The translations under genes and the position numbers were made by a program. This document shows positions 1 through 64,000 of a DNA stretch of 64,000 nt, one piece after another. Under the pieces are notes generated by a model. The model searched no databases. It had not been told where the DNA came from and was given only the letters and a program-made list of their open reading frames with translations. The stretch is from Cyanobacterium sp. Dongsha4. GTDB taxonomy: Bacteria; Cyanobacteriota; Cyanobacteriia; Cyanobacteriales; Cyanobacteriaceae. Location: NCBI RefSeq assembly GCF_036345015.1, contig NZ_CP084098.1:2493326-2557325 (forward strand), given 5' to 3'. Every line of letters starts with the position of its first letter. Within the stretch, counting starts at the first letter, position 1.

Positions 1-31
1 CAAATGATTTAGGATTGCTATATAGAAAAAA

Positions 32-3000
32 ATGACTCATTTACTAAAAACACTCTTATTTTTATTGTCTCTGGGAGTAATTGATTTTTATATTAATATT
101 TTTCCCCTCAAAGCAATAGCTGTTTCTCAAAATATAATCGTGCAAAATTCTGATAATGAAAAATATACAGAAGCAGAAAAATTATATGAGCAGTTATTCA
201 GTTTATATCAACAAGGAAAATACCAAGAAGCAATCCCCATCGCTGAAAAAATCATTGTTTTAGCCAAAGAATTAGTTGGAGAAAAGCACCCCGACACTGC
301 AGAAGCTATTAATAACTTAGGCACTCTGTATCGAGAAATAGGAGACTATAAAAAAGCAGAAGACTACTATCAACAGGCTTTGAGTATTTATCGGGAGGTA
401 GTAGGAAATAAGCACCCCGGCACAGCTTCTTCTTTAAATACTTTAGCAGGTTTATATTACTATCAAGGTAAGTATCGGGAAGCAGAAAAAATTTATCAAG
501 AAGTATTAGCAATTCAAAGGGAAGTTTTAGGAGAAAAGGATATTGCTACTGCCACCACCCTTAATAATTTAGCTTTACTCTATCAAAATCAGGGTAATTA
601 CGAAGCGGCACAACCTTTGTATGAGGAGGCTTTACAGGTTTACTTTTTGGTTTTGGGGGAAAATCATCCCGACACCGCAACAGCGATGAATAATCTGGGG
701 CTACTTTATCAGTATCAAGGAGATTATCAAAAAGCCCAAAATTTCTATGAAAGGGCATTAACCGTAAGGAAACAAGTTTCAGGTCAAAAAAGTCCTGACG
801 TTGCCCAAACCCTCAATAATATGGCTTTATTGGCGGAGAATAGGGGAGATTATCCAAGGTCTGAAGCCCTCTATAAAGAAGCGATCGCAATTTATCGAGA
901 AGTATTAGGAAATAACCATCCTGAAACCGCTACCAGTTTAAATAATTTGGGATTATTGTACTATTATCAAGGTAATTATAGCGCCGCCGAGCCTTTATTT
1001 AAAGAAACATTAGCTATTCGTCAACAAATTCTAGGGGCAAAGCATCCCGATGTAGCCTTATCTCTCAACAATTTAGCATTGCTTTATCATAGTAAAGGTA
1101 ATCATCAAGAAGCAGAATCATTATATCAAGATGCGATCGCAATTCAAAAAGAAGTATTAGGAGAAAACCACCCCAACACCGCCACCAGTCTTAACAATTT
1201 GGGGGAATTATATCGTATTCAAGGCAATTACGAATCTGCCCAACCCCTCTATCAAGAAAGCCTTACCATTCGTTTAAAAGTCTTAGGAGAGAAACATCCT
1301 GATACCGCCCAATCTCTCAATAATTTGGCACTACTTTACTACAGTTTAGGAGACTATCAAACCGCCGAAGAATTATATCAACAAGCCCTACAAATCAATC
1401 AAGAGGTATTAGGTGAAAAACATCCTTTTACAGCCACCTCATTTAATAACTTAGGAGAATTGTACCGTGTTCAAGGAAAGTACGAAACTGCTATACCTTT
1501 TTATCAAAAATCTTTAGCCATTAGAAAAGAAATATTAGGCGAAAATCATCCAGATGTTGCTCAATCTCTCAATAACCTAGCCTTGCTTTATTATAATCAG
1601 GGTAACTATCAATCTGCTGAACCTCTCTACAAACAAGCCATAACGATTCAAGAAAAAGTTTTTGGCGAAAATCATCCCGACAATGCCACCTATCTCAACA
1701 ACTTGGCAATGGTTTACTGGGCAACAGATAAATTAGATTCTACCTTAGATTATCTTACCCAAGGTGCAAACGTAGAAGAATTTAACCTTGCTGAATTTCT
1801 TAACAGTAGTGGTGATGAATTAAGAAAACAAGCCTATATTAATACCCTTTACGGTACGACAAATTGGACTGTTTCTCTACATCTAAACTATGCACCAGAG
1901 AATCAAAAAGCCACAGATTTAGCATTAACTACAATTCTACGCAGAAAAGGAAGAGTATTAGATGCGATGAGTAATATCGTTTCTACTCTACGGCAAAATA
2001 GCAATCGGGAAACAGAAAAAATCTTTAACACCTTAGCCGAAAAAAGAAGTCAACTCGCCTCTTTAACCTTACAAGGAGTGGGGAAAATGTCTCCTACTCT
2101 CTATAGTGAATTAATTGCTAGTTTAGAGCAAAATATCCGTCAACTAGAAACAGATTTATCCAATAACAGTGCGGAATTTCGGACACTGAATGAAGAAATA
2201 ACCCTTTCGACTATTGCTCAACAAATACCTGAAAATACAGTTTTAATAGAGTATATTGTTTACTATCCTTTTGAGCCAAAAACAGAAACTTGGGAAAAAC
2301 CACGTTATGGAGTCTATGTTTTAGATCATAATGGTAAATCTCAGGGTATTGATTTAGGTGAAACAGAAATTATTGATCAATTAGTAGAGCATTTTCGTGG
2401 TAATTTAGCTTACGGTGATACTAATGATTTAGATAATCTAAACAAATATGCACAGCAACTCTATAAGCTAATTTTTGAGCCACTTTTACCCTTACTAAAT
2501 AACAAAAAAACTCTCTTAGTTTCTCCTGATAGTCAACTCAACTTAATTCCTTTTGCCGCTTTACAAGATAATCAAGGTAAATATTTAGTAGAAGACTATT
2601 CCATTAGTTATCTTACCAGTGGGCGAGACTTGCTCAGACTCAAAACTCAATTTCAATCTCAATCCCAAGCTATTATCGTAGCTAATCCTACCTACGACTT
2701 GAAAATTAATAACGATGCAAATTTTATGGCAATGAGTCGGGGAGCAAATTTGCGGGGAGGAGACTTAGACGCTTTACAATGGTGCTGTACTGCTTTGTCT
2801 GGTACAAAAGCGGAAGCCGAAGCAATTATCCCTTTACTATCTCAGCCATTAGTCTATACGGAAAAGGATGCTTTAATTACTAATATCACGGGGATAAAAG
2901 CACCTAAAATCTTACACTTAGCCACCCATGGCTTCTTTTTACCCGATGTTAAAAATTCTCCTCCTCCCACTTTATCTGATACCCAAAACAATCTTGAAGC

Positions 3001-3436
3001 AAATATTATTACAAGCGAAAATCCATTGTTGCGATCGGGTTTAGCCTTAACGGGATTTAATCCTCAAGGAAATCAAATGAGTGGTGCATTGACGGCGTTA
3101 GATGCTTCTAGCCTATATTTATGGGGAACAAAATTAGTGGTTTTATCTGCCTGTCAAACGGGAGTAGGAGACGTAAAAAATGGGGATGGGGTTTATGGAT
3201 TAAGAAGGGCTTTTGTCTTGGCAGGGGCAGAAAGTCAATTAATGAGTTTATGGGATGTTTATGATGAAGGCACAAAAGATTTAATGATTAAATACTATCA
3301 AAGACTTACTCACGGGGAGGGAAGATCAGAAGCACTGCGCAACGTACAATTAGAAATGTTAAAGAGCGAAAAATACCATCATCCTGTTTTTTGGGCGGCG
3401 TTTATTCCTTCGGGGGATTGGCGAACTATTGAGTAG
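32..3436 (+). CDS. TPR-repeat protein with C-terminal CHAT caspase-like protease domain
   Basis: The first 30 or so residues form a hydrophobic N-terminal segment ending near PLKAIA, likely a signal peptide or membrane anchor. Residues about 55-570 are about twelve 42-residue tetratricopeptide repeats of the kinesin-light-chain type (core NNLALLYxxQGxYxxAExLY, linker GExHPDTA). A linker of about 250 residues follows. The C-terminal third is a CHAT domain with the catalytic His in LHLATHGFF (H966) and Cys in SACQTGVG (C1041), both present, so peptidase activity is plausible. TPR-CHAT proteins are common in filamentous and unicellular cyanobacteria, and most have no known substrate. Even- and odd-numbered repeats resemble each other, which suggests expansion by two-repeat units. 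No partner gene lies upstream inside the window and psb28 is convergent downstream, so nothing nearby names a substrate. The family call is firm and the function unknown. Confidence 0.93.
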   Translation: MTHLLKTLLFLLSLGVIDFYINIFPLKAIAVSQNIIVQNSDNEKYTEAEKLYEQLFSLYQQGKYQEAIPIAEKIIVLAKELVGEKHPDTAEAINNLGTLYREIGDYKKAEDYYQQALSIYREVVGNKHPGTASSLNTLAGLYYYQGKYREAEKIYQEVLAIQREVLGEKDIATATTLNNLALLYQNQGNYEAAQPLYEEALQVYFLVLGENHPDTATAMNNLGLLYQYQGDYQKAQNFYERALTVRKQVSGQKSPDVAQTLNNMALLAENRGDYPRSEALYKEAIAIYREVLGNNHPETATSLNNLGLLYYYQGNYSAAEPLFKETLAIRQQILGAKHPDVALSLNNLALLYHSKGNHQEAESLYQDAIAIQKEVLGENHPNTATSLNNLGELYRIQGNYESAQPLYQESLTIRLKVLGEKHPDTAQSLNNLALLYYSLGDYQTAEELYQQALQINQEVLGEKHPFTATSFNNLGELYRVQGKYETAIPFYQKSLAIRKEILGENHPDVAQSLNNLALLYYNQGNYQSAEPLYKQAITIQEKVFGENHPDNATYLNNLAMVYWATDKLDSTLDYLTQGANVEEFNLAEFLNSSGDELRKQAYINTLYGTTNWTVSLHLNYAPENQKATDLALTTILRRKGRVLDAMSNIVSTLRQNSNRETEKIFNTLAEKRSQLASLTLQGVGKMSPTLYSELIASLEQNIRQLETDLSNNSAEFRTLNEEITLSTIAQQIPENTVLIEYIVYYPFEPKTETWEKPRYGVYVLDHNGKSQGIDLGETEIIDQLVEHFRGNLAYGDTNDLDNLNKYAQQLYKLIFEPLLPLLNNKKTLLVSPDSQLNLIPFAALQDNQGKYLVEDYSISYLTSGRDLLRLKTQFQSQSQAIIVANPTYDLKINNDANFMAMSRGANLRGGDLDALQWCCTALSGTKAEAEAIIPLLSQPLVYTEKDALITNITGIKAPKILHLATHGFFLPDVKNSPPPTLSDTQNNLEANIITSENPLLRSGLALTGFNPQGNQMSGALTALDASSLYLWGTKLVVLSACQTGVGDVKNGDGVYGLRRAFVLAGAESQLMSLWDVYDEGTKDLMIKYYQRLTHGEGRSEALRNVQLEMLKSEKYHHPVFWAAFIPSGDWRTIE

Positions 3437-3450
3437 TAATCATTAATTTG

Positions 3451-3634
3451 GTTGGTGTTAGGGGGATGGGGGGTTAGGAGTTCGGGGTTAGGAGTTCGGG
3501 GTTCGGAGTTAGGAGTTAAGAGTTAGAAGTTATCATCAACTATTTACCTTTGCCCTTTGCTCTTTTAACTTTGCCCCTTGCCCCTTGCCCTTTGACCTTT
3601 GACGTTTTTTCTTTGCTTTTTGCCCCTTGCCCTT
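3451..3634. repeat. Short tandem heptamer-type repeat cluster
   Basis: The 3' spacer of the TPR-CHAT gene (about 360 bases before the next small gene) holds a G-rich half built from GGGGTTAGGAGTTCGG variants and then, after an AT-rich break, a C-rich half built from TTTGCCC and CCTTGCC units. The same two halves recur in many spacers of this window. No coding potential is seen in it. Confidence 0.75.
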
Positions 3635-3796
3635 ATTAACTTTTCTCCTTGTGCTAAATATAATTAAAGTTAACGTAAAGTAAAAGTTAAGATCGTCTTC
3701 TTAATTACAGTTATCTTGAAAATCATTGCTATCATAGTTATTACTAACAATCTAAAACAATAATATTTAATTAACGTTAAATTTATCAATCTATTT

Positions 3797-3970
3797 ATGG
3801 AAGCTGGCGAACCGTCGAGGAAGAAAAAAGGTATTAAGCAAGTATCTGTGGAGATTTTAGGTACATTGATTGCTTTAACAACTTTGACTATACCTATCTT
3901 TTTAATCACCAATTTTTCAGATAACTCCAATTCTTCCCCTGCGAAATCTTTGTTATTGATACCAAAATAG
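3797..3970 (+). CDS. Small single-span membrane protein, 57 aa
   Basis: A 57-codon reading frame with a basic N-terminus (PSRKKKGIK) is followed by one hydrophobic helix (residues about 18-40, VEILGTLIALTTLTIPIFLI) and a Ser/Asn-rich tail. This is the layout of a single-pass protein with its N-terminus in the cytoplasm. Short proteins of this pattern, with an EILGTLIAL-like core, occur in cyanobacteria, but I cannot name a family. It is convergent with psb28, with 73 bases between the stops. A reading frame on the opposite strand over 3670-3930 is judged a shadow because it lacks this organised architecture. The main doubt is size: no ribosome-binding site is obvious before the ATG. Confidence 0.55.
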   Translation: MEAGEPSRKKKGIKQVSVEILGTLIALTTLTIPIFLITNFSDNSNSSPAKSLLLIPK

Positions 3971-4043
3971 TTTTTTCTGTCGATGGTGTCAAGGGAGTCG
4001 GCATGATTACCATAATCAACCGAACTCTTATGTCCTAATGGAA

Positions 4044-4379
4044 TTATGATTTAGTGAAACCAAGACCATTCTCTTGAGCGTAACGTTCCATAAAACGCAT
4101 AAAACGATCCCACTCTTCAGGGTTTTTTATAACGTAGATAGCTTCGATCGCAGTTGGTTCACCATTCACGAATTTACATTTTACCTCACGAGTGACTAAC
4201 TCTCCTTCTTCATCAATTAAGTACATCCCCGTTACTTCTTGAGTATTACCACTATCGAGAATTTTAGTGCTTTCAAAGCGAAAAGTTGCAGTGCCATTAC
4301 TACCATCACGGGAACGAGTCATTCTAACATCAGGAATAGATTCTTCTACAACACCTTGTGCAAATTCAATTCTAGCCAT
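4044..4379 (-). CDS. psb28: Photosystem II assembly/reaction-centre protein Psb28
   Basis: The 111-residue product has the Psb28 hallmarks: start [10 protein letters not shown], central [16 protein letters not shown], and C-terminal [23 protein letters not shown]. Psb28 is a cytoplasmic-side thylakoid protein that binds CP47-containing PSII assembly intermediates and is absent from mature PSII. I chose the ATG at 4379 rather than the in-frame TTG six bases upstream because the AGGAAA motif is well spaced for the ATG and because family members begin MA-(K/R)-I. The gene stands alone, convergent with the small membrane-protein gene and followed upstream by plsC on the same strand. Length matches the family. 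Confidence 0.95.
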
Positions 4380-4474
4380 TGACAAATTTCCTTTTTTATC
4401 TTGATCTTATTAAACTATATACTTATCTATCATCTCACACCATTGGCCATCAAGGTTTAAATTTAGCAAAACCT

Positions 4475-4520
4475 TTTCGGGGTTAGGGGTTCGGAGTTTG
4501 TAATTATCAGTTTTCAATTA
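4475..4520. repeat. Short G-rich repeat fragment
   Basis: The spacer between psb28 and plsC carries one short piece of the same GGGGTTAGGGGTTCGGAG unit seen in larger clusters elsewhere, followed by AT-rich TATCAGTT direct repeats. Confidence 0.5.
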
Positions 4521-4524
4521 TCAG

Positions 4525-5172
4525 TTATTCATTACTCACTAATTGATTAATTGCTGAAGCACATTGGGCGGTAACATTTTCTAAATCTTCCTTTTTTCCA
4601 GAGGTTGGAGGGGGAATAATATCGCCGATTTTAATATGGACTTTCACTGACTTGGGTAGTTTTTTACCTTTGACCACTATTTTTTCTGTCCCACATAAGG
4701 CAACAGGTAGTAATGGGGCTTGGGCTTTAGCGGCGATGAGGGCGGCCCCTAATTTTGGATCGTGGATTTTACCATCTGGGGTGCGTGTGCCTTCTATAAA
4801 AATCCCCGTTGCCCATCCTTCTTCTAATCGGGAAACTGCTTGACGAATGGCTCTGCGATCGAATCCTTCCCTATTGACAGGATAAGCTCCAAGACTTTTA
4901 ATTAGATTACCAAAAAATCCCTCTGTGAACAACTCTTGTTTTGCCATGTAAGAAACAGGGCGAGGAATCCCGGCAGAAAGTAAAGGAGGATCAAAAACAC
5001 TTGCATGATTACTGACAACAATTAATTTACCCTCAAGGGGTACTTTTTCTTTACCTGTCACTTTTCCCCGAAAATAAGTACCAAAAATGGGCTTTACCAC
5101 AAAAGAGTTGACAAGATGATAAACTGTTTTTTTAGTTTTGACTATTTGATTATTGGTTTGATCCTGACTCAT
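4525..5172 (-). CDS. plsC: 1-acyl-sn-glycerol-3-phosphate acyltransferase (PlsC family)
   Basis: This 215-residue protein transfers an acyl chain to lysophosphatidic acid to make phosphatidic acid at the membrane. The acyltransferase motifs are visible in order: HX4D as NHASVFD (H56, D61), a GAYPVNREGFD block (residues about 95-105), and EGTR (127-130) followed by a glycine/proline block. Length fits the bacterial PlsC family. It is divergent from the dacB-like gene, 71 bases away, so the two probably have back-to-back promoters in that gap. Which of the several cyanobacterial PlsC paralogues this is cannot be told from sequence alone. Confidence 0.9.
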   Translation of the reverse strand: MSQDQTNNQIVKTKKTVYHLVNSFVVKPIFGTYFRGKVTGKEKVPLEGKLIVVSNHASVFDPPLLSAGIPRPVSYMAKQELFTEGFFGNLIKSLGAYPVNREGFDRRAIRQAVSRLEEGWATGIFIEGTRTPDGKIHDPKLGAALIAAKAQAPLLPVALCGTEKIVVKGKKLPKSVKVHIKIGDIIPPPTSGKKEDLENVTAQCASAINQLVSNE

Positions 5173-5243
5173 TCTTTTCTACTCAAATATAAAGATATTG
5201 TTAAAATACTGAAAATCTGCGTTTAATTTTTCAATAAAATCTT

Positions 5244-6146
5244 ATGCCGAAAAAGCGACATCTTCTTAATTGGTTTTCTATTCTCACTGTAGCAACAACG
5301 GGTTCGGTTTCTGCCCAGACTATATTACCAGAATTGAATAACTTTGAACCGATACCTCAATCTGCTCCAACTTCTATCACTCCCCAATCAATTTTAATAC
5401 CAGTACCACCTCCACAACAGTCTCAACCCATGGGGACTTGTAATGCTTTTCTCGCTCCTGCCATTGAAGAAGTAATTAAACGTTATGGTGGTGGTTGGGG
5501 GATTTTGGTTGAAAGACTATCTGACGGAGAAGTGCTTTATCATTATAATGCCGATCGAGGTTTTATTCCTGCCTCTAACATGAAAATTTTGACCACTGCG
5601 GCGGCTCTACAAAGATTATCCCCTGAAACAAATATTAGTGCCAATAAATCCCTCAAAGAGTGGGTTGAGGTAACTAACTTGAGAAGTAATAATTATTATG
5701 CAGATACTTTACTTAAACGCATTGGGGGTGGTGCAACAGCTAAACAAATTTTAGCTAATATGGGCATTAATCCTAATGGTTTTCACTTTGCCGATGGTTC
5801 TGGTTTATCTCGTCGTAATCTCGCCACTCCTAGAATTTTAGTTGACACTTTGCGAGTTATGTATTCTAGTCCTCAACGAGATTTATTTTTCGCTTCCTTA
5901 CCCACTGCGGGGATGAGTGGCACTTTGCGTAATCGTATGAAGCAAACCCCTGTACAAGGAATTGTCCATGCTAAAACTGGTACTTTAACTGGGGTTCGAG
6001 CTTTATCTGGTTATTTGGATCATCGAGAATATGGTACTTTAATTTTTAGTATCCTTGCCAATGACTCTCGCCAATCTGGTACTGCTTTAGTACGTGCGAT
6101 CGATGAAATTGTGTTGATTCTTAATACTACTTCTCGTTGTCAGTAA
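5244..6146 (+). CDS. dacB: D-alanyl-D-alanine carboxypeptidase, PBP4 (peptidase S13) type
   Basis: A periplasmic low-molecular-mass penicillin-binding protein. An N-terminal signal peptide (residues 1-24, ending VSAQ) is followed by a Pro-rich linker, then the three serine-peptidase motifs SNMK (S111/K114), SNN (S148-N150) and KTG (244-246). Only 34 residues separate SxxK from SxN, whereas in E. coli PBP4 two inserted domains make this gap over 200. The product is therefore a compact S13 enzyme lacking those insertions, as I recall for other cyanobacterial members. FADGSGLSRRN precedes KTG as in the family. It probably trims peptidoglycan side chains. It is the first of four same-strand genes, but gaps of 69-108 bases make an operon uncertain. 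Confidence 0.9.
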   Translation: MPKKRHLLNWFSILTVATTGSVSAQTILPELNNFEPIPQSAPTSITPQSILIPVPPPQQSQPMGTCNAFLAPAIEEVIKRYGGGWGILVERLSDGEVLYHYNADRGFIPASNMKILTTAAALQRLSPETNISANKSLKEWVEVTNLRSNNYYADTLLKRIGGGATAKQILANMGINPNGFHFADGSGLSRRNLATPRILVDTLRVMYSSPQRDLFFASLPTAGMSGTLRNRMKQTPVQGIVHAKTGTLTGVRALSGYLDHREYGTLIFSILANDSRQSGTALVRAIDEIVLILNTTSRCQ

Positions 6147-6215
6147 TCCCCTGATTTTCGGTGTTAGGTGTTCGGTTTAAAATCATAATCTTAATTTTTA
6201 ATGACTAATTAATAT

Positions 6216-6596
6216 ATGAAAATTTACGTTCTTCTTTATAATGTCGGTACGGATAATGAAGGCATCCATACTCTACAAATCGGGAACAAAGATATGGTGT
6301 TAATGTTTGAATCAGAAGATGATGCCACTCGCTATGCCCTACTGTTGGAAGCTCAAGACTTTTATAGTCCGACAGTTGAATCTATTGATAGCGAAGAAAT
6401 AGAGGAATTTTGTACAGGGGCAGGATACGAGTGGAAATTAGTGACAGAAGGAATGTTAGAAATTCCACCAGAAATTAATGTTGAAGATACTGACTGGAAA
6501 GAAAGTGCTGATTATCCTGACGATGTCTCCTCCGAAGCCCAAATGTCTGCTTTTGAATTAGAGAGAATTCGTCGTCAACTTGAGGGCTTATTATAA
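6216..6596 (+). CDS. DUF3110-family protein
   Basis: A 126-residue acidic cytoplasmic protein. It starts MKIYVLLYNVGTDNEGIHTL and continues with a DMVLMFESEDDATRYALLLEAQDF segment, the pattern of the cyanobacterial and plastid DUF3110 family. No catalytic motif is seen and no function is known for the family. The C-terminal third is strongly acidic and ends in an amphipathic helix (FELERIRRQLEGLL). It follows the carboxypeptidase gene by 69 bases on the same strand. Confidence 0.8.
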   Translation: MKIYVLLYNVGTDNEGIHTLQIGNKDMVLMFESEDDATRYALLLEAQDFYSPTVESIDSEEIEEFCTGAGYEWKLVTEGMLEIPPEINVEDTDWKESADYPDDVSSEAQMSAFELERIRRQLEGLL

Positions 6597-6704
6597 CTCA
6601 CATTCTACATTTAGCTTTTTTATCCATCGTCTTTAGTGACCTATATTTCGGATGAAATCTATAATGATTTATAGAGATAATGATTAAAAGTAAATAGTAT
6701 CGTT

Positions 6705-7244
6705 ATGACAACCACAGCCGATGATGTATGGAAAATTCTAGCGGAATTAGCACAAGCTCAAAAAGAAACTGAGCGCCGCATGCAAGAAACTGATCGCCAA
6801 ATTGCAAGACTGAGTAAAGAAATAGGCAATTTAGGGGGAAAATGGGGGCGTTTTGTGGAAAATATGGTTGCTCCTGCTTGTGAGACGATATTTTTAAATC
6901 GGGGTATTCCTGTACATCAAGTAAGTCAAAGGGTGAAAAAAAAGCTCGATGGTAGAGTTTTAGAAATTGATGTTTTGGTGACAAATGAGGATCATGTTTT
7001 AGTGGTAGAGGTAAAAAGTAGTTTAGGGGTGGATAATGTGAAAGAATTAATCAGGGATTTACAGGAATTTAAAGAATTTTTCCCTGAATATAGTCAAAAA
7101 CAAGTATATGGAGCAGTAGCAGGAATTGAAATCGAAGAAGGGGCAGATAAATACGCTTATCGTCAGGGATTATTTGTCTTAACCCAATCAGGAGAAAATG
7201 TGGTGATTGTTAATGGTTCAGAATTTCAACCGAAAACTTGGTGA
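6705..7244 (+). CDS. Coiled-coil PD-(D/E)XK nuclease-superfamily protein
   Basis: Residues about 10-42 are a heptad-rich coiled coil (LAQAQKETERRMQETDRQIARL). The C-terminal 130 residues carry a PD-(D/E)XK-like core: helix glutamate E52 in RFVENM, D89 in LEIDVLV, and E102-V-K104 in VVEVKSS, with the expected beta-hairpin spacing. Proteins of this build (DUF3782-like) are abundant in cyanobacteria, usually as multicopy genes of unknown role. The core resembles Holliday-junction resolvases and restriction enzymes, so DNA cleavage is possible but unproven. The gene has its own AT-rich upstream region and no methylase or other restriction partner beside it. Confidence 0.75.
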   Translation: MTTTADDVWKILAELAQAQKETERRMQETDRQIARLSKEIGNLGGKWGRFVENMVAPACETIFLNRGIPVHQVSQRVKKKLDGRVLEIDVLVTNEDHVLVVEVKSSLGVDNVKELIRDLQEFKEFFPEYSQKQVYGAVAGIEIEEGADKYAYRQGLFVLTQSGENVVIVNGSEFQPKTW

Positions 7245-7332
7245 GAAAACTGTCGGTTTGTTGGTGCGTGTTGACTTAAAATAGGTTTCACATACTAATT
7301 ATCCTACAAATTCTTATTTCCTAATTTTTTTA

Positions 7333-8226
7333 ATGAACCGAGGACATCTTTTAACAGAACAAATCAACCAAGCTAGTGTTAATTTAGATCAACTTTCTCC
7401 CCTTGAAATTGTTGACTTATTTAATCAAGAAGACCAAAAAACCCTAGATGCGATCGCATCTTCTCGTCAAGAAATTGCCCAAACTATCGAAATCACCGCC
7501 CAACAATTAGGCAAGGGAGGACGATTATTTTACATAGGGGCAGGTACGAGTGGAAGATTGGGTGTTTTAGATGCGGCTGAGTGTCCCCCCACGTTTTGCA
7601 CTCCTCCCACCATGGTACAGGGCATTCTCGCAGGAGGAAAAGAAGCATTAGTAAAAAGTTCCGAAGCCCTCGAAGATAGACAAGAAGACGGGGCAAAAGC
7701 CATGATTGACCATAATATCGGCAACCTTGATGTGGTAATCGGTATCACGGCTGGAGGTACAACCCCCTATGTTCATGGAGCATTACAAGAAGCAAAAAAA
7801 AGAGGTGCGATCGCAGTTGCCATAAGTTGTGTACCAAAAGAACAAGTATCCATACCAGCAGACATTGATATTCGTTTGCTCACGGGAGCTGAAATTTTAG
7901 CAGGTTCAACCCGTCTAAAAGCAGGTACAGTAACAAAAATGGCATTAAATATTATCTCTACAGGAGTAATGGTGCAATTGGGCAAAGTTTACGGTAATCG
8001 CATGATAGATGTTTCCGTTACCAATAGTAAATTAGAAGACAGAGCATTGAGAATTATCTCTGATTTGACAGGTTTGGATAGAGAAAAAGCTCAAAACTTG
8101 TTATCGGCGAGTGGATCTAAGGTAAAATTAGCATTATTAATGTACTGGACTAATACAAGTAAAGCAGAAGCCGAAACTTTATTAGCTCAAAATAACGGTA
8201 ATTTACGCCAAGCAATCAATAATTAG
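7333..8226 (+). CDS. murQ: N-acetylmuramic acid 6-phosphate etherase
   Basis: MurQ cleaves the lactyl ether of MurNAc-6-phosphate to give GlcNAc-6-phosphate and lactate in cell-wall recycling. The 297-residue product shows the SIS-domain signature GAGTSGRLGVLDAAECPPTF and the conserved downstream block AEILAGSTRLKAGTVTKMALN, and it has the full family length. No anmK, murP or PTS gene is adjacent, so the recycling pathway must be completed elsewhere. The tail LLAQNNGNLRQAI matches the usual UBA-like C-terminus. The function call is strong. Confidence 0.95.
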   Translation: MNRGHLLTEQINQASVNLDQLSPLEIVDLFNQEDQKTLDAIASSRQEIAQTIEITAQQLGKGGRLFYIGAGTSGRLGVLDAAECPPTFCTPPTMVQGILAGGKEALVKSSEALEDRQEDGAKAMIDHNIGNLDVVIGITAGGTTPYVHGALQEAKKRGAIAVAISCVPKEQVSIPADIDIRLLTGAEILAGSTRLKAGTVTKMALNIISTGVMVQLGKVYGNRMIDVSVTNSKLEDRALRIISDLTGLDREKAQNLLSASGSKVKLALLMYWTNTSKAEAETLLAQNNGNLRQAINN

Positions 8227-8409
8227 GAATTAGGAATTGGGAATTAGTATTACCAATTATTGCTAAAAAAAGTGTTAAGTGTTAGGTTAAATCAAAAAAT
8301 CTTAAACCTTAACCCTTTTATTCTGAATAGTTAACATTTAATTAATATAAAAACTAATTTATTTAGCTTATTTCAATATTATTATCCTTACTAAATATTT
8401 AAAATAATT

Positions 8410-9996
8410 ATGTTTAATTTATCCGATAACGTTGTTATCATTGTTGTTTCTGTAATGGCTATAGCAATCATATTGTGGGGATATAATCGAGCTAAACCTT
8501 ACGGAGAAATAGGTGTTTTAGCTTGGTTACAATCCCTTGCTTTAATGACTCCTTGGTTAGTGTTTTTCGCACTGTTAACATTAGGAATTTATGTTAATTT
8601 AATTGGAGTTATTTTCTTATTAGTATTGTCTGCAGGTGCTTATATTTTTTTAGGAACTTTGATTAGAAATAAAGCAAAAGAACAAATCAAATCTAATATT
8701 GATAATATTTTTAAACCTAATTTAAGCTCAGAATCTGACTCTAATAATAATGAAAAAAAGGAAACAGAAGAGCAAGAGAAAAATAATTTATCCTTAGACA
8801 AACCAGAAGACAAAGATAATAAACAAAGTAACTATACCTCTGTAAAATTAGCTCAATTAGAACCAGAATTTAATCCTATTCAAGAAGAAGATTTAAAAGA
8901 AATAAAAACTATTTTTGGCATAGATACTTTTTTTGCCATTGACACTATTCCCTATCAAGAAGGAGTCATTTTTAAAGGTAATTTACGAGGAGAAGCAGAA
9001 TATAGTCACCGCCATTTAACAGAAAAATTAACAGAAAAATTTGGGGATAAATACCGTTTATTTTTGGTGGAAACTCCAGAAGAAAAACCCGTTGTAATTA
9101 TTTTACCAAGTGCTAACGATCCAAAACCATTGACTTTAGCTCAAAAAAATCTGGCTTTAGTATTGCTTTTAGCGACAATTTTCACAAGTATGGAAGCGAT
9201 CGCACTTTTGTTAGGATTTGACTTAGTGGGGAGTTGGAACCGTTACCCAGAAGTATTACCATTAACAGGAGGATTATGGTTTATTCTCCTCGCCCATGAA
9301 ACTGCCCATCGCATTATCGCAGAGAAAAATAAAGTCAAAGTAAGTTTACCCTTCTTCTTACCATCCTTGCAAATCGGTAGTTTTGGAGCAATTACCCGTT
9401 TTGAGTCTTTAATTCCTAATCGTAGTGTTTTATTTGACGTTGCCTTCGCAGGACCTGCCGCCAGTTTTGTGGTATCTCTGGGCATATTATTATTAGGTTT
9501 TATCCTCTCCGCACCCAACAGCAGTTTTGAGATTCCTACCAGTTTTTTCCGAGGTTCAATTTTAGTGGGAGGATTAGCAAAATTATTCTTTCAGTCAGGA
9601 TTAGAAGCCGATACCATTGGGGTTCATCCTTTCACCGTTTTAGGATGGTTAGGTTTAGTAATTACCGCTATTAATTTGTTACCCGCAGGACAATTAGACG
9701 GAGGTAGAATGATACAAGCTATTTATGGTAGAAAAACTTGTCGTCGCACTACCGTTGGCACATTAATAATTTTAGGAATTGTGAGCATCTTTAACCCCGT
9801 CAACTCTTTGCCCTTTTATTGGGCTATTGTTATCCTTTTCCTACAAAGAGATTTAGAAAGACCTAGTTTGAATGAACTAACTGAACCTGATGACACCCGT
9901 GCAGGATGGGGATTATTCTTAATTTTTCTGTCTCTAACAACTCTTATTCCTATTACTCCTAGTCTTGCTTCTCGTCTAGGAATAGGTCTTTTTTAA
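8410..9996 (+). CDS. Site-2 protease family (M50) membrane metalloprotease, EGY-like
   Basis: A 528-residue intramembrane zinc protease candidate. Two N-terminal membrane spans (residues about 8-25 and 45-80) are followed by a highly charged Asn/Glu/Lys linker (about 95-145) and a soluble domain that includes the GNLRGEAEYSHRHLTEKL block typical of EGY1-type proteins. A multi-span core follows, with the zinc motif HETAH (H296, E297, H300) and the second metal-ligand motif NLLPAGQLDGG (D430). EGY proteases act in chloroplast development; cyanobacterial relatives are thought to process membrane-anchored regulators. No PDZ domain is apparent. The gene is monocistronic by spacing (183 bases after murQ, with repeats after the stop). 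Confidence 0.9.
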   Translation: MFNLSDNVVIIVVSVMAIAIILWGYNRAKPYGEIGVLAWLQSLALMTPWLVFFALLTLGIYVNLIGVIFLLVLSAGAYIFLGTLIRNKAKEQIKSNIDNIFKPNLSSESDSNNNEKKETEEQEKNNLSLDKPEDKDNKQSNYTSVKLAQLEPEFNPIQEEDLKEIKTIFGIDTFFAIDTIPYQEGVIFKGNLRGEAEYSHRHLTEKLTEKFGDKYRLFLVETPEEKPVVIILPSANDPKPLTLAQKNLALVLLLATIFTSMEAIALLLGFDLVGSWNRYPEVLPLTGGLWFILLAHETAHRIIAEKNKVKVSLPFFLPSLQIGSFGAITRFESLIPNRSVLFDVAFAGPAASFVVSLGILLLGFILSAPNSSFEIPTSFFRGSILVGGLAKLFFQSGLEADTIGVHPFTVLGWLGLVITAINLLPAGQLDGGRMIQAIYGRKTCRRTTVGTLIILGIVSIFNPVNSLPFYWAIVILFLQRDLERPSLNELTEPDDTRAGWGLFLIFLSLTTLIPITPSLASRLGIGLF

Positions 9997-10000
9997 AAGA

Positions 10001-10116
10001 GCAAAGGGCAAGGGGCAAGGGTAAATAGTTGATAATGAATAACCTCTAACTCCGAACCCCGAACTCCGAACTCCGAACCTCAAACCTATCCTTATCCAAT
10101 ATTCTTAAACCGAACT
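10001..10116. repeat. Short-repeat cluster plus end fragment of the MITE-like family
   Basis: Between the M50 protease and cobM there are G-rich AAAGGGCAAGGGGCAAGG units, a C-rich half of repeated AACCCCGAACTCCG, and then CTTATCCAATATTCTTAAAC followed by CGAACT. That last piece matches the right end of the 230-bp element described at 15444. Confidence 0.65.
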
Positions 10117-10129
10117 AAAGTTATTTTCA

Positions 10130-10915
10130 CTATCGAGGTCGAAATAAATGGTTATGACTAGGATTATAAAGTTTTGATCTCGATTGGTATGACTCCCCTT
10201 TTAAAGATTGTTGCTGAGGAAGTATTTTCAGTGCAGGACTAATAAGATAAAGAGTAGTGCGAATAAAACCATAATCATAAGTAGTTTGAGCCATTTTTGT
10301 TAAAGGCACAATGATGATTTTTTCATCTTCCCACCCCACTCGGTAACAAATAGCCACAGGGGTATCGGCAGGATAATGTTTTAGTAAATCCTCTTGAGAT
10401 TTTTCTACATGACGGGCGGCTAAATATAAACATAAACTAGCTTCATGGGCGGCTAATTTCTCTAATTCTTCTTTTTCTGGCACTTGAGAAGCCTTACCAC
10501 TCACCCTCGTTAAAATAATTGTTTGTACTAAATCGGGAATCGTCAATTCACTGGCAATTTTTGCCGCCGCCGCTTGATAGGCACTGATTCCGGGGATTAA
10601 CTCAAAGGGAATATCCGCTTCTGCTAACAATCTCATTTGTTCATGAATGGCACTATATAAACATAAATCCCCTGACTGCAATCGCACCACTGTTAACCCC
10701 TGTTTCTCTTTTTCAATCATTAAAGGGATTATCTCTTCTAATGTTTTATTGCCTGTGGCGATTAATTCGGCATTTTCCTTGGTGTCTTTTAAAATTTGTT
10801 TCGGTACAAGGGAATCGGCATATAGAATAACATCGGCTGATTTTAGAATTTTGTAGGCTTTTAGAGTTAGTAAATCTGGGTCTCCGGGGCCTGCTCCAAT
10901 AAAATATACTGTCAT
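10130..10915 (-). CDS. cobM: Precorrin-4 C11-methyltransferase
   Basis: This SAM-dependent tetrapyrrole methylase methylates C-11 of precorrin-4 in corrin (pseudo-cobalamin) synthesis. The start MTVYFIGAGPGDPDLLTLKA is the family's GxGxGD SAM-binding block, and VVRLQSGDLCLYSAIHEQM and ELIPGISAYQAAAAKIASEL are the central signatures. YAD in ILYADSLVP favours CobM over CobA or CobI. The 261-residue length is normal. No other cob gene is adjacent, and I saw no cobalamin-riboswitch core upstream (10916-11084). The C-terminal 25 residues are Ser- and Arg-rich and poorly conserved. Confidence 0.92.
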   Translation of the reverse strand: MTVYFIGAGPGDPDLLTLKAYKILKSADVILYADSLVPKQILKDTKENAELIATGNKTLEEIIPLMIEKEKQGLTVVRLQSGDLCLYSAIHEQMRLLAEADIPFELIPGISAYQAAAAKIASELTIPDLVQTIILTRVSGKASQVPEKEELEKLAAHEASLCLYLAARHVEKSQEDLLKHYPADTPVAICYRVGWEDEKIIIVPLTKMAQTTYDYGFIRTTLYLISPALKILPQQQSLKGESYQSRSKLYNPSHNHLFRPR

Positions 10916-11042
10916 ACAGTTAAATCATTAAGTAAAGTTAAGCTAAAGATAAAATTATCTTCTATTGAATAGTAATTAATGTATTTTGAGAGTAGAAAAT
11001 AATATTTTGGGTCAAATTTACCAAAATAATGGGTCAAAAGCC

Positions 11043-11059
11043 TCGCCCTTTTAGGGCGA
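11043..11059. other. Perfect 7-bp hairpin, probable IS end or terminator
   Basis: TCGCCCT-TTT-AGGGCGA forms a perfect stem just downstream of the frameshifted small gene. Read on the minus strand it is followed by GGCTTTTG, so it could be that gene's terminator, the left-end hairpin of the tnpB element, or both. Confidence 0.6.
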
Positions 11060-11084
11060 CTTTAACCAATAAAAGGCGATGAGC

Positions 11085-11253
11085 CTACTCCTTTAATCTT
11101 ATCCTCCTAATAAAATCTCTCACTACCTCTGTTTGATTCCTCCCTGTTTGCTCACAATATAACTTGAGCTTTTCTTTTTCTTCTATTGTTATCAAAATCG
11201 TTAGATGAACTTTTTTATTTTGTGGGTTAATTTCTCTTTTTTTCCGTTATCAT
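11085..11253 (-). pseudogene. Small ribbon-helix-helix-like protein, frameshifted in an A7 run
   Basis: Read from 11253 the ATG frame stops after eight codons. One frame over, an open stretch runs to TAG at 11085 and encodes KKVHLTILITIEEKEKLKLY followed by CEQTGRNQTEVVRDFIRRIR. That is a beta-strand, helix, helix pattern like CopG/Arc repressors. Removing one A from the seven-A run at 11238-11244 would join the ATG to it as a 55-residue protein. Similar small proteins are found beside tnpB in cyanobacteria (from memory). Either this is a decayed gene or the A7 run allows slippage. The strand is opposite to tnpB, which it would face divergently if ISAs1 were removed. Confidence 0.5.
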
Positions 11254-11274
11254 ACCAATATATACGGTGTTAGT

Positions 11275-12489
11275 CCAGGGCAAACGCATACTCAAGCAGA
11301 CAAAATCTTAAGTAAATAATCGTTATCCCATCCAGCCTTAAGTCGTTTTGCCTTTTTACCTCGAGAGCAACTCTTTTCCTTATTCAACAAATTTAAAGCA
11401 ATATGTCTAATAACTGCCATGTTTTCACTACCCTGACCTTTTCTGATTCGACTCTCATCCTCTCTAAACCCGACATCTAAGCACCAATGTAATTTATTCT
11501 CTATTCCCCAATGACTCCTGATTCCTTGGGCGAACTTTTCTACTCCTTGGTCTAAACTGGTTAAGTAGTACCTTCTTTCCAATGTGGCTTTTTGTCCTAA
11601 TAGTTTTCTCTCTGATTCTACTATTCCGATCGTTTTTAATCCCACCCATTTTTCCCTGTCTATAAAATCTGTACCCGAATTTATTAGCCAATAACGGCGT
11701 TTTTCTATTCGACCATGATTCTTTTCTATCGTTTCATATTTTTCTTTGATAATTTCTTGATAGTTATTTTTTAATGTCCAATCAAATAATTGTTTGACAT
11801 CCTCAAATAAATTACCTTGATTACCTTTGAGGCTCAGAATATAGTCTCCACCTTTCTCTATAATATTTTTGGCTATATTCTTTTGACACCCCATGGCATC
11901 AATGGTCACAATACAACCATTAAGTTCTAAAACTGCCAATAACTTGGGAATTGCCGTAATTTCATTGGATTTATCTTCCACTTTTAACTGCCCCAAAACC
12001 AAGTTATTATTACTAGCCCAAGCACTTACCATGTGAATGGCACTTTTATTTTGACTCCAATCATAAGAACTCCGTAATGTTTTACCATCAATGGCTATTA
12101 TTTCTCCTTGCGTTATTTGAGCAACATGGTTAATCCAATCTAAGAAAGCTGATTGCAATTGCTTTGGACATAGACGAGCAAATAAACGAGCGATAGTATC
12201 ATGAGAAGGAATACCATTGGGCAGTTCAAGAAACCTTTCGAGCCAAGATTGTTTACTTTTACCATATTCTTCAATTTCTACCCAAGAGTCGGCACCACAA
12301 ATTACCGCCAGAATTGTTAATGCTACAATGTCAACTAATTTATGTTCAATTAAGTAACTGGTTCGTGGGTCTTCAATATTTTCAAAATGTTTCCACAGGT
12401 ATGATTTCTCAGAAATCACGGCTATTAATTCCCTCTATAATCTTTACTATATTACTTTCTCATAAATTTTTAGTATGCGTTTGCCCTGG
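11275..12489. mobile_element. ISAs1-family insertion sequence, complete, 1215 bp
   Basis: The ends are perfect 18-bp inverted repeats (CCAGGGCAAACGCATACT at 11275-11292, its complement at 12472-12489). The element is flanked by a perfect 8-bp direct repeat GTGTTAGT (11267-11274 and 12490-12497). It carries one intact transposase gene. Identical ends and an unchanged target duplication point to a recent insertion. Confidence 0.95.
11292..12419 (-). CDS. ISAs1-family DDE transposase
   Basis: The 375-residue transposase has an N-terminal DDE_Tnp_1-associated region (FENIEDPRTSYLIEHKLVDI, then ILAVICGADSWVEIEEYG). The catalytic core has acidic residues in GEIIAIDGKTLR and CIVTIDAMGCQ, and the glutamate region in RSHWGIENKLHWCLDVGFRE. 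It ends in the family's HIALNLLNKEKS motif. It occupies nearly the whole element between the inverted repeats. No frameshift or missing catalytic block is visible, so the element may be active. Confidence 0.93.
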   Translation of the reverse strand: MISEKSYLWKHFENIEDPRTSYLIEHKLVDIVALTILAVICGADSWVEIEEYGKSKQSWLERFLELPNGIPSHDTIARLFARLCPKQLQSAFLDWINHVAQITQGEIIAIDGKTLRSSYDWSQNKSAIHMVSAWASNNNLVLGQLKVEDKSNEITAIPKLLAVLELNGCIVTIDAMGCQKNIAKNIIEKGGDYILSLKGNQGNLFEDVKQLFDWTLKNNYQEIIKEKYETIEKNHGRIEKRRYWLINSGTDFIDREKWVGLKTIGIVESERKLLGQKATLERRYYLTSLDQGVEKFAQGIRSHWGIENKLHWCLDVGFREDESRIRKGQGSENMAVIRHIALNLLNKEKSCSRGKKAKRLKAGWDNDYLLKILSA

Positions 12490-12490
12490 G

Positions 12491-12503
12491 TGTTAGTCTA
12501 ACA
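12491..12503. promoter_or_regulatory. 13-bp palindrome at the tnpB start, split from its other side by ISAs1
   Basis: TGTTAG-T-CTAACA is a perfect inverted repeat whose last A is the first base of the tnpB start codon. Its left half lies inside the ISAs1 target duplication. It could be an operator for the neighbouring ribbon-helix-helix protein or part of the IS left end; no binding data are available. Confidence 0.4.
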
Positions 12504-13720
12504 TGAAACAACGATATAACTATAGAATTTATCCTACGTCACAGCAAGAACAGTTGTTAGCTCAACTGTTTGGTTGTTGTCGTGTGGTTTATAATGATGG
12601 GGTAGCGTTGTGTCAGCAAATCTATAAAGAAGGAGGTAAAAAACCAAGTAATAGTGAACTGCAAAGACGACTCATAACTCAAGCAAAAAAGACTAAAGAA
12701 AGACAATGGCTATCTGATGTCAGTGCTATCCCTCTTCAACAGGCTTTAAATGACTTAAATCAAGGCTATTCCAACTTTTTTGATTCCGTAAAAGGGAAAA
12801 GAAAAGGACAAAAAGTAAACCCTCCTAAGTTTAAGTCGAGAAAATCAAATCAATCAGCACGGTTCACTCGTGGTGGTTTTAAAGTTGGGCAACATAAAAT
12901 TAAGTTAGCAAAAATAGGTAAAGTAAAAATTATCTGGTCAAGAGAATTGCCTAGCCTTCCATCATCGGCAACAGTCATAAAAGATTCTGCTAGTCGGTAT
13001 TTTATTTCTTTTGTGGTGGAGACAATCCCTGAAAAATTACCTGATAATGGTCAAAATGTTGGAGTTGACTTAGGAATTGAAACCTTTGCTACTCTAAGCA
13101 ATGGGCAAAAGATAAAATCTTCTAAACCATTAAAGAAATATCAAAGAAAACTAAGACGTTGTCAAAGAAATTTAAGTAAAAAGAAAAAAGGAAGTAAAAG
13201 ATATGAAAAAGCAAGAAAAAGAGTAGGGAAAGTTCACAGTAAAATAAAAGACACTCGCACTGATTTTCTACATAAATTGTCAACGGATATTATTCGTGAA
13301 AACCAAACAATAGTACTAGAAGATTTGAACGTCAGTGGCATGGTAAAAAACCGTAAATTAAGTAAAGCAATTAGCGATATGGGATGGCGCACATTTAGGA
13401 CGATGTTAGACACAAAATCCGTAATGTATGGTAGAGAGTTTATTGTGATTGATAGGTGGATACCAACATCTCAAGTATGCTCTAATTGTGGATTTAATGG
13501 CGGTAAAAAAGAATTAAATATAAGAGAATGGACTTGCATTAATTGCGGTGTAGTGCATGATCGTGATGTTAATGCGTCAAAAAATATTTTAGTCGCTGGA
13601 GGGCATTCAGAGACTCAAAACGGACGTGGAGCAGGGCGTAAGACTACCACAATGGTAGCAGTAGGCGATGAAGCGTCAACCCACCGAGAGATTAGATTTA
13701 AGCAGTTAAGTCTATTCTAG
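12503..13720 (+). CDS. tnpB: IS605/IS1341-type TnpB, RNA-guided nuclease family
   Basis: A 405-residue TnpB with all landmarks intact: N-terminal helix-turn-helix region starting MKQRYNYRIYPT, RuvC-like residues D189 (GVDLGIE), E273 (LEDLNVSGM) and the DRD motif at 353-355 (HDRDVNASKN), plus a four-cysteine zinc ribbon (CSNCG...CINCG). TnpB proteins cut DNA guided by an RNA (omegaRNA) overlapping the element's right end. Here that would be the 3' part of the gene and 13721-13757. The start codon lies 13 bases from the ISAs1 end, so the native promoter has been displaced and expression may now depend on ISAs1. Confidence 0.93.
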   Translation: MKQRYNYRIYPTSQQEQLLAQLFGCCRVVYNDGVALCQQIYKEGGKKPSNSELQRRLITQAKKTKERQWLSDVSAIPLQQALNDLNQGYSNFFDSVKGKRKGQKVNPPKFKSRKSNQSARFTRGGFKVGQHKIKLAKIGKVKIIWSRELPSLPSSATVIKDSASRYFISFVVETIPEKLPDNGQNVGVDLGIETFATLSNGQKIKSSKPLKKYQRKLRRCQRNLSKKKKGSKRYEKARKRVGKVHSKIKDTRTDFLHKLSTDIIRENQTIVLEDLNVSGMVKNRKLSKAISDMGWRTFRTMLDTKSVMYGREFIVIDRWIPTSQVCSNCGFNGGKKELNIREWTCINCGVVHDRDVNASKNILVAGGHSETQNGRGAGRKTTTMVAVGDEASTHREIRFKQLSLF

Positions 13721-13727
13721 TAGGAAT

Positions 13728-13748
13728 CCCGTCGCCTTCAGGCACGGG
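13728..13748. other. IS605-type right-end hairpin
   Basis: CCCGT(c)GCC-TTCA-GGC-ACGGG forms a stem with one bulged C just after the tnpB stop, followed by AGGATGTCAAC. This is the usual right-end structure of IS200/IS605 elements and the expected 3' scaffold end of an omegaRNA on the plus strand. Confidence 0.7.
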
Positions 13749-13798
13749 AGGATGTCAACATTATTCGGTCTTGAATTTTGATAAAAACAGCAAATCAA

Positions 13799-15397
13799 AT
13801 GTCTTCGCAAACTACAATCACAAAAACTATTGCTGACTTACTTTCTCTTGTGGAAAATAAGTATGGTGTTGGGGTAGGGTTAGAATTATTACGGCAATTA
13901 GGGGGACATAATATTATCTCTGATAAGGGTGAACCTCCTGATGTACCTTCTATAAGTAATGGCAATCATCCTCAAGTTGTGATTGTGGGAGCAGGAATTG
14001 CAGGATTAGTTTTGGCTTTGGAGTTGAAGGAAAGAGGTGCGAAAGTTATCCTTTTAGAAGCATCATCTCGATGTGGAGGCAGAAATTTAACTATTCGCTC
14101 AGGAGAATTAATCCAAGAAGAGGGTTTTCCTGCTCAAAAATGTAATTTACCGTCTGGACAATATTTTAATGCGGGGCCGGGGCGGATTTCTCATCATCAT
14201 CGGGCTGTTTTACATTATTGTCGTCGTTTTGGTTTATCATTGCGTCCTTATTTTACTCTGAATAGGGGGGCTTTGCTTCACCGTTGGCTACCTCAGACTA
14301 ATCAGGACATTTTTATCAAAAATAGACAAGTGCTGTTTGACGGGCTAGGAAGGCTCTCTGAGTTAGCTTTTAAGGGTTCTACAAGTCTGAATTTACAAGA
14401 ATCTTTACCGCAGGATTTGGCTTTGGCCTTAAATGACTGGTTACAAACTTTTGGGGGAGTTGATGAGAAGGGTAATTATCAAGAAGATGGAAAAAGTGGC
14501 TATCAACTAATGCGAGGGGGGCGCGATGATAAGGGAAAACCTTGCTCTGCTATGGAATTGGAACAGATTTTAGGTTTGAGATTATGGTATGATGACCCTC
14601 GCCGTAGTCCTGATGTAATTGATGAGCAGTTAACAATGTTTGAAATTGAAGGGGGTAATGATGGTTTAGTTACTGCTTTGGAGTCAGCTTTAGGGGATTG
14701 TATTCGTCTCAATCATGGGGTAGAAGAAATAGTCCAAGATGAAGGGGGAGTAACCCTGAAAGGTTCACTTACTAATGATTCTGGGCAAACTTTTCAATTA
14801 AAATGCGATCGCATTGTGATTACTGCTCAACCTCCTGTTTTAAAAAATATGCGTATTGATGTGGGGAATGCTTGGCTAGAGGCATTTAAAGCTCTACCTC
14901 CTCGGTTTGCGGTAAAAGTTGCAGGATGGATGAAACGACGTTTTTGGGAGGAAGATTTAGGGATTTATGGGGGAATTACGTTTACTAATCTACCTATTCA
15001 ACAAATTTGGTATCCCAATAATGGTTTCTTAGAGCAAAATGGAGGCTTATTGGTGTTAGCCTATAGTGCCTTGGAATATGGAGAAGCCCTTGGGAAAATC
15101 GCCCCTGATATTCGTTGTCTGGCGGCACAAGAATTAGCCAGTCGCATTCATCCACAAATAAAATCTGAATCTAGTCATCTAATGACGATTGCTTGGCAAA
15201 ATATTCCCTATATTTACTCCCCTTGGATGGCTTGGACTCCTGAAAAATATAATCAATACTTCCATCAAATTACAAGATGCGATCGACGTATTGCCTTCGC
15301 TGGAGATTGGTGTAGTCATCTTCCTGCATGGCAAGAAGGAGCGATTCGTAGTGCTTATGATTTAATTGAGTGGGCTTTATATGGCAAAGAGTCTTAA
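13799..15397 (+). CDS. FAD-dependent amine oxidase, L-amino-acid oxidase/dehydrogenase-like
   Basis: The dinucleotide-binding motif VVIVGAGIAGLVLALELKER is followed by LLEASSRCGGRN (FAD ribose and pyrophosphate contacts) about 60 residues from the start. An unusual FNAGPGRISHHHRAVLHYCR segment follows, and the protein ends with the typical flavin-contact tail IAFAGDWCSH...WQEGAIRSAYDLIEW. This layout matches flavin monoamine oxidases, and the GPGRISHHH block resembles cyanobacterial L-arginine or L-amino-acid oxidases (slr0782-type, from memory). Substrate is therefore a suggestion. I prefer the ATG at 13799 over the TTG at 13778; neither has a good ribosome site. A transposon ends about 40 bases upstream, so its promoter may have changed. 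Confidence 0.8.
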   Translation: MSSQTTITKTIADLLSLVENKYGVGVGLELLRQLGGHNIISDKGEPPDVPSISNGNHPQVVIVGAGIAGLVLALELKERGAKVILLEASSRCGGRNLTIRSGELIQEEGFPAQKCNLPSGQYFNAGPGRISHHHRAVLHYCRRFGLSLRPYFTLNRGALLHRWLPQTNQDIFIKNRQVLFDGLGRLSELAFKGSTSLNLQESLPQDLALALNDWLQTFGGVDEKGNYQEDGKSGYQLMRGGRDDKGKPCSAMELEQILGLRLWYDDPRRSPDVIDEQLTMFEIEGGNDGLVTALESALGDCIRLNHGVEEIVQDEGGVTLKGSLTNDSGQTFQLKCDRIVITAQPPVLKNMRIDVGNAWLEAFKALPPRFAVKVAGWMKRRFWEEDLGIYGGITFTNLPIQQIWYPNNGFLEQNGGLLVLAYSALEYGEALGKIAPDIRCLAAQELASRIHPQIKSESSHLMTIAWQNIPYIYSPWMAWTPEKYNQYFHQITRCDRRIAFAGDWCSHLPAWQEGAIRSAYDLIEWALYGKES

Positions 15398-15443
15398 CTA
15401 ATTTGAGTTCGACAAATTTTCAGTGCTGTAAATTATTTCAATA

Positions 15444-15673
15444 ACCTGAGTTTTGGATAAGCTGAAAGTATTATTTTCTCGTAGTCAGAAAGCCTTATAG
15501 CTTCTTAGAAATAACGATAAAATTGCCTTAATCCGAACTGACGTTAAATATATTCAACCCTTACTACCCCAAAACTCTAAGCCTCTACTTTCCCCTCTCA
15601 CCCTCTCTCCTCATCACCCTAACACCTGAAACCTGACACCTAGCCTTATCGGATATTCTTAAACCGAACTGAG
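15444..15673. repeat. MITE-like element, copy A (230 bp) with 8-bp flanking duplication
   Basis: The ends are CCTGAGTT... and ...AACTGAGG (imperfect inverted repeat), flanked by TTTCAATA at 15436-15443 and 15674-15681. It has no coding capacity. An inverted copy with roughly 85-90% identity by eye lies at 42616-42860. The interior includes a C-rich stretch of CCTCTC and CCTAACACCTG units. It fills much of the 477-base gene-free stretch between the amine oxidase and histidine kinase genes. Confidence 0.8.
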
Positions 15674-15688
15674 GTTTCAATAGTAATT

Positions 15689-15732
15689 AATCTGAGTTTC
15701 GGATAAATTTTCATCTATGAGCAAAGTAAAAA
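15689..15732. repeat. Dispersed repeat starting CTGAGTTTCGGATAAATTTT
   Basis: Directly after copy A comes another short dispersed unit (CTGAGTTTCGGATAAATTTT then CATCTATGAG), also present at 29305, 30838 and 51343. The remaining bases up to 15874 show no gene or clear signal. Confidence 0.6.
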
Positions 15733-15874
15733 GGGTAAACCCCTCTGTGTCTCACCTCTCGAGCCAAGGTTTTTTCAAAGTAGTGGTAAAATTAAAAATT
15801 AAGTTGTTTGCCTTAATGTTTTTAGCAATGACTGGGGGGTGTTGACAGGGGAATGGTTGCATGAGCAAATACCT

Positions 15875-17116
15875 TTAATGAATCGGTAAAAAAATAGTAA
15901 AACAAGTACCTTTTTTTAATTGACTGTTAACGGTAATTGTGCCCTTATGTTCAGTAACAATACTTTTAACAATTGATAATCCTAAACCAGAACCACCACT
16001 CCAATGACTACGGGATGTATCCCCTCGCCAAAATCGTTCAAAAATTTTCTCAATGTTTTCTGGTGCAATGCCAATTCCCGTATCTCTTATTTCTATTTCT
16101 ATAGAGCTTTTGTGTTTTTTTCCTCGAATGTAAATTATCCCTAGTATTGGCGTATAATAAATGGCATTATCTATTAAATTTTTTAATAATCTTTCTAGTT
16201 TTAAAGTATCTCCCAAAACCAATAAAAAAGGATCTAATTCTAAGTTTAAATGAATCTTTTTTTCTCTAAGTTTAACTTGATATTGTTGGACTAAATTTTT
16301 GAGAATAATTGCCAAATCAATCTTCTCTTTTATAAGAGGTTTTAAAGTATCAGAACGAGCTAACAATAATAAATCTTCCGTTAAACGAGTCATTTGTTCT
16401 GTGGCACTGGCGATCGCATCAAAACTTTCTCGATCGCTATCTCTCATACCATCTGGATATTTCAGAGAAACAGTAACGTTGCTATCAATTACCATCAAAG
16501 GATTACGCAATTCATGGGAAGCATCAGCAGTAAACTGTTTTAAGCGTAGAAAACTCTCTTCAATAGGTTTCATTGCCTGATTAGTTAATATAATTCCGCC
16601 GATTCCACTGGTAATTACAGCTAAAATGATACTGATGGTTAATCCTCGATCTAATTTGTTTAACGTTTCTTCTGAGTCTTTTAAGGATTGACTAACTCTA
16701 ACATAACCAATTAACCGATCAAGATCGCTATCAATAACGGGTAAAGTAACCCCTTGAATCTTCGGATTTCCATTTTGAGTTTGAATTAAATCTGTTGATG
16801 AAAAAGGTAAACTCATCACGAAATTACCTTGCTTTAAAATTGAATTACCTTGTTGATCAAACCATTCTAAAGATTGATGGTTTTTGTCTAAATCTTGAAG
16901 CCGAAAATCATTATCAATTTTTAACTGATTATTTTCCCATTCTGCATTGGCTGTAGCACCATTTCCTAATGCCCTTAAATTGGCGATCGTTTGTTCTTTT
17001 AAACTATGAGCAAAGATTAAACGAACTCCTAGGGCAAAAATGCTTAAAATTGAAGCTAAGATAAGCAAATAAGATAAAAGTAAGCGAGAACGAATCTTGT
17101 TAAACATTAGAGCCAT
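15875..17116 (-). CDS. Sensor histidine kinase
   Basis: A 413-residue inner-membrane sensor kinase. Spans at residues about 12-34 and 159-178 enclose a roughly 125-residue periplasmic sensor with no recognised fold. The HisKA box has the phospho-acceptor H201 in DASHELRNPLMVI, and the ATPase domain has NLIDNAIYYTP (N box), DTGIGIAPENIEKIFERFWR (G1/F) and SGGSGLGLSIVKSI (G2). The gene overlaps the response-regulator stop by one base (TAATG), so the two are translationally coupled. The neighbouring DUF347 genes on the same strand are the best candidates for its regulon. The signal is unknown. Confidence 0.92.
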   Translation of the reverse strand: MALMFNKIRSRLLLSYLLILASILSIFALGVRLIFAHSLKEQTIANLRALGNGATANAEWENNQLKIDNDFRLQDLDKNHQSLEWFDQQGNSILKQGNFVMSLPFSSTDLIQTQNGNPKIQGVTLPVIDSDLDRLIGYVRVSQSLKDSEETLNKLDRGLTISIILAVITSGIGGIILTNQAMKPIEESFLRLKQFTADASHELRNPLMVIDSNVTVSLKYPDGMRDSDRESFDAIASATEQMTRLTEDLLLLARSDTLKPLIKEKIDLAIILKNLVQQYQVKLREKKIHLNLELDPFLLVLGDTLKLERLLKNLIDNAIYYTPILGIIYIRGKKHKSSIEIEIRDTGIGIAPENIEKIFERFWRGDTSRSHWSGGSGLGLSIVKSIVTEHKGTITVNSQLKKGTCFTIFLPIH

Positions 17117-17790
17117 TAAATTGCCATTAAACGATAACCTACCCCATAAACGGTTTCAATTAAATTATGAGGACTTCCTGCATTTTTCAGTTTTTTGCGT
17201 AAATTAGTTATATGAGTTCTCACGGTTTCCTCTCCAGATAGATCATCAAAAGTCCAGATTCTATCTAAAATAGCCGATCGAGTTAAAACTTGATGAGGAT
17301 TTCTTAAAAAATATTCTAAAATCATGTACTCTTTCGGGGTTAAGTCAAGAGCATTTCCTGCATAGGTGACTAATTGACTTTGAGGATTTAGCTGTAAATC
17401 GCCATGAGTTAAAACAGGAGGAGCGATTTCTGTGTATCTACGGGATAAAGCACGGATTCTTGCTGATAATTCCTCTAATTTAAACGGTTTAACTAAATAA
17501 TCATCCGCCCCTGCATCAAGCCCAATCACTTTATCTTCGGTAGTATCTTTTGCCGTTAACATCAAAATTAAGCCCTGATAATTTTCTTTTCGGAGTCGCT
17601 GACACAGGCTAATTCCATCGAGTTTAGGTAACATTAAATCTAATAAAATTAAATCATATTGATTTGCTTGAGTATATTGCCATCCTTCTATTCCATCTTG
17701 TGCTAAATCCACAGAATGACATTGGTAGCTTAAATCTTTCGCAAGAGGTTTAGAAATCCTCACATCATCTTCAACGATTAAAATTTTCAT
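17116..17790 (-). CDS. OmpR/PhoB-family response regulator
   Basis: The 224-residue protein has a receiver domain (acid pocket VEDD at 7-9, phospho-acceptor D51 in ILLDLMLPK, K near 104 in VKPF) and a winged-helix DNA-binding domain (LTPKEYMILEYFL..., ending ETVYGVGYRLMAI). It is encoded directly before its kinase with a one-base overlap. It most likely controls transcription of its own operon and of the adjacent membrane-protein genes, from which it is separated by 159 bases. Confidence 0.94.
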   Translation of the reverse strand: MKILIVEDDVRISKPLAKDLSYQCHSVDLAQDGIEGWQYTQANQYDLILLDLMLPKLDGISLCQRLRKENYQGLILMLTAKDTTEDKVIGLDAGADDYLVKPFKLEELSARIRALSRRYTEIAPPVLTHGDLQLNPQSQLVTYAGNALDLTPKEYMILEYFLRNPHQVLTRSAILDRIWTFDDLSGEETVRTHITNLRKKLKNAGSPHNLIETVYGVGYRLMAI

Positions 17791-17949
17791 AAAATGTTAG
17801 ATAATTTTTCTAAAAAAAGGAAAGATTATGATTACTATACAAAAATTGAATCAACAAACAAAACGTTTAAAAACTAAGTAAGTTATTTGGATTGTCAACT
17901 AAAACCCGTCTAAATCATCAGATGAAGGTAGGAGCAAAATAAAGTCTTC

Positions 17950-18690
17950 TTAAGTTAGAGGTATTCTTTTCTTCTTTTTTCTGACGGAGAAAACGAGAAT
18001 CACAAATAATAAAAGTAGAGTAATAATTGAAGCATAGCCTCTAGGTAATGCTAAACCGCCATCGGTCAATGGTTTAGTAAGAAAATCGCCAAAAGTTGCC
18101 CCAAAAGGACGAGTAAAAATGAAAGCAATCCAAAATAGTAAAATATCGTTTAATTTAGTCATATAGTGCAAAGCAATGACGACACCAATAACCGTTGCTG
18201 TTAAAAAAGCACCCCGTATATAACTTAACCCTAAATTACTGGTAATATAATCTCCAAAAGCAGTTCCTAAACTATTAGAAAAGACGATCGCCAACCAGTA
18301 TAAAGTTTCTTTATCTTTTTTGACGATAGGATAAACATCAAGCTCTCCATCCCGATAATACCAAATACTTAGAACAAGCAAAAGTCCTGTAACCAAAATG
18401 AGAGAACCTGCAGTATAACCTAATTCAAATGATCGATCCATCATATCGGAAATTTCCGTTCCTGCGGTTGTAGTAGCAATGATCGCTGTCCAATAAAAGA
18501 TGGGGCGATATTTATTCATGCTAATTTGTATAAACAGAATTGCAACTAAGGCAACAAATGTAATGGCAAAACCTACATAATAACCGAGATTTAAAGACAT
18601 GGAAAGAAAATCACCTGCGGTTTCTCCCAAAGTTGTGGCAAGGATTTTCATGATCCAGAAAGAAAAGGTAACTGCGGCAACTTTATTCAT
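17950..18690 (-). CDS. DUF347 four-repeat membrane protein (COG4705), copy 1
   Basis: A 246-residue integral membrane protein made of four internal repeats, each two membrane spans with a GT/GE..GD motif: LATTLGETAGDFLS, ATTTAGTEISDMMD, SNSLGTAFGDYITS and TRPFGATFGDFLT. This is the DUF347/COG4705 pattern. The function is unknown; the repeated acidic residues inside the membrane suggest transport of a cation. It lies upstream of the two-component pair on the same strand, next to a paralogue (18853-19620), so the four genes look like one regulated unit with gaps of about 160 bases. The C-terminal tail is very basic (KKKKR). Confidence 0.85.
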   Translation of the reverse strand: MNKVAAVTFSFWIMKILATTLGETAGDFLSMSLNLGYYVGFAITFVALVAILFIQISMNKYRPIFYWTAIIATTTAGTEISDMMDRSFELGYTAGSLILVTGLLLVLSIWYYRDGELDVYPIVKKDKETLYWLAIVFSNSLGTAFGDYITSNLGLSYIRGAFLTATVIGVVIALHYMTKLNDILLFWIAFIFTRPFGATFGDFLTKPLTDGGLALPRGYASIITLLLLFVILVFSVRKKKKRIPLT

Positions 18691-18852
18691 TTTATTTATC
18701 CTAATTTTTAATTAAATTTTTCCGATCAAGAAATAATCATTTATAGAAATTTTGAGTGTCTTACAGGAAGTTTGAGAAGTCCATTTTTCATTCTGAGTGT
18801 AGAGATACTTCACTGTCGTAAACCATGACATTAATACTTTTCAAACAACTTC

Positions 18853-19620
18853 TTAGTCTTCTGAATTGGCAGAAAATGAGATTCCTTTTCTGGGCTTAAG
18901 ACTTAAATAAATAACCAAGCTAAAAATGATACAAAGAAAGAGCATACTTGTTCCTACAGTTCCATAACCAAATCCACCATCTTGAGTTGGTTGAGAGAGT
19001 AAATCCCCGATCGACGCTCCCAAAGGACGAGTTAAAATATAAGCTAACCAAAATGCTAAGACTGCATTCATTGTCCAGTAGTAATAAGAGATAGTAATTA
19101 AGGCGATCGCACTACCAAAGACAAAAGCCGATGGGGCATAACCTAATCCTAATGCTTCGGCTAATAAATCTCCAGTAGAAGTTCCTAACGCAAAAGTTAA
19201 GAGAATCGCAATCCAATAAAAAAGCTCTCTTTTAGGAGTATTTATCGAGTGCATCGCCAAGGTTTTTTCACTTTGATACCAGAAACCAAAAACCCCCAAT
19301 AACATCACAGTAAAAACGAGAGTTGTTGTCTGTAAACTAATTCCAAAATCATCTACTAATTGATCAGTTATTAATGTGCCAACGATACTAATTAAAACGA
19401 CAACTAACCAATAACTTAAAGGAATATATCGTTTTAGCCTAAACTGATTTAAAAGTGCGATCGATAATAAAGCACCCATTATCAATGAGGTAAGACTTAA
19501 ACCAAAATTGAGTGTGATAGAAAGAAAATCTGCTGCTGTTTCCCCGACGGTAGTAGCTAAAACTTTAATTATCCAGAAATAAATTGTTACTTCCGGAACT
19601 CTGTCTAACATTTTTCTCAT
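18853..19620 (-). CDS. DUF347 four-repeat membrane protein (COG4705), copy 2
   Basis: A 255-residue paralogue of the neighbouring gene with the same four-repeat plan: LATTVGETAADFLS, ISIVGTLITDQLVD, TFALGTSTGDLLA and TRPLGASIGDLLS. N-terminal phrasing (PEVTIYFWIIKVLATT against AAVTFSFWIMKILATT) shows a tandem duplication, but the second repeat has diverged and lost its acidic spacing. It is first in the set of four minus-strand genes and is divergent from the disrupted PAP2 gene across 350 bases. The function is unknown; the paralogues could form a heteromer or serve different substrates. Confidence 0.85.
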   Translation of the reverse strand: MRKMLDRVPEVTIYFWIIKVLATTVGETAADFLSITLNFGLSLTSLIMGALLSIALLNQFRLKRYIPLSYWLVVVLISIVGTLITDQLVDDFGISLQTTTLVFTVMLLGVFGFWYQSEKTLAMHSINTPKRELFYWIAILLTFALGTSTGDLLAEALGLGYAPSAFVFGSAIALITISYYYWTMNAVLAFWLAYILTRPLGASIGDLLSQPTQDGGFGYGTVGTSMLFLCIIFSLVIYLSLKPRKGISFSANSED

Positions 19621-19970
19621 GATATTTTTGCAATTAACTTTTCACAAAACTTAGTTTTCAACTAATCAAAGTGTTAGAGTTTAATGATTAGCAACAAATT
19701 TATGATCGAGAAAAAATATTAAGAACTTAAAAAGATTTACGAAAAACATAAAAAATTTTTCTTTCTTTTGCCGACTTTAGTAAATAGACTACGTAAAACA
19801 AGTTTTATCTGATATTACACACTATTAACGTTGAAATATTGAACTTTCTTAGTCAACTGACGGCTATAACTCTTATTGTACCGTTATGAAATTATACTTT
19901 CTGGAGATGTCTATTCCTTCAAGCAAGAAATGTGGTAAACCAGAGAAAACATGATTAAGAAGATTTTTAT
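19621..19970. other. 350-base divergent intergenic region
   Basis: The sequence is AT-rich with no gene seen. It must hold promoters for the DUF347 gene on the minus strand and the PAP2 gene on the plus strand. No confident operator or -35/-10 pair could be assigned, and no short-repeat cluster is present. Confidence 0.5.
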
Positions 19971-20391
19971 ATGAGTTTTTGGCAACAAATTCGCTCATTT
20001 CTAACCATTTTTAAAAATTGGCTAATTGCTTATCATACCGAGCTAGTTATATTATTACTTGGTGTTTTTATTCCATTATGGATATTTGGAGAATTAGCAG
20101 AAGAAGTTTGGGAAAATGATGGAGGATTTGCATGGGATGTGCCGATTCTTCTAAGTATTCACTCCATTGCTTCCCCTCAACTTGACACTTTCGCCAAGAT
20201 TTTAACTAAATTGGGGGTTTTTTGGGGTGTTTTTCCAATAGCAGTTATTATTTTATCTATTCTGTTGCATCAGCGTCGTTGGCATCAAATAACTTACTTA
20301 TTAGTAACTCTACTAGGAAGTATTATTATTAATCGAACAGCGAAGTTATTGTTACATCGAGTACGTCCACACTTATGGGAATCTCCTGCCC

Positions 20392-20499
20392 GCTCTAAAG
20401 AACTTATGATAATCAAGAAAATCTAAGATTATCTGTCAATTTTCTGCTTCACCGTGTCCTAATAATCTAAATTATTAGTTTGTCTGACACTCCACAGAC
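20392..20499 (-). ncRNA. Candidate IS607 omegaRNA 3' region
   Basis: The 108 bases between the tnpB stop and the element's end contain CTAATAATCTAAATTATTAG (a strong hairpin) and a GTGTAA/TTACAC-like pair around 20450-20505. By analogy with characterised TnpB systems this is where the guide RNA scaffold would end. The assignment rests on position and foldability only. Confidence 0.3.
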
Positions 20500-21606
20500 T
20501 TACACGGTAGAGCTTACCGCATTTTCCAAATTAATTGAAGCATTTAAGTCTCTATCAATAATTAGTCCACAGTAAGAGCAATTAAAGGTTCTATCTTTTA
20601 GCTTTAAATCTGATTTAATTTCATTGCAATTAGAACAAGTTTTAGAAGATGGAAAACATCTATCTACGATGTGTAAAATTGCCCCATACCAGTCACATTT
20701 ATACTCTAATTGTCTTCTAAATTCATAAAATCCACAGTCTGCTATGGCACTGGCTAATCGGTGATTTTGTAGCATTCCAGACACATTCAAATCTTCAATC
20801 ACTACCTCACTGTGGTTTTTAGTGAGGTAATGAGTTAATTTGTGAATGGCATCTTTCCGAATACAACTAATCCGATAATGGAGTTTTGCCAATTTTACCG
20901 ATGCTCTTTTATAGTTAGTAGAACCCTTTACTTTCCTACTTAATTCTCTTTGTAAATGTGCTAACTTTTTCTTGACAGTTCTATAGGCTTTAACATTGGG
21001 AAATACTAACCCATTACTCAATGTAGCTAGTTTTTTTATGCCAATATCACAACCGACTCTACCAAAAGGATGTTCTATTTTTTCTGGCTCATAATCTACT
21101 TTGTAAGAAATAAACCATCTATTAGCCCGTTTAGAAATTACACAATTACTCCCTGATTTTTTTACTAAAATTGAAGGAATAAATTTTTCATAAGTTTTAA
21201 CCCAACCAATTCTAGGTAATTTAATTTTGTTTCCTTTGATTTGGATATTACCTTCGAGATAGAAACTATCTCTGTTATTTTTCTTTTTAAATCGAGGTGG
21301 TTTAGCTATTTTGTTAAAAGATCTATCCCAAGCAATTCTTAAGTCTCTAAGAGCCTGTTGAGGGCTACATTTTGATACTTCATAATACCATTGATTTTGA
21401 CTTTTTACTTCTGCTACTAATCGTTTATGTAAATCAATAGCACTGGGAAATTTTTGTTTATTTTCAGGGTTTGCTTGATTATAATCAAGTATTTCCTTGC
21501 AAATAGCTAATCCCCAATTATAAGCATGACGTGCAACTCCTGCGTGTTTTGCCATAATTGTTCGTTGCTTATTATTCAGTTTTAATTCCGTTTTGAAACT
21601 AATCAT
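20500..21606 (-). CDS. tnpB: IS607-type TnpB, RNA-guided nuclease family
   Basis: A 368-residue TnpB with the RuvC-like residues intact (GCDIGIKKLA, VIEDLNVSGM, IDRDLNASINLE) and the zinc ribbon CSNC...CSYC. Only the general TnpB fold is shared with the protein at 12503; the sequences differ throughout, so the two come from separate elements. Its ATG overlaps the tnpA stop (ATGA), giving coupled translation. A guide RNA would overlap the 3' end on this strand. The gene appears functional. Confidence 0.92.
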   Translation of the reverse strand: MISFKTELKLNNKQRTIMAKHAGVARHAYNWGLAICKEILDYNQANPENKQKFPSAIDLHKRLVAEVKSQNQWYYEVSKCSPQQALRDLRIAWDRSFNKIAKPPRFKKKNNRDSFYLEGNIQIKGNKIKLPRIGWVKTYEKFIPSILVKKSGSNCVISKRANRWFISYKVDYEPEKIEHPFGRVGCDIGIKKLATLSNGLVFPNVKAYRTVKKKLAHLQRELSRKVKGSTNYKRASVKLAKLHYRISCIRKDAIHKLTHYLTKNHSEVVIEDLNVSGMLQNHRLASAIADCGFYEFRRQLEYKCDWYGAILHIVDRCFPSSKTCSNCNEIKSDLKLKDRTFNCSYCGLIIDRDLNASINLENAVSSTV

Positions 21607-22241
21607 TTTTTCTGTACTTGTTCAAATAATTTGTCTCCTTCTTCGGTTAATGCTGACATTAGTTTTCTATGCTTACGACTTCTTGAACCATAAAGTCTAG
21701 CACTGAAAACAGTAATTATTTCCAAAACGTCTTGTGCTAATTCTTCTTCAAAAGTCGGTTGATCTCCTTTATGAATAATTACAATCTCGATTCCTTGCAA
21801 TTCACACAATGTGAACACTAATTCAGAACCAAAACGAAGCAACCTATCTTTATGAGTAATAACGAGACGTTTCATTTGCTTCTTTAGTATTTTTTCAAGC
21901 AACAAAAGCAATCCTTTCTTGTGATAATTCATGCCTGAGCCTAAGTCTTTAATTATTTCAGTTCTCCAACCTTTAGCTGAACAATAGGCTTCCAACATTG
22001 CTTGTTGTCTTACTAAATCTTCTTTTTGGTCGTGACTAGAAACACGAGCATACCCTATTGTGGGATAATCTCCAGAATCTAAATTCATCAGTTCAGCAAC
22101 ATCGTAATATCTAGTACCGCCTTTAGTTTTTCTAGTCGGCACTATTTCTCCTGTGGCTTCCCACTTTCTTAGAGTGTCTGGGGTTGTTCCTAGTATTTTA
22201 GCCGCTTCTCCTATCTTAACTAATCTTTTTTCCATATACAT
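21603..22241 (-). CDS. tnpA: IS607 serine-recombinase transposase TnpA
   Basis: The 212-residue protein has an N-terminal MerR-like helix-turn-helix (KIGEAAKILGTTPDTLRKWE) followed by a serine-resolvase catalytic domain with the nucleophile S68 in GYARVSSHDQ and the ITHKDRLLRFG arginine block. This order, DNA-binding domain first, is specific to IS607 transposases. It needs no long terminal repeats and inserts at a two-base core, which agrees with the junctions seen in the PAP2 gene. Confidence 0.94.
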   Translation of the reverse strand: MYMEKRLVKIGEAAKILGTTPDTLRKWEATGEIVPTRKTKGGTRYYDVAELMNLDSGDYPTIGYARVSSHDQKEDLVRQQAMLEAYCSAKGWRTEIIKDLGSGMNYHKKGLLLLLEKILKKQMKRLVITHKDRLLRFGSELVFTLCELQGIEIVIIHKGDQPTFEEELAQDVLEIITVFSARLYGSRSRKHRKLMSALTEEGDKLFEQVQKK

Positions 22242-22601
22242 AGATTAGCATAGATTTTACTAAATAACAACAAACTGTTATCTACCCTGAATTTGATTTT
22301 GGGTTTCCTAGTGGTCATGCAATGTCAAGTATGACAATAGTTGCGGCTCTAGTCATTCTAACTTGGAGCAGTCGTTGGTGCTGGTTAGTATTAATCAGTG
22401 GAGGAATATTTGTTCTAGCGATCGCTTGGACTCGGTTATATTTAGGAGTCCATTATCCTAGTGATATTTTAGCGGGTTGGGTTGCTTCTATTGCTTGGAC
22501 AGTAGGGGTTAGATTATTAATTAAATTTCCATCAAAAGGCAAGAGCCAAGAATGAAAAAAAATCGACTATTTTTCAATCAAAATTGATTTTCTGGGTTTA
22601 G

Positions 22602-22817
22602 TTTATTGAGTACTATTGTACTTTATGTAGGATCTCAGATTATCATTCTATTGCACTATTGGATGAAGTAATAGCGAATCAATCTCCAGATAATTTAGAC
22701 AAGTTAGAAAATTTATTGATATATCGTTGTCAAAAGCTGATGAAACAAAAAGAATTAATCAAAGGTTTAACTTGTTATCATTGGTGGCCAAAAACCGGAG
22801 ACGTTATTTATAACTAA
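22602..22817 (+). pseudogene. Short coding remnant, possible transposase C-terminus
   Basis: Within the 352-base gap between the split PAP2 gene and the next gene, one frame is open from 22602 to TAA at 22817. It reads DYHSIALLDEVIANQSPDNL, then IYRCQKLMKQKELIKGLTCY and HWWPKTGDVIYN. It has no good start codon and looks like the tail of a longer protein; the KGLTCYHWWP ending resembles some IS transposase C-termini from memory. The family is not certain. Confidence 0.4.
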
Positions 22818-22907
22818 TTATCCGAACTTGATATTATTCCCGTAAAACTATAAAGTTTTCAGAATGGGGAAGAATAGTATTTTCCTTTTATCCTGAACTT
22901 AGCTTAT

Positions 22908-23828
22908 TTAAGCAGAAAGTGCTATCCAGAAGAAAAAACCAATACATAGCACCAAAATAACAACCAAAAAATTTAAACAACCTAAATTACTACGTAATCC
23001 GCTAATTTCTTTATCTTGTTGGGCTATTTTATCGCTTAATTGTCTATCCATTTGCATTACCCTTTCAAGAATAGATTTTTCCTTAACATCGATAAGAGAA
23101 TAAACTTGTCTATTATTGGAGATGAATGTGTCATTTAATTGAGTTATTTTTTCTTCTAATTCAACAATATTTTCAGACTCAATATATAATCTATCTTTAA
23201 CTTTTAAGGTTTCATGATAATAGCTATTCAAAACATCTAATAATTTGCTGATACCATCTGGAATTTTCTTATCTTCACCTTGAAAATTAATTAGTTCTTT
23301 TAATAGTAAATCAGAAGGGGTAATTTTACTGATTATCTCTCCTTTTTCTCTCAAAATCCAAGATAAGCCATTTGGTAAAATCTCTAAATCAGCACATTTT
23401 ATCAAGGAAAAATTATTACCTATATCTAAACAATTACCATGAAGTGTAAATAGGAAATTAATATAGTTTTGTAAACGAATAAAATTAATTTTTTTATTCC
23501 CATTAGGTAGTAAATAGTAATTTTTTATCCCTTGATTTTCTAGTAAAATTACCCAATAATAACCATTATCTTGATAGTCTAACTCTATATCTTCTGTTTT
23601 TTCTCTATAAGTTTTGATACTAAGAGAAACTGGTGTGGCGTATTCACTTAATATCTGAGGTATATAGTTATAAATATTGACTAATTCTTCTAATGTAATA
23701 TTAATTGCTTTTGGTTGTTTATCTAGTTTTCCTCCCGTAATGATAATTCTATCTGCTTTTTTCTCTAATTCTTGAAGTTTTATATTGATTTCATGAAACT
23801 TTTTGTAAATTTCTTCTAATTCACTCAA
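22908..23828 (-). CDS. Tail-anchored coiled-coil protein of unknown function
   Basis: A 306-residue protein I cannot place. The N-terminus is coiled coil (residues 1-25), followed by a folded region of about 180 residues (ITLEELVNIYNYIPQIL..., GYYWVILLENQGIKNYYLLP). A second long coiled coil follows (about 225-280), and a single C-terminal membrane span (LNFLVVILVLCIGFFFWIAL) ends the chain. This is a tail-anchored layout with the bulk in the cytoplasm. It is monocistronic, between a transposase remnant and a small conserved gene, and its codon use is AT-rich like its neighbours. Confidence 0.75.
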   Translation of the reverse strand: MSELEEIYKKFHEINIKLQELEKKADRIIITGGKLDKQPKAINITLEELVNIYNYIPQILSEYATPVSLSIKTYREKTEDIELDYQDNGYYWVILLENQGIKNYYLLPNGNKKINFIRLQNYINFLFTLHGNCLDIGNNFSLIKCADLEILPNGLSWILREKGEIISKITPSDLLLKELINFQGEDKKIPDGISKLLDVLNSYYHETLKVKDRLYIESENIVELEEKITQLNDTFISNNRQVYSLIDVKEKSILERVMQMDRQLSDKIAQQDKEISGLRSNLGCLNFLVVILVLCIGFFFWIALSA

Positions 23829-24090
23829 AATTATTACTCCTTCATTAGGTTAAATTGATTTTTATTAATTTAGCAACAATTGAATATTTTATTTTTGATC
23901 TCTTATTATAAGTTTGTCAATTACAGATCAGGATAAATACAAAGCAATAATAGTTTTTTAAGAAAAAAATAATAGTTTTCTAGTAAGTTTTACCCATTTT
24001 AAGATTAACTGCCAAAACATAAAAAAATCGCCTCATGAGAAGACGATATTGAGTTTGTTATTTTACACTAATTTAGTATTTAATAAAAAA

Positions 24091-24387
24091 TTAGTTTTTA
24101 ATCAAATTTCGCCAAGCCCTTAAATGATTTCCGTCTCGAAAAATAATTGATTTTGCTAATCCAAATCTTTCCATCACATCCAATAAAATAGAGACGTTTT
24201 CTTTAACGATTTCCAATGAGTAAGGGCAATTCTGAAAATCGAGACAAATCACGGTGCGAGAATCCCAAGTTTCCCTATGCACTTCACATTCACTCGGTAA
24301 TATTTCAACGAGAACACGGAAACGAGCTAATACTTCTTGTTCAAAATCATAGCTAGTGGACTTGAAAAAGGATTGTGACTCAGACAT
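24091..24387 (-). CDS. Small hypothetical protein, 98 aa
   Basis: A soluble 98-residue protein (MSESQSFFKSTSYDFEQEVL...) with EILPSECEVHRETWDSRTV, then an ICLDFQNCPYSLEIVKENVS region and a basic end (RDGNHLRAWRNLIKN). I recognise no domain. I chose the ATG at 24387, preceded by GGTGA at good spacing, over a GTG three codons upstream. It is divergent from the RND transporter gene across roughly 200 bases, so co-regulation is possible but unsupported. Confidence 0.7.
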   Translation of the reverse strand: MSESQSFFKSTSYDFEQEVLARFRVLVEILPSECEVHRETWDSRTVICLDFQNCPYSLEIVKENVSILLDVMERFGLAKSIIFRDGNHLRAWRNLIKN

Positions 24388-24583
24388 AAAAATCACCGGA
24401 AAAAGGTTTCTAATTTAAACCTAGCACTGTTTATTGAAGATAAAAATAAAATGTTAATAAAAAATTATTTCAAATTGGTTACGAAAGAAGAAACGATATT
24501 TACTTTGTTATAATTTCCCTAGGTTTGTTTACAAAAATTAACACTAAAAGCGACTGCATCCATATAGCCTAAATTATAAGTCT

Positions 24584-27500
24584 ATGTCATTTCACCTTTC
24601 TACTTGGTCTGTTAAAAATCCTGTTTCCGTCCTAGTTTTATTCCTTTTCTTTAGTATTTTTGGTCTTTTTTCTTTTTTTCAACTAGGAATAAATGATCAA
24701 CCTAATGTTGATGTGCCTGTAGTTCAAGTTACCATAACCCAAAGGGGGGCGGGGCCTGAAGAGCTAGAATTTCAAGTAACGCAAAAGGTAGAAGATGCAG
24801 TGTCTAGCGTCAATCTTATCGATAGTATTTCTTCAACGGTTAATGATGGGCGTTCGGTTACTACTATTAATTTTGAACTAGAAGCGGATGCAAATCAAGC
24901 TACTAATGATGTACGTAATGCTATTGCTCAAATTCGTCAGGATTTACCCGCAGATATAAACGAACCCATTGTCCAAAAATTAGAGTTTGCTGGAGGTGCG
25001 ATCGCAACTTATGTAGTATCTTCAGAAAAAAGAAGTGTGGATGAATTAACCGATTTAGTAGATCGTCGTATTGCTAGGGATTTGGCAAACGTTGATGGAG
25101 TAGCACAGGTAAACAGAATTGGAGGCAAAGATAGAGAAGTTAGAATCGACTTAAATCCTAGCCGTTTACAGGCTTATAATATCACTGCCACAGAAGTAAA
25201 TGAACAAGTACGCAATCTAAATCTTAACTTATCTGGGGGGCGATCGAATCTAGGAGAAGGAGAACAAAATATTCGTACCATTGGCAGCGCCCAAACCGTC
25301 AGAAGTTTAGCGAATTATCCCATTATTCTCAGTAACGGTGATACCATACCCTTAAAAAATTTAGGAGAAATTAGAGATGGTTTTGCCGAAGCCCGTCAAT
25401 CAGCTTATTTGGATAACGAGGCTGTAGTAGGTTTTTCTATTTTACGCAGTACAGGAAGCAATCTTGTCACCGTCGCCGATAGTGTCGAAAAAAAACTAGA
25501 GCAAATTAAACAAAATCTTCCTGATGACATCAACATAGAACTAATTTTCACCCGTGCCACCGCCATCAGAAATTCTTATGAAGGTACTATTGGCTCTTTA
25601 ATTATTGGTTCAATTTTAACGGTAATTAGTGTCGGTATTTTTCTGCGGGATATTCGAGCAACTTTAATTACAGGTTTAGCCCTACCATTATCTATCATTC
25701 CCACCTTTTTGGTGATGCAAGTGCTTGATTACACCCTCAACGGTATGACATTACTAGCTTTAGCTTTGGCTATGGGTAATTTAGTTGATGACGCTATCTG
25801 TATGATTGAAAATATTGACCAACATTTAAACATGGGCAAAAAGCCCTATCAAGCGGCAATGGATGCGGCAAGGGAAATCGGTTTGGCGGTAGTGGCTACC
25901 ACAGCAACTATCGTGGCAGTATTTTTACCCGTTGCCTTTATGGGGGGAGTGCCGGGGCAATTTTTCCAACCTTTTGGGGTAACAGTAGCGGTTGCAACTA
26001 TGTTTTCTACCCTTGTGGCAACTACCATGACTCCCATGTTAAGTGCCTATTTGCTTAAATCTAAACCTGTTCACAAACGATACAATCATCATGATATAAA
26101 CCCTTCAGGAAAATGGCATCCTTATCGTGGCCTGTTGAAATGGGCGTTGCGTAATAAAATTTCAACCCTTTTAATTGCCTTCATCTTCTTCATAGGTAGT
26201 TTACAGTTAATCCCTTACATTCCTAAAGGTTTATTTACTGAACCAGATCAAGGTTTGAGCTTAGTAGAGGTAGAATTACCTCCGGGAGCAAGTTTAGAAA
26301 ACACAGAAAGAATAGTCTTTGATGTTACTAACAAGTTAACAAGTCAAAGTGCAGTAGAAAATGTTTTAGCAAATATTGGCGAAAATGATGTCAGTAATGC
26401 TTTATTATACGTCAACTTATTACCTAAAGAAGATCGGGATGTTAGTTTACAGGACTTTCAATCACAGATGCGTCCTATATTTAAACATATACCGGGAGCA
26501 AGAGTTACTTTTCGCTCTCAAGGGGCAGGGGGCGGAAGTAAAGACCTTACTATTGTCTTAAAAAGCGATGATGGGCAAATTTTGACCGAAACTGCCCAAG
26601 AATTGGAAAAACAAATGCAGTCTATCCCCGGATTAGTGGAAGTATCTTCCAGTGCTAGTTTAGTTAAACCAGAAATAATAATTCAACCAGACTTAGCAAA
26701 AGCAGGAGATTTAGGAGTTTCTGTAAATGCGATCGCTCGTACAGCTTCTTTAGCTACCATTGGCGATAATGATTCTAATTTAGCAAAATTCAATCTGCGC
26801 GATCGGCAAATTCCCATAAGAGTGCAAATTAATCCGGAATATCGTCAAAACATAGAAACCATCAAAAACTTAAAAGTACCTACCAACGATGGCTCATTAG
26901 TCACCTTAGATAGCGTTGCTTCCATTCGTTTAGCCACAGGCCCTGCAGAGATTCAACGCTACAACCGACAAAGACAAGTAGAATTAGGAGCGAATTTACA
27001 AGGTATTTCCCTCGGTGATGCCCTAGACGCTGTGAAAGCCTTACCTATTATGAATCCTCTGCCTTCTGAAGTATCAGAAGAACCCGCAGGAGATGCAGAA
27101 ATTATGAGAGATGTATTTACCCGTTTCCTGAGTGCGGTATTTTTAGCCATTAGCTGTATTTATGCCATTTTAGTCTTACTCTATGGTAATTTTCTTTATC
27201 CCTTTGCAATTCTTGCCGCTCTCCCCCTTTCCATTGGTGGTGCATTATTAGGATTGTTAATCACTCAAAAAGAATTAGCCTTATTTGCCCTAATTGGGAT
27301 TGTCTTGTTATTAGGTTTAGTGACTAAAAACGCTATTTTATTAGTGGATTTTGCCCTCTCAGGGATGAAAGAAGGAAAATCTCAACGAGATGCTGTTATT
27401 TATGCAGGCGTTTCTCGATTACGCCCCATTGTTATGACCTCTATTTCAACTATTGCAGGAATGTTACCTATCGCCTTAGCTTGGGGAGCAGATGGAGAAG

Positions 27501-27688
27501 TCAGAAGTCCAATGGCGATCGCTGTTATTGGTGGTTTTACAACTTCCACTCTTTTAACATTAATCGTTGTCCCTGTAATTTTTTGTTATGTGGATAACTT
27601 TATTCACTGGCTAAGTAAATTATGGAGAAACGAACAAGCAGAGGAAGTACAACAAGTTTTAAACTTAGAGGAAACTCTAAATAAATAA
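24584..27688 (+). CDS. RND-family efflux pump permease (AcrB/HAE1-like)
   Basis: A 1034-residue inner-membrane proton-driven exporter with the two-fold RND repeat. It starts FHLSTWSVKNPVSVLVLFLF and has a periplasmic porter domain (GAGPEELEFQVTQKVEDAVS). The fourth span carries the proton-relay aspartates D402/D403 in GNLVDDAICMIEN, and a second half ends with LLGLVTKNAILLVDFA. Length is normal for HAE1 pumps. The usual membrane-fusion protein and outer-membrane factor genes are not adjacent: upstream is a divergent small gene and downstream is tRNA-Phe. The pump must therefore borrow an adaptor or have it elsewhere. Substrate is unknown. Confidence 0.93.
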   Translation: MSFHLSTWSVKNPVSVLVLFLFFSIFGLFSFFQLGINDQPNVDVPVVQVTITQRGAGPEELEFQVTQKVEDAVSSVNLIDSISSTVNDGRSVTTINFELEADANQATNDVRNAIAQIRQDLPADINEPIVQKLEFAGGAIATYVVSSEKRSVDELTDLVDRRIARDLANVDGVAQVNRIGGKDREVRIDLNPSRLQAYNITATEVNEQVRNLNLNLSGGRSNLGEGEQNIRTIGSAQTVRSLANYPIILSNGDTIPLKNLGEIRDGFAEARQSAYLDNEAVVGFSILRSTGSNLVTVADSVEKKLEQIKQNLPDDINIELIFTRATAIRNSYEGTIGSLIIGSILTVISVGIFLRDIRATLITGLALPLSIIPTFLVMQVLDYTLNGMTLLALALAMGNLVDDAICMIENIDQHLNMGKKPYQAAMDAAREIGLAVVATTATIVAVFLPVAFMGGVPGQFFQPFGVTVAVATMFSTLVATTMTPMLSAYLLKSKPVHKRYNHHDINPSGKWHPYRGLLKWALRNKISTLLIAFIFFIGSLQLIPYIPKGLFTEPDQGLSLVEVELPPGASLENTERIVFDVTNKLTSQSAVENVLANIGENDVSNALLYVNLLPKEDRDVSLQDFQSQMRPIFKHIPGARVTFRSQGAGGGSKDLTIVLKSDDGQILTETAQELEKQMQSIPGLVEVSSSASLVKPEIIIQPDLAKAGDLGVSVNAIARTASLATIGDNDSNLAKFNLRDRQIPIRVQINPEYRQNIETIKNLKVPTNDGSLVTLDSVASIRLATGPAEIQRYNRQRQVELGANLQGISLGDALDAVKALPIMNPLPSEVSEEPAGDAEIMRDVFTRFLSAVFLAISCIYAILVLLYGNFLYPFAILAALPLSIGGALLGLLITQKELALFALIGIVLLLGLVTKNAILLVDFALSGMKEGKSQRDAVIYAGVSRLRPIVMTSISTIAGMLPIALAWGADGEVRSPMAIAVIGGFTTSTLLTLIVVPVIFCYVDNFIHWLSKLWRNEQAEEVQQVLNLEETLNK

Positions 27689-27698
27689 AATAACTGAC

Positions 27699-27740
27699 GT
27701 TACGCAGTCAAATGAGAAATTAAGGTGGATAGTGCGTAAC
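27699..27740. terminator. 8-bp inverted repeat after the RND gene
   Basis: GTTACGCA (27699-27706) and TGCGTAAC (27733-27740) are perfect complements separated by 26 bases. No T-run follows, so a rho-independent terminator is doubtful; it may be an IS-end remnant or an mRNA-stabilising stem. Confidence 0.35.
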
Positions 27741-27835
27741 ATCCGTAAAATAATGTGGAGAAATTTATCAGAAAACCACAAAAAAAACTTGCCAAAACAA
27801 AAACTAATCGTTAGAATATAGAAGTGACCAAAAAC

Positions 27836-27908
<73 letters not shown>

Positions 27909-28193
27909 TACTCTATATCCACACAGTAGATAAATAATTTTATGCTCTCTACTAAATATCAGTTGCTAGGTAGAATAACGCATTTTAGAGATTAACATAG
28001 CAGAAAAATTTAAGTAATAATCATGTGTAAAATTCCTAAGTAATTTCTAGTTGATTAGTTATTAGAAGAAAACTCAAAGATACCATTAATCTTGTTTGTG
28101 TGAACGTTTGCTCTTGCCTTTGACCACAACATAAATTACACAACTCAGATAGGATTGCTATATTTATTCATTGTTCATAATTTTAATTTTTCT

Positions 28194-29306
28194 ATGTCCA
28201 AAACTATAGTTGTCAAAATTGGCACTTCTAGCTTAACCAGACTGGAAACAGGTAATTTAGCCCTTTCAACTATTGCTAGTTTAGTGGAAACTCTCACAAA
28301 TTTACGTCAACAAGGTAATCGGGTTATTCTCGTTTCTTCTGGAGCTGTAGGAGTAGGCTGTGGGAGACTTTGTTTGACTGAACGCCCCCGTAATATTAAC
28401 ATAAAACAAGCGATCGCAGCCGTTGGACAAGGAAGACTAATAAGAGTTTATGATGATTTATTTAGTAATCTCGGACAACCCATCGCCCAAATTCTCTTAA
28501 CTAGAAGGGATTTAATGGATAGAAACTCTTATGTGAATGCAAATAATACCTTCAATGCTTTATTTGAGTTAGGAGTAATTCCCATCGTCAATGAAAATGA
28601 TACTGTTGCTACGGATGAATTGAAATTCGGTGATAATGACACCCTTTCCGCATTAGTAGCGAGTTTAGTAGAAGCGGATTGGTTGTTTTTATTAACGGAT
28701 GTGGACAAACTTTATTCGGCAGACCCTCGTATTGTACCCTCTGCTGTTCCCATTGATCTAGTTAATAGTGACGAATTTGCCCAACTGGAAATAAATGTTA
28801 GTGAAGGAGGTAGTGGTTGGGGTACTGGTGGTATGATTACAAAGTTAAGGGCGGCAAAAATTGCTTCTAGTGCTGGAGTAACAACGGTTATCACTAACGG
28901 AAAAACACCCTATAATATTAGCAAAATTATAGCAGGAGAGGCGATCGGAACAAAATTTACGGCTCAACCAAAAACAGAAAATGCCCGTAAACGTTGGATA
29001 GCGAATGGCTTGGTTTCCACTGGTAGAATTCATTTAGATAATGGGGCAGTTAATGCTCTTTGTAAACAAGGAAAATCTTTACTGGCGGCTGGAATTACTA
29101 CTATAGAAGGCAATTTTAGCGTTTCTGATGCTGTTGACCTAATCAATTCTCAGGGAGAGATTATCGGCAAGGGTATTGTTAATTATAGTTATGATGATTT
29201 AGATTTAGTCAAAGGGCAAAAATCAGCCAATATTTCCCAGATTCTAGGTTATCAAACCCCTGACACTGTTATTCATCGAGATAATTTAGTTATTTTTGAT
29301 AATTGA
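28194..29306 (+). CDS. proB: Glutamate 5-kinase
   Basis: ProB phosphorylates glutamate in the first step of proline synthesis. The product (370 residues from the ATG at 28194) starts [15 protein letters not shown] and has the kinase signatures [20 protein letters not shown] and [16 protein letters not shown]-terminal PUA domain of about 90 residues ends with [17 protein letters not shown] set the start at MSKT because the 13 residues before it ([11 protein letters not shown]) do not fit the family. No proA is adjacent. The 14-base string TAGGATTGCTATAT just upstream also precedes the TPR-CHAT gene. Confidence 0.95.
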
Positions 29307-29398
29307 CTCTATTTCGGGATAAATTTTCATCTATAAGTGATGGCGAAAAGGGCAAGGGGCAAAGTTAAAAGGGCAAAGGGCAAGGGGCAAAGGTAATA
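29305..29398. repeat. Dispersed TTCGGGATAAATTTTCATCT repeat with G-rich tandem units
   Basis: After proB comes TTCGGGATAAATTTTCATCT, then GTGATGGCGAAAAGGGCAAG, then several AAAGGGCAAGGGGC units. The first part matches the repeats at 15689, 30838 and 51343. The spacer separates convergent proB and the MFS gene. Confidence 0.65.
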
Positions 29399-29501
29399 AA
29401 CCATTAGTAATTATTAACTTCAGCACTTTAAGAATTAGTTTCTTCTAATCCTCTAACACAATACCCCTAACTCGCTTCTCCTCCAATCTTCCAAACCTCT
29501 A

Positions 29502-30752
29502 TTACTCGCTGTAATCTTTTGAGCTAGGGGGACTTTTGAGGGCAAATTGGGCGATGAAAATACCAATAATTCCTAAGAAACCCATAATATAAAAGCCATA
29601 AGTATAACTGCCAAACAAATCTCGCATTTGTCCGACAAATACTGTGCCAATCAATGCACCCATACCATAAGCGGTAAAAACAATACCATAGTTTTGAGCA
29701 TAGTTATCAGGATTAAAAAATCGGAGTGTCATTGTTGGTGCCATGGCTAACCATCCTCCTAAGCAAAACCAAAATAGGCAAAAGGCAATTAAATAAGTCG
29801 TAATATCTCCTGCTTGAGCGGAAATCATAAGGGTACAAGCTATAATTATTATAGTAAAAGATGCGATCGCAACTTGACGAGGGGAAAAACGATCTGTTAA
29901 CCATCCAAATAAAGGGCGACTAATGCCATTAAATAAAGCAAATAGAGAAACACTCCGAGCGGCAAAATTAGAATCAATCTGGATAATTTCTTCCCCCACA
30001 GGGCTAGAAATTCCAATGGCACTCAAACCCACTAATGCACCAATGGCATAACAAAACCATAATCCATAAAAAGAAGTAGTTTTTAACATGGGAGTGTAGT
30101 TAACCATAACAGAAGCATTATTTACAGACGTAGAGGAAAAAGAGAGATTCCAATGGGAAGGTGGTAACTTAAGTGCGATCGCCATTGTGGAAATAATGAG
30201 AATAAAAGTAATCCCTAAAATTCTTAAGGTTGAGTTAACTCCATAAGAGATAATTAATTGATTAGATAAAGGTGCACTAATAAGTGGAGAAAGTCCAAAG
30301 CCAATGATTGTTAAACCTACCGCCAAACCTTTTTTATCAGGAAACCATTTCGCTACCACAGCCATCGGCACACCATAGGCAATACCCACCCCCGCACCAG
30401 CTATTACACCATAACTAAGAGTCATTAAAGTAATATTAGGAGCAAAACTAGCCAAAATATAGCCTATACCAACTATTAACCCTCCTATGGCGGTCATAAT
30501 TCTTGTGCCAATTCTAGTAATAAAAAAACCAGTAATGGGCATTAAAATTGAATAAGACAATAAGCCGATCGTGTAAGGCAATAAACTTTCCGTCGCAGTT
30601 ATATTTAATTCTGTTTCCAGAGGTTTGCGAAAAATACTCCAAGAGTAAACACTGCCCAAACAAAGCAAAACGATTATCCCCACAGGAATTAATAACCATC
30701 TACCTTGTTTTGCAGGAAGGTTAAATAATTTTAAATCTACGCAACTATCCAT
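29502..30752 (-). CDS. Major facilitator superfamily transporter, OFA (oxalate/formate antiporter-like) family
   Basis: A 416-residue inner-membrane carrier with about twelve spans. Family markers include SVYSWSIFRKPLETEL near the N-terminus, GVGIAYGVPMAVVAKWFPDKKGLAVGL (substrate-path motif), and the central-loop repeat motif GISRPLFGWLTDRFSPRQV. In OFA carriers the substrate ranges from oxalate to other monocarboxylates; nothing here identifies it. The gene is alone, convergent with proB and divergent from the giant gene across a repeat-bearing spacer. Confidence 0.88.
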   Translation of the reverse strand: MDSCVDLKLFNLPAKQGRWLLIPVGIIVLLCLGSVYSWSIFRKPLETELNITATESLLPYTIGLLSYSILMPITGFFITRIGTRIMTAIGGLIVGIGYILASFAPNITLMTLSYGVIAGAGVGIAYGVPMAVVAKWFPDKKGLAVGLTIIGFGLSPLISAPLSNQLIISYGVNSTLRILGITFILIISTMAIALKLPPSHWNLSFSSTSVNNASVMVNYTPMLKTTSFYGLWFCYAIGALVGLSAIGISSPVGEEIIQIDSNFAARSVSLFALFNGISRPLFGWLTDRFSPRQVAIASFTIIIIACTLMISAQAGDITTYLIAFCLFWFCLGGWLAMAPTMTLRFFNPDNYAQNYGIVFTAYGMGALIGTVFVGQMRDLFGSYTYGFYIMGFLGIIGIFIAQFALKSPPSSKDYSE

Positions 30753-30837
30753 TTAATCAGTTAAGTAAATGTATATATCATTTATCTTAATCGATTTATA
30801 GGCAATGAGTGATATAAACTTTTTGATCTTTCACTAA

Positions 30838-30960
30838 CCTGAGTTCGGGATAAATTTCTATCTATTTTATCTATTAGTGATGGCGAAAAGGGCAAAGGTA
30901 AATAAAATAGCTGATAATTAATAACTCCGAACTTTTAACCCTTTTCTCCCTAACACTAAG
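30838..30960. repeat. Dispersed CCTGAGTTCGGGATAAATTT repeat with short-repeat cluster
   Basis: In the 360-base gap before the giant gene lies CCTGAGTTCGGGATAAATTT, then a TGATGGCGAAAAGGGCAAAG unit and a C-rich half. The remaining bases (30961-31112) are AT-rich and presumably hold the giant gene's promoter; no clear box was assigned. Confidence 0.65.
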
Positions 30961-31112
30961 AAAGCCTATACCTTAATTCAGGAACCCCGAATGATCTAAT
31001 TCGGTGTTATTTGCCTATTTCATCGAATATTAAGATACATAAATAGCTTTTTATTTCTTGAGTTATTATGTAATAGCTTTTAATTAGTAACTTTAGAGTC
31101 AAATATAAATGT

Positions 31113-34100
31113 ATGGCGATCGACCTCTCTTCCGGGCTTTCTGCAATCGCAGTGGATTCTTTTTCTGGTAAAACTCATATTGTTTGGGTTGATAATGGAT
31201 TTCTCTGGCACGCTGTTTATGATGAGAATGCACAGAAGTGGGTTGAAGGTGAAAGCATCGCTTATATTGGCTCTGGAAAAGTCACAAATCTCAATTTAGT
31301 TGCTGATAGTCTTGTCAAAAGTGGAGATAGTTCTTCCCATGGCTTAGTAATAACTTGGCAACAAGGAGAAGACAATGATTCTGATATTTACTACACAAGT
31401 GGAAGATACGTCACTGATGGGGAACTCCAATGGTTAAACACACCTCAACCTTTAACCTCAGATCATGTCGCTGATCTTGACTCAGAGATTCTTTTTAGAC
31501 CAGATACCGCTAGTAAGGGGATCTTAGTTGTAGAATCAAAAATAAATACTGAAAATGCCGACAACCTAGGAATAACAGAAGACTCAGATCTATATATACA
31601 GCAATTCTCTGTTACAAGCGACTTATTCCCAACCTATACAAGTCCTTATTTAAAAACTTCCGATAGTAGAGCAGTACAACCAGATTTAACAGTAGATTTA
31701 CCCCCCACTGACGAGGAAGATAAAAGCAACTCTGACAGTGAGGCTTATCAAGGTTTAGGTACTAGCTGGAATGTCTCTTTAGAATTCAGTTCATCAGATA
31801 TTAAAGATTGGGGTCTTTATAATGCTGTTCCTGATAATGTAATCCTTCAGGGTCTTACAGAAGGATTTTTTAAGGATGTTACTATCTCTGGTGCTATCAA
31901 AGGTAGTAACCAACTCACTTTAAGTTCTTTTGGACAGGACGCTGCCGTTGGTGATTTAAGTTTAGACTTAAGTGCATCGGGAAGCTACGGGAAAAAAGTA
32001 GGTGATGAATTTAATTATCCTTGGGAAGACTACCGAGATCCTGATTCTTTTAGCATTATAAATACAAACGACGAAGAATTTTTTTTACAAGGTGCAGGAG
32101 GTTTGGTAGTTAGCCAGAAAAAACAGAACAAAGTTACAGTAACTGTTAATTTAGGAACTAATTATAAATATGCTTCTCAAGATCCTTTTAACCTCAAATC
32201 CATAACCAATAGTTTTGGTATTACCGTAGGACTTGTGAATATTCCCATTGTAACTAGAGAACAAACTTATGGTTGGGGGGATATAAAATTTTCAGGCAGT
32301 TTAGGTTTTAATACCAGTCTTAAATATGTACCAACAGATAACTCAGGCAATTATTACCCAAAAAATCTATATCCAGGTTTATTTTCTATTGGTGCAGGAA
32401 CTGGTACAGCTGTGGCAGGAGGAGTCATCACGGGTTTAGTTTTAAAGGGAGCAAAAGCAGGAAGTATTGCTTATGTCGGGCTATTAGGAACAACTGTTGC
32501 AGCAACGATGGCAGGATTTATCAACGGTTTTGCTTCAGGTTTAGATCTTGATTCAGGTGTAGTTACTTTCCCCATCATCAGCACTTCCATAACTGGGACA
32601 CTAAGTCCTCCCAGTCCTAAACCTACCAGCACAGGTCAAGTTCAAGGTCTGCCTTTCCCCGCTGTCATTCTAAAAGGCGGAGTTGATATGAGCTTTGGCT
32701 GGGGACTAACTCCCAAAGATCCTAGTGTCTTTAACTTAGCTTTTCCTCTGTCTGCCACCTTGAAGTTATTTGGACCATTAAAAGTCGGGTTCGGAATCAA
32801 ACCGAGCTTTAAATGGACTATGATTGATAGTAATGTCACAGAAAGTCTTCCCAAAACAACAATTAATGGTAACGATAATCTTCCTGCTTCCGTAGAAGGT
32901 TCCTTACTAACCATTGACTTAAAGCAAGAATATGCAACCCTTCCAGAAGCGGATGATTTTACAGTCAAAGTTTTTGACATTTCCGCAGAGGATAGTAATG
33001 ATTTCACCGTAATTCCTGTTTTTAACGTTGTCCCTGGAAAAACAAAAACCCAAATAGTATTGCAGTTAGAACAGGAAATCTCTCCCTCTCTTAATTATGA
33101 TTACACAACTTCTGATGACCCAACTCCCACTTCCGACCAAATTAGAGTGGACTTTAACAACCAAGAACAAGTAAAAGATATTCAGGGTAATACCATCCCT
33201 TCTTTTGTTAATGTCGAAGTAGAAAACAATACCCCTATTACTAACAGTTATTCTTATCGACCTACCAGTGGTACAGACGAAAATTATAATTATCCCACCC
33301 TTAAATTAGATTTTACAGTGCCTCTGGACACTAATAATGTTCCAAACCCTAGCCAGTTCTCCGTCACTTTGCGTTCTACGGGTAACCCCATTACTGGTAG
33401 TATTCAAGGAGTTTTAGTAAAAGAAAATCAAGTTACTTTGCTATTTGATTCATTCACTAAAAACACAGATCTTCAAGATGTCACCGTAAAATACAATAAT
33501 CAGTCCGCCACCGATCAACAATTAAAACAACCTGATTTTATTGACGAAAATGGCGATACCGTGAAAGGTGAAGTTATTTCTTCTTTCGAGATTAATAACG
33601 GTTTAAATGCCCAAGTGTCTCAGTCTGTTATTATCATAGACGATCTCAACCCCTCAACTTCCCTAAATCCGTCTCTAACTCAGAGCAACGTAACTGTCTT
33701 GGCAGACGGAACAAACTATTTGGTAACAAACATCGAACAACAGGGAAACACCACAATTTTATATCTCAACGACAGCATTCCTGCGAATACAGAAACCACA
33801 ATAACTTATGGTACAGGCACTCAGAGTTTGAAAATAGATTCCCAAGTGTCCGCATCTGTTCCCCCTGCTATAGACACAACTGCCTTTTCCAGCCAAATCA
33901 ATTTCGATTATGGACTGGAAGGGACTCCTGTACTAGCTCAAACTTCCCTCAATAGCATTTTAGCCGCTTGGATATCCGAAGTTCCTCTGATTACCCCTAT
34001 TGCGGCTTTTATCAGAGGACGAGAAGTAACCCTCACTTTTGCAGATCCAATTGATAATAAAACTCAAAATCAGGATGTTCCTCCAAATCCAAAATTTACG

Positions 34101-37100
34101 GTCAGTGATGGTACAACGAATTATCAATACTCCAACAATGTAGAAATCAAAGGAAATTCTTTAGTCATTACTTTACAAGAAGTTCCCCTACAACCTTCTC
34201 AAATCAAAGTTAGTTATGAACAGGATAAAACTAACATCAACAACAACTATCACTTCAGCGATTCAACTAATACGAAGTTATGGATAGATGACTTTTTTCA
34301 ATTCCCCGTTGAAGTGGGTTCAGGCATTAATGATAGTCCTAATATTATAGGTGCCGCCTCTATGATCGGCTATAGCAACAATAATCAAGAATTTTTCAAC
34401 TTGATCACCCTTGTTTTTGACCAAGATGTCACAACTGCAAATAATTCAGAATTTCTGGTAGAAAGCAATGGAGTCAAATTTGATGTTGTTGATAATACCA
34501 ATGTTGATGGTAGAAATACTCTCATCTTAAAAGCTGTACCCAGTCAAGATAATGAACAAGAAGATATACCCCTGATTGGTGCTGGGGATGTGGTAACGGT
34601 AACATATCAAGGAAATACCCTAAAAGCAAAAGCAAATAATAACATTTTTGTTACCCCTTTTACTCAATCAGTTATAACTGCACCACCCGAACCGACAACA
34701 GTTTTAAAATACGGTTTTGGTCCAGTAGGAAATAATTTTCTAAGCAGTGCAGAAAGTATTTTAGGCTCTAGTGGTTTAAACTTTGACCCGACAGTTATAT
34801 ATGATGATGCAACAAAAAATAACGTCATAGCTTGGATCCATTCAGAAAATGATGGAATTGATAACTCCAATTTAATTGCAGGGGAATATTATACCGATGA
34901 AGACGCACAAGATAGTATTACAAACAACTTAGTTAACTCGGATGTTTATTTTGCTATTTATGATAGTCAAGGAAACAGAAGCATTGCCGCACCAATTGCT
35001 CAGACTGATGGTTCTGATGGAAGTGTAACTCTGGGTAAAGGACCAAACAATCAAATTATGGCAGCATGGTTAAATGTGGACGATGACAATATTGCTGAGA
35101 TTTATTGGTCTAGTCTAAACTATGTAAATGGTAAACCTTTATGGAGTGAACCGGAGATGCTATTTGAGGCATCTTCTCCAGACCCTTTAACGGAACTTCG
35201 TATCAATTCTTTGAATGGACAACCAGCAGTATTTTGGACGGAATCAAAACCTCTTTCCTATTCCAATTTAACAACTTCAGAATCACCTCTGGTTTATTTT
35301 CGCCTTTCCGAATCTTATGGTACTGTTGCTATTAATGAGGGAATATGGGGAGATAATGCCGATGGAGTATATGAAGGAAATATTCAATATCAAGAGGATG
35401 GAGCCTTAAAGAATTTAGAAGACGGAACAGGAGATGCCAATGAGGCAGTAAAGTTTGAACCCGGTTCAAGTATGACAGTCCCCAATGATATTTTTCTTTA
35501 CAGTAACTCATTTTCCGTAGATTTCTGGTTTAAAGTCGATAATACACCCTCTGGAATTATTAATTTAGTGGATTTGAAAAATCTAGCAAGTATTAGCTTA
35601 AATGGTAATACTCTATCTCTGAATTTGTCTTTAGAAACACCTATATCTTTGACAAAATCATTGGACAATGAACTATTGAAATCTCAAGAATGGATTTATG
35701 TTAGTGCAACCTACGATGGGGAACAAGAAATAGCAACCCTATATGTAAATGGTCAACCGGTTGCAACTCAAACGGGAATAACCTTCGACTCTTTCCTTAT
35801 TTTTAATGAGGATTTGACAGGTTCAGCTAATTATTTCACAAATATTATTCTTGCAGGGGAGACAAATCAAGAAACGGTATATTTAGATGAAGTTGCTTTC
35901 TATGATAGTGTTCTAAGTTATAGTGAATTAACTATAGATGATTACTTGAATGACCCAGATTTAACAGGTTATCAAATACAAGAAATACTCTTTTCCTCAA
36001 ACGATATTGGATCCAAATATGAAGCCCAATATACAACACCAGTAGTTTCTGGTCCGCAGACTTACTATTTGGTCTATGATTCTGAACAAGGAGAATGGGA
36101 AAATAGTTCTTTTGCTATTGATCCTAGTTTAAAAATAGTTCCCACCACCTTAGCCGATGCTAATCTTAGAAAATGGGATGTAGTTTCCAATAAAAATCAA
36201 ACTGATGATCGTATTTCTCCTGACGGTAATGAAGACACCCTTTATGAAATTAATTTAGGATCATTTGGGATAGTTTCAGGTTTAACAGTAACAGCGATAC
36301 AAATAGAAGCTAATGGTTCTGTATGGAGTGTCGGTAGTGGTACAACAGGAAGGCAGTTAGGGGTCATTCAAGGTAATAATTTATTAAATAATTTAACGTC
36401 TGGAATGGGCAATGAGTTTAGTCATAAGGTGTTAAGTAATGCGGAAACATTGATTTTAGCTGTTGATGGTGGCTCTAGTTTTTCTTTTCCTGATCTGGCA
36501 AACATAACAGTGAAAACAGAAACTGATTCGATAACAGGTACAGCCCAAAAGGTAACATCAGACGGACAACCAGTGTCTCCTGGTTCTGCTCCCGTAATCG
36601 GAGTAGCAACAGTTTCGGAGGCCAATGATTATAGTTTAGCAAATATTGATAGTGGTTTTGTTATTGATACAACTAATCCTGCGGTGGGTGCAGTAATTGT
36701 TAATGGCAATATTAATGGACAAAAATTAGATGACTCAAGCCCTGCCAATCAACTTATTGTCGGCAATCGTGGTTATGTGGATGATAAGGGACAACCAAAA
36801 AATAAAGGTTCTATTCAAGTTCTTTTTCCTGGTTCAGGTGGTGAGTTGGATATTTATAATGGTAAAGTCAAAGATGCTCCTCCTAATCCTTTAACTCCTC
36901 CAGATCCAAAATTTGCCAGTGGAGTTGTTGCCAAAGAATTTACCATTACGGGAATTGAAGATTATGGCGATTCTTATGGGGATTTTCCTTGGACTATGAC
37001 AATGGCTGACTTGAATAAAGATGGTTTTGATGATTTTATTATTGCTACGCCTAATGTCAACAATAAACAGGGAGTGGTTTATGTTATATATGGTTCTCAG

Positions 37101-40100
37101 AATTTTAAACCAGGAACAAGCATAGATCTTACTAATGGTAAAATCCCTAGCAATGCCCAAGGATATATAATTCAAGCACCTCAAGAGGATATAGAAAATT
37201 ATCTCCTATTCGGTTTTTCTGTTGATGTGGGTAATTTTGATGGAGATGGTAAACTAGACATTATTATTGGTGCACCGGGGGCAAATGAACAAAAGGGAAA
37301 TGTTTATGTTTCTTACGGTAAGGATGCAGGACTCAATGGGGGAACAGTCAGAGCTAAGAGTATTTATCGATCGCAACAAATGGGAGAACTGGCCGGTTAT
37401 GCTGTAGCTGTTTCTACTGCTGTTGATGGGGGTTCAAAAAGTTTTACTGGTAATAGTTCTGATGATGTGATTATTGGTGCCCCTGGTTTTAATGCCACTA
37501 TTACGAACTTATGGGATGGTTATAATGGATTGCCGAAGGGAGCAAATGATCAGGATAGTTTCCCCAGTACTGATACGGCACAAGTAGGTAAGACTTATAT
37601 TTTCAAGAGTAATGGTGGTGTAAATAATACTTTCATGACTGATCCCACTTTTACTTATCAGGGTTCGGATCAACCTTCGTCTAAAAATGGAACTGCTTAT
37701 GATTCATTAGCTGGAAGTGTTTTAACTAGCGATGATTGGGATGGAGATGGTATTAAAGATTTAGCTATTTCTGCTCCCACTGGCAACGATGGTAATGGTT
37801 TGGTTTATATATTAAAAGGTGGTAAAGCAGGAGTTGTTACAAATAACAAATTGGATGGCGTGGCTGATTTAACAATTGTCGGCGGTTTACCCAATGGTCA
37901 GACAGGAACTGTAATTACCTCGGTTGGGGATGTTAATCCTCCTTCTCAAAGTAAAGGGTATGCCGATTTATTGATTACTACACCCCAGGGAATTTTTGGA
38001 ACTGGTCAAAGTCATATAGTTTTTGGTTCGGGGGAATTTTTTGACAATAAAACTTTTGAACTCAATGCCGTAGAAAATGGAGATAAAAAAACGGTTGTGC
38101 TAAATGGAATTTCTCCTTATCAATTATCAGGCAATTCTGGTTCTGGCATTGGTGATATTAATGACGATCAAGTTAATGATTTAGTTGTTTCTACTCCCTA
38201 TGGCAACCAAATTTCTACGGTTTATGGTCATCCTTGGTTGGCAGATATAGGAGGATTGAAATTAGCCTATCTTTCTTCCACGAATGGATTTGTCATTGAT
38301 GGTAACAGTTATGTTGTTAATTCTGTTCCTCTTGCTGGTAATGGTAGAACTTCCACTATGTTGGGAGACATTAATGGGGATGGTGCTGCTGACGTTTTTT
38401 CGGGAGGTCAAAGACAAGGCGCTGTAATTGTTTTTGGACAAGGTTCCCAGAGTTTGTCTGTCAATCAAAATGATCTGGTGATTTCTAAGAATTTTGGAAC
38501 TGGAGACTCTGGTCTATCTGGAGACCAAATCCCAATATCGGGTGATTTCAACGGTGATGGACTGATGGATTTCATTCTTAACGTGACTGATAGTAATGGT
38601 AATGATGTTGCTTACTATCTGATTTTGGGAAATTCTAGTCTTAGTTCTTTAAATACCCTAAAACTTTCTCCAGATATTGGCATTCCCTATTATGATTTTA
38701 GTAATGGGAAAGTAAATAGTGTTAGTGTTAATGCTTATAGAACAGGAGATGTAAACGGAGATGGTTATGATGATATTCTTTTCAAACAAATACCTATCAG
38801 TAACGGTTCTCAGACATCTTATTCTATGTATTGGGGTAATCAAGAAGGAAGTTTTACGGCAAAAGATTTTACACCTTTATCACTGGATAAACAAGAGGTT
38901 CGGGGAGGTGGAGATGTTGACGGAGATGGCTATAGTGATTTAATAAAACTTATTAGAGGTGCTGAAACTTCCACCAGTATTGGTAACACGGCAAATTATT
39001 CATCCTCCTTGGGTCCTTCTAATATCCGATTTAACGAACTTAAAACTTTATTTGGTAACTCTACACGCAAACTGACTGAAGCACAAAATCAACTTGTTAA
39101 TACTTCGGGAAATGTTTTTTATGGTACGGCAAATGGAAAAAGTACAAATACTTCTTCTATGGGAGATTTTAACGGAGACGGAATCAATGACTTAATAGTG
39201 GGTAAAGACTCGTCTTCATTGTTACAGGCTTGGAAGAGTAATGATGATAATAAAATTAGATGGAATTATTATGATTATATTACCAACGAAATGCTAGTTC
39301 CAAAATTGGATATGGGACAAAATTCAACTGCATCGCCTAGTCTTGCTTCTTTTAAAGGTAAGAGTTATATGGCGTTTGAGGGAGACAGCAGTAATAGTAT
39401 TTATATTTTTAGTTTATCTCAGGATGGTAATAATAAATGGTCAGGTATAAAATTAAGCGATAAATATCAAACGACTGCGGGACCGAGCTTAGTTAGTACA
39501 AGCGATTTTCTTTACCTTGGTTTTAAAGGAAAAAGTACAAGTAATTTTTATATATCTTCTTCACAGAATGGAACTACATGGAGTTTACCCGTAACAGACA
39601 ATTCTAGTAAAATCAATATAAAATCTGGCCCTGTCAGTCTTGCTGCTTCTGGAGATAATTTATATCTAGCATGGCTTGGGAGTGATAATAGTATCAACAT
39701 CAGTTATTTGAAAAATCCTTCTGATCCTAATTCTTGGGCTAGCACTAAAACTCAATTGTCATCGAGTTCGGGCATTTCTCCATCTCTAGTCTCTCTTAAT
39801 GGCAAACTTTATTTAGCTTGGAAAGAGAAAGATAATTTCACTTATTGGGCCAGTACTGATACAAGCACAGATGTGACACAGCTTTTTAGTAATGCTCAAA
39901 AAAATCTTGCTTTTGGCTCTAATGTTGTTGGGGGAACAAGTAGTAGTGGTCCTACTTTGACTGCTAGTAATGGCACTCTTTATATGTCTTGGGCTTATAA
40001 TGGCAAAGACAGTGATTTGACAGATTTGAAAGTTGTTAATAATGGCGAGGGTCTGACTGGTTCTTTAACAAATGGTATTCTTTATTCAGCTTTAATTAAT

Positions 40101-42548
40101 GGTCAGTGGCAAACTCCCATTCGCTATGGTCCTCATACAAGTGGTTCCAGACCAACTTTAAACCCTCAAATCAGTGGCGCTGAAGTTTCTGTGGTTATGG
40201 GAAGTCCAGATGTTGAAAATAATGGTTCAACTTCCAACGTGCAAATAGGATATTTTTCCGCTATTGATCCTTACAACTCATCTAATGTTGATAATACTAA
40301 GTTACGTCCTGATACTTCTCTAGCTAATGAACTAACTTATATCGGGGATGTAAATGGAGATGGATTTGACGATATTTTAATTAATCAACCACAAGGTGTT
40401 GTCAACTCTAATTCAAATACAGGAATAATGTATGTGGTTTTTGGTACTGATAGTCAGGAAAAAATAGATTTAAACGAGTTGATAGCAAATCAGTTTGGAG
40501 GGAGTTCTGATAAGGGATTTGTGATTACTGGTCTTCCCAATAGTCAGTCTGGCATCTCTATTAGTGGGGGTGAGGATGTTAACGGCGATGGTTTTGATGA
40601 TATGGTTATCGGAGCACCCGGTAATGATGATAATTTAACTTATGTGGTTTATGGGTCTGATTTCACCAATATTGTCAATCAAATTGGTACTAGCGGTAAT
40701 GATATTATGCTTGGCAGTCCCACTGGAGAAACTTTTGTAGGAGATCAAGGAAGCGATCGCATCTATACTAATGGAGGTATTGATGTTGCTTATGGTGCTA
40801 TGGGAGATGATTATATTACCGTCAGTGATATCTATTTTCGTCGCTTAGATGGAGGAGCAGGTAATGATGTTTTAGTGTTTGAGGGTTCAAAAGATCAGGA
40901 TTGGGATTTAACCACTCTTTCTCCTGGACTGAGATTAAGAGATTTTGAAATACTAGTTACAGAGAATTATGGAGCAAACATACTGACATTGAACTCTTTA
41001 ACTGTCACTCAATTATCCAGCAATAATATCTTGACGGTAGTAATGGATGAACAAGATACTTTAATGTTAAGCTCTGATTTTAGTCTTGTGATCGATAATC
41101 AAGGTAATCCTGATACCGTTTATCATTACAGTCGAGATTTTTATAAATATAAATCTAATAAGTCTGCGGCAACGATTTTGGTTAATATTAATAATGTTCC
41201 AGATCCTGCTCAAAGTGGAGTATCATTGACCAATATACCTCAAGACATTATTTATACTCCCTCAACAAATAACTCTGAACTATTAGAACAACAATCTAAC
41301 ATATCAACGGAATTTAGCAGTTTTCTTACTGTCGATGACGATTATTCAAGGGAGACTTTCAATTCCTTTGAAGAACAAGTTACTCAGTTATCTGTCTCAA
41401 GTCCAAAAGTATCAGAAGTGGATGAACAAGCCACCTTTACTATTCGTCGCACGGGAGATTTGAATAACTATCTTTGGGTTCAATATATTACACGAGATCG
41501 TGATGGTAAAGCAGGAAATCGTTATTTGCCGACTTTTGGAAGGGCTTTGTTTGAACCAAATCAAATGGAACAAACAATTACGGTTGATATTCCGAATGAC
41601 GACGTTTATACGGGTGAACAACAATTTGAGTTATTAGTTTCTTCCATTGCGGAAGAAAAAACAAAAGAAGAACTCCCAACAAAAATAGAGGATTTATCTT
41701 ATAACTACAAATTGACAGTTGATGCTAATGGGGAGCAAATCCGTCATTGGAGTAATTTATTGAGTAACCCTCTTCATGAACATAATTCATTAAATAAAAT
41801 TCCTTTTGAGTTCAGGGTAACAACAACAAATGGACAAGCAGAAATTAAATTTTATCTACAAAGTGAGAAAAAAACTATTGTAGATTTTTCTCTTTTCAAT
41901 GGAATTACAAACAAAATAGATAAAATTATTGATGATGGGGTTATTGTCAACAATAATCAGGGAATCTCGGTAGAGACATTTGACGAAGATAACGACAATT
42001 TTGCAGATGGAGTAATTATTAACATTGATGATAATAGTCCTTACGACTCTGATAGTAGTGAAAATGGCTTAATTTTTCAACAGGGATATTTAAGTTTTGA
42101 AGATACTTCAGAGGATCTTTTGAATACTCCTATGTATCGTTTCCGTACGGGTGATGCAACTTATATTTATGTAGGAGAAGAGGAAAGAGAAAGTATTTTA
42201 GAAGGGGGATATAATTTTGTGGAAGAAGGTGAAGCCTTTAAGGTTGCAACACAATTCAATGAACTTTTGAATCCTATTTATCGCTTCCGAAATAATGACT
42301 TTGTGGGAGCATATTTATATGCAGGAGAGGAAGAGCGTCAAAGTATTAGAGAAAACTATACCAATTTTATTGAAGAAGGTTTAGCATTCTATGTTTATGG
42401 TGCTGACGCTCAACAAGCCGATGACATTTACCGTTTTCAAACTCAACCAGGTGGATACATCTTTGTTGGAGAAGCGGAACGTGAAAGTATTTTAGAGGGA
42501 GATTACAATTTCACTGAGGAAGGAATAGCATTTGAGGCATTAAGCTAG
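31113..42548 (+). CDS. Giant modular surface/adhesin-like protein, 3811 aa
   Basis: This single reading frame covers 11.4 kb. Its modules, by rough residue number, are as follows. An N-terminal region has a hydrophobic Gly/Ala-rich stretch (about 425-475). Five SwmB-like beta repeats span about 587-1186, with (V/L)TLxF...F.V phrasing and DIQGNTIPSF. A LamG/concanavalin-like domain spans 1393-1608. About nine FG-GAP integrin-type propeller blades with DxNxDGxxD calcium loops span about 1966-2700. A sialidase-like repeat region covers 2740-2920, and further FG-GAP blades lie at 3076-3180. An RTX-like GND-rich segment is at 3193-3256, a Calx-beta-like module at 3428-3510, and three YRF...EEG repeats at 3673-3809. 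No N-terminal signal peptide is visible. Together with the RTX-like part this suggests type I secretion and a role in adhesion, gliding or an S-layer, as for SwmB. No secretion genes are adjacent. Confidence 0.85.
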   Translation: MAIDLSSGLSAIAVDSFSGKTHIVWVDNGFLWHAVYDENAQKWVEGESIAYIGSGKVTNLNLVADSLVKSGDSSSHGLVITWQQGEDNDSDIYYTSGRYVTDGELQWLNTPQPLTSDHVADLDSEILFRPDTASKGILVVESKINTENADNLGITEDSDLYIQQFSVTSDLFPTYTSPYLKTSDSRAVQPDLTVDLPPTDEEDKSNSDSEAYQGLGTSWNVSLEFSSSDIKDWGLYNAVPDNVILQGLTEGFFKDVTISGAIKGSNQLTLSSFGQDAAVGDLSLDLSASGSYGKKVGDEFNYPWEDYRDPDSFSIINTNDEEFFLQGAGGLVVSQKKQNKVTVTVNLGTNYKYASQDPFNLKSITNSFGITVGLVNIPIVTREQTYGWGDIKFSGSLGFNTSLKYVPTDNSGNYYPKNLYPGLFSIGAGTGTAVAGGVITGLVLKGAKAGSIAYVGLLGTTVAATMAGFINGFASGLDLDSGVVTFPIISTSITGTLSPPSPKPTSTGQVQGLPFPAVILKGGVDMSFGWGLTPKDPSVFNLAFPLSATLKLFGPLKVGFGIKPSFKWTMIDSNVTESLPKTTINGNDNLPASVEGSLLTIDLKQEYATLPEADDFTVKVFDISAEDSNDFTVIPVFNVVPGKTKTQIVLQLEQEISPSLNYDYTTSDDPTPTSDQIRVDFNNQEQVKDIQGNTIPSFVNVEVENNTPITNSYSYRPTSGTDENYNYPTLKLDFTVPLDTNNVPNPSQFSVTLRSTGNPITGSIQGVLVKENQVTLLFDSFTKNTDLQDVTVKYNNQSATDQQLKQPDFIDENGDTVKGEVISSFEINNGLNAQVSQSVIIIDDLNPSTSLNPSLTQSNVTVLADGTNYLVTNIEQQGNTTILYLNDSIPANTETTITYGTGTQSLKIDSQVSASVPPAIDTTAFSSQINFDYGLEGTPVLAQTSLNSILAAWISEVPLITPIAAFIRGREVTLTFADPIDNKTQNQDVPPNPKFTVSDGTTNYQYSNNVEIKGNSLVITLQEVPLQPSQIKVSYEQDKTNINNNYHFSDSTNTKLWIDDFFQFPVEVGSGINDSPNIIGAASMIGYSNNNQEFFNLITLVFDQDVTTANNSEFLVESNGVKFDVVDNTNVDGRNTLILKAVPSQDNEQEDIPLIGAGDVVTVTYQGNTLKAKANNNIFVTPFTQSVITAPPEPTTVLKYGFGPVGNNFLSSAESILGSSGLNFDPTVIYDDATKNNVIAWIHSENDGIDNSNLIAGEYYTDEDAQDSITNNLVNSDVYFAIYDSQGNRSIAAPIAQTDGSDGSVTLGKGPNNQIMAAWLNVDDDNIAEIYWSSLNYVNGKPLWSEPEMLFEASSPDPLTELRINSLNGQPAVFWTESKPLSYSNLTTSESPLVYFRLSESYGTVAINEGIWGDNADGVYEGNIQYQEDGALKNLEDGTGDANEAVKFEPGSSMTVPNDIFLYSNSFSVDFWFKVDNTPSGIINLVDLKNLASISLNGNTLSLNLSLETPISLTKSLDNELLKSQEWIYVSATYDGEQEIATLYVNGQPVATQTGITFDSFLIFNEDLTGSANYFTNIILAGETNQETVYLDEVAFYDSVLSYSELTIDDYLNDPDLTGYQIQEILFSSNDIGSKYEAQYTTPVVSGPQTYYLVYDSEQGEWENSSFAIDPSLKIVPTTLADANLRKWDVVSNKNQTDDRISPDGNEDTLYEINLGSFGIVSGLTVTAIQIEANGSVWSVGSGTTGRQLGVIQGNNLLNNLTSGMGNEFSHKVLSNAETLILAVDGGSSFSFPDLANITVKTETDSITGTAQKVTSDGQPVSPGSAPVIGVATVSEANDYSLANIDSGFVIDTTNPAVGAVIVNGNINGQKLDDSSPANQLIVGNRGYVDDKGQPKNKGSIQVLFPGSGGELDIYNGKVKDAPPNPLTPPDPKFASGVVAKEFTITGIEDYGDSYGDFPWTMTMADLNKDGFDDFIIATPNVNNKQGVVYVIYGSQNFKPGTSIDLTNGKIPSNAQGYIIQAPQEDIENYLLFGFSVDVGNFDGDGKLDIIIGAPGANEQKGNVYVSYGKDAGLNGGTVRAKSIYRSQQMGELAGYAVAVSTAVDGGSKSFTGNSSDDVIIGAPGFNATITNLWDGYNGLPKGANDQDSFPSTDTAQVGKTYIFKSNGGVNNTFMTDPTFTYQGSDQPSSKNGTAYDSLAGSVLTSDDWDGDGIKDLAISAPTGNDGNGLVYILKGGKAGVVTNNKLDGVADLTIVGGLPNGQTGTVITSVGDVNPPSQSKGYADLLITTPQGIFGTGQSHIVFGSGEFFDNKTFELNAVENGDKKTVVLNGISPYQLSGNSGSGIGDINDDQVNDLVVSTPYGNQISTVYGHPWLADIGGLKLAYLSSTNGFVIDGNSYVVNSVPLAGNGRTSTMLGDINGDGAADVFSGGQRQGAVIVFGQGSQSLSVNQNDLVISKNFGTGDSGLSGDQIPISGDFNGDGLMDFILNVTDSNGNDVAYYLILGNSSLSSLNTLKLSPDIGIPYYDFSNGKVNSVSVNAYRTGDVNGDGYDDILFKQIPISNGSQTSYSMYWGNQEGSFTAKDFTPLSLDKQEVRGGGDVDGDGYSDLIKLIRGAETSTSIGNTANYSSSLGPSNIRFNELKTLFGNSTRKLTEAQNQLVNTSGNVFYGTANGKSTNTSSMGDFNGDGINDLIVGKDSSSLLQAWKSNDDNKIRWNYYDYITNEMLVPKLDMGQNSTASPSLASFKGKSYMAFEGDSSNSIYIFSLSQDGNNKWSGIKLSDKYQTTAGPSLVSTSDFLYLGFKGKSTSNFYISSSQNGTTWSLPVTDNSSKINIKSGPVSLAASGDNLYLAWLGSDNSINISYLKNPSDPNSWASTKTQLSSSSGISPSLVSLNGKLYLAWKEKDNFTYWASTDTSTDVTQLFSNAQKNLAFGSNVVGGTSSSGPTLTASNGTLYMSWAYNGKDSDLTDLKVVNNGEGLTGSLTNGILYSALINGQWQTPIRYGPHTSGSRPTLNPQISGAEVSVVMGSPDVENNGSTSNVQIGYFSAIDPYNSSNVDNTKLRPDTSLANELTYIGDVNGDGFDDILINQPQGVVNSNSNTGIMYVVFGTDSQEKIDLNELIANQFGGSSDKGFVITGLPNSQSGISISGGEDVNGDGFDDMVIGAPGNDDNLTYVVYGSDFTNIVNQIGTSGNDIMLGSPTGETFVGDQGSDRIYTNGGIDVAYGAMGDDYITVSDIYFRRLDGGAGNDVLVFEGSKDQDWDLTTLSPGLRLRDFEILVTENYGANILTLNSLTVTQLSSNNILTVVMDEQDTLMLSSDFSLVIDNQGNPDTVYHYSRDFYKYKSNKSAATILVNINNVPDPAQSGVSLTNIPQDIIYTPSTNNSELLEQQSNISTEFSSFLTVDDDYSRETFNSFEEQVTQLSVSSPKVSEVDEQATFTIRRTGDLNNYLWVQYITRDRDGKAGNRYLPTFGRALFEPNQMEQTITVDIPNDDVYTGEQQFELLVSSIAEEKTKEELPTKIEDLSYNYKLTVDANGEQIRHWSNLLSNPLHEHNSLNKIPFEFRVTTTNGQAEIKFYLQSEKKTIVDFSLFNGITNKIDKIIDDGVIVNNNQGISVETFDEDNDNFADGVIINIDDNSPYDSDSSENGLIFQQGYLSFEDTSEDLLNTPMYRFRTGDATYIYVGEEERESILEGGYNFVEEGEAFKVATQFNELLNPIYRFRNNDFVGAYLYAGEEERQSIRENYTNFIEEGLAFYVYGADAQQADDIYRFQTQPGGYIFVGEAERESILEGDYNFTEEGIAFEALS

Positions 42549-42615
42549 TAGTCTATCAACTTTAATTTGAGGGATAAAGTTTCTTTAATTTAATACGAGC
42601 ATGGCGTAATATTAA

Positions 42616-42860
42616 CCTCAGTTCTGTTTAAGAATATCCGATAAGGTTAGGTGTCAGGTTTCAGGTTGCAGGTGTTAGGATTATGACCAGATGGTAAGAG
42701 AGGATGAGAGGAGGAAGTAGAGGCTTAGGGTTTGGGGTGGTAGGGGTTGAATATATTTTTAACGTTAGTTCAGGTTAAGGCAATTTTATCGTCATTTCTA
42801 AGAAGCTATAAGGTTTTCTGACTACGAGTTGGGATGCTTTCAGCTTATCCAAAACTCAGG
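42616..42860. repeat. MITE-like element, copy B (inverted relative to copy A)
   Basis: It begins CCTCAGTTCTGTTTAAGAAT and ends CTCAGG. Reverse-complemented, it aligns along its whole length with 15444-15673, with differences mainly in the repeat-rich middle. It lies in the 396-base gap between two convergent genes. A clean target duplication could not be assigned: only TTAA is shared at the two edges. Confidence 0.8.
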
Positions 42861-42944
42861 TTAATAATAGTTAAAATCGGAAACTGACAAAAGACGGATA
42901 ACTCCCTGACATCACTTTTTTTATCAACCCCTTTTTACCAACCC

Positions 42945-45110
42945 CTAATTATTGATTGTCTTTTGCCCATAACTTGTCATAAAAGCCATAAAATCTTCTC
43001 TAATCAAAGGCTCACTAACTAACCATCCTTGAATTAAATCGCACCGAAAATTTTTCAAAATTGTTTTTTGTTGTTCAACTTCCACTCCTTCTGCCACAAC
43101 TTTCATATCGTAACCTTTCGCCAAAGTAATGATAGCCGAAACTAAGGCTTGATCTTGAAAATTAGTAACTAAATCTGTGACAAAAGACTTATCTATTTTA
43201 ATAAAATTAAAAGGAAACTTTTTCAAATAACTTAAAGAAGAATAACCTGTACCAAAATCATCGAGAGAAAATTTAACTCCCAAACTAGATAATTCCTTGA
43301 TAATTGTTTCTGTTTTTTCACTATCCTGCATTAAGATACTCTCTGTAATTTCGATTTCCAGATACTGAGGATTGAATTGTGTTTTTCTTAAAATCTCTTT
43401 CACCTTGTCAGCAAAATTGTCTTGTTGAAACTGTTTTCCCGAAACATTAACCGCAATCATAATCGGGGGATAACCCAAATCAAGCCATTTTTTGCCCTCT
43501 CGACAAGCCATTTCTAAAACCCATTCTCCAATAGAAATAATTAACCCTGTTTCTTCCGCTAAAGGGATAAACTTAGTCGGTGACACGATACCCAATACAG
43601 GATGTTGCCAACGCAATAAAACTTCAACTCCTTCAAGAGTATTGGTTTTTAAGTTAAGTTGAGGTTGATAAGTTAAAAATAATTCTTTATTTTCAAGGGA
43701 ATTATATAAACCATTTTCTAACTCAAATAATAAAGTTTTTTCTTTATTAAGAGTGTTCGTATAAAATTGATAATTATTCCTACCCATCTGTTTTGCACGA
43801 TAAAGGGCAATATCAGCATTTTTAATTAAATGTTGTTCATCATTACCATCTTCTGGATATATAGCAATTCCAATACTACAAGTAGTAAAAATCGTATATT
43901 TTTCAATAGAAAAAGGCTCTTTTAAAATATTAATAATTTTTTCAGCTACCACTTGAGCAGAAGTTTTTTTGGTTATTTTTCCCGAATCTTCATGGTTGAT
44001 TAACTCCAAAGGGGTAATTAAAATAAATTCATCTCCACCCCAACGGGCTAAAAAATAGTCAGAAGGAATCACAGATACAAGTCTATGAGTAAAATACTCT
44101 AGCAATTTATCTCCGACGCTGTGACTCAATGTATCATTAATATTTTTAAATCTATCAATGTCAATAAACAAAACAGCAAAAAACTGTGAAAGTAGGCTTT
44201 CTTTTGCTTCTTGAATATTTTTATTTATTTGCCAATAAAAAAAATCTCGATTAGGAATACCCGTAAGAGAATCGTGTAGTGCATGGTATTTTAGTTTTGC
44301 TTCGGAATTTTTTCGCTCTGTGATGTCAAAAATATAACTTCTTATCACATTTTCCTTTGATAAATAATGAATATACTGTTCATAATGCTTATCTTCTATC
44401 TCTATTTCTCTGATAATTAATTCACCATGATGCTCTTGTGAGACTGGTTTTAAGCCTTTTATGAGGGGATTATCTTGGTGTGTTTGTTTCAGCAAGTCTT
44501 CAAAGTTCAGTTTTGCAGAAGGATTACAATAAATGATATTGCCACTGAAATCAAATTCTAAAATAGGGTTAGGAGATAATTCGGGAAAAGAAGCTAATCT
44601 TTGTATATCGTAATTTTCAAGGCTATTTTTAAGATTTAATTCTGAGACAATGAGAGTGTCTTGAAGTTTTTCCCTTGCTAAGTTACTGTTAGTTAGGGGT
44701 TCGGTCTTAGATTTTTTAGAATTTAGATCACAAGAGGGATAAATGACTGTATTTTCGGAAACTTCCTGCTTATAAACCGCTTGATTTTCGTTACTGCCAA
44801 AGGCAATTAAATCACCATCTTGGAGAGAATGATGTATGATTTTTTTTCCGTTAACTAAAGTTCCATTTTGACTTCTTTTACCTTCTAAGTCTCCATCTAT
44901 TAATATATACATACTTTCTCCGTTGGCTGAATCCTTACGCATTAAAGTCGCATGATGTCGAGATACGGAGGGAGAATTGAGGCGAATAGAATTGTTAGAG
45001 TGACGGCCAATAAAATATATTCCTTCTGTCAGTTGAAAGGTTGTGTCTTCCGTACAATCATCACACAGAAAAAGTAAAAGATGATTATTTTTATTGGCTG
45101 AGTCATTCAT
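42945..45110 (-). CDS. FHA-PAS-GGDEF-EAL cyclic-di-GMP signalling protein
   Basis: A 721-residue cytoplasmic protein. The N-terminal FHA domain (about 25-110; FIGRHSNNSIRLNSPSVSRH) binds phosphothreonine, so a Ser/Thr kinase may regulate it. A PAS-like domain follows (about 170-265). The GGDEF domain is intact with the motif at 358-362 (ARWGGDEFILI). The EAL domain has the signature as EVL (E496 in GVEVLLRW) and keeps NVSGKQF, ITESIL, DDFGTGYSSLSYL and EGVE, so phosphodiesterase activity is likely despite the A-to-V change. It can therefore make or break c-di-GMP. It is tail to tail with the giant surface-protein gene, a tempting but unproven functional pairing. Confidence 0.95.
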   Translation of the reverse strand: MNDSANKNNHLLLFLCDDCTEDTTFQLTEGIYFIGRHSNNSIRLNSPSVSRHHATLMRKDSANGESMYILIDGDLEGKRSQNGTLVNGKKIIHHSLQDGDLIAFGSNENQAVYKQEVSENTVIYPSCDLNSKKSKTEPLTNSNLAREKLQDTLIVSELNLKNSLENYDIQRLASFPELSPNPILEFDFSGNIIYCNPSAKLNFEDLLKQTHQDNPLIKGLKPVSQEHHGELIIREIEIEDKHYEQYIHYLSKENVIRSYIFDITERKNSEAKLKYHALHDSLTGIPNRDFFYWQINKNIQEAKESLLSQFFAVLFIDIDRFKNINDTLSHSVGDKLLEYFTHRLVSVIPSDYFLARWGGDEFILITPLELINHEDSGKITKKTSAQVVAEKIINILKEPFSIEKYTIFTTCSIGIAIYPEDGNDEQHLIKNADIALYRAKQMGRNNYQFYTNTLNKEKTLLFELENGLYNSLENKELFLTYQPQLNLKTNTLEGVEVLLRWQHPVLGIVSPTKFIPLAEETGLIISIGEWVLEMACREGKKWLDLGYPPIMIAVNVSGKQFQQDNFADKVKEILRKTQFNPQYLEIEITESILMQDSEKTETIIKELSSLGVKFSLDDFGTGYSSLSYLKKFPFNFIKIDKSFVTDLVTNFQDQALVSAIITLAKGYDMKVVAEGVEVEQQKTILKNFRCDLIQGWLVSEPLIREDFMAFMTSYGQKTINN

Positions 45111-45418
45111 TGATGATAGACTATAATTTTAGAGAGTATTTAATGAAGTTTAAATTAAGATCACGACATTCTTATAGATTCAGGATAGCAATTCTTTTTT
45201 TATCTTAAACTATGTTAATTATGGCATTGTAATGATTATTGAATTGTGGTGTTTCCATGAAAATTTAGTTTTGATGATGATAATTGAAAAAATTAATTGA
45301 ACCAAAGTTCGGCAATAAAACTTTACATTTAATGAAGAAAGTATATCATTGACCGCCGATGATGATAATATATATTACCAATTAGAAAAATTAGTTTAGT
45401 AAGGAACAATTAATTAAC
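45111..45418. other. 308-base divergent intergenic region
   Basis: It separates the c-di-GMP protein from psbK. It is AT-rich with one short open stretch ([10 protein letters not shown]) that has no start codon and is not called. It must contain the psbK promoter, probably close to the ATG, but no clear box was assigned. Confidence 0.4.
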
Positions 45419-45556
45419 ATGGAAGCAATGATGTTATTGGCTAAATTACCAGAGGCTTATGAGATTTTTAAGCCTTTAGTGGATGTTTTACCTGTTATTC
45501 CCTTATTCTTTTTGTTATTAGCTTTTGTATGGCAGGCTGCCGTAGGCTTCAGATAA
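45419..45556 (+). CDS. psbK: Photosystem II reaction-centre protein K
   Basis: The 45-codon gene encodes an 8-residue leader and then [20 protein letters not shown] with a single span [19 protein letters not shown], which is the near-invariant PsbK sequence. The small precursor is cleaved just before KLPEAY to give the 37-residue mature subunit beside CP43 in PSII. AAGGA lies 13 bases before the ATG. A strong hairpin with a T-rich tail follows the stop at 45583. The gene is short enough that automatic calling may miss it. It is monocistronic, with the divergent c-di-GMP gene upstream. Confidence 0.95.
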
Positions 45557-45582
45557 ACAGTTTTGTTATTATTAATATTTAC

Positions 45583-45628
45583 AAATAAGCCCGTGTGAGT
45601 GAATATGGTCACAACATGGGTTTTATTT
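45583..45628 (+). terminator. Rho-independent-like terminator of psbK
   Basis: AAATAAGCCCGTGTGA pairs imperfectly with TCACAACATGGGTTTTATTT across a ten-base loop, with the T-rich arm on the 3' side. It lies 27 bases after the psbK stop. Confidence 0.6.
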
Positions 45629-45702
45629 ATGTTTTGATATACATTCATAATGTTGTTATTCAAAGATTAAGAGATTAGGAAGAGGGAAACATAATTAAGT
45701 CT

Positions 45703-46761
45703 ATGATGAAAAAAGTTTTAATTTTATCTACTCCTGTGGGTGCATTAAGTTCGGGCATTGGTGGCGGTGTAGAATTAACTATTTATAATCTGATTCAAGA
45801 AATGCAAGGGCGTGGTCATATTATAAAGGTAATAGCTCCAAAAGGATCTTTTTTTGATCATGCTGATATTGTGGAAATTGAGGGAAATTTACATACTCCT
45901 GCCCAAACTCAAAGTCGGCAAACTCCTGTAATTATGCCTGATAATTCGGTTTTAGCCAATATGCTTGATTATGCTTATCAGGTGCAATCTGAATACGATG
46001 TAATTGTTAATTTTGCTTTTGATTGGCTTCCTTTTTATCTTACTCCTTTTTTTTCAACTGCGATCGCACATTTTATTAGTATGGGTTCTCTTTCTGATAG
46101 TTTAGATCAGATTATGGGAAAAATAGCAACACAATTTCCTTATCAATTTGGTGTTTACACTCAATCTCAAGCAGATACCTTTCCTTTTGCCGATAAATGT
46201 CAATGCTTAGGTAGCGGTATCGATTTATCTTTATATCAGTTTCAACCTCAACCGAAAAAACAATTAGCATGGTTAGGAAGAATAGCCCCAGAAAAAGCCT
46301 TAGAAGATGCAGTAAAAGCCTCGGAAATCACAAACATTCCCTTACTAATTTTCGGTAAAATTCAAGATCAAGAATACTGGCAAACCATTCAAAATCAACA
46401 TCCCTCAGCCCCAATTAAATATCAAGGGTTTTTATCTACCAAAGATTTACAAGCACAACTGCGTGACTGTTTAGGATTGATAATGACTCCTCGTTGGGTA
46501 GAAGCCTTTGGAAATGTTGCCATTGAAGCTCTTGCTTGTGGAGTTCCTGTAATTAGCTATGCTAGAGGTGGCCCTGCCGAAATTGTTACCAATGGTAAAA
46601 CAGGATTTTTAGTAACGCCTGATAGTGTAGAAGATTTAGCAGTTGCCATTCAACGTCTTCCTCAAATTAATCGCTATGATTGTCGTCAGGTGGCAGAAGA
46701 TGTTTACTCTTTACCTGCATGGGGCAACCGTTTTGAATCGTGGTTAGACTCTTTTATTTAA
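45703..46761 (+). CDS. GT4-family glycosyltransferase, possibly tetrahydrobiopterin glucosyltransferase-like
   Basis: A 352-residue GT-B glycosyltransferase. The N-terminal domain has a Gly-rich start (LILSTPVGALSSGIGGGVEL), and the sugar-nucleotide domain contains LAWLGRIAPEKALEDAVKAS and VEAFGNVAIEALACGVPVI, the family's EX7E region. DWLPFYLTPFF and FISMGSLSDSLDQ match, from memory, the cyanobacterial UDP-glucose:tetrahydrobiopterin alpha-glucosyltransferase (BGluT) rather than polysaccharide enzymes, so a pteridine glucosyltransferase is the favoured role. The stop overlaps that of the convergent coiled-coil gene by a few bases. The start could equally be the second ATG. Confidence 0.8.
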   Translation: MMKKVLILSTPVGALSSGIGGGVELTIYNLIQEMQGRGHIIKVIAPKGSFFDHADIVEIEGNLHTPAQTQSRQTPVIMPDNSVLANMLDYAYQVQSEYDVIVNFAFDWLPFYLTPFFSTAIAHFISMGSLSDSLDQIMGKIATQFPYQFGVYTQSQADTFPFADKCQCLGSGIDLSLYQFQPQPKKQLAWLGRIAPEKALEDAVKASEITNIPLLIFGKIQDQEYWQTIQNQHPSAPIKYQGFLSTKDLQAQLRDCLGLIMTPRWVEAFGNVAIEALACGVPVISYARGGPAEIVTNGKTGFLVTPDSVEDLAVAIQRLPQINRYDCRQVAEDVYSLPAWGNRFESWLDSFI

Positions 46762-47174
46762 TCTAAAAAATCTGTTAGAATTTCGTCTGGTTCATCATAT
46801 ATATCTTCATCATCAAAAGAATGGGTAATATTTCCTTTTTCTATATGACGAGGGTTGATTTGATATTGTAGATTTTCCACCAGTTTTTCTAAGAGACGAA
46901 ATCTAGCTTCTATTTTTTCTAACTCTAAATTTTTTTCTAACTCTAAATTTTTCCCTTCTAATACAGTCAGACGTTGGTTTAATTTTTCATAGTCTTGGGT
47001 TAAATTTTCTAATTTTTCATGCTCTAAACTTTCACCTAAATAATTGCCGATAATATTAGCAATTAATTTTTCTAAAGATATATTCTTTTTTTGGGCAATA
47101 TCAATTAATTTTTCTTTCCACTTAAAATCAATGTGAATACTTAAAACTGATATTTTATCCACTTTTGTGTCCAT
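46758..47174 (-). CDS. Ribbon-helix-helix-like/coiled-coil protein, 138 aa
   Basis: The N-terminal 50 residues (ISVLSIHIDFKWKEKLIDIA...SLEKLIANIIGNYLGE) resemble an RHH fold, with a beta strand and two helices. A coiled coil follows (about 55-105, with an imperfect NLELEK tandem repeat) and then an acidic tail (DDEDIYDEPDEILTDFLD). Proteins of this plan are seen in cyanobacteria without known function. It is convergent with the glycosyltransferase and overlaps it at the stops. No toxin gene is beside it, so an antitoxin role is not supported. Confidence 0.65.
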   Translation of the reverse strand: MDTKVDKISVLSIHIDFKWKEKLIDIAQKKNISLEKLIANIIGNYLGESLEHEKLENLTQDYEKLNQRLTVLEGKNLELEKNLELEKIEARFRLLEKLVENLQYQINPRHIEKGNITHSFDDEDIYDEPDEILTDFLD

Positions 47175-47318
47175 TATTTATGATTGAAACTTTAATTAAA
47201 TAATTAAAAATAATTTTTATAAATCTGACAAAGATTTTTTGAACACCCAAACACCTTAAGGGGTGAATAAATTCAACCCCCATCCTAATTTCCTGCTTTT
47301 TATGGAGAAACGAAAAAC

Positions 47319-47358
47319 TGCGGTCACCGAAGTTGCGGCTACGCAGATCGCGCTTCTG
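47319..47358. repeat. GC-rich patch of possible dispersed-repeat origin
   Basis: A 40-base stretch (CTGCGGTCACCGAAGTTGCG, then GCTACGCAGATCGCGCTTCT) is far richer in G+C than its surroundings and contains the near-palindrome CGGTCACCG. Similar GCGATC/TAGCCG-type repeats are scattered in other cyanobacterial genomes. It lies in the 202-base gap after the urtA stop. Confidence 0.4.
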
Positions 47359-47376
47359 ATTGAATTATTGTCAGAA

Positions 47377-48687
47377 TTAGCTCATTTTATATTTACCACC
47401 TTTAGCCGGATCTGTCCAGTCACAAGCAAAGCCTTTAGTTTCAGCTACATATTGATTCCAAGGTACTGGGTCAACAGGTGCATCTGTGGCAAAGACAATA
47501 TCAAATAAACCGTCATCTCTTACCTGTCCGATTCTGACTGTTTTAGAAATATGATGATTTGGTTGCATGGTGACAAGTCCTTCAGGAGCTTGTAATGACT
47601 GACCAATTGCGGCACTTCTTACAGGCTCTAAATCAGTTGTACCAGCGGCTTCAACGGCTTGTTTCCAGAGATAAACCATAATATAAGCGGCCTCCATAGG
47701 GTCATTGGTTACTCTGTCTTGACCATATTTAGCACGAAAAGCCTCTACAAATTTGGTGTTTTCGGGACTTTCTACAGTTTGGAAATAGTTCCATGCGGCG
47801 TAATGACCTTTAAGATATTCTACCCCAATTTGTCTAACCTCTTCTTCGGCAATACTTACAGACATAACAGGATATTTATCTGGAGTTAAACCTGCGGCTT
47901 GAATTTGTTTGAAGAAAGCAACGTTACTATCTCCGTTTAAGCTATTAAAAATAACACCGCCGTTGGGCAGAGCGGCTTTTATCTTAGTAATAATGGGAGT
48001 AACTTCCGTATTGCCGAGGGGTAAATAATCCTCTCCTACGGTTGTGCCACCTTTTGCTTCTAATTGGGCTTTAATGATGGTGTTTGCCGTTCTGGGAAAT
48101 ACATAGTCAGAACCAACGAGGAAAAATTCCTTGCCTTTATTTTCTAATAACCAGTCCACCGCAGGTTCAATTTGTTGGTTAGGGGCGGCACCAGTATAGA
48201 AGATATTTTTAGAGCATTCTTGTCCTTCGTATTGTACGGGATACCATAACATATGATTTTTGGACTCAAATACAGGTAAAACAGCTTTTCGACTAGCAGA
48301 AGTCCAACAGCCAAATACTGTTACTACACCATCTTGATCAATTAGCTTAGTTGCTTTTTCCGCAAAGGTAGGCCAATCAGATGCACCATCTTCGACAATC
48401 GCTTCGATTTGCTTTCCTAAAACTCCGCCACTGGCGTTAATTTCTTCGATCGCAAGTTGTTCAGCTTCCACAACAGTGGTTTCACTAATAGCCATCGTAC
48501 CACTAAGAGAGTGCAAGATTCCCACTTTAATGGTATCCCCTCCACCACCGGCAGGAGTTTCCGTAATGGTATCCGTAGCGGTATCATCAGCAGGAGGAGG
48601 AGCATCAGCACAGGCTTTGAGGAGTAAACTTGTTCCTAATGTAGCCGATCCGTAAAGGAGAAATTTTCTTCTACCCAGTCTTGACAT
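47377..48687 (-). CDS. urtA: Urea ABC transporter substrate-binding lipoprotein
   Basis: UrtA is the periplasmic urea-binding component of the high-affinity UrtABCDE transporter. The 436-residue precursor has RR at 6-7, a hydrophobic stretch and a lipobox LKAC (C26), followed by an Ala/Thr/Pro linker. The mature part starts IKVGILHSLSGTMAISETTV and includes VFGCWTSASRKAVLPVFESK and WYPVQYEGQECSKNIFYTGA, as in UrtA and amide-binding relatives. A complete NtcA-activated promoter is visible upstream. The urtBCDE genes are not downstream; the next minus-strand gene is a coiled-coil protein, so urtA is detached from its operon in this genome. Confidence 0.93.
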   Translation of the reverse strand: MSRLGRRKFLLYGSATLGTSLLLKACADAPPPADDTATDTITETPAGGGGDTIKVGILHSLSGTMAISETTVVEAEQLAIEEINASGGVLGKQIEAIVEDGASDWPTFAEKATKLIDQDGVVTVFGCWTSASRKAVLPVFESKNHMLWYPVQYEGQECSKNIFYTGAAPNQQIEPAVDWLLENKGKEFFLVGSDYVFPRTANTIIKAQLEAKGGTTVGEDYLPLGNTEVTPIITKIKAALPNGGVIFNSLNGDSNVAFFKQIQAAGLTPDKYPVMSVSIAEEEVRQIGVEYLKGHYAAWNYFQTVESPENTKFVEAFRAKYGQDRVTNDPMEAAYIMVYLWKQAVEAAGTTDLEPVRSAAIGQSLQAPEGLVTMQPNHHISKTVRIGQVRDDGLFDIVFATDAPVDPVPWNQYVAETKGFACDWTDPAKGGKYKMS

Positions 48688-48726
48688 AGTATTATTTTTA
48701 CTAATTATGTTGTTTTAAACTAATTA

Positions 48727-48768
48727 ATAGTAAAGATAAGGTTAAGCATATTTTGTATTTTTGGATAC
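48727..48768 (-). promoter_or_regulatory. NtcA-activated promoter of urtA
   Basis: On the minus strand the sequence reads GTA-N8-TAC, then exactly 22 bases, then TACTAT. This is the canonical NtcA layout, GTAN8TAC with 22 bases to a TAN3T -10 box. The NtcA site covers 48755-48768 and the -10 box 48727-48732, about 40 bases before the urtA ATG. It implies activation by the nitrogen regulator NtcA under nitrogen limitation. Confidence 0.85.
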
Positions 48769-48788
48769 ATAATTTTCGGGAGTGATTA

Positions 48789-49409
48789 GTGAAGGGTAAA
48801 TTAATTGTTGTAACGGTAATTTTGATCTGTTTAACAGGGGTTAGTATTGTTTGGATGGGAGGGATTCAACCCGAAATTTTCCATGAGCAGGTAAAGAGAC
48901 TAGGAATTTTTGCACCGATAATTTATGTATTGTTATATATTGTCGCTACGATTTTACTTTTACCCTCAACTCCTTTAAATGTTAGTGGTGGTTTAATTTT
49001 TGGTTTTCAATGGGGTTTATTTTGGACTGCGATCGCAGCTATTGTGGCCGCCATAGCAAGTTTTCTCTACGCTAGATTTCTGGGACAAAATTGGGTCAGA
49101 CAAAAATTTGGTAGTTACCTACAAAACCTTGATGAAGAAATACGAAAAGGAGGAATGTGGTATATTTTCGCTATTCGTCTTTTACCTTTAATTCCCTACG
49201 GAATAGTCAATTATGGTGCAGGTTTGACTTCTGTTACCCAAAAAGATTATTTATTTGGTACGGTTTTCGGTACAATTCCAGGAATTTTTCCTTTTGTGAT
49301 GATAGGAGCAGGTTTAGCCGAGGGCAATATATTACCTGTAACTCTTGCCTCTGGTTTGGCTGGTTTACTATTATTCGGGGCAACTTGGTTTAAAAATAAA
49401 TCAAATTAA
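48789..49409 (+). CDS. TVP38/TMEM64 (DedA-like, VTT domain) membrane protein
   Basis: A 206-residue membrane protein with five to six spans. The SNARE-associated (VTT) signature is present: PSTPLNVSGGLIFGFQWGLFW, then FAIRLLPLIPYGIVNYGAGL and GTIPGIFPFVMIGAG. VTT proteins act in membrane lipid scrambling or homeostasis. The start is a GTG, supported by GGGAG six bases upstream. It is divergent from urtA and its start is about 20 bases from the NtcA site, so NtcA could also affect it. Confidence 0.88.
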   Translation: MKGKLIVVTVILICLTGVSIVWMGGIQPEIFHEQVKRLGIFAPIIYVLLYIVATILLLPSTPLNVSGGLIFGFQWGLFWTAIAAIVAAIASFLYARFLGQNWVRQKFGSYLQNLDEEIRKGGMWYIFAIRLLPLIPYGIVNYGAGLTSVTQKDYLFGTVFGTIPGIFPFVMIGAGLAEGNILPVTLASGLAGLLLFGATWFKNKSN

Positions 49410-49522
49410 CTATACTAAATAATTTAGGCAATCGCTTACAATACAACGAATGCCGTCGAGGAAATTTCCCAGTTAACAAGTATTCATAGGAAAAGATTTT
49501 TCCAGCAGAGAGATAAGCTATA

Positions 49523-51178
49523 TTACTCTATATTATTTTCCTCTTTAAAACGCTCGATCGCATCCTTTAATTTATCAACAGAAGTCAAGGTAATGAAATC
49601 GAGCTTATAATCCTGATTTTCACTCAAATATTGAGCATAGGAAGACTGCAAATAAGGAGCATAATCCTGATTGTCATTCAAATAAATCTCAAAAAAAGCC
49701 AGAGAAATACCTCTGACATAACCTGCAATTAAATCTTGTTTCGGCAAAGCTAAAGCAATTGTTGAATCCAAAGCCTTTTTTATACCCCCATCTAATTCAT
49801 CTATATTTACATGAGCTTGTCCTTCAATTAAAGCCCAATATTTATCTTCCATTTTTAACCAAGTAAAAGGCAATGCTTGTTCAATGGCAGGGGGAGTAGC
49901 AGGGTCATCACTACCAGAACCAAACATCACAGGAATCATAATTTCACTTAAACCTTTTTCTCCAAAAATATAACGATTGACAGGATTAGCGGCAAACACA
50001 GCCCCAACACGGTTATCTCTAAATTGATAATTTTGTCTTGGTAACTCTAAAGCTCGACATTCCAACAGAATTGCCAAATTTAAACCCAAATAAGGAGTAT
50101 TACAAGCCTCCTGCAAGTAGTCAAAATCAATAGTTGCCCCAGCAATTGCCAAAGCAGTATAACCACCAAAAGAATGCCCTGTAACTCCCACATTTTTTAA
50201 TTCTAGTAATCCCTGAAAATCTTTAGAATTACGTCTTTCTAACTCATCAATGACGAAACTAATATCTAGGGGACGATTAACAAAATCGTTAACATCAAAA
50301 ATATTACCATTCAAGCCTTCAAACATTTCTTGTAAATAAATAATATCACTTCCTACGTGTTGAGGGGCGGCAATCAAAAATCCATGAGACGCAATATGAT
50401 TTAAGTTCTTAGAATAATCTTCAGGACGAGAAGATAACCCATGAGAAAAAATAATCACAGGTACTTTTCCTTGTAATCCTTGAGGTATATAAACATCAAC
50501 ATAAAAAGAGCGATCGCGACTCTCATCTTTCAACTGCCACACCTGCTTTTCCACTTGATATTTTCCCTGTAAACGAATATCAGGTAATTCACTATAGTTA
50601 AAAGAACTATTTTGAGCCTCCTCATTCGTCCAAAGACGCATACTTTCCACTAAAGTATCTGTAGCTTTTATGATTTTTTGTGCGTGTTCTGCTCCACCCA
50701 TCACTAACTCACCTTGTATCTGCAAATTAGTGGGATATTTTTTTAAAACATTCATTAAAGTCAATCCTGTGTCTTCATCCAAAGCAGATTGAATAATTGC
50801 TCCCCGTAAAGCGATACCTCCATTTTCTCCCCCCTCAAGGGTAATTCCTTTCCCCAAACGTAATAGAATTTGCTCCCCCATTTGAGTATTAAAAAAGCGA
50901 GAAACCTTCACACCATCTATATCAAGTTTTTTATTCAGAAATTCCCTAAATTTATTTTGTTGTTCTGGACTAACTCTTTGTAAATATTGTTGTAAATCTT
51001 CATTAATAATACCATCTTCAGCAAAAGACTCTAAAGACTCAACTTCCACAGATAATTTAAGAGGCCCATAAGTAAAAAAAATTTTCTCAGCCGCTTCAGT
51101 TTTGATAGGAATAGCCGTTAAACAAGCAGAAAAAAAACCAAATAAAACAACAGATACTTTAGAGGAAGTCAGTTTCAT
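49523..51178 (-). CDS. DUF1400-alpha/beta-hydrolase, secreted lipase/acetylhydrolase-like
   Basis: A 551-residue protein. A signal peptide (VLFGFFSACLTAIPIKTEAA) precedes a DUF1400 domain (about 30-180; EKIFFTYGPLKLSVEVESLE), a cyanobacterial N-terminal module. A platelet-activating-factor-acetylhydrolase-like alpha/beta domain follows with the nucleophile elbow GHSFGGY (S336) and an oxyanion HG motif in VIIFSHGLSSRPEDY. The catalytic His is likely in EGQAHVN. It probably acts on a lipid or ester outside the cytoplasm; the substrate is unknown. It is a single gene, convergent with the TVP38 gene. Confidence 0.88.
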   Translation of the reverse strand: MKLTSSKVSVVLFGFFSACLTAIPIKTEAAEKIFFTYGPLKLSVEVESLESFAEDGIINEDLQQYLQRVSPEQQNKFREFLNKKLDIDGVKVSRFFNTQMGEQILLRLGKGITLEGGENGGIALRGAIIQSALDEDTGLTLMNVLKKYPTNLQIQGELVMGGAEHAQKIIKATDTLVESMRLWTNEEAQNSSFNYSELPDIRLQGKYQVEKQVWQLKDESRDRSFYVDVYIPQGLQGKVPVIIFSHGLSSRPEDYSKNLNHIASHGFLIAAPQHVGSDIIYLQEMFEGLNGNIFDVNDFVNRPLDISFVIDELERRNSKDFQGLLELKNVGVTGHSFGGYTALAIAGATIDFDYLQEACNTPYLGLNLAILLECRALELPRQNYQFRDNRVGAVFAANPVNRYIFGEKGLSEIMIPVMFGSGSDDPATPPAIEQALPFTWLKMEDKYWALIEGQAHVNIDELDGGIKKALDSTIALALPKQDLIAGYVRGISLAFFEIYLNDNQDYAPYLQSSYAQYLSENQDYKLDFITLTSVDKLKDAIERFKEENNIE

Positions 51179-51342
51179 AACCTTTATTCTCAGAACAATT
51201 TATTAATAAAATCCTATTCACTATCGATTTTAGAATTAATTTATTAAAAGCTATAGTTTATGTATTTTTCTTAATATTCTTTTCTATTCCCTGTTGTCGT
51301 TGTTGTTTTTATTAAGGTAAACATACAATTAATTTTACTTAA

Positions 51343-51500
51343 CCTGAGTTCGGGATAAATTTTCATTTATGAGTGATGGAGAAAAGGGCAGAGGGCAAAG
51401 GTAAAAGGTAAATAGTTGATAATTAATAACTTCTAACTCCTAACTCCTAACTTGTTTTCCCCTAATACCCCAAAACCCTAAGCCCCCACTTCCCTTATAC
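51343..51500. repeat. Dispersed CCTGAGTTCGGGATAAATTT repeat plus short-repeat cluster
   Basis: This 158-base stretch in the spacer after the hydrolase (51179-51514) starts with the same 20 bases as the repeat at 30838. TGAGTGATGGAGAAAAGGGC follows, then G-rich and C-rich tandem units. It abuts the left end of the IS982 remnant. Confidence 0.7.
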
Positions 51501-51514
51501 CCTGACACCTACTA

Positions 51515-52274
51515 ACCCAAGTTGCTAGTTATAAAAAAGAATGTTCTAATGTAAAAGCAAAAATAAATGATGAAATTTTTAGTAAAAAGCCTTCAAAGGT
51601 AACTGCATGAATGAATTTCGGGAATCTTCTGGTGATCTGACTAAAAACTGTTTCAATAAAATGACGAGTTGATTGCTTGAGATAATTTGCCCATGATTCA
51701 TCTTTTCGTTTGGATTTGTTTTTTCTGATTACCTTTAACTTTATCCGCTCTAACTCCGCTAATTCATCTTCTACTTGATAATCATTAAATGCTTTATCAC
51801 CGTAAATTTCACTATTTTCTGGGAGATTAAACGGTAATAAATCCAAACCTCTAACATCATTGGCATGACCCAGTATATATGCCCATTCAACTGGAGTTCC
51901 ATCTTTGGTACTGAGTAAATGTATTCTTACACCATAAAAATAACGTTTTTTGGAAGCGATATAACCTCGATAATCTTCTGAATTGACCAGCTTACAACGA
52001 TTAATTCGAATATTGTCGCATATTGGTACAGGAAAGGAATCAAGCAAGTAATTGATTTCCCCCAAAAAAAAGAGATGATGTTAAACAAGAAGTGATAACT
52101 TCTGCGTCACTCATAATTCTACGAGCGTCTTCACGGTGAGCGATCGCCTTTAATTAAGTCATCAACAATCACATAAATCTCGAAAATTTCGTCAATCATT
52201 TTTCCTTCTCATAAATATATATATGAGAATTTTAGGATTTGGTTATAAATTTATCCATAACTAGCAACTCGGGT
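51515..52274. mobile_element. Internally deleted IS982-family element, 760 bp
   Basis: Terminal repeats of 18 bp with one mismatch lie at 51515-51532 (ACCCAAGTTGCTAGTTAT) and 52257-52274 (complement of ACCCGAGTTGCTAGTTAT). The full IS982 family is about 1 kb. The transposase inside has an internal deletion and frameshifts, so the element is non-autonomous. No clear target duplication was found. Confidence 0.8.
51529..52199 (-). pseudogene. IS982-family transposase, degraded
   Basis: From the ATG at 52199 the sequence encodes MIDEIFEIYVIVDDLIKGDR, the normal IS982 start. Then come frame changes (a DARRIMSDAEVITS segment in another frame) and an internal deletion. An intact C-terminal 178 residues follow with LLDSFPVPICDNIRINRCK, EDYRGYIASKKRYFYGVRIH and YGDKAFNDYQVEDEL. 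The lost part covers roughly the helix region before the first catalytic Asp. The open part alone would start at a TTG and is not a complete protein. Confidence 0.85.
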
Positions 52275-52380
52275 TATTATTTTATTCTATACACAAAAAG
52301 GCTTTAACTCATTATTTATGCAACAAAGCCCCTTCAAACTGTAAAATTTAGACTTAATTCCTTTTAAATTAGATACTTTC

Positions 52381-53004
52381 ATGACTACAATTGCCGTAAT
52401 AGACTATGATATGGGAAATTTACACTCCGCCTGTAAGGGGTTAGAAAAAGCAGGGGCAAATCCTATCATTACCGATTCACCTCAAGTAATTGCCCAAGCT
52501 GATGGAGTGGTTTTACCCGGAGTAGGATCATTTGATCCAGCAATGCAACATCTGCAACAACGAGACTTGGTGACACCGATTCAGGATTTTGTGAAAAGTG
52601 GTAAGCCCTTTTTGGGTATTTGCTTGGGATTACAGATTTTATTTGAGTCATCAGAAGAAGGCAAAGAGTCTGGTTTAGGTATTATTAAAGGTCAAGTTAA
52701 GCGTTTTCAATCCGAACTAGATTTAACCATTCCTCACATGGGATGGAATAACTTAGACTTAGTTCAGGCACATCACTCCCTTTGGCAAAATCTTCCTGTA
52801 TCTCCTTACGTTTATTTTGTTCACTCTTATTTTGTTTCTCCTGGTGATTCTCAGGTTATTGCGGCACAAGTTACTCATGGCTCACAAACTGTAACGGCTG
52901 CGATCGCATTTGAAAATATTATGGCAGTACAATTTCACCCCGAAAAATCATCTGACTATGGGTTACAAATTCTCACTAATTTTGTTGATATGGTAAAAAA
53001 ATAA
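52381..53004 (+). CDS. hisH: Imidazole glycerol phosphate synthase, glutamine amidotransferase subunit
   Basis: HisH hydrolyses glutamine and channels ammonia to HisF in histidine synthesis. The 207-residue protein starts TTIAVIDYDMGNLHSACKGL and has the GVGSFDPAMQ oxyanion strand, the nucleophile C81 in FLGICLGLQ, and the H186-E188 pair in VQFHPEKSS. All three catalytic residues are present. hisF is not adjacent, as is common in cyanobacteria where his genes are scattered. It is followed by an unrelated secreted small protein. Confidence 0.95.
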   Translation: MTTIAVIDYDMGNLHSACKGLEKAGANPIITDSPQVIAQADGVVLPGVGSFDPAMQHLQQRDLVTPIQDFVKSGKPFLGICLGLQILFESSEEGKESGLGIIKGQVKRFQSELDLTIPHMGWNNLDLVQAHHSLWQNLPVSPYVYFVHSYFVSPGDSQVIAAQVTHGSQTVTAAIAFENIMAVQFHPEKSSDYGLQILTNFVDMVKK

Positions 53005-53112
53005 ATTGAGGAGGAATTAGGAATAAGATTTTTGAATTATGATCCTAAAAACAAAGAAAAGAAATCAATTATAATTCATCTAAAATAGAAGAAAAACTAA
53101 CTTCAAAAGAAA

Positions 53113-53520
53113 ATGAATAATTTTAGCAAGATTTGTTGTGTGTTTTTTATTTTATTAAGTAGTAATTTTTCTGATAAAAAAGCCTTAGCACAAATTCAAT
53201 CAACTCCTTCTGAAAATCTCCTCAGAAATCGCTACTATTTCAAACTAGGATTACAACAAGTAGATAATATTTGCCAGTCTTTCACCAGTTCCAGTCTTAA
53301 AAATGATTGCAATAAAATATTGAGTGAAACTACTTTTTTTGATCCTGATGCAGTTTTTTTCTGCGAACAAAAATTTAATATATCTTCTCGAACTATCACT
53401 TGCTTTAAATATATTCAAGATAAATTCTATGTAGAATCAGAATTAAAAGACTGTGGAAACTCAATGAATTATTCTAATATTTTTAAATGTTTAAGCAAAA
53501 AAGGAAGACCATATATTTAA
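53113..53520 (+). CDS. Hypothetical secreted protein, 135 aa
   Basis: An N-terminal signal peptide (residues about 1-26; KICCVFFILLSSNFS...ALAQ) precedes a 105-residue mature part with several cysteines (ICQSFTSSSLKNDCNKIL, VFFCEQKF, TITCFKYI, ELKDCGNSM), enough for two or three disulfides. No family is recognised. AT content is as high as in the spacers. It is separated from hisH by 108 bases and followed by a repeat element. It could be lineage-specific. Confidence 0.65.
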   Translation: MNNFSKICCVFFILLSSNFSDKKALAQIQSTPSENLLRNRYYFKLGLQQVDNICQSFTSSSLKNDCNKILSETTFFDPDAVFFCEQKFNISSRTITCFKYIQDKFYVESELKDCGNSMNYSNIFKCLSKKGRPYI

Positions 53521-53575
53521 CATGATTTCAGAGTAAATTTTTCTGCTTATGGTAGAAAAAAAGGCAAGGAATAAA

Positions 53576-53842
53576 CCTGAGTTCGGAGTTAAACCTTAGA
53601 TATATTGACACAAATAATAGATAAATTGACTTTACATCTTTTTTCTTAAGTTTAACAGTTTTTATCGGTACAAACAGAATTAATTATTACTCTTAATACC
53701 TCATCCCACAAGGTTTTTCACATCGAACTCAGGGTTAATTAAAAATTAGTTTCCCTCTGTCATCCTTTATCCCCGCTCTCCTCATTCTTCCGCTAAACCG
53801 CCAAAACTAATCCTATCTGATATTCTTAATAGCGAACTCAGG
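53576..53842. repeat. MITE-like element, copy C, reaching the secF stop codon
   Basis: It begins CCTGAGTTCGGAGTTAAACC and ends ...TAGCGAACTCAGG, so the same CCTGAG ends face each other. The right-hand 110 bases resemble copies A and B (C-rich stretch, then CCTATCTGATATTCTTAATA), while the left half differs and has its own inner GAACTCAGG near 53728. It may be two elements in tandem. It fills the gap between the secreted small protein and secF. Confidence 0.65.
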
Positions 53843-54793
53843 TTAATTATTTTCAACAATAACAGGATTTTCCCAATTAGTTTTTTTCCGCCACCATCCT
53901 AATAATGTACTAGCAACAAAAATACTAGAATAAGAACCAGCAAAAATACCAATAATTAAAGCAAGGGCAAAATATTTTAAGGTTTCCCCTCCAAAGAGAA
54001 AAATTGCTACTAAAGGTAATAGAGTTGTGACACTGGTGTTTATAGAACGGGTTAAAGTTTGATTGACGGCAACATCAATAATTTCATTCATTGAATCAGC
54101 ATTGCTAGTTTTACTAATTTCCCTGATTCTGTCATAAATAACGACAGTATCGTTAACCGAATAACCGATAATAGTTAACAATGCTACAAGAAACAGAGTA
54201 TCAATTTCTAAGCCCATAATCAAACCTAAAATGGCAAATACTCCAGAAGTAATTAACACATCATGGAATAAGGCAACAATGGCAAAAATTGCGTAATCGG
54301 TTTGGAAGCGGAAACTTAAGTAAACGACAGTACCAACGAAAGAAACAAGTAAGGCTAAAATACCAGAGACAAAAAGTTCTTTTCCTATGGTAGGCCCTAC
54401 CGTATCAATTTGGGTACTTTCAGCTTTAAATACACCTATTTTCTGTTGTAGGGCATCTTGAAGTTTTGTTCTTTCTTCCACATCAAGAGTTTTTGTCCGA
54501 ATAGAAATACCCTGTTTTTCTTGTCCAACTATTTGAATACTACTGTTACCTAAATTTTCTTCTTCTAATACTTCTCTTACCTCATTGGCAGTCAAGGCAC
54601 GGGAGCAATTATCAGGTACAGTACAATCTAATTCTATTTGTAAGCGAGTACCACCGACAAAATCAAGACTAGGACGAATCACACTACCGATAGAAGAATA
54701 GGAAATAATCATCGCCACAATACTGCCCAGACAAAGAATAGCGGATATTGTCCACCATAATTTTTCCCATTTAACAACACTAAATTTAATCAT
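53843..54793 (-). CDS. secF: Protein translocase subunit SecF
   Basis: SecF pairs with SecD to drive late steps of Sec-dependent export, using proton motive force. The 316-residue protein has six spans, the early motif [16 protein letters not shown], and the central [14 protein letters not shown] and [17 protein letters not shown] motifs. It follows secD on the same strand with a 147-base gap filled by short repeats, so the pair is probably still co-transcribed. The stop codon TAA shares its last two bases with the edge of a repeat element, so the natural C-terminus may have been altered (now ending VIVENN). Confidence 0.94.
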
Positions 54794-54818
54794 AAGTAAT
54801 AGGTAATAAGTAATCTAA

Positions 54819-54938
54819 TGAGTTCGGAGTTCGGAAAAAGGCTTCAGGTTTCAGGTGTTGGGGGATTGAGGTGTTGCGGTATTTGGTAGAAAATAATTAA
54901 TTACCTTTGCCCCTTGCCCTTTGCCCTTTGCCCTTTGA
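54819..54938. repeat. Short-repeat cluster between secD and secF
   Basis: G-rich GAGTTCGGAGTTCGG and GGTTTCAGGTGTTGGG units are followed by an AT-rich break and a C-rich run of TTTGCCC heptamers (three or four copies near 54904-54936). The cluster sits inside a probable operon. Confidence 0.7.
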
Positions 54939-54940
54939 TT

Positions 54941-56353
54941 TTAATTATTAACTGCTTTTAGATTTGGGCAGAATAGTTCAGGGCGTTGACGCACCGCAGG
55001 AAAACCTAACACAGTAATTAGTAATAAAGTACGACTACAAGTTAAAGCAGTAAACATACTAACTACAACCCCAATAGCTAAAGTTAAAGCAAAACCTTTG
55101 ACTAAGCCTGAGCCTAACCAAAATAAAGCGGCACAAGCAATTAAAGTCGTTACGTTTCCATCTAAAATGCTGGAAAATGCTCGATAAAAACCAGATTCTA
55201 CCGCACGGTAAAGGGTTTTTCCATCTCTTAATTCTTCTCTAGTGCGTTCAAAAATCAACACATTGGCATCTACCGCCATACCGATACTGAGAACAAAACC
55301 TGCAATACCGGGTAAAGTTAGGGTCACTCCTGCTAGGGAAAAACAAGCTAAAGTTAGTAAAGCATAAATAATTAGGGCTATGTCCGCCAAAAATCCGGGG
55401 AGACGGTAATAAATGACCATATAGACCAAAACAAGGGCTAAACCTACTAAACCAGCGATAATACTGCGACGAATACTATCTTGTCCTAGGGTTGCCCCTA
55501 CTGTGCGATTTTCTACTATTTTGACGGGTAAGGGTAAAGCACCACCTTCTAGTTGTAAGGCTAGTTCTCTGGCTTGTTCTAGGGTAAAGCCTCCACCTCC
55601 TGAAATGGTTGCTCTTCCTCCCATAATTCCTGTACTGGCATATTCAGCACTAACGGTGGGAGAACTAATTAATTCGTCATCGAGAAAGATACCTAAAGTT
55701 CTACCAGTACCTGCAATTTGTTTAGTTAATTCAGCAAAAAGTCTTCCTCCTTCGTTGTTAAATTCTAAAACTACTTCCCAATCATTACCTTGAGGGGCAG
55801 GTTGAAAATTCGCTCCCTGTAATTTCTCACCGTTTAACTCAGTTTTTTCATACAATTGCGTTGAAAGTTCCTCAATTTGTTTTTCAACAGCTTCAATTTT
55901 GCTCTGTTGTGCTTCTAGGGCTTCTCCCTGTAGGGATTGGGCTTGAAAAATTAAACTCGCTAATTCTTGCTGTTTGATTTGATACTCTGCCCGAATTTCT
56001 TGGTTATCGGTTTCCACACGAAAATCTAGTAAGGCTGTTCCCCCTAAAACCCTTTCTGCTTCTTCGGGATCACTAACGCCGGGTAATTGAACTAAGATGC
56101 GATCGCTCCCTACAGTTTGCACTACCGCCTCAGAAACTCCTAAACCATTGACTCGATTACTAATTACCGATTGCACCCCTTGTAATTTTTCAGGGGTAAT
56201 TTCAGGCACTTGGGGGGTAGTTTCTAGCTGAATTGTTAACTGAGAACCGCCTCTTAAGTCTAAACCTAATTGTAGAGGCAAATTTATCAAAGTTACGATC
56301 GCTGTTGCCACTAAAATAATAATTAAAATTATAAAAGCCCTTTGTCTTTCCAT
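54941..56353 (-). CDS. secD: Protein translocase subunit SecD
   Basis: A 470-residue six-span protein. It starts with one membrane span and the signature LGLDLRGGSQLTIQLE, has a large P1 periplasmic domain with a coiled-coil-like insertion (about 110-180), and has the core GIAGFVLSIGMAVDANVLIF followed by FERTREELRDGKT. Arg/Glu pairs for proton coupling are in their usual places. It lies between pdhB and secF on the same strand. pdhB-secD-secF order is, as I recall, conserved in several cyanobacteria, which suggests co-expression. Confidence 0.95.
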   Translation of the reverse strand: MERQRAFIILIIILVATAIVTLINLPLQLGLDLRGGSQLTIQLETTPQVPEITPEKLQGVQSVISNRVNGLGVSEAVVQTVGSDRILVQLPGVSDPEEAERVLGGTALLDFRVETDNQEIRAEYQIKQQELASLIFQAQSLQGEALEAQQSKIEAVEKQIEELSTQLYEKTELNGEKLQGANFQPAPQGNDWEVVLEFNNEGGRLFAELTKQIAGTGRTLGIFLDDELISSPTVSAEYASTGIMGGRATISGGGGFTLEQARELALQLEGGALPLPVKIVENRTVGATLGQDSIRRSIIAGLVGLALVLVYMVIYYRLPGFLADIALIIYALLTLACFSLAGVTLTLPGIAGFVLSIGMAVDANVLIFERTREELRDGKTLYRAVESGFYRAFSSILDGNVTTLIACAALFWLGSGLVKGFALTLAIGVVVSMFTALTCSRTLLLITVLGFPAVRQRPELFCPNLKAVNN

Positions 56354-56466
56354 TTATATAAATAAGCTAGTTTATATTTAAAATCTTCTGATGAAGATAG
56401 TGAATAGTTAATAATTGATAGTTAATAATTAATAATTCAAAACTCCGTACTCCAAACTTCTAACCC

Positions 56467-57450
56467 CTAAATCTGATTATTCATAATCTTGCGTACCGCA
56501 TCGACAATTTGTTCTGGTTGTACGATAGTTAAACGCTCTAAAGTTCCATTATAAGGAGTGGGAATATCTTGAGATGAAAGACGAATAACAGGAGCATCTA
56601 ATTCATCAAATAATTGGTCATTAATTGAAGCAGTTAACTCCGCACCAATTCCTCCAGTTTTCATACATTCTTCTACGATAATGACTTTATGAGTTTTACG
56701 CACAGATTCGCCAATGGTTTCCATATCTAAAGGCTTCAAGGAAATTAAGTCAATGATTTCAGGATCATAACCATCTTTTTCCAATTGTTTTAAAGCCTGT
56801 AAACAGTGATGTCTCATGCGAGAATAAGTCAGGATAGTAACATCTTTACCTTCTCTAACTATTTCTGCTTTATCTAAGGGCAAAGTATATTCGTAGTCTG
56901 GTAAGTTCTCTTTTAAATTGTATAATAAAACGTGTTCAAAAAACAGTACGGGGTTATCATCTCTAATGGCAGATTTCATTAAACCCTTAGCGTTGTAAGC
57001 AGTAGAACAAGCCACAATTTTTAAGCCCGGTACAGCCTGAAAATAGGCTTCTAAACGTTGAGAATGTTCTGCACCTAATTGTCTGCCTACCCCTCCAGGA
57101 CCTCTAATCACTGTAGGAATTTTAAAGTTACCCCCAGAAGTATAACGTACCATCCCGGCATTATTAGCAATTTGGTTAAAAGCAAGAAGAAGAAAACCCA
57201 TGTTCATCCCTTCAATAATGGGGCGTAATCCCGTCATCGCCGCACCAACTGCCATTCCTGTAAAGCTATTTTCTGCAATGGGAGTATCTAAAACCCTAAA
57301 TTCTCCGTATTTCTGATATAAACCCTTTGTTACTTTGTATGATCCACCATAATGACCGACATCTTCACCTAAAACAAATACTTTGTCATCTCTTGCCATT
57401 TCTTCATCGATAGCTTGACGCAAAGCATTAAACATTAATGTTTCTGCCAT
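56467..57450 (-). CDS. pdhB: Pyruvate dehydrogenase E1 component, beta subunit
   Basis: The 327-residue protein has the transketolase-like fold of E1-beta: [19 protein letters not shown] at the start, [20 protein letters not shown], and [20 protein letters not shown]. It helps form the active site with E1-alpha and thiamine diphosphate for oxidative decarboxylation of pyruvate. The gene encoding E1-alpha is not adjacent. It is first in a likely pdhB-secD-secF unit, 113 bases before secD, and is divergent from the SSB-like gene, 125 bases away. Confidence 0.95.
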
Positions 57451-57575
57451 CTATATTCCTTTATATACTAATTTTTAATATTTACAGCAAAGATGATCTT
57501 ATCATTTTTTCACAACCTGAAGATAATTGGAATTATATGCTAATATGATATTTATTTAGTACATAGTTACCTAGT

Positions 57576-57932
57576 ATGAGTTTAAATATAGTACATTTAG
57601 TAGGAAGAACAGGGACAGATCCTGAAATTCGCTATTTTGATTCAGGTTCGGTTAAATGTCGTCTTACTTTAGCGGTTAATCGTCCCACAAAAAAAGATGA
57701 TTCCACTGACTGGTTCGAGTTGGAAATTTGGGGCAAAACGGCAGAAGTTGCGGCTAATTATGCAAAAAAAGGTAGTTTAATCGGCGTGCAAGGTTCTTTA
57801 AAAATTGATACTTGGAGCGATCGCACCACTGGAGAAAATCGTTCTAAGCCAGTAATTAGAGTGGATAGACTTGATTTATTGGGGTCAAAACGAGACAATG
57901 AAAACTATAACCAAAATAACGATAATTTTTAA
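57576..57932 (+). CDS. Single-stranded DNA-binding protein (SSB family, short)
   Basis: The 118-residue protein is an SSB OB-fold: SLNIVHLVGRTGTDPEIRYF, CRLTLAVNRPTKKDDSTDWF, and GKTAEVAANYAKKGSLIGVQG followed by SLKID. The C-terminal tail is short and Asn-rich (NENYNQNNDNF) and lacks the usual DDDIPF tip that recruits partner proteins. It may therefore be the cyanobacterial main SSB with an altered tail or a secondary SSB. The glycosyltransferase gene begins only six bases after its stop, so the two are one operon by spacing. Confidence 0.88.
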   Translation: MSLNIVHLVGRTGTDPEIRYFDSGSVKCRLTLAVNRPTKKDDSTDWFELEIWGKTAEVAANYAKKGSLIGVQGSLKIDTWSDRTTGENRSKPVIRVDRLDLLGSKRDNENYNQNNDNF

Positions 57933-57938
57933 CCATTA

Positions 57939-59084
57939 ATGAAAATCGCTCTGGTACATGAATGGCTTACCCCAAAAGCAACGGGAGGTTCAGAATTAGT
58001 AGTCAAGGAAATTTTACAGTTTATTGATGCTGAGGTTTTTGCTCTCATTGACTTTGAATCGGTAAATCCCCATAGTTATCTGTATCAGAGAGAAATCAAA
58101 ACTACTTTTTTGCAACACTTTCCTTTTAGTGGCAATGGTGTGCAGAAATATTTACCTCTGTTACCCCTTGCCATTGAACAACTCAACCTTACTGAGTATG
58201 ATGTGGTGTTATCTTCCTCCCACGCAGTGGCTAAAGGAGTGATTACTCGTCCTGATCAACCTCATATATGTTACTGCCATACCCCGATGCGTTATGCTTG
58301 GGACTTAACTTTCGATTATCTAGATCGCACCTCTGCAGGAAAAGGGATTCAGGGCATTTTCACCCGTTATTTACTCCACCAATTACGCCAATGGGATGTC
58401 ATCTCTGCTAATCGAGTGGATTTTTTTATTGCTAATTCCCATCACACAGCAAGAAGAATTTGGCGTTGTTATCGTCGTCAGGCAAAAGTAATTTATCCCC
58501 CAGTACAAGTTTCTCAATTTCCCTTCAAAGCAGAAAAATCTGATTATTATCTCACCGTTTCCCGTCTGGTTAGTTACAAAAAAGTTAGTATGATTGTGGA
58601 GGCTTTTAACCGTAACGGTTTACCCCTTGTGGTCATTGGAGAAGGGGCAGAAATGGACTATATAAGAGCGATCGCCAAACCGAATATTACCCTTTTGGGT
58701 TCAGTGGATGACAAGACTTTAAAAGAATATATGTCCAACGCTAAAGCCTTTATTTATGCCGCCTGTGAAGATTTTGGCATCGCCATTGTGGAAGCCCAAG
58801 CCTGTGGAACTCCCGTGATCGCGTATAGTGGAGGAGGTGCATTAGAAACAGTGATTGACATTAGAAATAACAGTCAACAAGGTACAGGAATATTATTTTC
58901 TCCTCAAACAGTAGAAGGTTTGCTCGAAGGGGTAAAAACTTTTACTATATTAGAGAAGGAATTTAAACCAGAAAATGCTCGTATCCAAGCTGAAAAGTTC
59001 AGTGCTGAAACATTTAAACAAGATTATCTGGCTTTTTTTGACCAATGTTGTCAAAATTTTGAGATCATAAGGTTTAAAAATTGA
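57939..59084 (+). CDS. GT4-family glycosyltransferase
   Basis: A 381-residue GT-B enzyme. The N-terminal domain starts IALVHEWLTPKATGGSELVV, and the C-terminal domain has YLTVSRLVSYKKVSMIVEAF, VVIGEG and EDFGIAIVEAQACGTPVIAY (EX7E). FIANSHHTARRIWRCYRRQA is typical of polysaccharide GT4 enzymes in cyanobacteria. It follows the SSB gene by six bases and precedes, by about 130 bases, an initiating sugar-phosphate transferase, so it likely works in exopolysaccharide or O-antigen-like glycan assembly on the cytoplasmic face. Sugar and acceptor are unknown. Confidence 0.9.
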   Translation: MKIALVHEWLTPKATGGSELVVKEILQFIDAEVFALIDFESVNPHSYLYQREIKTTFLQHFPFSGNGVQKYLPLLPLAIEQLNLTEYDVVLSSSHAVAKGVITRPDQPHICYCHTPMRYAWDLTFDYLDRTSAGKGIQGIFTRYLLHQLRQWDVISANRVDFFIANSHHTARRIWRCYRRQAKVIYPPVQVSQFPFKAEKSDYYLTVSRLVSYKKVSMIVEAFNRNGLPLVVIGEGAEMDYIRAIAKPNITLLGSVDDKTLKEYMSNAKAFIYAACEDFGIAIVEAQACGTPVIAYSGGGALETVIDIRNNSQQGTGILFSPQTVEGLLEGVKTFTILEKEFKPENARIQAEKFSAETFKQDYLAFFDQCCQNFEIIRFKN

Positions 59085-59214
59085 ATTTTCTGGTCATAAT
59101 ACTAAATAATAAAACACAAAATTAAAATTTAAAAACAGAACAGATCATAATAATTGTCCTACTAGGCAATTTTCCGTATCTGTAATTATTTATGGTGTGA
59201 AGTGAAGGAGAAAC

Positions 59215-59937
59215 ATGACAGCAAATAGCCAACTTGTCTCTGTAAAGGTAATTCAAAGTTTGGCAAGACGGGGGTTAATTCGTCTCTCTCGTCAATCAAA
59301 CCGCGATCGCATTAAATTTACTAGAGAATTCTACAAACGAACCTTTGACATTGTCTTTTCGGCTTCGGTATTAATTCTATTTTCCCCTCTGTATGCAATC
59401 CTTGCTCTCTTGGTGGCTCTTAGCTCTCCTGGACCTATTTTCTATGCCCAAGAAAGAGTTGGAAAAAATTATCGGCATTTTAAATGTATTAAATTCCGTA
59501 CGATGGTAGTTAATGCTGATCAAGTGTTGGAAAAAATGTTATCGGAATGTCCAGAAAAAAGAAGGGAATTTGAGGAAAATTTTAAGCTAAAAGAAGATCC
59601 TCGTATCACTTGGATTGGCAAATTTTTGCGTTTGACTAGCCTTGATGAATTTCCCCAATTTTGGAACGTTTTAATGGGGGATATGAGTGTGGTGGGTCCT
59701 CGCCCTCTTGTTCCTGATGAGTTACATAAGTATGGTAGTAAAATGGAACGAGTTTTAACCGTCAAGCCTGGTATAACAGGCTTATGGCAAGTTTCTGGGA
59801 GAAATGACATCCCCTATCCTCAAAGGGTCTTAATCGATGTTTACTATGTTAATCATCATAATTGGCTTTTAGACCTGTGGATTATTATTAAAACCATTGG
59901 GGTTGTTCTTTTTCCTCAAAATAATGGTGCTTATTAG
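59215..59937 (+). CDS. Bacterial sugar transferase (WbaP/undecaprenyl-phosphate sugar-1-phosphotransferase family)
   Basis: This initiating phosphoglycosyltransferase loads a sugar phosphate onto undecaprenyl phosphate. The 240-residue protein has one hydrophobic re-entrant segment (about 45-70; FSASVLILFSPLYAILALLV). The catalytic blocks follow: YRHFKCIKFRTMVVNADQVL, LDEFPQFWNVLMGDMSVVGP and GITGLWQVSGRNDIPYPQRV. A good AAGGAG ribosome site lies just before the ATG. No N-terminal CoA-binding extension is present, so this is the short core form. It follows the GT4 gene. Confidence 0.93.
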   Translation: MTANSQLVSVKVIQSLARRGLIRLSRQSNRDRIKFTREFYKRTFDIVFSASVLILFSPLYAILALLVALSSPGPIFYAQERVGKNYRHFKCIKFRTMVVNADQVLEKMLSECPEKRREFEENFKLKEDPRITWIGKFLRLTSLDEFPQFWNVLMGDMSVVGPRPLVPDELHKYGSKMERVLTVKPGITGLWQVSGRNDIPYPQRVLIDVYYVNHHNWLLDLWIIIKTIGVVLFPQNNGAY

Positions 59938-59948
59938 ATTGGACATTT

Positions 59949-60074
59949 GGGGTATTGGAGTATTAGGGTATTGGGGGGAAACAAGTAATGAGTTCGGGGT
60001 ACTGTGTTAGGAGTTAAGAGTTAGAAGTTATTACTTATCAACTATTCACTATTTACCCTTACTCTTTACCCTTT
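59949..60074. repeat. Short-repeat cluster before feoA
   Basis: G-rich GGGGTATTGGAGTATTAGGG units are followed by TTAGGAGTTAAGAGTTAGAA and a C-rich TTACCCTTACTCTTTACCCT half. It lies between convergent genes. Confidence 0.65.
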
Positions 60075-60328
60075 CAAATATTATTGACTAATACTAAATC
60101 CGCCTCTTGAGAACGAAGTGCGATCGCAGTTGTGCTACCAACTTTAACATGGAGAGTTCCCCCTAACCAAGATTTACGAATTACTTTCACCTTTTTTCCC
60201 GACACTAAACCGAGAGACTGAAAACGAGTGGTTAAGGCTTGACCATGAATACCCGTGATAATCTGGTTAATGATAGCTGTTTTTCCACATTCTAAATTGG
60301 TTAAAGGAATATTATTATTTGATTTCAT
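60074..60328 (-). CDS. feoA: FeoA-family protein
   Basis: An 84-residue SH3-like protein of the FeoA family: LTNLECGKTAIINQIITGIH, QALTTRFQSLGLVSGKKVKV and LHVKVGSTTAIALRSQEADL. FeoA normally assists FeoB ferrous-iron uptake; no feoB is nearby, so it may act with a distant FeoB. It is divergent from sir across about 110 bases that include a HIP1 octamer near 60390. The start is the ATG at 60328. Confidence 0.9.
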   Translation of the reverse strand: MKSNNNIPLTNLECGKTAIINQIITGIHGQALTTRFQSLGLVSGKKVKVIRKSWLGGTLHVKVGSTTAIALRSQEADLVLVNNI

Positions 60329-60438
60329 AGTTGTTTTGGCAAGGTAGTTACTTTTTAAAACTAATATTTTATTTTTGCATACTAAGAAGCGATCGCATTA
60401 AAATGAAATAAGTATGAGAACTAAACAGAAAAAATATA

Positions 60439-62370
60439 ATGAGTAATCGTGCCACCGCGCAAAAAAAACCTTCAAAAGTAGAAAGTTTAAAAGAAAAGAG
60501 CAATTTTTTAAGAGAACCGATCTTAACTGAATTACAATTAGATACAACTCATTTCAGCGAAGACGGGATTCAAATTCTTAAATTTCACGGCTCTTATCAA
60601 CAAGATAATCGAGATAATCGCAAAAAAGGACAAGAAAAAGATTATCAGTTTATGTTGCGCACCCGTAGCCCTGGGGGTTTTATTCCTCCTCAGCTATATT
60701 TGACCCTAGAAAGATTGTCAGAAGAATACGGCAATCATACCCTAAGAACTACCACCAGACAAGGCTATCAAATTCACGGTATCCTCAAAAAAGATCTCAA
60801 AACAGTAATCTCCAACATTGTTAAAAGTATGGGATCAACCTTAGGGGCTTGTGGTGATTTGAATCGCAACGTTATGGCACCCCCTGCACCCTATAAAAAT
60901 AGTCCTGAGTATCAACTAGCTTGGGAATATGCCGATAAAATTGCCGACTTATTAACACCCCAAACAGGTGCTTACTATGAAATTTGGTTAGATGGAGAAA
61001 AAGCCATCAGCGCCGAGGAAGCCCCCGAAATTAAAACTGCACGGCAGAAAAACGGTAATGGTACTATATTTACCGACTCTATTGAGCCTATTTATGGCAC
61101 TCATTATATGCCCCGTAAATTCAAATGCTGTGTCACAGTGCCTGGAGACAACTCTGTTGATATTTATACCCATGACCTCAGTTTAGTTGTCATAACTAAT
61201 AAAAAAGGAGAATTACAGGGTTTCAATATTTTAGCAGGAGGAGGACTTGGTAGAACTCATCGTAAAGAACAAACTTTTGCTAGAGCCGCCGATGAAATAG
61301 GCTTTGTTGCTAAAAATGATGTTTTTGACCTAGTTAAAGCCGTTGTTGCTACCCAAAGGGATTACGGCGATCGCACCGACAGAAGACACGCTCGTTTAAA
61401 ATACTTAATTAACGATTGGGGCGTAGAAAAATTCAGAAACAAAGTAGAAGAATATTTTGGCAAAAAACTCAAACCATTCAAAAAACTACCCCAGTGGAAA
61501 TACGAAGACTACTTAGGATGGTATGAACAAGGAGACGGTAAACTGTTTTTAGGTATCTCCATCGAAAATGGTAGGGTAAAAAATGAGGGAGATTTTCAAC
61601 TCAAAAATGCCCTGAAAAAAGTCATTGAAAAATATGAACTTCCCACCCGTCTAACTCCCAATCATAATGCCATTATTTATGAAATTGAACCTAAGTGGCA
61701 AGAAGACATCGAAAAAATATTTCTCTCCCACGGCGTAGAAATCAATCCTGATAACGTTAATCATCTTACTCGCTATGCTATGGCTTGTCCTGCACTACCT
61801 ACCTGCGGATTAGCTACCACAGAATCAGAGCGCATTATTCCTAGTATCTTGACACGCATTGACACCCTCTTAGCTAAATTGGGAATGGCAGAAGAAACCT
61901 TTGTAATTAGAATGACAGGATGTCCTAATGGTTGCGCTCGTCCTTATATGGCAGAATTAGGTTTTGTAGGAGACTCCCCCAATGTCTATCAAATTTGGTT
62001 AGGTGGATGCCCCAATCAAACCCGTTTAGCACGTCCCTATGTTGATAAACTAAATATAGCGGAGTTAGAAACATTTTTAGAACCATTATTGGTTTATTTC
62101 CGTGATTCTAAAAAGAAAAAGGAAACTTTTGGACAATTTTGTCATCGAGTCGGCTTTGATGCTTTACGCACCTTTGCCAATGAATATCAACCTAATGCAG
62201 AAAATGTTATGAAAAAGACGACTAAAAAATCTCGTGGTACAAGAAATGAGCATCGCATCAGTGTTAACGATGAATGGTATCAAAAATTAAAAACCATCTC
62301 CAAAAACGATAACAAGCCTATGAGTCAAATTGTATCTGAGGCTTTAGAAAATTATTTTACTAACAAATAA
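60439..62370 (+). CDS. sir: Ferredoxin-sulfite reductase with C-terminal ribbon-helix-helix extension
   Basis: Sir reduces sulfite to sulfide with six electrons from ferredoxin. The 643-residue protein has the siroheme/4Fe-4S cysteines C450 and C456 (CPALPTC) and C495 and C499 (CPNGC), a CX5C-CX3C set, in the order expected. [14 protein letters not shown] is the first siroheme-pocket block. After the catalytic part a basic linker ([13 protein letters not shown]) leads to an RHH-like module of about 38 residues ([20 protein letters not shown], ending [12 protein letters not shown]). Plant SiR binds DNA in plastid nucleoids, so DNA binding here is a reasonable guess. feoA is divergent upstream; no other cys gene is adjacent. 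Confidence 0.95.
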
Positions 62371-62403
62371 GCAGTAGGGATTGGGGTATTGGGGAAAAAC
62401 GAG

Positions 62404-62507
62404 TTAGGAGTTAGGAGTTAGGAGTTAGGAGTTATTAATTCTTGATTCTTAATTATTAAACCATTCCCTATTCCCTATTCCCTATTTACCTTTGCCCTTT
62501 GCCCTTT
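62404..62507. repeat. Cluster of three different 7-bp tandem repeats
   Basis: Four exact copies of TTAGGAG (62404-62431), then an AT-rich break, three exact copies of ATTCCCT (62463-62483), and two exact copies of TTTGCCC plus a partial third (62491-62507). This is the clearest example in the window of the heptamer clusters. It lies in the 248-base gap after sir. Confidence 0.85.
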
Positions 62508-62618
62508 GGTTTCTTTCGACAATTTTATGAACTTCAAAAGAAAATTTTTAGGTTTGTTTTTTCTTTTCCCATATATATTGAAAATAGGTAAAAATAATTA
62601 GTCTGTAGGGAAAATATT

Positions 62619-62807
62619 ATGTCTGAAGATACCCAAAAATTAAGGAAAATGATTGAAAATGCTTTAGCGGATGGGGTTTTGTCTCGTGCTGAAAGTGAAA
62701 TGATAAAAAGAGAAATCTATGCCGATAAAAAAGTTACTCCCGAAGAAGCTAGACTTTGGCAAGATTTACAAAGAAAAATATCCGATGGAGAAATAGAAAT
62801 TAATTAA
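62619..62807 (+). CDS. Small TerB/EF-hand-like helical protein, 62 aa
   Basis: A 62-residue all-helical acidic protein: DTQKLRKMIENALADGVLSR, AESEMIKREIYADKKVTPEE and LWQDLQRKISDGEIEIN. The A(L/D)xDGxLSxAExxxI pattern occurs twice in relaxed form and resembles half of a TerB or EF-hand-like unit. The function is unknown; similar short proteins exist across cyanobacteria. It has its own leader of about 110 bases and is convergent with the GT gene. Confidence 0.7.
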   Translation: MSEDTQKLRKMIENALADGVLSRAESEMIKREIYADKKVTPEEARLWQDLQRKISDGEIEIN

Positions 62808-62863
62808 AAAAGTCGGAATTATAGCAACTTAATCTTATCCAGTTTAGTATATTTATCCTAAAA

Positions 62864-63973
62864 TCACAGTTTTGAGTACAGATGCTCTAACTTGGTGACA
62901 TTGTCACTGAGAGTATATTTTTCTAACACTCTTTTCCTTGCCTTTTCTCCTAATAAGTAATTGATTTCTGGGTGATGAGAAAATAAAGGTAATATTGTCT
63001 TGAGTTGGGTGGTAACGTCTTGGGTAGAAATGACAATTCCCGCATTGGCTAAAACTTCTCCATCAGCACCAGCATCGGTAGCAACACAGGCTAAACCGCA
63101 ACTCATCCCTTCTAGTAAAGATAGAGATAAGCCTTCTACTAAAGAGGGTAAAATAAAAACGTCTGCTCCTCGCAAAATATCAATACGTTTTTCTTCGTCA
63201 ACGATCGCACCTAACCAGATAACATTATCATCTTGATTATATAGTGGTTTGAGATTTGGAGTTAAAGGACCATCTCCAATAATTAAAAGTTTTCCTTGTT
63301 GACTAATTCCTGAGTGTTTCCAAGCCTTCAGTAAAGACTCAACATTTTTTTCTACGGCAATTCTTCCTTGATAAACATAAAGCAAATCATTGGGATGTTG
63401 TTGCTTAAAATAGGATTTTCCGGGGGTATATTTTTGAGTATCCACTCCATTAGGAATAATGGCTAATTTTTCCCTTGGCACACCCAATTTAATTAATAAA
63501 TCTCTCTGTAATTCTGAGAAAATAATAATTTGATCATATTTTGCCAAAAAAGGGGCATATAGTTGATAAGTTAGATATTGAGTGCTAGATTTGAGATTTC
63601 TCAAACGACTGTCAAAAGGTGGATGAAAGGTTGCCACTAAAGGGATATTTAGTTTTTGACAAATTTCGGGAAGGGTAAAGTCTAAAGGAGATAGGGTTAA
63701 GGAAGCATGGACAAGATCAGGTTGTAACTCACGAAGCGATCGCAGTAATATCTTACTAGATTTTGGTGCAGGAATAGTATAAATTTGAGATTTATAAAGA
63801 AAAGGAAGGCTAACTTCTGTAGAATAATGATCTTGCTCCGAATCATCATTATCTTGGCTAAAATGAAGGAAACTCACTTTATAGCCTCTTTTCACCAAAG
63901 AAGTTGTTATTTCTCTACTATAAGTAACGTTGCCACAAAAAGGGGTTTTTTTTCCAAGCCAAGCAATGTGCAT
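62864..63973 (-). CDS. GT4-family glycosyltransferase
   Basis: A complete 369-residue GT-B enzyme, with the start MHIAWLGKKTPFCGNVTYSR just inside the window. Domain signs are FHPPFDSRLR and PNGVDTQKYTPGKSYFKQQH in the N-terminal half and linker, then YVYQGRIAVEKNVESLLKAW, LLIIGDGPLTPNL and PSLVEGLSLSLLEGMSCGLA (EX7E). It resembles mannosyl- or glucosyltransferases of the GT4 type; in cyanobacteria this group includes glycolipid and polysaccharide enzymes. Its operon partners, if any, lie beyond the window edge. Confidence 0.9.
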   Translation of the reverse strand: MHIAWLGKKTPFCGNVTYSREITTSLVKRGYKVSFLHFSQDNDDSEQDHYSTEVSLPFLYKSQIYTIPAPKSSKILLRSLRELQPDLVHASLTLSPLDFTLPEICQKLNIPLVATFHPPFDSRLRNLKSSTQYLTYQLYAPFLAKYDQIIIFSELQRDLLIKLGVPREKLAIIPNGVDTQKYTPGKSYFKQQHPNDLLYVYQGRIAVEKNVESLLKAWKHSGISQQGKLLIIGDGPLTPNLKPLYNQDDNVIWLGAIVDEEKRIDILRGADVFILPSLVEGLSLSLLEGMSCGLACVATDAGADGEVLANAGIVISTQDVTTQLKTILPLFSHHPEINYLLGEKARKRVLEKYTLSDNVTKLEHLYSKL

Positions 63974-64000
63974 TCAATTATACTTCTATGAAAGATGGAC

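What the first reader, a model, noticed from the sequence alone, without database searches (positions are those of the whole stretch)
20389..22287. IS607 insertion splits a PAP2 gene and is exactly reversible on paper
Removing 20392-22286 restores a 690-base frame with all PAP2 motifs (KLLLHRVRP, PSGH, TRLYLGVHYPSD). The CC core is present at both junctions. IS607 recombinases can excise cleanly, and TnpB is proposed to cut the empty site and favour retention, so the gene could act as an on/off switch.
Basis: partly seen in the sequence, partly recalled or inferred. Interest (0 to 1): 0.6.

Follow-up and report, generated by a model that had tools for sequence, protein, structure and literature searches.

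The report
Jumping element splits a phosphatase gene
A small, apparently complete IS607 transposon sits inside a membrane phosphatase gene of a cyanobacterium; cutting it out would restore the gene exactly, which is how this family inserts, and nothing found shows that the cell uses it as a switch.

Summary
Observation confirmed. A 1,895-bp IS607 element (tnpA serine recombinase, tnpB nuclease, RAGATH-18-like guide RNA) lies inside a PAP2 phosphatase gene. Removing 20392-22286 restores a 690-base frame that keeps 61 of 61 columns invariant in 20 homologues. The genome holds an identical second copy and a third whose tnpA lost its catalytic-serine segment. All three, and three relatives from other genomes, show the GG (CC) core at both ends, with AGGG at the left junction. 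The rejoined site would carry AGGG directly before the PAP2 sequence that this copy's RNA would use as guide. The filled site has AGCGG there, so only an empty allele should be cut.

The switch interpretation is not supported. Seamless reversibility is a family property. No empty allele of this locus was found: the one other genome of the genus held lacks the gene, and its locus is rearranged. TnpB targeting should push empty alleles back towards 'off', more so in a polyploid cell. This is an ordinary, probably recent knock-out of an accessory gene by a known kind of element. Its testable interest is whether TnpB homogenises insertions across chromosome copies.

The parts
19971..20391 (+). 5' part of the PAP2 phosphatase gene (140 codons and one base; holds motif KLLLHRVRP); in the filled allele it runs on to a stop ending at 20426 inside the element (151 aa)
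20390..20391 (.). CC (GG on the tnpA strand) crossover core at the element's right end
20392..22286 (-). IS607-family insertion sequence, 1,895 bp counting one copy of the core; tnpA strand is the minus strand
   Evidence: identical copy at G000:C1:548293-550187
21603..22241 (-). tnpA, 212 aa: N-terminal MerR-type helix-turn-helix plus resolvase catalytic domain, catalytic-serine motif YARVSS present (S68/S69; motif recalled)
   Evidence: Pfam MerR and Resolvase; NCBIfam transpos_IS607 203.8 bits against cut-off 110; residue positions
20500..21606 (-). tnpB, 368 aa RNA-guided nuclease, apparent RuvC residues D187, E271, D353 (assigned from motif strings) and zinc-finger cysteines present
   Evidence: Pfam OrfB_IS605 and Cas12f1-like_TNB; NCBIfam guided_TnpB 288.4 bits against 100; residues
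20441..20498 (-). RAGATH-18-like core of the predicted guide RNA (reRNA), just downstream of tnpB
   Evidence: Rfam RF03064, 42.4 bits, E 3.9e-6, below the gathering score 44.9; same in copies 2 and 3; fold of 20372-20510 z-score -2.44, 2 of 200 shuffles fold as well
20370..20389 (-). predicted 20-nt guide segment, taken from PAP2 itself
   Evidence: inferred from the reRNA layout in PMC10711439 and PMC11061315; preceded by AGGG in the rejoined site and by AGCGG in the filled site
22285..22286 (.). CC (GG) crossover core at the element's left end; with the adjoining flank it reads AGGG on the tnpA strand, the predicted target-adjacent motif
22287..22555 (+). 3' part of the PAP2 gene (motifs PSGH and TRLYLGVHYPSD); its first internal ATG (22322) lies after PSGH

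Best explanation
A complete, probably autonomous IS607 element inserted at a GG (CC) dinucleotide inside an accessory PAP2 phosphatase gene and inactivated it. The serine recombinase TnpA crosses over at GG, so insertion is seamless and excision would in principle restore the gene exactly. The element's RNA would pick up PAP2 sequence as its guide and direct TnpB to cut empty alleles next to AGGG, which favours retention of the insertion. Shown by sequence: boundaries, core, intact tnpA and tnpB, preserved gene halves, and the match of guide and motif in the rejoined site. Inferred: that TnpA and TnpB are active and that excision happens. No evidence supports a regulated switch; the gene is best called disrupted.
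For: Exact frame and junction. TnpA over its IS607 cut-off, TnpB over the guided_TnpB cut-off. Identical 1,895-bp second copy and a third copy. GG core at both ends in 6 of 6 elements read, three here and three from other genomes, with AGGG at the left junction in all six. As a yardstick, one search's window frequencies (GG or CC 0.084 per position; AGGG 0.0031 per strand) imply that about 7% of GG sites would have AG before them. RAGATH-18 match in all three copies. Guide preceded by CAGGG in the rejoined site but AGCGG in the filled site. Published: GG crossover and a circular intermediate that reseals the donor (PMC4058570, passages); all sequenced insertions at GG, (G)GG preferred (PMC6188088, passages); GGG motif for ISXfa1 TnpB (PMC10711439, passages); AGGAG or GAGGG motifs (PMC11061315, passages). 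Gene halves undamaged and copies 1 and 2 identical, consistent with a recent insertion.
Against: No empty allele of this site was found in a close strain, so both the direction (insertion into an intact gene) and the age rest on homologues of 62-74% identity; the named collection may leave out the nearest records. Identity of copies 1 and 2 could also come from gene conversion. The RAGATH-18 score lies below Rfam's gathering score. The stricter NCBIfam model IS607_TnpB is not met (262.6 bits against 350). The published evidence for a circle is a personal communication in PMC4058570, and PMC6188088 leaves the order of excision and insertion open. Activity of neither protein was tested.
Confidence: 0.88

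Rival explanations
1. Reversible on/off switch: the element excises and re-inserts at this site often enough that PAP2 alternates between on and off states in the population.
For: Exact reversibility on paper and intact tnpA; gene halves undamaged.
Against: No empty allele of this locus seen. IS607 inserts with little target specificity (PMC4058570; PMC6188088), so return to the same site is not expected. TnpB targeting would remove empty alleles. The three copies in this genome sit at three unrelated sites. The listing for IS607 with 'phase variation' (6 papers) shows no paper on such a switch by title or abstract start; I read none of the six.
Confidence: 0.04
2. Old, fixed inactivation (overlaps with the best explanation): the gene is dead and this copy no longer moves; the preserved halves only mean that too little time has passed for decay.
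For: A third copy has lost the catalytic segment of tnpA, so copies do decay. A second PAP2 gene (219-aa open frame) remains in the genome. The same-genus genome lives without this gene.
Against: tnpA of copy 1 is intact and identical to that of copy 2.
Confidence: 0.3
3. IStron: the element carries a self-splicing group I intron and is removed from the PAP2 messenger, so the gene still works.
For: IStrons combine a group I intron with an insertion sequence (PMC4227781, abstract start only); that some are IS605/IS607-like is recalled.
Against: No intron family match up to E 1. Only 108 and 45 noncoding bases lie outside the genes. The element's genes are antisense to PAP2.
Confidence: 0.01

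Closest known systems
IS607 family (IS607 of Helicobacter, ISC1904, ISXfa1)
   Same: MerR-type helix-turn-helix plus serine recombinase tnpA, tnpB, GG crossover core, insertion without target duplication. Relatives at DNA level in 111 of 388 genomes of the order, own included, at E 1e-20, and in 97 plasmid records, mostly Campylobacter, none covering 80% of it
   Different: Nothing essential; AGGG at the left junction in 6 of 6 elements read is a slightly longer shared motif than the (G)GG described (PMC6188088 passages)
IS607 TnpB with RAGATH-18-derived RNA (PMC11061315)
   Same: RAGATH-18-like element directly downstream of tnpB, G-rich motif at the left end; copy 2 has GAGGG, as reported for 4 of 22 strains
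   Different: Motif at copies 1 and 3 is CAGGG; Rfam score just below the gathering score; activity not tested
TnpB-driven spread of insertion sequences in multicopy plasmids (PMC11870625, preprint)
   Same: Predicted logic: the insertion site is recorded in the guide and empty copies are cut; its transposon trap also used an IS607 element (passages)
   Different: Here it would act on chromosome copies; not shown

Membership tests
IS607 family insertion sequence | tnpA is a serine recombinase with an N-terminal DNA-binding domain | tested here: met
   MerR at 9-46 and Resolvase at 62-193; transpos_IS607 203.8 bits against cut-off 110
IS607 family insertion sequence | GG/CC core at both ends and no target duplication beyond it | tested here: met
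   3 of 3 copies in this genome and 3 of 3 relatives read at both ends, out of 10 relative loci compared; in each of the three relatives one end was placed by extending the alignment 6 to 16 bases
IS607 family insertion sequence | seamless interruption of target DNA | tested here: met
   PAP2 junction continuous against 20 homologues
IS607 family insertion sequence | TnpA-catalysed excision as a circle and insertion | not testable with these tools
   needs reads or bench work
RNA-guided TnpB with RAGATH-18 RNA | TnpB nuclease with intact RuvC residues | tested here: met
   guided_TnpB 288.4 bits against 100; D187, E271, D353 assigned from motif strings. The stricter IS607_TnpB model is not reached: 262.6 against 350
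RNA-guided TnpB with RAGATH-18 RNA | RAGATH-18 RNA downstream of tnpB | tested here: inconclusive
   42.4 bits, E 3.9e-6, gathering score 44.9 not reached; no hit in the gathering-threshold scan of the window
RNA-guided TnpB with RAGATH-18 RNA | G-rich target-adjacent motif at the left end | tested here: met
   AGGG in 6 of 6 elements read
Site-specific phase-variation switch | both alleles occur in related strains or in one population | tested here: inconclusive
   no empty allele of the locus found; the one other same-genus genome held lacks the gene; populations not testable
IStron | group I intron within the element | tested here: not met
   no intron family match up to E 1 in 19800-22800; noncoding ends of 108 and 45 bases
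PAP2 phosphatase (the interrupted gene) | three conserved motifs and Pfam PAP2 profile | tested here: met
   rejoined protein, PF01569 E 4.9e-19; motifs read, motif definitions recalled

The most novel reading that the evidence does not exclude
In a polyploid cyanobacterium the TnpB guide recorded from PAP2 acts as a drive within the cell: each chromosome copy that regains an intact PAP2 gene is cut and converted back from a sister copy, so the knock-out is held at all chromosome copies and the 'on' allele is only transient. Occasional failed repair would leave deletions instead.
Probability: 0.2. Interest if true: 0.5.

Novelty: new member of a known kind. Interest (0 to 1): 0.2.

Why it matters
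As a finding it is ordinary: one more IS607 insertion, well resolved. It gives a clean test case, because the target gene, the identical second copy and a copy with broken tnpA but intact tnpB are in one genome. In such a strain one could ask whether TnpB keeps insertions homogeneous across chromosome copies, which the plasmid work of PMC11870625 (passages) suggests; the passages I saw concern plasmids, not chromosomes.

Tried and rejected
Natural empty sites in the same-genus genome G001 were sought for all three copies. PAP2 gene: absent. The left context (window 13963-15392) matches G001:C1:484000-485429 and the right context (window 22906 onward) matches G001:C1:3046443-3052140 on the other strand, so the locus is rearranged. 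Copy 2 site: G001 lacks the interval from 18 bases before to 340 bases after the element, so it is a deletion and not an empty site. Copy 3 site: the match starts 36 bases beyond the element, and the other flank does not match within the 1.4 kb looked at; I did not search the whole of G001 for that other flank.

A conserved PAP2 neighbourhood was looked for: apart from one kinase match of 33% identity, none of seven neighbouring genes was found at E 1e-8 in 10 homologue regions of 7.6-14 kb. The IStron idea was rejected. A script looking for exact 20-base anchors at the G001 deletion junction found none; only a one-base repeat at the two endpoints was seen, so it says little about how the deletion arose.

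The organism could not be named: records of the own genome or very near it may be left out of the named collection.

Full report
What is there. The stretch 20392-22286 is a 1,895-bp insertion in a PAP2 phosphatase gene. Joining 19971-20391 to 22287-22555 gives 690 bases, 229 codons and a stop, without an internal stop; three adjacent registers give the same product. The rejoined protein scores E 4.9e-19 with Pfam PAP2.

Is the gene real and undamaged. A search of 388 genomes of the order (drawn evenly from a larger group) found matches at E 1e-60 or better in 76, the own genome included; two listed matches (G178, G154) contain stops, the other listed rows do not. In an alignment with 20 homologues from other genomes (62-74% identical to it) the junction shows no insertion or deletion. 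All 61 columns invariant among them (counting columns with at least 15 letters) are kept, 28 left and 33 right of the junction, and 106 of 111 columns that are at least 90% conserved. Tested the same way, the homologues themselves keep 58 or 61 of 61-69 such columns, so the halves look like a normal, recently intact gene. In the filled allele the left half ends in the element after 151 aa, and the first internal ATG of the right half follows PSGH, so neither half should work alone.

What the element is. tnpA (21603-22241, minus) has MerR and Resolvase domains and passes NCBIfam's IS607 transposase model, 203.8 bits against 110. tnpB (20500-21606, minus) passes guided_TnpB, 288.4 against 100, but not the stricter IS607_TnpB model, 262.6 against 350. 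The serine motif of TnpA and the apparent RuvC residues D187, E271 and D353 of TnpB are present; I assigned these from motif strings, not from a structure. Downstream of tnpB lies a RAGATH-18-like RNA, 42.4 bits, E 3.9e-6, a little below Rfam's gathering score of 44.9, so it is missing from the gathering-threshold scan of the whole window. It is found likewise in copies 2 and 3, and at 38.4 bits in the relative L037, but not in L043 at E 0.01. It sits where PMC11061315 (passages) describes these guide RNAs. Folding of 20372-20510 gives z -2.44; 2 of 200 shuffles fold as well.

Copies. The genome (4.32 Mb, 5 contigs) holds three: this one; one identical over 1,895 of 1,895 bases at C1:548293-550187; and one at C1:2706964-2708723 that differs by 9 substitutions and a 135-base in-frame deletion. 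The deletion removes 45 residues of TnpA including the serine motif, while TnpB keeps its length with 3 substitutions. Each copy has GG on the tnpA strand at both ends, preceded on the left by AG. Related DNA occurs in 111 of 388 genomes of the order, own included, at E 1e-20. Of ten related loci compared, I read both ends of three whose alignments reached or nearly reached them (L037, L039, L043; one end of each placed by extending the alignment). All three also have AG|GG at the left and GG at the right. So AGGG at the left junction holds in 6 of 6 elements read;'s window frequencies about 7% of GG sites would have AG before them.

How it works. Published work gives GG crossover and a circular intermediate that reseals the donor (PMC4058570, passages; the circle there rests on a personal communication), insertion at GG with (G)GG preferred (PMC6188088, passages), and for ISXfa1 TnpB a GGG motif (PMC10711439, passages). 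For 23 RAGATH-18 TnpBs from 22 strains the motifs were AGGAG (18 of 22) or GAGGG (4 of 22) (PMC11061315, passages). In the rejoined PAP2 site the 20 bases that would serve as guide follow ATTCAGGG; in the filled site they follow AGCGG. The empty allele therefore carries motif plus perfect guide match, the filled allele does not carry the motif. Cutting of the empty allele and repair from a filled sister copy would restore the insertion. That step is inferred. A preprint reports such a drive for insertion sequences in multicopy plasmids, with an IS607 element in its transposon trap (PMC11870625, passages). Many cyanobacteria are polyploid (general knowledge; not tested for this strain), which would strengthen the bias towards the filled state.

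Why not a switch. Reversibility on paper belongs to IS607 insertions in general. A switch needs both states to persist, and the element's own nuclease should select against the empty state. Target choice is loose, so re-insertion at the same place is not expected. The three copies here are at three unrelated sites. I could not examine populations. The listings for IS607 with 'phase variation' (6 papers), IS607 with 'precise excision' (1 paper) and IS607 with cyanobacteria, insertion and reversion (1 paper) show no such switch by title or abstract start. I did not read those papers, and most subscription papers are not held.

Relatives. The one other genome of the genus held (G001) has no match to the rejoined protein at 1e-10 and one PAP2 gene, apparently of the other kind (not aligned). 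The own genome also has a second PAP2 gene at C1:2291752-2292075 with a 219-aa open frame. The interrupted gene is therefore accessory, and its loss may cost little. Around it the two genomes are rearranged: window 13963-15392 and window 22906 onward match far-apart places of G001, and the interval with the kinase, regulator, two DUF347 genes and PAP2 finds no extended DNA match there. In the same family, 6 of 14 genomes (own not counted) had matches at 1e-10 or better, 33-45% identical, one of them with a stop, probably a different group.

Verdict. A confirmed, precisely mapped and ordinary IS607 insertion that has disrupted an accessory PAP2 gene. The switch is not supported. The retention or drive reading is plausible, untested and worth a simple experiment.

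Noticed in passing
L002 1053-3675 (G000:C1:548293-550187 and flanks): The identical second copy splits the HEPN gene of a nucleotidyltransferase-HEPN pair (a toxin-antitoxin type pair). In the same-genus genome G001 the nucleotidyltransferase gene is kept but the HEPN gene is mostly missing, the deletion starting 18 bases before and ending 340 bases after the place of the element. Whether that deletion is a trace of a former insertion or nuclease cut is open.
   Followed up: partly
L006 5001-6760; L039 1501-2850: Two copies, the third copy here and one in another genome (G306), have lost part of tnpA but keep the element's two ends and the tnpB side (the tnpB reading frame of L039 was not checked).
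   Followed up: partly
window 15442-15676: A repeat of up to about 235 bases with 53 full or partial matches in this genome and dozens in G001; possibly a small non-autonomous mobile element. Another copy lies about 1.4 kb from copy 3.
   Followed up: no
window 15400-22900: A segment with a sensor kinase, response regulator, two DUF347 membrane genes and the PAP2 gene has no extended DNA match in the same-genus genome; its two sides map to distant places there.
   Followed up: partly
window 27836-27908: A tRNA gene, the one Rfam match over its gathering score in the window.
   Followed up: no
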